Source: Nanobdellota archaeon
Lineage (GTDB): Archaea > Nanobdellota > Nanobdellia > Pacearchaeales > GW2011-AR1
Length of the DNA stretch: 32,240 nt
Direction of reading: 5' to 3'
Assembly: GCA_018816335.1 (NCBI GenBank)
Contig: JAHIVP010000022.1
Location: 1-32,240 of the forward strand
Of this stretch, positions 1 through 32,240 are shown one piece after another. The translations under genes and the position numbers were made by a program. The first letter of the stretch is position 1, and every line of letters begins with the position of its first letter. The notes beneath the pieces are model-generated. The model was not told the DNA's origin and made no database searches. It saw only the letters and a program-made list of their open reading frames with translations.

Positions 1-165
1 CTCATAAACAAAAAATACCAACACACCTTTTTCGGAGCAGGCCTAGTTTTCATAGCAGCATCAGTGTCAAGTTTCAAAATTATATTCCTAGTTCTAGCAA
101 TAATATTCATTGTAATTAGTTTAGCAAAACCTATAGAAAACAAAAAAGTTAAAAAGAGGAAATAG
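1..165 (+). CDS. C-terminal fragment of a small membrane protein (5' end outside window)
   Basis: Frame 1 is open from base 1 to TAG at 163-165: LINKKYQHTFFGAGLVFIAASVSSFKIIFLVLAIIFIVISLAKPIENKKVKKRK. Confidence 0.55.
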   Translation, partial: LINKKYQHTFFGAGLVFIAASVSSFKIIFLVLAIIFIVISLAKPIENKKVKKRK

Positions 166-176
166 TTATTAATAAC

Positions 177-581
177 ATGAAAGCCATATACTGGATATTA
201 AACATATTTTACATAATATTGCTTATTATCCTATTTACCCCTTTTATATATGGGGCAAGTTATGAAGGGGGAAATTTCTTTATTCTTTTAGGAAGTATAA
301 TAATCTTAGCAAACGTAATCATAAATTTTTATATATTAAAGAAAAATATCTCTCATACAAAAATCTCAAAAATAATCACTTGGGGATTTTTCATAATTCT
401 AATGCTCATTATAGTAATCAACTTAATAATAAGTAAACCTATTCTCAATCAAGAGTTTCCTGGAGAGGCATATGGATTTTTTTGGGGATTTGTTATAATC
501 GGAAGTGTATTAATAACAATGGGTTTATCTCTAATTCATTTAATATCAAATATTATATTAATCAAATCAAGAAAAAAATGA
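177..581 (+). CDS. Multi-pass small membrane protein
   Basis: 134-aa ORF with four hydrophobic segments; its stop overlaps the next ATG (ATGA). Confidence 0.75.
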   Translation: MKAIYWILNIFYIILLIILFTPFIYGASYEGGNFFILLGSIIILANVIINFYILKKNISHTKISKIITWGFFIILMLIIVINLIISKPILNQEFPGEAYGFFWGFVIIGSVLITMGLSLIHLISNIILIKSRKK

Positions 582-805
582 AAAACTGGATACAAAAAGC
601 AATACATAGACCAGGAAAACTTCATACTGATTTAGGAATACCTAAAGATGATAAAATTCCAATCACTCTTTTAAATAAAATAATAAAAGCAAAAGAAGGA
701 GATATAATTACAAACCCAACTACAAAAGGAAAAAAGAAAATTAAAGTAACAAGAAAATTAGAACAAAGAGCAATACTTGCTAAGAATTTGAAAAAATTAC
801 ATTAA
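578..805 (+). CDS. Small basic protein (MKNWIQKAIHRPGKLHTDLGIPKDDKIP...RAILAKNLKKLH)
   Basis: In-frame ATG at 578 inside ORF 482..805 gives an ATGA overlap with the upstream gene; Lys-rich 75 aa. Confidence 0.7.
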   Translation: MKNWIQKAIHRPGKLHTDLGIPKDDKIPITLLNKIIKAKEGDIITNPTTKGKKKIKVTRKLEQRAILAKNLKKLH

Positions 806-835
806 ATTTAAATATAGATATTTACTACTATAAAC

Positions 836-1027
836 ATGGCAAAAAAAGAAGATAAACACAATGACAAACCAGAAGCTTATTTTATTCCAGGAGGAATAAT
901 CGCTGGAATTGGAATTGGACTATTAATAAATCAAGTTGCAGCATTCACTTTGATAGGTTTAGGTGCAGGATTTTTATTAATGGCAGTAATTGGGCTATCA
1001 AGAAAGCAATCAAAAAATAAAAAATGA
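836..1027 (+). CDS. Small two-TM membrane protein
   Basis: 63-aa ORF with two hydrophobic helices; 4-nt overlap with the next gene. Confidence 0.65.
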   Translation: MAKKEDKHNDKPEAYFIPGGIIAGIGIGLLINQVAAFTLIGLGAGFLLMAVIGLSRKQSKNKK

Positions 1028-1485
1028 CATGCGAATTTTGTGAAAACATAATAGGAAACTTCAGCTCAGGTGGACAATTTGAAAGTTTTGTTTTAGGTGG
1101 AGCAATCGGAGCACTTATTGCACTTGGTTTAGTAGTAATATTATTATTAGGTATAGGCCTCTACATTTATCATTCAATAGCATGGTCTACAATTGCTAAA
1201 AAACTCAAATACAAACAACCATGGTTAGCATGGATACCTTTTGCTAATGTTGCAATGATTCTACAAATGGGAGGTTTTGGTTGGGGTTGGATATTTCTTC
1301 TATTAATCCCAATCTTAGGATGGATAGCTGTTTTTGTATTATTTATCATCTCTATGTGGAGAATATTTGATAAATTAAAACATCCAGGTTGGTTTAGTTT
1401 ATCTGTAATAATTCCAGAAGTCGGAGGAATTTTATATCTAATTGCAATAGGTATTGTGGCTTGGTCGAGTAAGAAGAAGAAATAA
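1024..1485 (+). CDS. DUF5684-like membrane protein
   Basis: Pattern WSTIAKKLKYKQPWLAWIPFANVAMILQMGGFGWGW...FDKLKHPGWFSL, typical of this small membrane family. Confidence 0.7.
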   Translation: MTCEFCENIIGNFSSGGQFESFVLGGAIGALIALGLVVILLLGIGLYIYHSIAWSTIAKKLKYKQPWLAWIPFANVAMILQMGGFGWGWIFLLLIPILGWIAVFVLFIISMWRIFDKLKHPGWFSLSVIIPEVGGILYLIAIGIVAWSSKKKK

Positions 1486-1567
1486 AAATCTTTTAGTAAT
1501 TTTATATCTCACTAAAAATAAAAATAAAACCACCCCCCCACCATTATCAATAAAAAATAAAAATAAG

Positions 1568-1900
1568 TCAATTCACTTCAAACACTACTTGTCCATGATT
1601 ATCTAGTTGTCTCTTTGTCTCTACTACTGCTCGGGGATATCTTTGCCACATATCATCCATAATCCTTGAAATCTCTTGTTCACACAATCCATCATCACCA
1701 TCAGAATCTTCATCATATCTGCGCGTAGGCGCAGTCTTAGATTCTGTGGCCCCAAAAATCCCTGATTTTTGAGGGTCTAAGCTATCTACAGAAATACTTA
1801 TTTTAAGCTGTTTCTTCTTTTTTCGTCCAAACCTTAAAAACTTTTGTTTTTTAAGGTCCCAAAGACCTTTGGTCTTTGAGGATCTATTTAATAATTTCAT
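1568..1900 (-). CDS. Hypothetical protein
   Basis: ORF 1568..1969; internal Met (MKLLNRSSKTK) is the more plausible start. Confidence 0.5.
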   Translation of the reverse strand: MKLLNRSSKTKGLWDLKKQKFLRFGRKKKKQLKISISVDSLDPQKSGIFGATESKTAPTRRYDEDSDGDDGLCEQEISRIMDDMWQRYPRAVVETKRQLDNHGQVVFEVN

Positions 1901-2039
1901 TTTTTCACCTCTAATAAAAATAATCAAAAATCCTTTAAATACAAAATTATAAAACAAAATACATATCATATAACAATTTTATTTATAAACAAACCAACTT
2001 AAAAATAGTGATATGAAATTATAGAGTGGTGATAGCTAT

Positions 2040-2372
2040 TTACAAAATTCTCTTTCCATTTTCAGCTTTTCTCTCAACATCTAATAAAATCACATCATCT
2101 CCCTGAACAACTCCCATAACCAAACATTCAGACATAAAATCAGCAATTTGTTTAGCAGGAAAATTTACAACAGCAATTATTTGTTTCCCAATTAATTCAT
2201 CAACATCATACAATTTAGTAATTTGAGCAGAACTTTTTTTAATCCCTAACTCACCAAAATCAATCTCTAATTTATAAGCAGGTTTACTTGCTTTCTCAAA
2301 TTTCTCAGCTTTCAAAACAGTTCCAACTCTCATATCTACTTTCTCAAAGTCTTCCCACGATATTTCTTCCAT
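2040..2372 (-). CDS. tRNA-binding-domain protein (CsaA / MetG C-terminal OB-fold type)
   Basis: VDMRVGTVLKAEKFEKASKPAYKLEIDFG...SSAQI...GKQIIAVVNFPAKQIADFMSECLVMGV matches the CsaA/EMAP OB-fold pattern. Confidence 0.9.
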   Translation of the reverse strand: MEEISWEDFEKVDMRVGTVLKAEKFEKASKPAYKLEIDFGELGIKKSSAQITKLYDVDELIGKQIIAVVNFPAKQIADFMSECLVMGVVQGDDVILLDVERKAENGKRIL

Positions 2373-2395
2373 ATTAAAATATAATTTCTATATAT

Positions 2396-2626
2396 TTAAC
2401 CCTTCCTCCTAATAACATCCCCAAACTCATCAACATCAGAATCCTCAACATACTCCTCAATATCACCAACAACATCTTCAATCTTTATTTCATCATCCTT
2501 ACATTTACTCTCTTGAAAACATTCATTAAAGAAAAACAAACACTCTCCCATTTTTATAAGAGGCATAGCACCATAAGCTTTACACACAACCCTACCACAA
2601 TTAATAATACAATTTGGACAAGTCAT
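2396..2626 (-). CDS. Small Cys-rich acidic protein
   Basis: 76-aa ORF with N-terminal CPNC and further Cys residues; ATGA overlap with the 45-aa ORF upstream. Confidence 0.6.
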   Translation of the reverse strand: MTCPNCIINCGRVVCKAYGAMPLIKMGECLFFFNECFQESKCKDDEIKIEDVVGDIEEYVEDSDVDEFGDVIRRKG

Positions 2627-2760
2627 CTATCTTCTCCTAAAATTTCCTTCAACTTTTTTATATTCTCTTCTCTATAAATATTAAAATCTTCCATCTGCAT
2701 TTTATTCAACTCTTGTATTCGTTTCCTTATCTCAGATTTTGAAACCTCTCTAAATTTCAT
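2623..2760 (-). CDS. 45-aa hypothetical protein, not in the ORF track (MKFREVSKSEIRKRIQELNKMQMEDFNIYREENIKKLKEILGEDR)
   Basis: ATG at 2760, TGA at 2625-2623 in ATGA overlap with the 2396..2626 gene; starts 2 nt after the preceding stop. Confidence 0.6.
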   Translation of the reverse strand: MKFREVSKSEIRKRIQELNKMQMEDFNIYREENIKKLKEILGEDR

Positions 2761-2762
2761 GA

Positions 2763-3404
2763 TCAATATCCATCTAATTTATCTTGAACAGCTGAAGTAT
2801 AATCTTTCTTCACATTATTTTTCCCTAGATACCCAATATAATCAAAACCTGTTTGATTCATCACATCAACAAACTCATATGCAAAATCATCAATAACACC
2901 TAATTTTCTCTTAGATTTCCCATTTTTCACAAAACTAACATTATCATAATCATTCCCTAAAATATTCTTAATATCAAAATTATCAACAAGCAACCTAGCC
3001 TTATCTTTCATATAATACTTCAAAAGAAAAATCAACAAAGTTTTATCATCTTTCAAAATTATCTGTGAAAAATCCTTATAAAAAATATTCCCAAAATTCT
3101 TCAAATAAATCTTTTCAAGATACTCAACAATATTCAAATCAACTTTCTCAAACCTTAAAAAACTAGGAGGCAACAAAAAATAACTATAAAAATCCTTATT
3201 CTGCTCCTTAATTTTACACACCCCATTAGATTCAAACAACTTTTTCAAAATCCTATATTTCTTACTATAACTAAAATCTTTCTTCAAAACCAAATCATCT
3301 TTATTAAGCAACAAAAAATAAACACAACCCTCATCAAAACCTAGAATCTCAATTAATACTTGTTTTGCAGCCTTCTGAATTACCTCTTCTTTAGCTTTTT
3401 TCAT
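2763..3404 (-). CDS. Hypothetical protein (213 aa)
   Basis: Long ORF, first of a tight minus-strand gene run (3404 to 2040). Confidence 0.7.
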   Translation of the reverse strand: MKKAKEEVIQKAAKQVLIEILGFDEGCVYFLLLNKDDLVLKKDFSYSKKYRILKKLFESNGVCKIKEQNKDFYSYFLLPPSFLRFEKVDLNIVEYLEKIYLKNFGNIFYKDFSQIILKDDKTLLIFLLKYYMKDKARLLVDNFDIKNILGNDYDNVSFVKNGKSKRKLGVIDDFAYEFVDVMNQTGFDYIGYLGKNNVKKDYTSAVQDKLDGY

Positions 3405-3452
3405 GTATATATTAAATCAAAATACTATATTATCTCTTTTTATGAGTTTTTG

Positions 3453-3542
3453 CTGAAACATTCAGTAAAACCACTGAAACAAAATATATAACTCAAAAGT
3501 TCTTATAAATACTGAACTTACTGAAACAGAAACATATAAATA
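3453..3542 (+). promoter_or_regulatory. Promoter/operator region upstream of the winged-helix gene with repeated ACTGAAAC-like boxes
   Basis: CTGAAACATTCAG (3453-3465, inverted repeat CTGAA-ACA-TTCAG), ACTGAAAC (3473-3480), ACTGAAC (3511-3517), ACTGAAAC (3520-3527), then TATA-like ATATAAAT ~30 nt before the ATG at 3572. Confidence 0.6.
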
Positions 3543-3571
3543 TCTCACATTATCCTCTCAAACAACTGAAA

Positions 3572-5134
3572 ATGCACAAAACACAACAAGAAATCATTTC
3601 AGTTCTAGAAAACTCTGAAACAGACCTATCTACTTCACAACTTTTATCTAATATTGATTCTGAATATAAAACACTGAAACAAGAAGTTAAAGACACATCC
3701 AAAGAAAAATCAAAAGAAATCAAACTCTCTCTAGCAAAAAAACACAGAAAAATCCTTCATCATATAAACAAACTAGTAAATCAAAGATTATTAAGACAAA
3801 TAAAACACGGAGACAAAGGTGAAAAATTCTTTGCTCTTATAATCGGAGATGAACAAGAATTTGAATTACCAAACATCATAAAAAAGAAATCAGCAAAAGA
3901 ACACGCCTTAAGTCTTCCAATAGAAGGATATGAACAAAAAAACATGGTCATGAGATATGAACCAGGAACATTTATTGACAGACTAAACTCACTAGTAATA
4001 TTCTCTAAAAAATTCAAAAACTTCAAAGAAATAATCAAAACACTAGACAAATCATTCAACATTGTAAACGATGCAATATGTATAGAAGATTTTGAAAAAT
4101 TCTTAGATGAAATCAATGAAGAACAAATAACAACAATAAACAAAAAAGCAGAAGATTACGGAAAAATAATAAATTTCTCAATCAACATTGGAAACATAAA
4201 TGACAAAACTAAATTCCTACAACTATTTAAAAAAATATCTCAACTAAACAACATCCAAACAATATTCTCTTTAGATTCTATAGAATTACAAGAAAAATTC
4301 ACATTACTAGAAAAAATCCTAACAATATTATCAAACAACAAAAAAGTTCTAAACCTAAAAAATAAAACACTAAACAAACTCCCATATTTCTTAGGAAGAT
4401 CAGGACCTTACACATTCAATGAAAAAGAAATAAATCAAGAAGTATCTATCTTAGCATGCTCTCAATCATCAATAATACTAGACGTAAACAAATTCTTTTT
4501 AATAAATGGATTAAACACAGAAAAATTCGTAGACCTAATGTTTAACATCTCATTATCTTTATTATCTGCAAATTCAATTCAAAGAAGAAAATCAAATGAA
4601 TACTTCAAAGAAGTCCTTAATCTAAACCCAGAAGAATATGATTTTATGAGAAAATCTTCTAACTACATAAGATTCTGGAACTATGGTTTAAACCAACCAG
4701 GAATAAATCAAGAATTAGTTCTAAACATGATAAACGAAGCAAAAAAGAAAATGAAACAATTTTCTCATGATGAAGAAGTAATCTACAAAAGCTGCGGAAT
4801 GACAACAAGATTCAGCATAGACTTTTCATGTGCTTTTGAAAGTTCTATAGACAATCTAAGTCCAGCAAAATACCAACCACTAGAAATCAAAACTACTGAA
4901 GATTTATATAAAAAAGAAATCAAAAAAAAGCTCAAAGATAGAGAAGAAATATCAGAATTATTCTCAGGAGGAAACGATGTATCATTTTATCCAACAGGAA
5001 GATTAGACACAAACGAAATACTAAGAGAAATATTAGTTATTCTCAATTCATACAAAATACCTTTTTTTAGTTTTGATTTTGGAAAAATTAAAGGAGACTT
5101 AAAACTAACAAGTTTTTTTGAAAATGTTAATTAA
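3572..5134 (+). CDS. Large protein with winged-helix-like N-terminus, C-terminus unknown
   Basis: 520-aa ORF; N-terminal KTQQEIISVLENSETDLSTSQLLSNI...ILHHINKLVNQRLLRQIKHGDKGEKFFAL looks like a wHTH with wing. Confidence 0.75.
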   Translation: MHKTQQEIISVLENSETDLSTSQLLSNIDSEYKTLKQEVKDTSKEKSKEIKLSLAKKHRKILHHINKLVNQRLLRQIKHGDKGEKFFALIIGDEQEFELPNIIKKKSAKEHALSLPIEGYEQKNMVMRYEPGTFIDRLNSLVIFSKKFKNFKEIIKTLDKSFNIVNDAICIEDFEKFLDEINEEQITTINKKAEDYGKIINFSINIGNINDKTKFLQLFKKISQLNNIQTIFSLDSIELQEKFTLLEKILTILSNNKKVLNLKNKTLNKLPYFLGRSGPYTFNEKEINQEVSILACSQSSIILDVNKFFLINGLNTEKFVDLMFNISLSLLSANSIQRRKSNEYFKEVLNLNPEEYDFMRKSSNYIRFWNYGLNQPGINQELVLNMINEAKKKMKQFSHDEEVIYKSCGMTTRFSIDFSCAFESSIDNLSPAKYQPLEIKTTEDLYKKEIKKKLKDREEISELFSGGNDVSFYPTGRLDTNEILREILVILNSYKIPFFSFDFGKIKGDLKLTSFFENVN

Positions 5135-5771
5135 AGGAAAAGATGCAGAAGAAGTTTGGAAAAAAGCTCTAAATGAAATAATGGAAAAAGGAGAAGAACA
5201 TATAGATAATAGAAACAGACAAATAAAAGAAATAATGAACATGCAATTAGAAATACAAGCTCCAAATGAAATTGAAAAACCAATAGAAATCCTCAACAGC
5301 TTTGAAAAATGGAAATATCCACCATTTGAAGAAATCAAAAACTTTATCTTAAGTAAAAAAAACATCTCAGGATATTATTATAATTACGGAGCAAGAGCAT
5401 TTAATTTCAATGGAAAAAACCAAGTAGATGACTACATTATTCCTATGCTTAAAAAAAATGATACAAGTAAAAGAGCAGTAATTATTTTTTATAATCCTAC
5501 AGAAGATTCACATTTTACAAGAAAAGACACTCCTGGATTAATACAAATGGATTTTAAAATAAGAAAAGGAAAACTCAATGTAACATCAATCATTAGAAGC
5601 AACAATATGTTTTTCGGATGGCCAGCAAATATTTTCCAAACCTATTGTCTTTTAGATTACATTGCAAAAGAAATAGGAACAGAAATAGGAACAATAACAA
5701 CCTTCTCAACCTCAGCACATGTTATAAACGAACAATATGATGCTATAAACAAAGTATTAAATTTAAAGTAA
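5124..5771 (+). CDS. Thymidylate synthase-fold protein, probably non-canonical (catalytic Cys position is Gly)
   Basis: RAVIIFYNP...[67 protein letters not shown] aligns with the ThyA core; ATG at 5124 preferred over TTG at 5118. Confidence 0.8.
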   Translation: [215 protein letters not shown]

Positions 5772-5801
5772 ATTATAAAAGCAGACAATTTCTATATATT
5801 C

Positions 5802-5951
5802 ATGAACTCAAAAAAAATCCTCATATTAGGAACAATAGCACTAATCTTCGTAGTCTTATCTTTCACAACAAGCTGGTGGTTCCTAGTCCCAGCAGTAATA
5901 ATTTATCTAATAAACCAACACGAGATTCTCAAAGGAAGGAGGAAAAAATAA
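5802..5951 (+). CDS. 49-aa single/double-TM peptide, not in the ORF track (MNSKKILILGTIALIFVVLSFTTSWWFLVPAVIIYLINQHEILKGRRKK)
   Basis: ATG 5802, TAA 5949-5951, one nt before the next ATG at 5953; hydrophobic core with basic tail. Confidence 0.6.
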   Translation: MNSKKILILGTIALIFVVLSFTTSWWFLVPAVIIYLINQHEILKGRRKK

Positions 5952-5952
5952 A

Positions 5953-7107
5953 ATGGGAATACTAGACTTCTTTAGAAGAAAACAAGAAATAATAGAAAAA
6001 GAAAAAATAAAACTCATAGATATAGAAAACTGGACAAACTCAAAAAAATCCTCATTAAAAAAAGACGAGAAACAATTTATAACAACAATAAAACAAAGAT
6101 TAACTCAACTTGATAATGAATTAGAAGAAGCTATAGAAAAAATAAATAAAATTGACTTCACTCCAATAAAAGCAGAAGACAAAATAAAATTCATAGTAAA
6201 AGAAAATCTAGACAAATATGTTGATTACCTAATAAAGTTCAATAAAAACCTACAAAAAATAAATGAAACAAATCCCTCAAACTTTTTAGAAAAACTTAAT
6301 GAAACACTTGAAGACTTCCAAAAAAAATCCTCTCTCAACTTTGAAAAAGCAACATTTCTAATAGGAAAAGAATTAGGACAAGTAAAAAATTCAATAAGCT
6401 CTTTTTTCAATGATTTAAAAAAACACACTCAACAAAATAAAGAATTATTAGATAGCTGTAAAACAATATCTTCAATAAACAAATTAATAGAAGAACTCTC
6501 TAAAAACAAAATGCTAGAAAACCAATTAATTGAAAAAACAACAAACATAGACTCAGAATCTAATAATCTAAAAAACGAAATAAAAACCAAACAAGAAAAT
6601 ATTGAGAAACTAAAAAATTCAGAAGAATATAAAGAAAACCTAAGAAGAAAAATCCTTATTGAACAAACTAATAAACAAATAGAACTAGATTTAAACACAC
6701 TAAAGCAAGAAATTGATTTCAAAGAACTAGCAAATATCTACCACATAAGTGAACAAAAAATGGAGATAGTTAAATCTCATAAAGAAAATTTTCTTGAAGC
6801 ATTTCAAAAAGACAACGGACAAAATATATCAACAATATTAGAAGATTCAAATCAAATAAATGAATCAATTAAACAAAAAATAAAAATAATCCTAGAAAAA
6901 CAACTAAAAATTCAAGAAACAAAAATTAATAAAGATGAATCTTTAGAAATACAAACTCAAATTCAAAACATAAAATCTCAAATTCAAAATTTAAAAAATG
7001 ACAAATCAAAAGAACTAAAAAAACAAGATAAACTATCTCAAACAAAATCTAGAATAAATTCAGATTTAATTTTAGAATTAGATAAACTTAATGTTGAAAT
7101 TTATTAG
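5953..7107 (+). CDS. Coiled-coil protein
   Basis: 384 aa, strongly Lys/Glu/Gln/Ile heptad-like composition throughout. Confidence 0.75.
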   Translation: MGILDFFRRKQEIIEKEKIKLIDIENWTNSKKSSLKKDEKQFITTIKQRLTQLDNELEEAIEKINKIDFTPIKAEDKIKFIVKENLDKYVDYLIKFNKNLQKINETNPSNFLEKLNETLEDFQKKSSLNFEKATFLIGKELGQVKNSISSFFNDLKKHTQQNKELLDSCKTISSINKLIEELSKNKMLENQLIEKTTNIDSESNNLKNEIKTKQENIEKLKNSEEYKENLRRKILIEQTNKQIELDLNTLKQEIDFKELANIYHISEQKMEIVKSHKENFLEAFQKDNGQNISTILEDSNQINESIKQKIKIILEKQLKIQETKINKDESLEIQTQIQNIKSQIQNLKNDKSKELKKQDKLSQTKSRINSDLILELDKLNVEIY

Positions 7108-7334
7108 TCAGTAACTCTCTCGCTTATATGTTTTATCATTCTATCAACAGTTACAAACAAATCACTTCCACATCTACACATATCCATATAGTGTCCTCCA
7201 TGTCCATCATTAACTTCTTCTTGTGGTTTTTTCATATAAACAGTATTACATCCTAAACAAACATAATTATTTCCTCTAGCTTTTAATTCTCTTAGGTGAT
7301 TTAATTGTTCTTCTCTTGTTATTCCTTTACTCAT
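7104..7334 (-). CDS. Small zinc-ribbon-like protein
   Basis: CLGC...CRCG Cys pairs; tail-to-tail 4-nt overlap with 5953..7107. Confidence 0.65.
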   Translation of the reverse strand: MSKGITREEQLNHLRELKARGNNYVCLGCNTVYMKKPQEEVNDGHGGHYMDMCRCGSDLFVTVDRMIKHISERVTD

Positions 7335-7387
7335 ATCTATCTAAAAATATCTAACATTATAAACATTATTATCATTTAATATATATC

Positions 7388-10273
7388 TTAGAAAAAATTA
7401 ACTTTCTTGCCAGCAGAACTCTTTGAATCTCCTTTCTTCTCTCCCTCCTTCCCACCACCCTGCAAACCTTCTAACAACTTATTAATATCATCCTCCCCAC
7501 CCCCACCTTGCCCCTGCTCTTGCCCTGCTCCAAACATCATCCCTTTAGAAACTTCATCAGCTGTCTCCTCAGCAACAGTATCAATCTGTCCTTCTTCCTT
7601 AGCACTCTTTTCAATTTCATACTGAAAATCATCTTCTAATTTCTTAACAGCATCTTTTTCCATTTCAATTAATTTAGAAGCATCAAAATTTTGAATCTTC
7701 TCTCCTCCTACAGATTCATCTAATTTCTCAACACCCTCTCCTCCAATAAATTGAATATTTTTTTGTCCTTCTCCTTGCCCAGCCATACTCAAAACTTTAT
7801 TAAGTTCTTCTTCCAACTTCTTCACATCTTCTTCTTTAGGTTTTTCAACTTCTTTTCCCTCACTCTGATTAATATCTTTTTTTATTTCTTCTTCAAATTT
7901 TTTAATATCTTGTTTTGGTTTTTCAACAGCTTGCATTCCTTTAAACTCTGCTTTTTTATCTGCTTTTTTATCAGACTTAATCTTATCTAAATAAATAACA
8001 TTCTCACTACCTCTCAAACCTTTATCTTCTAATTCCTTAACATATTGAGAAATCTCAGCAGCCATATCAGCATTAACAGAAATTGAATCAATTCCTTGCT
8101 TAACTAAAAACTCAACCATTCCTTTCTTACTTCCAGACTGTCCACAAATCGAAGTCTCAACACCATACTTAATACATCTTCTAATTACAAAAGCCAACTG
8201 ATTCAAAACTCCAGGATGCATCTCATCATATAAATACTGAACCTTCTCATTATTTCTATCAATAGCTAAAGTATATTGAGTTAAATCATTTGTTCCAAAA
8301 GAAATAAAATCTATTCCTTCATTACATAACTCATTAATTATCTGAGAAGCAGCAGGAGTCTCAACCATAACACCAATCCTCACACCTTCAAAACCAACCT
8401 CTTTACAAAATCTTTTAGTCTGAACAACCTCATCAACAGAAATAATCTGAGGCAATATTAATCCCATTGTCTTACCATTTTCAGCAACTCTTCTCAAAGC
8501 ATTTAATTCAGCCTTAAATAAATCTGGCTCTTTCAAAGAAGTTCTAATACCATGAAAACCCAACATAGGATTTCCTTCAGGTTCTTTAGGAGCACCTTTC
8601 AAATTCTTAAATTCATCAGTTCTAATATCTGAAGTTCTAACCCAACCCTCATCAAATTTCTCCATAATCTTACTAATCCCATGATAAATAACCTCTTCAT
8701 AATCTTTAACTTTCCCTTCTTTCAAATATAATCTCGGATGCATTCCATTTGAAGCAATAATACCTTCCATCCTTGTCAATCCAATCTTCTTAACATTTGA
8801 CTTAGCAGCTCTATCAGCAAAATCAGGCAAATCAACAATAACTTTAATTTCAGTTTCAGTTTCAACAACAGGTTTAATTTCTTTTTTCTTTGTCTCAGTT
8901 TTACCTTCATAAACTTTTCCATTTGAACCATCTACAGTAACTTCCATATCATCTTTCAAAACCTCTGTTGCATTCCCAGTTCCAACAATAGCAGGAATTC
9001 CCATCTCTCTAGAAACAATAGCAGCATGAGAAGTAGCCCCACCTTCATCAGTAACAATTGCAGCAGATTTAGCCATAGTAACAACCATATCAGGATTTGT
9101 CATTTCAGTAACAAGCACATCTCCCTTCTGAACTTTATCTAGCTCACTCAAATCTCTAATAACTTTAACAACCCCACTTCCAATTCCAGGAGAAGCAGGC
9201 ATTCCAGACAACAAAATATCTCCTTCTAATTCTTCATTATCAACTTTATTATCTAAAGTAGTAATCGGCCGTGTTTGAACAATATACAACTCTCCTGCTT
9301 CAACAGCAAACTCAATATCTTGCGGCTTTTTATAATGTTCCTCTAATTCAATAGCATACTGAGCAAATCTCTTAATCTCATAATCACTTAAAACAATACT
9401 CTTACTCCTATCTTCTGTTAACTTAACAATCTCATTTTTTCCAGAAGAACTCCTCACTATCGCTGTTTTCTTTTTCCCAACTTTACTTTCTATTATTTTA
9501 TAATCTTTAGAAACTTCATAATGATCAGGATTTATTTGTCCAGATACAATTCCCTCTCCTAAACCATAAACAGCTTCAATAATAATATTCTCTGTAGTTC
9601 CCATAGGATTTTGAGAAAACATAACACCAGATTTATCAGAATCAATCATCTTCTGAACAATAACAGCCATAGCAACAGACCCATGCTTAAATCCTTTTTT
9701 AGCTTGATAAAACAAACTCCTTGCAGTAAATAAAGAAGCCCATGTTCTTTTAACAGCTTCAATCAAATCTTCAGTACCTTTAACATTTAAAAAAGTTGAA
9801 CCCTGGCCAGCAAATGAAGCACCAGCAGAATCTTCAGCAGTAGCAGAACTTCTCACCGCAACAAAAACAGGATCAGCCCTCTTCAAAATAGCCATCGCAT
9901 CTCTAGAACTCTCATCAAAAATTTTCTTATTTGCATCTAAACTTTCATAACTCTCTAAAATCTCTTTTTTAAGATCAACAGGAATTTCAGTATCAATAAT
10001 CATCTCACGAATCTTTTTAGCTTCTTCTTCTAAATCTTTTGTATCCTCAACATCAATTTTACTAACAGAAGAAAGGATTCTATCTCTCAAACCAGTATCG
10101 TCAATAAAATCTTCATAAGCTTCAGAAGTCACAACAAAACCAGGAGGAACAGGCATCTTAATACTTGTCATCTCCCCCAAATTCGCACCCTTGCCACCAG
10201 CAATATTTACAGAGTCCATACCTAATTCAGAAAACCACTTTACATATTTATCAGCTACCTCTTTTGGAATCAT
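7388..10273 (-). CDS. ppsA: Phosphoenolpyruvate synthase with long C-terminal extension
   Basis: N-terminal NIAGGKGANLGEM, VRSSATAEDSAGASFAGQ; TDEGGATSHAAIVSREMGIPAIVGT phosphohistidine motif; C-terminal FGTNDLTQYTLAIDRNN and SICGQSGS; ~190-aa extra tail. Confidence 0.95.
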   Translation of the reverse strand: MIPKEVADKYVKWFSELGMDSVNIAGGKGANLGEMTSIKMPVPPGFVVTSEAYEDFIDDTGLRDRILSSVSKIDVEDTKDLEEEAKKIREMIIDTEIPVDLKKEILESYESLDANKKIFDESSRDAMAILKRADPVFVAVRSSATAEDSAGASFAGQGSTFLNVKGTEDLIEAVKRTWASLFTARSLFYQAKKGFKHGSVAMAVIVQKMIDSDKSGVMFSQNPMGTTENIIIEAVYGLGEGIVSGQINPDHYEVSKDYKIIESKVGKKKTAIVRSSSGKNEIVKLTEDRSKSIVLSDYEIKRFAQYAIELEEHYKKPQDIEFAVEAGELYIVQTRPITTLDNKVDNEELEGDILLSGMPASPGIGSGVVKVIRDLSELDKVQKGDVLVTEMTNPDMVVTMAKSAAIVTDEGGATSHAAIVSREMGIPAIVGTGNATEVLKDDMEVTVDGSNGKVYEGKTETKKKEIKPVVETETEIKVIVDLPDFADRAAKSNVKKIGLTRMEGIIASNGMHPRLYLKEGKVKDYEEVIYHGISKIMEKFDEGWVRTSDIRTDEFKNLKGAPKEPEGNPMLGFHGIRTSLKEPDLFKAELNALRRVAENGKTMGLILPQIISVDEVVQTKRFCKEVGFEGVRIGVMVETPAASQIINELCNEGIDFISFGTNDLTQYTLAIDRNNEKVQYLYDEMHPGVLNQLAFVIRRCIKYGVETSICGQSGSKKGMVEFLVKQGIDSISVNADMAAEISQYVKELEDKGLRGSENVIYLDKIKSDKKADKKAEFKGMQAVEKPKQDIKKFEEEIKKDINQSEGKEVEKPKEEDVKKLEEELNKVLSMAGQGEGQKNIQFIGGEGVEKLDESVGGEKIQNFDASKLIEMEKDAVKKLEDDFQYEIEKSAKEEGQIDTVAEETADEVSKGMMFGAGQEQGQGGGGEDDINKLLEGLQGGGKEGEKKGDSKSSAGKKVNFF

Positions 10274-10335
10274 AGTAAATATAGAAATTCTTCATTAATA
10301 AAGTTTATTACAATTGAATTTGTATTTTAAAGTAG

Positions 10336-10587
10336 TTAATTATCTTCACTCACAGCAAAAATTCCCTTTTCCTCATAAACATTTTCCTCACCCAAAGTTT
10401 TCTTAGCTAAAACAATCAAAACTATAATAGCTAGAACAATAAAAACAATTCCTAAAACAGCAGAAGTTGAACTACCTACATCTTCAACAATTGACAAACC
10501 AGTTATAGTCGAGCTTGAATTCAAAAAAAACCCAAATCCAGTTAAGAAAAGAAACAATGCAATAATTCTATAACCTGTTGGTCCCAT
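10336..10587 (-). CDS. Small two-TM membrane protein
   Basis: 83-aa ORF with two hydrophobic segments. Confidence 0.65.
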   Translation of the reverse strand: MGPTGYRIIALFLFLTGFGFFLNSSSTITGLSIVEDVGSSTSAVLGIVFIVLAIIVLIVLAKKTLGEENVYEEKGIFAVSEDN

Positions 10588-10662
10588 AATCTATTTAGAA
10601 TATTCATATTTATAAGGTTTGTGATTACTTAACTTTTTAAATCCAAATAAACTCCAACATCT

Positions 10663-11781
10663 ATGAAATACGTATTTATACTCGGAAGAAACCCAGTACT
10701 ATCAAAAGCTGAAATATTCTCTTATTTAGAAAAAGAAAAAATAAAACTAAACTCTGATTTACTAAAACAAAATTCTCTTTATGTAGATATAGAAGGAGAA
10801 ATCAATCCTAAAGAAGTTATAGATAAACTCGGAGGAACAATAGCTATTGGTAAAGTTTTATTTTCAGGAAAAATAGAAAAATTAAAAGAATCTATAGAAA
10901 ACAATCCAATATATTTTGATGAACCAATAAAATTAGTATATTCTATATTTTGTTATTCCTCAGATGAAAACTCAAAAATAATTATAGACTCTATGAAAAC
11001 AAATTTCAAAAATGAAGGATTAAAAGCAAAGTTCCATAAATTTTTAGAATACACAATAAAACCAACTGAAAAAATTTACTTTTTTATACAAAATATTGAA
11101 AATCATTTTGGAATAATAGAAGCTATACACAATCCAAAACAAGTTGAAGAAAGAGATATGGAAAAACCAGTTAGAAGAGAAGAACTAGCAATATCTCCAA
11201 GAATCTCAAAAATCTTAATCAACTTATCACAAGCAAAACAAGGACAAGAACTAGTAGACCCATTTTGTGGAATAGGAGTTATTTTACAAGAAGCACTAAT
11301 CCAAGACATAAATGTTACAGGAATTGATAATGATTCTTCAGCTACAAAACACGCTAAATTAAATATTGAATGGATAAAAACCAAATATAATTTCAATGCA
11401 AACTTCAACATATTAACAGATGATTCAAAAAAAGTAGTTTTACAAAAAATTGATGCTATAGCTACAGAACCAGAACTAGGAGACATTTTAACAAAAGTCC
11501 CAGATGAAAACATTACAAAATCAAATTTAAGAAAGTTTGAAGATTTAATGATTGATGTTCTAAACAATTTAAAAAAATACACAAAACCAAATACAAAAAT
11601 AGCTTTTACCTCTCCTCTAATAAAAACAAACAAAGGAAGAAAATCTTGTGATATTGAAAAAATATTAAATCAAACTCAATTAAAAATTTATAATTTAAAA
11701 AACTCAAATATTAAATTTCCTATAACAGAACTTAGAGAACACAAAATAATAGGAAGAGATATTTATGTTTTAATCACTTGA
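10663..11781 (+). CDS. Trm11/TrmG10-like SAM-dependent RNA methyltransferase
   Basis: N-terminal THUMP-like region, VDPFCGIGVILQEAL SAM motif, ATEPELG in the motif IV position. Confidence 0.8.
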   Translation: MKYVFILGRNPVLSKAEIFSYLEKEKIKLNSDLLKQNSLYVDIEGEINPKEVIDKLGGTIAIGKVLFSGKIEKLKESIENNPIYFDEPIKLVYSIFCYSSDENSKIIIDSMKTNFKNEGLKAKFHKFLEYTIKPTEKIYFFIQNIENHFGIIEAIHNPKQVEERDMEKPVRREELAISPRISKILINLSQAKQGQELVDPFCGIGVILQEALIQDINVTGIDNDSSATKHAKLNIEWIKTKYNFNANFNILTDDSKKVVLQKIDAIATEPELGDILTKVPDENITKSNLRKFEDLMIDVLNNLKKYTKPNTKIAFTSPLIKTNKGRKSCDIEKILNQTQLKIYNLKNSNIKFPITELREHKIIGRDIYVLIT

Positions 11782-12318
11782 ACTTCTGCTCTCAACAACA
11801 ATTTTAACTCTGCACGGAATCTTTGGTTTTGATTTACCAAAAGCAATTCTAGCCTCATGCACACCTTTCTGAGAATTAACACTAACAACAAAAATAACTT
11901 GATTAGGTTTAACAAATGCTCCTGTATTCATAGTTTTTCCAAAAGAGTGCTTCATTCCTGACTGCATTCTATCTGCCCCAGCTCCAGTAATCATCTTATT
12001 CTCTCTTAAAATATGATGAGGATAAACTTTAACTTCAAAGAAAAAATTCCCCGGATGATTTTTCTCCATATGTTTATGAACAGTCTGTCTAACTGACTCT
12101 AAAGCATTATCTCTAATTATTGCATTCTCAGTAGAAATCAAATTAATAACTTTCTTAAACTTCCCATCTCTCTCTGCTTTCAAATCACCCATTCTCAACT
12201 TTACAAGCTTTCTTGGTGGAACAGTTTTAATATATGATCTAGCTTTCTTTTTACTTGTCCTGGTATATGGAACAGCTCTTTGCTTTGTATATGCTGATGC
12301 TTTTCTTAAGCCTGCCAT
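11770..12318 (-). CDS. rpl10e: Ribosomal protein L10e (uL16)
   Basis: MAGLRKASAYTKQRAVPYTRTSKKKARSYIKTVPP...YPHHILRENKMITGAGADRMQSGMKHSFGKTMNTGAFV. Confidence 0.95.
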   Translation of the reverse strand: MAGLRKASAYTKQRAVPYTRTSKKKARSYIKTVPPRKLVKLRMGDLKAERDGKFKKVINLISTENAIIRDNALESVRQTVHKHMEKNHPGNFFFEVKVYPHHILRENKMITGAGADRMQSGMKHSFGKTMNTGAFVKPNQVIFVVSVNSQKGVHEARIAFGKSKPKIPCRVKIVVESRSSSD

Positions 12319-12319
12319 T

Positions 12320-12541
12320 TTATGATATTACCTCATCTACAGAGCCCACAACTGTCAAAAATTGACCATCTCTAAAAAGCATACATGATTGAGGAACATT
12401 TGTATAAACAGGAATAATTCTACCATCTTCATCTATAGTATTCATTAATACATATGGTCTACAAGCTAGTGCTAACATTCTTTTTCCTTTCTCACTCATT
12501 GACCCAGCATGAGGATTATAATTAATTTCTATATGACTCAT
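12320..12541 (-). CDS. 73-aa hypothetical protein between two ribosomal protein genes
   Basis: 4-nt overlap with rpl35ae and 1-nt gap to rpl10e indicate co-transcription. Confidence 0.7.
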   Translation of the reverse strand: MSHIEINYNPHAGSMSEKGKRMLALACRPYVLMNTIDEDGRIIPVYTNVPQSCMLFRDGQFLTVVGSVDEVIS

Positions 12542-12801
12542 TTTATCTCCACCTCAGTAGTTATAGCTTGACCAGGCAAACCTCTCTCAAAAATAGCTCT
12601 AACAATTCCCTTATTCCCATGAGCAGCAGCTATCTTTCCCTTAATAACTTTAGGCTCTTTTCCAGAACTCTTCCACTCAACATTTTTTCCAACAAGTTTT
12701 TCAGCTTCTTCTCTTGAGCTCAATCCAAAATCCAAAAGAAAATGCCTAGGAGTATAAGTATGTCTTCCCCTTCTGAATTGTATTACTATTCCTTTATTCA
12801 T
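12538..12801 (-). CDS. rpl35ae: Ribosomal protein L35Ae (eL33)
   Basis: IVIQFRRGRHTYTPRHFLL...GKNVEWKSSGKEPKVIKGKIAAAHGNKGIVRAIFERGLPGQAI. Confidence 0.9.
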   Translation of the reverse strand: MNKGIVIQFRRGRHTYTPRHFLLDFGLSSREEAEKLVGKNVEWKSSGKEPKVIKGKIAAAHGNKGIVRAIFERGLPGQAITTEVEIK

Positions 12802-12881
12802 AAACTATTATTAAAAAGTCTATATTTAAAACTTACCATTCAAATAACAATGCTTAAAAATAATAATATTCTTAAATAATA

Positions 12882-13181
12882 ATGATAACAATGAACCAAA
12901 GATTAGAACTTATTCATGAAGAAAAACCTCATCAAAAATCAGAACCAAGTCAAAAAAACAGAGGAAGAAAATTATTATACACAGTATTATTAGGATTATC
13001 ATTCATAACAGGTTATCTACAAGGAAGTGTTACAGAAAGAGTAAAAAAAGAAAGAGAAATCTATGAATTCAAAAACTATAATTACCAAGAACTAAATGAA
13101 AGACACAAGCAATTATTTAACCCTCCAAAAAATATTCTTCCAAACATTGAACCAACAAGAAAACAATCATTTTTTGTTTAA
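12882..13181 (+). CDS. Hypothetical protein with one TM segment
   Basis: 99-aa ORF with LLYTVLLGLSFITGYLQGSV. Confidence 0.55.
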   Translation: MITMNQRLELIHEEKPHQKSEPSQKNRGRKLLYTVLLGLSFITGYLQGSVTERVKKEREIYEFKNYNYQELNERHKQLFNPPKNILPNIEPTRKQSFFV

Positions 13182-13192
13182 TAAAAACCTAA

Positions 13193-14977
13193 CTATAACA
13201 CAACAGAAAACTCACCATACTCTTTCTTAATTAAATCAAAAACTTTCCTACCAAACTTAACTTCCTTCCCCTTCCCCTCACTAAAAATATTCTGAAACTG
13301 CTCTTGAGAAACATCAACAAGTTTTCTCTCCTGAACTTCTAAAATCATACTATCAATAGACAAGAAAGCTCTATCTCCAACTAAAATCAACTCTCCACTT
13401 TTATCTTTAAACTTTAATTTCATTCTTCCTTTATCTAACTCAGCTAAATCACATCTCTGATTATACTCAACAAGATGATTAATCAAAACAGTCGCATTCT
13501 TTCTAACACTTTCAATCTCATGAGTCTTCATCTTTTTCTTATCTTTATGAGCCTTAATCAAATCATTCAAAACAGATAAAAAATTCGGAGCAAACTTTCC
13601 TTGATTAACTAAATTTTTCTCAAACATCTTAACTAATTCCTCTTCTTTTTTATTCCCAAAAATAGACTTCAATAAACTCATACCATCAGCATAAACCTGT
13701 TCAACAGTTCTTTCATTCATTCTTCCAAGAATCTGCTTCTCTAATTTCAACAACCTTTTCATATACTCATCAAAACCTGAAATCATCTCATCTAAATCTT
13801 TTCCAGAAATTTCCTTAACTTTTTGATGTTCATAATCTTTATACAACTGAACAATTCTTTCTAAATGCTTAATATACTTACCTTCCAATAATTTCTCTTT
13901 CTTAACAAAAACTTTCTCTGTTTCAGAAACTAAATACTTAGGAACAGGTGGAGGCAAACCCATCATCATAAAAATCGCTTGAGTAGGATTAACAATTCCC
14001 CAATACAAATCCAGAATAGCAATATCTAAAATTCTTCTCTTAGCCATATCAACTGTCTTTTCTCCAGCAGCCATATAAGAATCAATAGCTTCAGGACTAG
14101 GTTTCAACTTACCCATCTTCAACAACAACTTCCACGGCATAAATGTTCCTCTATCATAAAGTGGAATACCATCTCTCAAAAACGTAAAGAAAATAGGATT
14201 AGCATCTTTAACACCATCCCAAAACTCAGTCAACAACCAAACCTGAATATTTAACTTATTCTTAACACCAGCCATTTCCTCAGCTTCAACAATATAACTA
14301 TTAATTATCCCTCTCAACTTCTCTCTCAACTCTAACCTCGGCATTCTCTTAACATCAGTATCATCAATAATAATTGCTAAATCAACATCAGAAGTTTTTG
14401 TTGCCTCTCCCCTAACTAAAGAACCATACAAACCATACGAAGTAATATATTTATCAAACTTTCTCAAAACCAATGACTTATGAATCTCAGCTGCTCTCAA
14501 ACCTCCTAAAAAACCATTATCAAACAAAGGATAACTCATAGCAATTGCAGAAACAAATTCATATTTAGAATCTAAAGCATAATTAAAAACATCAACAGGA
14601 GTTCCAATATGAACCCATAAAGGCGGAGTCATCTTCTTGCCCATCTCAACCAAATCTTTTTTAATTTTCTTAATCTCTTTAAAATTATCTTCAGGAATCA
14701 AAATCATAGTATGAATCGGCTTAACTTCAATCTCTTCTTTTGTCATCTGATCCTCATCTTCAAAAATCTTCTGAGCTTGAGGTGCAATAACAGAAATCGA
14801 AACAACAGACTTATACTTCTTCAAAACCTCTTTAGTAAATGAATCCAACTTTGTCTTTGTCTTCTCCATCTCCTTCTTAACATCATCAGGAATTTCATTT
14901 GGAACATTAGGTTGATAATCATTCTTACCAGCATTCTTTAATGCATTTTCCATTGAATCATTATTGTTTTCTGGCAT
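13193..14977 (-). CDS. Nucleotidyltransferase-domain protein
   Basis: YGLYGSLVRGEATKTSDVDLAIIIDD is the Pol-beta superfamily GS...DxD pattern; 594 aa with long helical C-terminus. Confidence 0.85.
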   Translation of the reverse strand: MPENNNDSMENALKNAGKNDYQPNVPNEIPDDVKKEMEKTKTKLDSFTKEVLKKYKSVVSISVIAPQAQKIFEDEDQMTKEEIEVKPIHTMILIPEDNFKEIKKIKKDLVEMGKKMTPPLWVHIGTPVDVFNYALDSKYEFVSAIAMSYPLFDNGFLGGLRAAEIHKSLVLRKFDKYITSYGLYGSLVRGEATKTSDVDLAIIIDDTDVKRMPRLELREKLRGIINSYIVEAEEMAGVKNKLNIQVWLLTEFWDGVKDANPIFFTFLRDGIPLYDRGTFMPWKLLLKMGKLKPSPEAIDSYMAAGEKTVDMAKRRILDIAILDLYWGIVNPTQAIFMMMGLPPPVPKYLVSETEKVFVKKEKLLEGKYIKHLERIVQLYKDYEHQKVKEISGKDLDEMISGFDEYMKRLLKLEKQILGRMNERTVEQVYADGMSLLKSIFGNKKEEELVKMFEKNLVNQGKFAPNFLSVLNDLIKAHKDKKKMKTHEIESVRKNATVLINHLVEYNQRCDLAELDKGRMKLKFKDKSGELILVGDRAFLSIDSMILEVQERKLVDVSQEQFQNIFSEGKGKEVKFGRKVFDLIKKEYGEFSVVL

Positions 14978-15008
14978 TGTGTTATATATTGTTTTTCATA
15001 TTTAAATC

Positions 15009-15710
15009 TTAGGGTTTTCTTAATTTTCTTTTAAATTCTGTAAAGACTCTATCTTCTGTAGCTTCTAATTCTTTCTCTAACCTACCTCCAAGTTCATGAA
15101 TTCCATCCTTTGCTACAACTACCACATCTTTTCCTAAAGTATAAATATCTTCAGAAGATTTTCCTAAACACTCTCTAGAAAGATCTACTGCTTGATCAAG
15201 AGAAATATATGTAGGCATACCAACCATATTATCAATATTATATCTATCAATATGAGCTAATGCAAGATCTGATCCAGATCCAACTGAAGTCCATCCTTTT
15301 TCTTCTACTTTTCCTCCAGGCCAACAAGAATAAAGTCCTGGCTTTCCTCTAAATCTTGAAGCAATTAATAAGCCATTCATTCTCTTATCAGGAACCATTC
15401 CTCCCCATCTGTAATCATTTAATTTTTTTAATTCAGGAAAATTCCCTTCTTTAACAGCTTTTTCAATATCAAAGCCTCCTTGAAGCATTTCTCTTAAAAA
15501 TTGTGTATACAATTGGTCTACTATTCCAGACATAGCAACTGCAAATCTTCTATTATCTGAAACCCAAATTTTTTGAGCAGGTCTTTTTGTTAAATGACGA
15601 TAATAAACATCTCCATCTCCTTTTAATTCTTCAGTAGTTCTACTCATATCAGAAGCCAATACTACTCCTTCTTTTCCTTTTTCAGCTTTAATTCCTACTA
15701 ATGTTGTCAT
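15009..15710 (-). CDS. Proteasome beta-like Ntn hydrolase
   Basis: MTTLVGIKAEKGKEGVVLASDMSRTTE with Thr right after the initiator Met; KIWVSDNRRFAVAMSGIVDQ; VGSGSDLALAHID. Confidence 0.8.
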   Translation of the reverse strand: MTTLVGIKAEKGKEGVVLASDMSRTTEELKGDGDVYYRHLTKRPAQKIWVSDNRRFAVAMSGIVDQLYTQFLREMLQGGFDIEKAVKEGNFPELKKLNDYRWGGMVPDKRMNGLLIASRFRGKPGLYSCWPGGKVEEKGWTSVGSGSDLALAHIDRYNIDNMVGMPTYISLDQAVDLSRECLGKSSEDIYTLGKDVVVVAKDGIHELGGRLEKELEATEDRVFTEFKRKLRKP

Positions 15711-15772
15711 AACAATCTCTAGAACTTTTCTTTTTTAAACCTTCCGATATGTAACCACTTTAAAGAAACAAA

Positions 15773-16120
15773 TTAAAACACTGCCTCAGCTTCAACCCTT
15801 TGAAATCTTGAAAAAACCCTTCCCTTTTCATTAACATCCAAAACATCAAACTCAGGCTTATTTCTATCACATCTAGCAACATCATCTGGATGAGAATTTC
15901 TTAAATCAACAACTCCTTCAGGAACAACCCACTCTATTTCTTCCCACACAACATCATGTCTATGTAAACCTTCAGCCAAATCATTTTCATTATCATATGC
16001 TAATCTTTGTGGAACTTCATCTCCATTCTGAATAGCAAATAAATAATCAATAACTCTTCCTCTATTCATAGAACCAAATCTATTAGGCCATAAATGTTTA
16101 TACACATTAACTTGTCTCAT
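15773..16120 (-). CDS. Hypothetical protein
   Basis: 115-aa ORF with normal-looking composition. Confidence 0.55.
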   Translation of the reverse strand: MRQVNVYKHLWPNRFGSMNRGRVIDYLFAIQNGDEVPQRLAYDNENDLAEGLHRHDVVWEEIEWVVPEGVVDLRNSHPDDVARCDRNKPEFDVLDVNEKGRVFSRFQRVEAEAVF

Positions 16121-16162
16121 AATTTATTTCTAGAATTAAACTATTTAAATTTGCTTAGTAAC

Positions 16163-16552
16163 TCAAAACCTCAAAGTAGAATTAACAATATAATCTTTTG
16201 CTTTAAAAAACTCTTTTGCAAATTCCGCAGTAATCTTTGGAGAATAATATTTACAAGAAAAAACATCTAAAAAAACTCTATTTGTTTTATTTGCAAAATG
16301 ACCAGAAATCAAAGAAGTTTCAATAAGCTGAGTCATTGAAAATCCAGCAACTTCTTCATCTTCTCCAAAATTAACAACAACACAATCACCAAATCGCTTC
16401 ATCTGAATCAAATCACAAAGCTGAATAACAAATTCTTTTATCTTTGCCTCATTCCTTATCAAATCAGCGTCGCAATCATGTAAATCTATCGCTGAAGAAA
16501 TCCCCCACGCTCTTTTTTCTTTGTATTCAGAAAATAATTCCTCTTCTATCAT
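16163..16552 (-). CDS. S-adenosylmethionine decarboxylase (SpeH/SpeD)-like protein, divergent
   Basis: ISSAIDLHDCDADLIRNEAKIKEFV...ETSLISGHFANKTNRVFLDVFSCKYYSP aligns with DLYGCD...[23 protein letters not shown]. Confidence 0.7.
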   Translation of the reverse strand: MIEEELFSEYKEKRAWGISSAIDLHDCDADLIRNEAKIKEFVIQLCDLIQMKRFGDCVVVNFGEDEEVAGFSMTQLIETSLISGHFANKTNRVFLDVFSCKYYSPKITAEFAKEFFKAKDYIVNSTLRF

Positions 16553-16635
16553 TTCTAAAATAATATTTTATTTAGAACTAACTAGTTTAAAAACTTATCC
16601 CTAATAAAAAATAAAAAAATAAAAAAAAATTAAAC

Positions 16636-17019
16636 CTAATATCTTGGCTTTTTCTTAGCATAACATTCCTTACAAAGAACTGGCTTACCTTTTGTTGGCT
16701 TAAACGGAACCTCACAATCTTTCTTACATTCATCGCAAACTACTTTATGCATTTCTCTAGGTCTATCTCTATTAAATCCACGATCATTGTTTCTACTAAA
16801 TCCACGACTATTATTTCTATTAAAGCCTCCATCTCTTGGTGGTCTATTCTCTGCAAAACATTCCTTACAAAGAACTGGCTTTCCTTCTGTAGGTTTAAAC
16901 GGAACTTCACAATCTTTCTTACATTTATCACAAACTACTTTATGCATTTCTCTTGGTCCAGAATCTCGATTAAATCCTCCACTTCTTGGTCTGTTGTTTC
17001 TATTTTCAAATCTTCCCAT
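16636..17019 (-). CDS. Duplicated CxxC-CxxC zinc-binding protein with RG/N-rich linkers
   Basis: Two near-identical copies of REMHKVVCDxCKKDCEVPFKPTxGKPVLCKEC. Confidence 0.85.
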   Translation of the reverse strand: MGRFENRNNRPRSGGFNRDSGPREMHKVVCDKCKKDCEVPFKPTEGKPVLCKECFAENRPPRDGGFNRNNSRGFSRNNDRGFNRDRPREMHKVVCDECKKDCEVPFKPTKGKPVLCKECYAKKKPRY

Positions 17020-17073
17020 AATTTTTCCTCCTATGTATATTCTCTATCTATTCTTGCAACATATAGTTGCATA

Positions 17074-17144
17074 TGGGCCTGGAAGGAATCGAACCTTCGC
17101 CATCTCGGTGTAAACGAGAGAGTCTACCATTAGCTTACAGGCCC
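17074..17144 (-). tRNA. tRNA-Val(UAC)
   Basis: Minus strand GGGCCTG TA AGCTAATGGTAGACT C TCTCG TTTACAC CGAGA TGGC GAAGG TTCGATT CCTTC CAGGCCC A: 7-bp acceptor, 5-bp anticodon and 5-bp T stems; D stem weak; CCA not encoded. Confidence 0.92.
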
Positions 17145-17214
17145 TCTTTGTTCGCCGACAGTGAGCAAGCCCGCAGCCTTGGCGAGGAGCTGCGCAACAA
17201 GAGCGAATCAAAGA
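17145..17214 (+). repeat. GC-rich structured element, copy 1, abutting the tRNA-Val 5' end
   Basis: TCTTTGTTCGC...GCGAATCAAAGA imperfect inverted-repeat ends; aligns along its full length with the element in the tRNA-Gly intron. Confidence 0.75.
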
Positions 17215-17313
17215 TTCCCCTCTGCACTTGTTCTACTAACAAAACTTCATCTTAAAAACCTTACTATACCCTTATTAAAGAAGAAAAGAAAAAACCAATT
17301 CTAACACTCTCAT

Positions 17314-18057
17314 TTAATTACCCACTAACCCCAAAGCAACCCCAATCACCACCACCCCCAAAACCACCGCTATCAACTGAACAATCTTCTTCCACAAACT
17401 AGGTTCTTTATGTAACTCAGGAAATAAATCAGAAGTAGCAATATAAATAAAACTACCTGCAGCAATAGCAATAACATAAGGAATATAATTCTCTAACCTA
17501 CTCAAAAATAAATACCCAACAATACCTCCTAAGATAGCTAAAGAAGCAGAGAGAAAATTAAACATCAAAGCCCTAAACTTTTTCATCCCACCATAAACTA
17601 AAACACCAAAATCTCCAATCTCTTGAGGAATCTCATGCAAAGCAATAGAAAAAGTTGTAGCAATTCCAGTTCCAACATCAACTAAAAAACTAGCAGCAAT
17701 AATAATTCCATCTAAAAAATTATGCACTCCATCTCCAATCAAATTCAAATAAACAACAGGATGCAAACAACCTTCACAATTATTATCTCCATGAGAATGA
17801 TGCCAATGAATAACAGCCTCTATTAAAAAGAAAATAATAATCCCAACTAAAACCCAAGTCAAAGTTCCAAGAACTTCATAACTCTCGGGAATCAAATCAA
17901 AAAACGCAGTTCCAAGCAAAGAACCTGCAGCAAAAGCAACTAAAATATACAACCACTTTTTCAAATTCTTACCCAAAGCCAAACTTACAACTCCTAGCAA
18001 AGAAATCAAGCTCACACTAATCACAGCCAGAATTATATATATCACCTCATGAACCAT
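17314..18057 (-). CDS. ZIP-family metal transporter
   Basis: LIGDGVHNFLDGIIIAASF and SIALHEIPQEIGDFGVLV are ZIP TM4/TM5 motifs; His-rich loop HWHHSHGD. Confidence 0.93.
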   Translation of the reverse strand: MVHEVIYIILAVISVSLISLLGVVSLALGKNLKKWLYILVAFAAGSLLGTAFFDLIPESYEVLGTLTWVLVGIIIFFLIEAVIHWHHSHGDNNCEGCLHPVVYLNLIGDGVHNFLDGIIIAASFLVDVGTGIATTFSIALHEIPQEIGDFGVLVYGGMKKFRALMFNFLSASLAILGGIVGYLFLSRLENYIPYVIAIAAGSFIYIATSDLFPELHKEPSLWKKIVQLIAVVLGVVVIGVALGLVGN

Positions 18058-18071
18058 AATTATATTTAGAA

Positions 18072-18725
18072 TTAGTTATTTTTATAATTAACTAAAAATC
18101 TCCTAAAATCATTTATTATTTTATTTGAACCCTCTTTTTCAACTATCTTCCAAGAAGCAAAATAACTCTTATGTTCCCTTGATCTCATTTTATCATAACC
18201 AATTTCTTTTTCTGATAAAATAAGTTTATAGACATTCTCAAGTATAGAATATATTAGAATATGCGTAGCAGTAATTCTATCACTTTGATATTTTAATTGG
18301 AGTTTATCAAAGTACTTCTCGATTATTTTATTTTTAGGAAGAATTTGATGAACAAGTTCATGAATTATTATTAATTTTAAAAATCTAATATCTTGAGATA
18401 TTAATTTTCCTTTAATTTTCTTTCTTAAAAATATTGTAAGTGGATCAGAAAAACCTCCAACCCAACTTTTTCTATGAGGCTCAGCCAAAAAATAGATAAT
18501 AATCTCCTTCTTATCCCATTGAAATCCAGAAACAGAAGCAATCACCTTTAAGATTTTTAAGCCCTGTTGATTCCACCAGCCTTTCAATACATTTATTTTT
18601 GATTCAACAAATTTTTCCCTATTAATAAATAAAGTATCATTAAGATGTTTATATCTTCCAGTAGAAAAATGAAACAACATAGCATCATAAATAGTAGAAT
18701 AATTTAAGATTATTTTTGGAACCAT
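18072..18725 (-). CDS. Hypothetical protein with HExxH motif (possible metalloprotease-like)
   Basis: RFLKLIIIHELVHQILPKN. Confidence 0.6.
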   Translation of the reverse strand: MVPKIILNYSTIYDAMLFHFSTGRYKHLNDTLFINREKFVESKINVLKGWWNQQGLKILKVIASVSGFQWDKKEIIIYFLAEPHRKSWVGGFSDPLTIFLRKKIKGKLISQDIRFLKLIIIHELVHQILPKNKIIEKYFDKLQLKYQSDRITATHILIYSILENVYKLILSEKEIGYDKMRSREHKSYFASWKIVEKEGSNKIINDFRRFLVNYKNN

Positions 18726-18805
18726 AATTATATTTATGATTAATCTTTTTTATATTTATCTTTTAACATCAAAATACTTAAAAACATAAGAAATTTAAAA
18801 AATTT

Positions 18806-19192
18806 ATGGGAATTATAGATCCAACAAGAACAAACACAATACCCTTAGTAACACCTCTTCCTATAAATTATATAACTCATCCACAAGACAGATTACCAGC
18901 AATAGGTATTTTTTATCAGTTTCCTAGTAGATGGACTGTTTTATGTCAAGAATTTAAATTAGACTTTGATAGATTAAAGCAAGGTAGAAAAGTAATACTT
19001 TCAGGGGAGACTTTAGACTTTAGAAATAAAAAGAGATTATTAGATTATTTAGATAGACATGATTATCAAGCAGTTCAAACTAAAGTTCCAGATGGAATAA
19101 GTTTTTCAGACACTGCAGAAGTTGTATCAAGCACCCATTTCAACGATTTCTTTTCAAGATACTCTTGGGTTGACAAATTAATATCAAATTAA
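18806..19192 (+). CDS. Hypothetical protein
   Basis: 128-aa ORF with TATA-like sequence upstream. Confidence 0.55.
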   Translation: MGIIDPTRTNTIPLVTPLPINYITHPQDRLPAIGIFYQFPSRWTVLCQEFKLDFDRLKQGRKVILSGETLDFRNKKRLLDYLDRHDYQAVQTKVPDGISFSDTAEVVSSTHFNDFFSRYSWVDKLISN

Positions 19193-19195
19193 AAA

Positions 19196-19374
19196 TGCGC
19201 CGGCCGGAGGTCGAATCCGGGTCACAACGTTTTTGCATTTTTTGAAGGGCCGCCAAAGCCACCCCTCTTTGACTCACTCTTATTGCGGGCATCCTCGGCT
19301 TTCGCCTGCGGTGCTCCTCATTGTCGGTGAGCAAAGATGGCAACGTCGTATACTAACCACTATACTACCAGCGC
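19196..19374 (-). tRNA. tRNA-Gly(GCC) with 107-nt intron at position 37/38
   Basis: Exon 1 19374-19338 GCGCTGGTAGTATAGTGGTTAGTATACGACGTTGCCA; exon 2 19230-19196 ACGTTGTGACCCGGATTCGACCTCCGGCCGGCGCA. Bulge-helix-bulge: TTGC/GCAA 4-bp helix with 3-nt bulges CA^T and AA^A. Confidence 0.9.
19266..19337 (-). repeat. GC-rich structured element, copy 2, within the tRNA-Gly intron
   Basis: TCTTTGCTCAC...GTGAGTCAAAGA; begins exactly at the predicted first intron nucleotide. Confidence 0.75.
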
Positions 19375-19452
19375 ATATAATTAGTCATTAATTTTCATAT
19401 TTAAATTTTTATGTTATGATATATTTATTAACCTTATTCATAATTTAATTTT

Positions 19453-20472
19453 ATGGAAAATCTCCCATACATCACAACCTCAGAAGGAACAGCAGGAAAA
19501 ATCAGACAAAAACCAGAACACTTCATAGTAGAAGAAATCCCAGCATACCCACCTATTGGAACAGGTTCACATTTATTTGTAAACATAACAAAACAAAATC
19601 AAACAACAAAACAAGTTCAAGAAGACATAGCAAAACAACTCAACATGAATCCTTTAGACATAAGTTTTGCAGGAATGAAAGACAAACACGCAATAACAAC
19701 CCAATGGTTCTCAATTAATCTAGACACCACTAAAGTAACAAAAGCAGAAGCAATAAATAAAATAGATTTAATGAAAAACATCAAACTAAATTCCTATGAA
19801 CTCCATGACAAAAAACTAAAACCAGGACATCTCAAAGCAAATAAATTCACAATCATAATCTCAGAAACAGATAAAATAGAACAAGCAAAAGAAACAGCAA
19901 AACAAATAGAAAAAACAGGAATTCCTAATTATTATGGAGAACAAAGATTTGGAGTCGACAATGACAACGCAGAAAAAGGAAAACAAATAATCCAAGATAA
20001 ACTCAAGATAAGAGAAAAATTTCAAAAAAAATTATATCTAAATTCTTATCAATCCTATCTTTGCAATTTATACTTAACAGAAAGATTAAACCAAAATCTA
20101 ATAAACAAAATTCTAAAAGGAGACATAGCAAAAAAAACAGACACAGGGGGGATGTTTATAGTTGAAGATCCTATCACCGACCAAAAAAGAATGGATAAAA
20201 AAGAAATTACATTCACAGCTCCAATGTTTGGATATAAAATGACACAACCAACACATGAATCACTAGAATTTGAAAATAAAATCTTAGAAAAAGAAAACAT
20301 CACAATACAAAATCTAAAAAAAGCAAAACTAAAAGGAACAAGAAGACAAGGAATAATCTTCCCAGAAAACCTAGAAATAAAAAAACATCCAAAAGGAATT
20401 CAAGTTTCATTTACTTTAAGAAAAGGAAGTTTTGCAACTATTGTTCTTAGAGAATTTATGAAAAATGATTAG
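19453..20472 (+). CDS. truD: tRNA pseudouridine(13) synthase TruD
   Basis: GKIRQKPEHFIVEEIPAYPPIGTGSHLFVNITKQNQTT, FAGMKDKHAITTQWFSI, IPNYYGEQRFG. Confidence 0.95.
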   Translation: MENLPYITTSEGTAGKIRQKPEHFIVEEIPAYPPIGTGSHLFVNITKQNQTTKQVQEDIAKQLNMNPLDISFAGMKDKHAITTQWFSINLDTTKVTKAEAINKIDLMKNIKLNSYELHDKKLKPGHLKANKFTIIISETDKIEQAKETAKQIEKTGIPNYYGEQRFGVDNDNAEKGKQIIQDKLKIREKFQKKLYLNSYQSYLCNLYLTERLNQNLINKILKGDIAKKTDTGGMFIVEDPITDQKRMDKKEITFTAPMFGYKMTQPTHESLEFENKILEKENITIQNLKKAKLKGTRRQGIIFPENLEIKKHPKGIQVSFTLRKGSFATIVLREFMKND

Positions 20473-20503
20473 CTTTATAAACTAACAATAACAAAAAATA
20501 ATT

Positions 20504-20755
20504 ATGGGAACAGGCAGATTAACAGGCAAAAGAAGAACTCCTCACAAACAAGATAAAAAGAGAGCTAGGTCTCTTGTTGGAAAAACATTGACTGCTATAG
20601 AACAAACACAAGCAGGAGTAAAACAAACAGCTGATTATGCAGGAACACAATATTGTAGAACACTAGATACTTGTGCAGACTCTTCAAACAATAGAACCTC
20701 AATATGTTATGATGATAACCAAGCAGCATCATGTAGTAAAAGATTAACTTTATAA
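20504..20755 (+). CDS. Small basic Cys-containing hypothetical protein
   Basis: 83-aa ORF with ATG shortly after the truD stop. Confidence 0.55.
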   Translation: MGTGRLTGKRRTPHKQDKKRARSLVGKTLTAIEQTQAGVKQTADYAGTQYCRTLDTCADSSNNRTSICYDDNQAASCSKRLTL

Positions 20756-20777
20756 ACTAATTTCTAAATTAAAAATT

Positions 20778-21746
20778 ATGACAAAAATAGCAGTTGACGC
20801 AGACTCAGGAGATGGAGATAAAACCAAGTATGGAGAAGGAGCAAGAATATTTCTACAAGATCCAGCAAATCAAAATCATCAAGTAATATTATTTGGAAAT
20901 AAAAAATATCTTCAAAAATATGAAGAACAAGGAAAAATACAAGTAGTTCACTCTCCTAGACATCCAATTAGAGATGCAGTAAAAAGTGTTAATCAATTAG
21001 AAGCTGATGTCTTAGTAGGATTAGGAGATACAAAAAGAACAATAGTCACAGCTTGGAACAGATTAGGATTAATAAAACACCTTCAAGCACCTTTTCTTGC
21101 AACACCACTTCCAGGAGGGAACGTTATAAGCGACGTAGGAGCAGCACTAGATCCTTCAAGAGAATTAGCATATCAAATGGCAATAGGAGCCTATGTATTA
21201 GCAACAGAATTCTATGGTATCAAACACCCATTAATAACAACTGTATCAACTGGAGAAGAACCAGAAAAAGGAGATGAGTTTGTTAAATCACTTAAATTAG
21301 AACAAATGTTACCTGATTTTGAAATTGCACCATTCCAGTTAGAAGGACGAGATTTAGTTCCAAATCCAAAAACAAGAAGAATAAAACGCCCATGTATCGG
21401 GCTAGTAAACGGATATGCAGGAAACATAGCTCTAAAAATAATAGAAGAAACAGGTCCACTAATAATTGCTAATTGGTACCCTGAATTTGAGATGTTAGAT
21501 GCACTTCCTCTAATAGGTTTAGAAAATGGAGAAGTAATGATAGGTCACGGAAACTCAGACCCTCAAAGAATTGCAGGAGCTTATAGAAACGCAGCACAAT
21601 ATGTTCCATATAAAGATAGAGTTAGAGAAAGATTAAAAGAAAAAATAAGAAGATTTCCAGATGCTGATAATAACATAGGAGACTCAAGATTAAAAAGAAT
21701 TATTAAACAAGGAATAAAAAAACTAGCTCTAGCAGTTTATGAATAA
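20778..21746 (+). CDS. PlsX-like (phosphate acyltransferase / phosphotransacylase superfamily) protein
   Basis: IAVDADSGDGD N-terminus; PFLATPLPGGNVISDVGAALD; GIKHPLITTVSTGEEPEKGDEFVK; GLVNGYAGNIALKIIEETG match PlsX core motifs. Confidence 0.8.
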   Translation: MTKIAVDADSGDGDKTKYGEGARIFLQDPANQNHQVILFGNKKYLQKYEEQGKIQVVHSPRHPIRDAVKSVNQLEADVLVGLGDTKRTIVTAWNRLGLIKHLQAPFLATPLPGGNVISDVGAALDPSRELAYQMAIGAYVLATEFYGIKHPLITTVSTGEEPEKGDEFVKSLKLEQMLPDFEIAPFQLEGRDLVPNPKTRRIKRPCIGLVNGYAGNIALKIIEETGPLIIANWYPEFEMLDALPLIGLENGEVMIGHGNSDPQRIAGAYRNAAQYVPYKDRVRERLKEKIRRFPDADNNIGDSRLKRIIKQGIKKLALAVYE

Positions 21747-21789
21747 TCAAAACAAAAACCTATAAAAAACCCCACTCCCAATAATATTT

Positions 21790-22827
21790 ATGGAAAAAGA
21801 GAGGTTCATCCATTCCCTAAAAAATTACACAGCAAATATAATTCTTATATGGCTAGCTATTTTATTTTACAGAACTAACAAATATTATATTGACTTTCTT
21901 CGTCCAGACACTCAAACAGTTATCCTTTATCTTGCTTTAATCTACACAGTTGTAGGATTCTTTGTATATATTTTCTTTCCATCAGATTTAACAAAAAGAA
22001 CAAAAGGAAGAGTTCTAGCACAATCAGTCAAAAGAATGTCAAGAGAATACTACAGATATCTAAAAGAATTCACATCAAGTTCTTCTCATCCCCTTCCAAA
22101 AATAGACAAAGAAGAAAAAACAGCTTTCTTATTCTTAATAGTAAAAATATTCTTTCTTCCAATAATGTTAAACTTCATGTTCAGCAATTACAACGGACTA
22201 AAAGGTTACATAAACATATTAGCATCAACAGACAATCTATTCTCTGTCGAATCTTTCATAAACATACTCTACCCTTTTGCAATTGTAATAATGTTCTTCA
22301 TTGACACTTTATATTTCACATTTGGATATGCAGTAGAAGCAAAATTCCTAGGAAACACAGTAAGGTCAGTAGAACCAACAATATTTGGATGGATAGTTGC
22401 ATTAGCTTGTTATCCTCCTTTCAATGGCCTAGTTTCAGATTATGTTTCCTGGTATGCAAATGACAGTGTAAACTTTGCAACATCAACAATCACAGTAATC
22501 ATGAGAATTGTAATTATAATATTATTTATTATATACTTAGGAGCAACACTATCTCTTGGAGCAAAATGCTCTAATCTAACAAACAGAGGAATTGTATCTC
22601 GTGGCACATACTCATGGATAAGACACCCAGCCTACATTTCAAAAGTAGGAGCTTGGTGGTTAATGATAATCCCTGTCTTCTCACTCTTCGCATTTGTAAG
22701 CATGGCTTTGTGGACAGGAGTTTATTTCTTAAGAGCAATCACAGAAGAACGACACCTAATCCAAGATCCAGATTATGTTCAATATTGTAAAAAAGTTAAG
22801 TGGAGATTTATCCCTGGTATTTATTAG
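21790..22827 (+). CDS. ICMT/PEMT-like membrane methyltransferase
   Basis: Multi-TM; C-terminal GIVSRGTYSWIRHPAYISKVGAWW...EERHLIQDPDYVQYCKKVKWRFIPG typical of isoprenylcysteine/phospholipid methyltransferases. Confidence 0.85.
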   Translation: MEKERFIHSLKNYTANIILIWLAILFYRTNKYYIDFLRPDTQTVILYLALIYTVVGFFVYIFFPSDLTKRTKGRVLAQSVKRMSREYYRYLKEFTSSSSHPLPKIDKEEKTAFLFLIVKIFFLPIMLNFMFSNYNGLKGYINILASTDNLFSVESFINILYPFAIVIMFFIDTLYFTFGYAVEAKFLGNTVRSVEPTIFGWIVALACYPPFNGLVSDYVSWYANDSVNFATSTITVIMRIVIIILFIIYLGATLSLGAKCSNLTNRGIVSRGTYSWIRHPAYISKVGAWWLMIIPVFSLFAFVSMALWTGVYFLRAITEERHLIQDPDYVQYCKKVKWRFIPGIY

Positions 22828-22837
22828 AAAATTATTC

Positions 22838-23185
22838 TTAAGCAGGACATTGAGCTTCCAATCCAGTAATTAATAATTCTCTTTCTTCATCCTTAGCATG
22901 ATGCTGGTGAATATAATGTACATCAGTTTGTTTAGGGTTCGCCAAATCATCAACCAAATCTCCCATCACAAATAATCCTTGTCTTAAAGTACCATCTTTA
23001 ATCTCATATCTACCATCACTGTCTCTCACCCAATCACATGGTCTATTAACCTTTACTGATTTATCACCAGAAACTTCACGATAAACACCAGCAACATACT
23101 CAACAGCCGATAATGTTTTTACTGGTTCATCAAATGTAACTTTAACATTACTTCTTTGTGATGTGTCAATACCTATTAATCTCAT
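22838..23185 (-). CDS. Hypothetical protein
   Basis: 115-aa ORF. Confidence 0.55.
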   Translation of the reverse strand: MRLIGIDTSQRSNVKVTFDEPVKTLSAVEYVAGVYREVSGDKSVKVNRPCDWVRDSDGRYEIKDGTLRQGLFVMGDLVDDLANPKQTDVHYIHQHHAKDEERELLITGLEAQCPA

Positions 23186-23246
23186 ATCTTCATAATAAAA
23201 ATCTACTTTATAAATATTTCTATAATGTAACCACTAAAAAATAACA

Positions 23247-23447
23247 CTATCTCTCAGGCACAATAATCCAAGCAATAATATAAACCAAAACTCCCACCCC
23301 CATAGAAACCAGTGTCCCTAAAACCCACAACAACCTCACAACAACAGGATCCATATTAGAATACTCCCCAATCCCTGCACACACTCCAGCAATAACTCTA
23401 TCTTTCTTACTTCTAAACAATCTTTTTACTTTTTCTTTTTTTGCCAT
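23247..23447 (-). CDS. PspC-domain protein
   Basis: KRLFRSKKDRVIAGVCAGIGEYSNMDPVVVRLLWVLGTLVSMGVGVLVYIIAWIIVPE. Confidence 0.93.
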   Translation of the reverse strand: MAKKEKVKRLFRSKKDRVIAGVCAGIGEYSNMDPVVVRLLWVLGTLVSMGVGVLVYIIAWIIVPER

Positions 23448-23530
23448 ACTAAATAATATAAAGAATTATTTATAAAATTATCTACCTCTTTTGCTTCTTC
23501 TTCAAATCCCAAAAACAATCTTTCCATTAA

Positions 23531-24862
23531 TTAAAAACCTCTTAAATCAATAACCTTTTCTAAAAAACTTCCTGAAGCATTACTTAATCTAGACTCATTA
23601 AGCCAAGTAGGAGCATCATCTTTTCCAGAATCATATGCAAGCTCCCGAGTCAAGTTCATGATTCCCACTCTTGAAGCAGCTCCATTTAATTGATGTACAG
23701 CAAAATATAAAGATCTCTCAAGATTAGATTTTCTATCTTCAAAAGTGCTTCCAAGTCTAGGTTTTTTTGCCTCTTCAACAATAACCTCATAATACAATTT
23801 AAGAAGAACTCCAAATGCACTATGATCTCCAGCTTCAATCCTATCTAATAATTCTCTTTCTACTTTCCATGGAACAGAAGAAATATCAGGAATATCAGCA
23901 CTATTCCCATCACCCCCAAGTATTTTTTTTCTCATCTCCCTTTTTCGAGAAGTTTTTGAACAAGGTACAACAATCTCTCGAGATGCAAGACGTTCAGCTT
24001 CATCTTTATCAAGATAATATAATCCTATATCCCCACATTTAGAATATGGAGGCATTATTGTTGGATGCAAATCACCAGATCTAGAACCCTCCTTAATAAT
24101 CCTAAGAGCAGATTTCAAATGAATTCCTCTCATTGCCGCAATCTCACTAGAAGAAACACCATTTTGTATAGCTCGATAAAGTGCTCTCTCTTTTGCTAAA
24201 ACCTCTCTGAAACTACTAGGACTTATTTTAAATTGTCTACCTGTAGGAACACCATCTAGGCCATACATCCTAATTTTCTGAGCTTTTAATTCTCCAGCAT
24301 CTATCATCTGTCTATAACGCCTGTTCCTAATTTTTTTTGGAAAATTAAATCCAGATTTTACATTAAGCTCTTCAAAACTCGGCCAACTTTCAATCATTTC
24401 TTTTCTTCTCCTTAAATCTCTAGCGATTTTAGCAGCACCAACTATTGAAACATATTTTTTCCTTCCATCTATCCCTGATTCATGATGAGCTTCAGCAATA
24501 GCATAAAATTGTGGTTCCTGAATATACCATCTTCCATCAGAAACAACAGAAGCAAATTCATTAACAGGCACCAAACCAGAATTTTCTTTAAATAATGCAT
24601 TTATTCTTGGAACTGAAACAAAATGTTTTCCTTTCTCAACTTTAACTTCTCCCAAAACCCCAGATTTAACCAACCTATTATAAATATCTTCTTTAATTCC
24701 TAAAATCTCTCTTGTTTCAGTAGGACTCTTAAATCTTCCTTTTACAGGTTTGTGTTGGAAACTTTCATACCAATCTTTCAAAAAAATCCCATTTTCAACC
24801 CGATAATTTATTTTTTCATCAGGACTCATCAAGAGGTAGTCCAAAGCTTTTGTAGCATACAT
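23531..24862 (-). CDS. Multi-HTH protein of unknown function
   Basis: 443 aa; PTETREILGIKEDIYNRLVKSGVLGEVKVEKGKHFVSVPRINALF (excisionase/MerR-like HTH) and SSSEIAAMRGIHLKSALRIIKEG. Confidence 0.7.
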   Translation of the reverse strand: MYATKALDYLLMSPDEKINYRVENGIFLKDWYESFQHKPVKGRFKSPTETREILGIKEDIYNRLVKSGVLGEVKVEKGKHFVSVPRINALFKENSGLVPVNEFASVVSDGRWYIQEPQFYAIAEAHHESGIDGRKKYVSIVGAAKIARDLRRRKEMIESWPSFEELNVKSGFNFPKKIRNRRYRQMIDAGELKAQKIRMYGLDGVPTGRQFKISPSSFREVLAKERALYRAIQNGVSSSEIAAMRGIHLKSALRIIKEGSRSGDLHPTIMPPYSKCGDIGLYYLDKDEAERLASREIVVPCSKTSRKREMRKKILGGDGNSADIPDISSVPWKVERELLDRIEAGDHSAFGVLLKLYYEVIVEEAKKPRLGSTFEDRKSNLERSLYFAVHQLNGAASRVGIMNLTRELAYDSGKDDAPTWLNESRLSNASGSFLEKVIDLRGF

Positions 24863-25052
24863 CTTACATATTGTTGTAATTTAATAGTAGTTATAGATAT
24901 AGACTAAGTATATAACAGTTTCTATCAGGAATATTAACTACATAATCACCACCACCCAACGACAAATAAAAACATCACAACAACACACCCCCACCCCCAC
25001 AATTTTAATTAACAAACAAATCAATATATTATCTTTCAATTAATTAATAAAA

Positions 25053-25119
25053 GGTGTAAAATGGGAAAGGACGAAGTCCGGATTTTACAGGAGGAATTTT
25101 CTTACTCTCCTATTTCACC
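25053..25119 (+). other. Candidate structured RNA or short repeat element
   Basis: GGTG/CACC closing pair, GTAAAAT/ATTTTAC, GGAC-GAA-GTCC, AGGAG/CTCCT nested helices. Confidence 0.4.
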
Positions 25120-25143
25120 ATACCCCCACCAGCCCCTTAGCAC

Positions 25144-25977
25144 TTAATTCAGTTCATAGAAATCTATTGCACCATAGCAAGCAGGATTTTTCCCTCTTGC
25201 TTCTTTAGTAATTTTTTCACTTTTGGATTTATTGTATCTTAATCGTAAATCTAATTTGCCCTCTCTTTTTTTCTTTAGAATTATTTGAACCCCCCGAACT
25301 TTTTGGGATTTGTCTTTATAATCTGTATTTCTTACACTTATATCAAATCCCTCTTTTTTTACTTCCCGAAAAAACTCCTTTGTTCCAACAAATTCTTTTT
25401 CTTTTTTAATTAAAAATCTTGGCATATAATCTTTTTTCATTTTTTTATCAAGTTCTTTATAAAGATTGTAAAACTTGTTTCCAAGATTTTTCTTTGTTTC
25501 ATGTGCATCAAATGAAATTAAAGCAACCCCTCCCACTTTTAAAATTCTAGATGTCTCCTCCAATGCCTTTGCTTTATTTTTAACATGCACAAATGAAACA
25601 TTGCTAATAATTAAGTCAAAGAAATTTTCTTTGTAAGGGATTTTTTTCCCAACGTCCCAAAAATTTATTTTAGGTAAATTAGATTTTTCTTTGTTATCCA
25701 AAAAGATTTTATTTTCTTCAGCATTTCTTATAAAATCTTTTTTTTCTTTTATTCCATGATAACGATTAAGATTTATTCCATACAAATCAAGATTACTAAA
25801 TTTTTTTCTTAATTCAAGAAGCAAGATTCCTCTCCCACAACCGATTTCAAGTAATTTTATTTTATGATTTTTCCTTTTTCTAAGTTCATTTATTAATCTC
25901 CTTTCCATTACAAAATTATTTAACCCTCTGCTAACTCCTTTTACATTCTTGACATAGTTTGGAATTTTATTTATCAT
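25144..25977 (-). CDS. Class I SAM-dependent methyltransferase
   Basis: KLLEIGCGRGILLLELRKKFSNLDLYGINLN; DLIISNVSFVHVKNKAKALEETSRILKVGGVALISF. Confidence 0.9.
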   Translation of the reverse strand: MINKIPNYVKNVKGVSRGLNNFVMERRLINELRKRKNHKIKLLEIGCGRGILLLELRKKFSNLDLYGINLNRYHGIKEKKDFIRNAEENKIFLDNKEKSNLPKINFWDVGKKIPYKENFFDLIISNVSFVHVKNKAKALEETSRILKVGGVALISFDAHETKKNLGNKFYNLYKELDKKMKKDYMPRFLIKKEKEFVGTKEFFREVKKEGFDISVRNTDYKDKSQKVRGVQIILKKKREGKLDLRLRYNKSKSEKITKEARGKNPACYGAIDFYELN

Positions 25978-26063
25978 CTTTTTATTATATCAATATAGGA
26001 AAAATCATTTATATAATTAACGTGCTTTCTGCCCCCAAGAAATTTTCTACTCTCCTATTCCAC

Positions 26064-26399
26064 CTATCCAGCTTCTTGCCTACAATAATCCATAAATCTC
26101 TCCCTCTGTTCCCTTGTTAACTCCATAACTCTATCATCAACATAACAACCAACTTTAACAGGTAGGATTCTTTGTTCTCCAACTAAATATCTTGCAAGTT
26201 CTTTTGAAGCTCTATCAATTTCATCAGTACTCCATGCATCAGAAAAATCTCTTGCAGCTTCTCTAGGCTCTGTCCTATTAACTCCATATTCAATATCCCC
26301 ATCCATATTTCCAGAAAGAGTATCCTTCACAATTGGAACACTAACTACAAGTGTTAAATGCCTTGTCCCAATATGAACATCTTTTCTTTTTAATTCCAT
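26064..26399 (-). CDS. Hypothetical protein
   Basis: Start at MELKRKDVHIGTRHLTL preferred; the upstream V/G-rich extension of ORF 26064..26540 reads through repeats and the chaperonin gene end. Confidence 0.6.
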   Translation of the reverse strand: MELKRKDVHIGTRHLTLVVSVPIVKDTLSGNMDGDIEYGVNRTEPREAARDFSDAWSTDEIDRASKELARYLVGEQRILPVKVGCYVDDRVMELTREQRERFMDYCRQEAG

Positions 26400-26508
26400 T
26401 TTACTCTCTCTCCCACCCCCAGTTCCTCCTCCCATCCTACATCCCCTCCACCCCAGGATACCTACCCCCACCACCACGACAAATAAAAACATCACAACAT
26501 AACAAACC

Positions 26509-28083
26509 CTACTCCAACCCAGGATACCCACCACCACCACCCATCCCCATCCCCCTCATATCAGGCCCCTTATTTTTCCCAGAAGAGATCACATCATCTA
26601 TTCTCAAAATCATTGTAGCCACTTCAACAGCTGAACTAATTGCTTGAATTTTAATCTTTAAAGGTTCAATAATTCCTTGCTCTTTATTATCTTCAATCTT
26701 CCCATTAAAAAGATTCAAACCAGTATTAACTTCTCCAGCATCATGTCTTGCTTTTAATTCAGTTAAAACATCAATAGGATCCATACCAGCATTCTCAGCC
26801 AAAGTAATAGGAATAAACTCCATAGCATTTGCAAACTCTTCAACAGCCAACTGCTCTCTTCCTCCTAACTTCTGAGAAAACTCTCTTAATTTTTTAGCAA
26901 CCTCAATCTCAATAGCTCCTCCTCCAACAACAATTTTATGATTCTTAATAACATCATTCACAACACCAAGCCCATCTTTAATAGCTCTCTCTATCTCATC
27001 CATCACATGCTCAGTCCCACCCTTAATTAAAATTGTCAAAGCTTTAGGATTTTCACAACCCCTAACATAAGTCATTGCTTCATCTCCCTCTCTAACTTCT
27101 TCAACAATTTCAGATTTTCCTAACTGCTCTCCTGTTAACTCATTTAAATTAGAAACAATCTTTGCTCCTGTTGCTTTAGCTAACTTTTCCATATCAGATT
27201 TAGTAACTCTTCTACAAGCATAAATTCCTTGTTTAGCTAAATAATACTGAGCAACATCATCAATACCTTTTTGACAAAAAACAACACTTGCTCCAGAATT
27301 AATAACCTTAGCAACCATCTCTTTCAACATCCTTTCCTCTTGCTCAACAAACTGCTGAAACTGTTCAGGTGAAGAAATTGAAATCTTAGCATCAGCTTCA
27401 GGTGTCTTTATCTCTAAAGCAGCATCTAATAAAGCAATTCTAGCTCCATGAACTTTCATAGGCATATCAACAGAAACTTTTTCCTTATCTAAAACAATTC
27501 CTTTAATCAACTCTGTCTCCTCAATACTCTCACCCTTAGCTTTCTCAATTTTAATATTAGAAATATCTCCTGTCAATCTAACTCCCTCAACAATTAAATC
27601 AGCAAATTTCTCTTTAACATCTTCAGCACCTTTCCCTGTCATTGAAGTCATAGCTATCTTTTTCAAATCTTCAACACTAGCATCAAAAGCAAGAGCATTC
27701 AGAAAAATTTTAGCTTCTTCAGCAGCAATCCTATAACCTTTAGTAATAACAGTAGGATGAATCTTCTTATCTAACAAAGCCTCTGCATTTTCCAATAACT
27801 TACCAGCAATCATAACAGCTGTTGTAGTCCCATCACCAACTTCAGAATCCTGAGTCTTAGCAATATCAACCATCATCTTAGCAGCAGGATGTTCAATATC
27901 CATTTCTTCTAAAATCGTAACACCATCATTTGTAACAGTAATATTCCCTGTTCCATCAACTAACATCTTATCCATACCCTTAGGCCCTAAAGTCGTCTTC
28001 ACAGTCTCTGAAACCAGCTTAGCAGCTAATATATTATTTCTCTGAGCATCTTTTCCAAAACTTCTCTCACTATTATCTGACAT
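26509..28083 (-). CDS. Thermosome / group II chaperonin subunit
   Basis: [82 protein letters not shown]; Gly/Met-rich tail. Confidence 0.95.
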
Positions 28084-28099
28084 AATAAATATAGGTTGT

Positions 28100-28498
28100 T
28101 TATCTCCCATCTTGAATTTCCTCAACTTTAGGTAAATCATTTAACCTACCCTGAATCCGCTCCCGATATCTTTCAACAGTCTCAAGATCAGATAACTCAT
28201 CTCCAACAACTTCATAAATCTGTTGAAATCTACTATATAAAATATCAAGTCTTCTTCTGGAGTTAGTAAATCTATCTAGTCGTGCTGGTAAATCAATCTC
28301 TCCCTTAGCCATATCGCTTCTTAACTCTCTATTCAACTCAACAACAACACCTCTTACATCCTCAAGTTGTTTAGTTATATCTGTAAGATCCAGCCCAAGA
28401 TTATAAAATGCTATATTATATCCTTCTTTAAAATGATGAGGACCTCTCCCAGCTAAAAAAGATTGTCTCTCAACATCAATCAATTGTTTATCTCCCAT
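28100..28498 (-). CDS. Hypothetical helical protein upstream of the chaperonin gene
   Basis: 132-aa ORF, 16 nt before the chaperonin start on the same strand. Confidence 0.6.
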   Translation of the reverse strand: MGDKQLIDVERQSFLAGRGPHHFKEGYNIAFYNLGLDLTDITKQLEDVRGVVVELNRELRSDMAKGEIDLPARLDRFTNSRRRLDILYSRFQQIYEVVGDELSDLETVERYRERIQGRLNDLPKVEEIQDGR

Positions 28499-28622
28499 CT
28501 TTAATCAACTCCCAATTCAATTATAAAGATTGTTGTAGTCTAGTTGTATAATAATTTATATACAAAAATCATAACCTAAAATAATTGATAAAATCTTCAT
28601 GTTATTTTTTTATTAATAAATT

Positions 28623-28765
28623 CTTAGGGGTGAAATGGGAAAGCGACGACTGGAGCGGTGAGTATATGTAATTTCACAAAATTATAATAATATGCTTGGC
28701 AAGTTACATATAGGAGTTTTTCACAGGGGTTTAAAATTCTCACATAATATAGTGCCACTCCTAAG
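28623..28765 (+). ncRNA. Candidate structured non-coding RNA (~143 nt)
   Basis: CTTAGGGGTG (28623-28632) pairs with CACTCCTAAG (28756-28765), one G-U; internal TATATGTAATTT/AAGTTACATATA 12-bp helix; higher GC 5' part than flanks; no long ORF. Confidence 0.5.
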
Positions 28766-28815
28766 TTTAAAAAAAACCAGAAAAACCATTTATAAAAATT
28801 ATTCTTCTAGAGTAT

Positions 28816-28852
28816 ATACTTCCAAATCAACATAACACTTAAATAGAAGTAT
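28816..28852 (+). promoter_or_regulatory. TATA-like CTTAAATAG for the CBS gene, flanked by a 7-bp inverted repeat
   Basis: ATACTTC (28816-28822) / GAAGTAT (28846-28852) around CTTAAATAG; ATG at 28867 fits leaderless transcription. Confidence 0.45.
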
Positions 28853-28866
28853 CGACTATAAAAACC

Positions 28867-29424
28867 ATGAGAGAAATAAAAGCAGGAGACCTCATGACAA
28901 GAAGCTTTGTTTATTCACATCCAGATGATTCTTTAAGAAATTGCGCAAAAATAATGATAAACAAAAGAGTTGGCAGTTTAATATTAAAAGAAAAAGATGA
29001 ACTAAAAGGAATAATAACTCAAAAAGATATTTTATGGGCATTAATTAAAAAAAATAAAGACCTAGATAATATCAAAGCAAAAGACATCTCAACAAAAAAA
29101 ATCATAACAATAAACCCCTCAGCCTCATTAGAAAAAGCTTTTGAAAAAATGAAAAAAAATAACTTCAAATGGCTTCCTGTTGTATCAAAAAAGAAAGTTG
29201 TAGGAATGCTAACAATCAAAGACTTACTTGTAACAAAACCTGATTTCCATACTGAATTTGAAAGAACAGATATATCAGAAGAAGAAGATAAAGTAAAAAG
29301 AATTGAAAAAATAAGAACAACAAATGAAACAGTTGGGATATGTGGAGAATGCGGAAGTTATGATGAACTAAGAAAACTAGAAGGCCGAGACCTCTGTGGT
29401 TTCTGCCAAGATGCTGATAATTAA
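28867..29424 (+). CDS. CBS-domain pair protein with C-terminal zinc ribbon
   Basis: Two CBS repeats (MINKRVGSLILKEKDELKGIITQKDIL; KNNFKWLPVVSKKKVVGMLTIKDLL) and CGECGSYDELRKLEGRDLCGFC. Confidence 0.92.
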   Translation: MREIKAGDLMTRSFVYSHPDDSLRNCAKIMINKRVGSLILKEKDELKGIITQKDILWALIKKNKDLDNIKAKDISTKKIITINPSASLEKAFEKMKKNNFKWLPVVSKKKVVGMLTIKDLLVTKPDFHTEFERTDISEEEDKVKRIEKIRTTNETVGICGECGSYDELRKLEGRDLCGFCQDADN

Positions 29425-29452
29425 CTTATCTTAAAATACTTTTCCAATCATT

Positions 29453-29833
29453 AACTTAATCTATAACTTTTATTAACCCTCAATCTATCATTAACCAAAT
29501 AAAAATCAACCCACACACCACCTATCTTAAAATTCTCTCCAATCATTAACTTTTATTAAACCTCAACCTATCTTAAAATTCTAACTTAATCTATAACTTT
29601 TATTAAACCTCAACCTATCTTAAAATTCTAACTTAATCTATAACTTTTATTAACCCTCAACCTATCTTAAAATTCTAACTTAATCTATAACTTTTATTAA
29701 ACCTCAACCTATCTTAAAATTCTAACTTAATCTATAACTTTTATTAACCCTCAATCTATCATTAACCAAATAAAAATCAACCCACACACCACCTATCTTA
29801 AAATTCTCTCCAATCATTAACTTTTATTAAACC
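29453..29833. repeat. Nested direct repeats: ~47-bp tandem units inside a 110-bp perfect direct repeat
   Basis: 29453-29562 identical to 29724-29833; units start at 29583, 29630, 29677 (AACTTAATCTATAACTTTTATTAAMCCTCAACCTATCTTAAAATTCT). Confidence 0.95.
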
Positions 29834-30073
29834 CCCAACCTATTTTTCACCTTAAATAAAAATCAACCCACACACCACCCATCATTAAATCTCTTCACAT
29901 TAATAAATTCCTAAAAACAAGATATCCGACCTAGAAGGCTATCGAGTTGGGGTGGTGGAATTAAACTCTGTTCTTATCATTAACTTTTATTAAACCCAAA
30001 CCTATTTTTCACCTTAAATAAAAACCACTCCACACACCACCCATCATTAAATCTCTTCACATTAATAAAATTC
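29813..30073. repeat. ~98-bp direct repeat pair (29813-29910 and 29976-30073)
   Basis: ATCATTAACTTTTATTAAACC...CACACACCACCCATCATTAAATCTCTTCACATTAATAAA(A)TTC in both. Confidence 0.9.
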
Positions 30074-30082
30074 TTTAGCGTA

Positions 30083-30104
30083 GAGGCTTGGCAAAGCCAG
30101 CCTC
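30083..30104. other. Hairpin GAGGC(T)TGGC-AAA-GCCAGCCTC
   Basis: 9 paired positions with one bulged T and an AAA loop, at the end of the repeat region. Confidence 0.7.
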
Positions 30105-30175
30105 GAAGCCAGTACACAACATAAAAACATATTTAAATACATAATTCTAAATAATAATAAGAAAGAGGAACAAAT

Positions 30176-30673
30176 ATGCCAGAGAAAGACACACTATACC
30201 AAACAAAAGTAAAACATTCAGGAATTTTTGATTTCCCTGAATTATATAAATTCTGTTTTGAATGGTTCAATGATGAAGGATATGATATTCTTGAAAAAAA
30301 ATATTCTGAAAAAATAAAAGGTGATTTAAAAGAAATTGAAGTAGATTGGGAATGTTTTAGAAAAGTATCAGATTATTTTAAATTTTTAATAAAAGTACGT
30401 TTTTATATTCCAAATATGGCTGATGTTGAAGCTCAAAAAAATGGCCAAAAAGTAAGTGCAAATAAAGGAAGCCTAGATGTAAAATTAACAGCTGTAATGA
30501 TAAAAGACTATGAAAAAAGATGGGAAGGAAACGCATTTTTAAAATTCTTAAGAGGAGTTTATGACAGATATATAATCAGAGGAAGAATCGAACAATACGA
30601 AGCAAAAATAATAGGAGAGATAACAGATTTAATAGCTGAAATCAAAGCTTTCTTATCAATTGGAAACAAATAA
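30176..30673 (+). CDS. Hypothetical protein (165 aa)
   Basis: Long ORF preceded by TATA-like sequence and AGAGGA. Confidence 0.75.
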   Translation: MPEKDTLYQTKVKHSGIFDFPELYKFCFEWFNDEGYDILEKKYSEKIKGDLKEIEVDWECFRKVSDYFKFLIKVRFYIPNMADVEAQKNGQKVSANKGSLDVKLTAVMIKDYEKRWEGNAFLKFLRGVYDRYIIRGRIEQYEAKIIGEITDLIAEIKAFLSIGNK

Positions 30674-30724
30674 TCTTATGTTTTCTATCACAGCAAAATT
30701 TAAATAAATGAATCTGTAAAAGAT

Positions 30725-32098
30725 ATGATGAAAAAGTGGATATTATGTTTATTGATAATAGGAATACTACCATTAATCTCAGCAGTGGAGATCACAAAAA
30801 CATCAGTAACAGACACAATAATCAAAGAACTAAATAATCCAGCGATTTACAATCTAGAAATTACAAATCACGGAGAATATGATGAATTTAATATTTACAA
30901 TCTTATTGGAATAACTCTTCAACCATCAAGTCCTTTTTCAATTTTAAGACAAGAAACAAAACAAGTTGAACTTAAAGTTTACCCTAATGAATTTTTACTT
31001 GGAAGACAAACCCCTTACTCTTTTGTTTACAAAGTAAGAGGAAAAAATACAAATATAACAGATGATATTTTAACAGTAAAAATAGTTTCAATAACAGACG
31101 CTTTCTTAATAAAATCTAAAAATATACACTTAAACTCAACATCAGCAACATTAAAAATTACAAATCTTCAAAACTTTCAATTCAATAATATTACTTTAGA
31201 TTTTAATTCTAAATTCTTTTCAGAAGAAGAAACAATTTCCTTAGAACCTTATGAGAAAAAAGAAATTATAATTCCTATTGAAAGAGCAAACTTAAGAGGA
31301 TTAAGTGCAGGAGACTATAAATTTATCACAACAGTAAAACTTCCAACAGAAGATAAAGAAATACAAAGCACACTAACATTCACAGAAAAAGCAGACATAA
31401 CTAAAAAAGAAGAATCATCAGGAATAATAATTCACACAACAGAAATCACAAAATCCAACGAAGGCAACCTTCCAATCACTGTAGACATTCAATCTAGAAA
31501 AAACATAATCTCAAGATTACTAACTTCCTTTAATATAGACCCAACTAAAACTGAAAGACAAGGTTTCTTTATAGAATATACATGGCAAAAACAATTAGAA
31601 CCAGGAGACAGCTTAGAAGTAGAAATAACAACAAACTGGATAATCCCTCTTTTTATAATAATATTCATCTTAATAATAATTGCAATATATTTCTTATTTT
31701 TCTCAGCTAATCTAATACTAAAAAAATCAGCTCATTTAATGAGAACAAAAGGCGGAGAATTTGCACTAAAAATAACACTTAGAATTAAATCAAGAAAATA
31801 CATTGAAAAAATAACACTAGCAGACAGATTTCCTCACTTACTAAAACTTCACTCTAGATATCTTTCTCAACCAGAAAAAGTTGATCTCAAAAACAACAGA
31901 CTACTCTGGAACATAACTCAGTTAAGCAAAGGAGAAACTCGTATATTTACATATATTGTTTATTCTAAAGTCGGAGTTGTTGGTAGATTTGAAATCCCTC
32001 AAGCAACAGCAATCTACGAGGCCAACAACAAAGTCCATGAAACTTACTCTAACAAAGCTTACTTTGTAGGTGAGCAGAAACACGAGGAAAAATTCTGA
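30725..32098 (+). CDS. Secreted/membrane protein: signal peptide, beta-rich ectodomain, one internal TM
   Basis: MMKKWILCLLIIGILPLISAVEI signal; TM WIIPLFIIIFILIIIAIYFLFF near the middle. Confidence 0.8.
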   Translation: MMKKWILCLLIIGILPLISAVEITKTSVTDTIIKELNNPAIYNLEITNHGEYDEFNIYNLIGITLQPSSPFSILRQETKQVELKVYPNEFLLGRQTPYSFVYKVRGKNTNITDDILTVKIVSITDAFLIKSKNIHLNSTSATLKITNLQNFQFNNITLDFNSKFFSEEETISLEPYEKKEIIIPIERANLRGLSAGDYKFITTVKLPTEDKEIQSTLTFTEKADITKKEESSGIIIHTTEITKSNEGNLPITVDIQSRKNIISRLLTSFNIDPTKTERQGFFIEYTWQKQLEPGDSLEVEITTNWIIPLFIIIFILIIIAIYFLFFSANLILKKSAHLMRTKGGEFALKITLRIKSRKYIEKITLADRFPHLLKLHSRYLSQPEKVDLKNNRLLWNITQLSKGETRIFTYIVYSKVGVVGRFEIPQATAIYEANNKVHETYSNKAYFVGEQKHEEKF

Positions 32099-32137
32099 TT
32101 AATCAAATAAACTTCTAGCTAACTCACAACCTATCTT

Positions 32138-32240
32138 GAAATTTTCTCCAATCATTAACTTTTATTAAACCCCAATCTAATCACCCTCAAATAAAAACCA
32201 ACCTACTCACAACCTATCATTAAACTTTCTCCAATTAATA
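32138..32240. repeat. Additional diverged copy of the G-free repeat (continues past window end)
   Basis: TTCTCCAATCATTAACTTTTATTAAACCCCAATCTAATC... resembles the 29.4-30.1 kb units; no G after 32138. Confidence 0.75.

Follow-up and report, generated by a model that had tools for sequence, protein, structure and literature searches.

Archaeal tRNA genes can carry introns of the bulge-helix-bulge (BHB) type, for which transposition has been proposed, and RNase P, RNase Z and splicing endonuclease are established enzymes of tRNA maturation. Coding palindromic repeats reportedly occur in an archaeon said to be Methanocaldococcus jannaschii, in work by Suyama and colleagues from 2005. In the accessible portions of two papers (PMC10969869, PMC2229807), the Rickettsia palindromic elements (RPEs; Ogata et al. 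2000, 2002) are described as palindromic, multicopy and non-autonomous repeats that lie within conserved protein genes and are translated in phase there, and no mobilising enzyme is named there; the second paper also places them inside RNA genes, namely those for tmRNA and M1 RNA, and cites archaeal coding palindromes (Suyama et al. 2005). The repeat described here is, as we consider likely, a family of non-autonomous palindromic mobile elements in Pacearchaeota-type DPANN archaea, inserted by an unidentified enzyme acting in trans. The family is apparently undescribed so far: we found no description of such an element in the open-licence literature, while an earlier description elsewhere is not excluded.

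A hairpin shared by two tRNA loci

The stretch of DNA that was analysed (the window) is an entire contig (C34) of 32,240 nt from a draft genome of 900 kb in 45 contigs that is 82% complete. The original prediction placed two copies of the element at 17145-17214 (+) and 19337-19266 (-), and both the coordinates and the alignment of the copies from end to end were confirmed. The features of the locus are as follows, with scores for R2, a covariance model built from five copies:

17074..17144, - strand: tRNA-Val(TAC)
17145..17214, + strand: palindromic element copy 1, 70 nt, its 5' end abutting tRNA-Val base 1 in antisense; 94.5 bits
19196..19230, - strand: tRNA-Gly(GCC) 3' exon
19231..19337, - strand: tRNA-Gly(GCC) intron, 107 nt, between positions 37 and 38
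19266..19337, - strand: palindromic element copy 2, 72 nt, its first base being base 1 of the tRNA-Gly intron; 90.9 bits
19338..19374, - strand: tRNA-Gly(GCC) 5' exon, up to and including A37

Copy 1 had been described as lying next to tRNA-Val, and there is in fact zero gap between the two. Copy 2 was correctly assigned to a tRNA-Gly intron: a tRNA model fits 19374-19196 (-) with a long insert after the anticodon, and removal of the intron between A37 and A38 in silico restores the cloverleaf of a normal tRNA-Gly, splicing itself not being shown. The UUGC/GCAA central helix and its flanking bulges, the latter read by eye, fit the BHB type. Nothing is unusual about the neighbouring genes, which encode a treble-clef zinc finger protein, a ZIP transporter and TruD. 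As separate observations, the zinc finger gene contains an internal duplication (window 16645-16763 and 16840-16958), and an AT-rich 47-bp tandem repeat occupies window positions 29494-29775, with dispersed relatives up to 32240 near the contig end. Membership of a known RNA family was rejected in the absence of any Rfam match to the element: across the whole window only tRNA reached the gathering score, and a relaxed search of 19190-19390 returned, besides tRNA, chance-level matches only.

The two GC-rich window copies share one common structure of 22 pairs. In full-length copies the outer stem has 11 bp and a single bulged base. An internal loop and a stem of 2 bp separate it from the inner stem, which is pseudo-symmetric: both a GA/GCA internal loop and a bulged A appear in it twice, on opposite strands. 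A small apical hairpin closes the structure. Terminal inverted repeats are present, and no autonomous element was found in these incomplete draft genomes. The covariation originally noted for the inner stem is right and extends to every helix: both sides change at 12 of the 22 pairs among five copies of this genome and at 18 of 22 among 27 copies, a value that none of 500 shuffles reached. The 27 copies were aligned with MAFFT without a model, and this alignment is the one quoted because model-fitted alignments lean towards their model. In it, 96.6% of cells pair, and the covariation score is 0.64 as compared to 0.21 in shuffles (0/500) and at most 0.13 with slid partners. Since copy 1 alone folds no better than shuffled sequences (z -1.4; copy 2, z -4.7), the structural evidence is this covariation. 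The internal loops are conserved across copies. The covariation is conclusive evidence that the hairpin is maintained, be it as RNA or as single-stranded DNA. Chance similarity of the two window copies can be excluded because their 20-base motif is expected only 0.02 times in the window and the model built from these two copies alone (R1) finds three further copies in this genome with E-values of 1e-10 to 1e-14; the covariation relative to shuffles likewise led us to reject it.

The covariance-model search of this and related genomes that the original prediction had proposed yielded further copies in both. R1 detected five copies in this genome; across 55 relatives, with strict filters, it detected no copy. 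R2 detected seven copies in this genome and was positive in 15 of 378 genomes of the class. R3, built from 31 copies, was positive in 18 of 181 genomes of the family and in 14 of 371 genomes of a phylum sample. The collection analysed here comprises 93 copies from 17 genomes of the family; all genomes are draft assemblies, and copies of one genus are not fully independent. The maximum copy number is 24, in the 62%-complete genome G419. Elements are about 68 nt long, with further forms of 62-63 and 45 nt and rare ones of 33 or 78 nt, the whole range being 33-79 nt. These size classes are linked to genomes (all five copies of G418 and many of those in G339 measure 45 nt, half of those in G158 62 nt, and those in G240 68-69 nt), and copy similarity is 0.69 within as compared to 0.64 between genomes (0/500 shuffles).

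A loose 19-base pattern matched 83 stretches in genome contigs. All seven matches from Pacearchaeota or Nanoarchaeota score at least 68 bits with R2, and the named records with strong matches all belong to Candidatus Pacearchaeota or Nanoarchaeota. The nine bacterial and six viral stretches tested score at most 18 bits, and on these scores wide bacterial occurrence was rejected, the remaining bacterial matches being unscored. Another family contains diverged GC-rich relatives of the element (G135, G167, G177), four of which appear by eye to occupy the 37/38 splice site of tRNA-Gln-like genes (L137, L148, L149, L150).

Placement at tRNA boundaries and in protein genes

The original prediction had suggested checking whether model matches are linked to tRNAs; the linkage is real and, being exact to the single base, tighter than claimed. 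For about 41 of the 93 copies the position coincides exactly with a tRNA processing boundary, which is the mature 3' end in 29 cases, the 5' end in eight and a splice site in four; the junction end of the element is its 5' end. At tRNA 3' ends, 26 copies start on the same strand within -3 to +1 of the end called by Rfam, where boundaries can err by a few bases; ARAGORN adds two copies at exactly 0 (L157, L170) and one as an intron-containing tRNA prediction (L208). The eight copies at tRNA 5' ends abut the tRNA on the opposite strand at a distance of 0. For 34 exact boundaries among 93 copies the probability is near 4e-46, even when no copy is allowed to lie farther than 300 nt from a tRNA, under a crude null that treats copies as independent. 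Targeting could explain this excess, and so could the loss by selection of nearby insertions harmful to the tRNA; both may also have acted together. Most tRNAs of this genome are without the element. Four copies from four genera open the intron of tRNA-Gly(GCC) at its 37/38 splice site, and at least two of them (G158, G418) belong to the size class typical of the genome they are in, which speaks for several arrivals at this site and against a single inherited insertion.

Many further copies come after a displaced copy of the neighbouring tRNA's 3' end. Such displaced ends, some of them in tandem, are what one would expect if the element were the att-adjacent part of larger integrative elements targeting tRNA 3' ends, the visible copies being scars of repeated integration. 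We regard this as highly improbable, as it leaves unexplained the insertions at 5' ends, in introns, at start codons and in coding sequence, as well as the absence of any cargo.

Several other arrangements were observed around tRNA genes. At L007 (1574-2168) an intact tRNA-Pro has its 3' end repeated downstream in three displaced copies, the last of which ends in the element, and at L235 (644-871, G339) a group I intron match lies near a displaced tRNA end that carries the element. A second repeat family of this genome, GAACC..GGTTCGACGAG, a few nt, then TTCNCGAGTGG (L015, L023, L034, L035), resembles a tRNA T-arm followed by a hairpin and lies about 20-60 nt downstream of tRNAs. A third repeat of about 75 nt, GAGGAGTGAATTGCGAAGCAAGAGAACCTAGGTTCTGGATGCTGGAATAACTAGAACCCGCAGGAGGTTCTAGGTTC, is also found downstream of tRNAs (L018, L022, L026 and, with two copies, L028) and recurs in another genome (L154). 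Partial copies of a tRNA's own 5' half or anticodon arm directly precede the gene at L014, L018, L021, L024, L027, L031 and L037, in some cases with a hairpin between copy and gene.

Eight copies lie within protein genes, all of them in sense orientation and in phase; they share one reading frame, the first base of the element being the third of a codon:

MetRS: G319 and G419
uS11: G158 and G339 (45-nt form in G339)
uS3: G000
eL31: G419/ARS50
S4-domain protein: G419
DNA polymerase B: G479

A ninth case, at the C-terminus of uS3 (L229), uses a different frame. Empty sites are available for two of these genes. The MetRS of G319 has 20 extra residues exactly at the junction where six relatives run from PWE or its equivalent straight into the next helix, and the uS11 insert is absent in G027 and G240. 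Two copies of this genome (L008, L155) end at the A of an ATG start codon, their 5' ends again being placed to the single base.

The data show that the hairpin was gained repeatedly at sites where the gene product survives. Single-base placement at three kinds of tRNA processing boundary, together with deep structural conservation, would also suit a functional RNA of tRNA biogenesis. As part of a leader, trailer or intron, such a hairpin would guide RNase P, RNase Z or splicing endonuclease into position or shield the ends of pre-tRNA. Such a role is unlikely, given that the element is patchy (163 of the 181 genomes of the family lack it, as do most tRNAs of this genome), that its 5' copies are antisense to the tRNA and that others lie in protein genes and at start codons. 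The original prediction offered two readings. The first, a palindromic element that is mobile, is favoured because the repeat is multicopy and patchy, has genome-linked subtypes, shows occupied as well as empty sites and inserts in phase into protein genes. The second was a conserved RNA linked to tRNA genes, and an RNA acting in trans is not supported because copies also lie antisense before tRNAs and inside coding sequence.

Possible routes of insertion

Directly before the element, a consensus of (G/C)(A/C) holds about 1.5 bits over two positions, too weak for the precision seen at tRNA ends, and a simple sequence target was rejected. Nine copies have direct repeats of 12-37 nt, the null reaching no more than 10: the sequence directly abutting the element returns 11-85 nt past its 3' end. 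That target-site duplication generally accompanies insertion was rejected, most copies being without a direct repeat and lengths being variable; with this variability the element also lacks the constant-length target-site duplication that would mark a transposase-mobilised MITE. A casposon or Cas1 integrase product, with its fixed 14-15 bp duplication at tRNA 3' ends, was likewise rejected: Cas1 was found in one of 12 family carriers and not in the other 11, in incomplete genomes, and the repeats are of 12-37 nt or absent.

Two mechanisms within the mobile-element reading were considered. A retroposed, SINE-like route, in which RNA of the element becomes linked to the end of a mature RNA and, once copied into DNA, enters the tRNA locus by recombination, would account for the flush placement at RNA processing boundaries, for direct repeats of variable length and for the 5'-truncated relics seen by eye downstream of some full copies. 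It is nonetheless rather doubtful, since the reverse orientation at tRNA 5' ends requires an antisense substrate, tRNA 3' junctions lack CCA, start-codon and coding insertions lie away from RNA ends, and reverse transcriptase (RVT_1) was not found in five of ten family carriers, whose genomes are incomplete. An RNA-primed route is left open because of the variable direct repeats and the truncated relics. IS200/IS605-type single-strand transposition (REP/PATE-like), joining the left end 3' of a short target without target duplication, would agree with the hairpin form and the orientation-specific junction after a short motif. We give it little credence, as several copies have direct repeats and Y1_Tnp was not found in seven of ten carriers, again incomplete genomes (G000, G221, G280, G311, G319, G339, G406); it was found in the other three, one a fragment. 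None of Y1_Tnp, RVT_1 and Cas1 tracks the element, and all three were rejected as its mobiliser, with carrier completeness of 62-92% limiting these enzyme searches. Tyrosine recombinases, which are expected in nearly all archaea, lie outside this set of candidates.

We infer that an as yet unidentified enzyme, whose gene lies outside the element, would recognise the hairpin and place it behind a short end of the form (G/C)A or CC. Such insertions would persist where their cost is small. At tRNA ends and in introns, maturation by RNase P, RNase Z or splicing endonuclease would leave the mature tRNA free of the element. In a protein, a linker or tail would grow by about 20 residues, encoded by the element's stop-free, hydrophilic frame. 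The exact tRNA boundaries may arise from target preference, from selection of survivors or from both. More tentatively, insertion might be directed to RNA-processing boundaries themselves (RNase P, RNase Z and tRNA splice sites), with mobility coupled to tRNA maturation, possibly via an RNA intermediate; we consider this possible but not probable. If it were true, each insertion would be removed from the mature tRNA.

Some evidence stands against a mobile element. A cellular role as RNA would be another possible reason for the strong conservation of the internal loops, no autonomous partner was found in these incomplete genomes, and the repeats are variable or missing, unlike those of a classical transposase. 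No excision or transposition event was seen, the closest comparisons being between species.

Relation to known elements

Like the archaeal BHB introns, copy 2 sits at position 37/38, lies in an intron whose ends fit the BHB form (bulges by eye) and whose removal in silico restores the tRNA; unlike them, the element is not confined to introns, having copies at tRNA ends and in protein genes as well. With REP/REPIN sequences and IS200/IS605-derived PATEs, the subject of PMC3733652, PMC3116915 and PMC3119063, it shares the character of small, hairpin-forming, non-autonomous repeats. It differs in that Y1 transposase was not found in most of the incomplete carrier genomes, and in that it lies inside RNA and protein genes and not mainly between genes. 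With the repeats of Suyama et al. 2005 it has in common, as a likeness of kind only, an archaeal host and open frames fused to protein genes.

The nearest kind appears to be the RPEs, in an analogy that claims likeness and not membership, no sequence link being claimed. Like them, the element is palindromic, multicopy (93 copies, 17 genomes), non-autonomous and, at 33-79 nt, below 200 bp without a gene of its own, and it lies in frame in conserved protein genes that stay intact, with the MetRS and uS11 of relatives as empty sites; occurrence inside RNA genes is a further shared trait. Unlike the element, which is archaeal and shorter, RPEs are bacterial and 105-150 bp long in the portions of the literature available, and those portions (PMC10969869, PMC2229807) do not describe single-base placement at tRNA ends or splice sites. 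The occupation of one tRNA-Gly(GCC) splice site by different subtypes offers a model for the gain or enlargement of archaeal tRNA introns, and the in-phase copies in MetRS, ribosomal proteins and DNA polymerase indicate that selfish DNA is tolerated in the core machinery of a small genome. The range of protein-coding palindromic elements, of which those of Rickettsia are the most familiar, would be extended to a DPANN clade with small genomes, with exact positioning at each of the three kinds of tRNA processing site as a property added to those that the consulted parts of the RPE literature describe.
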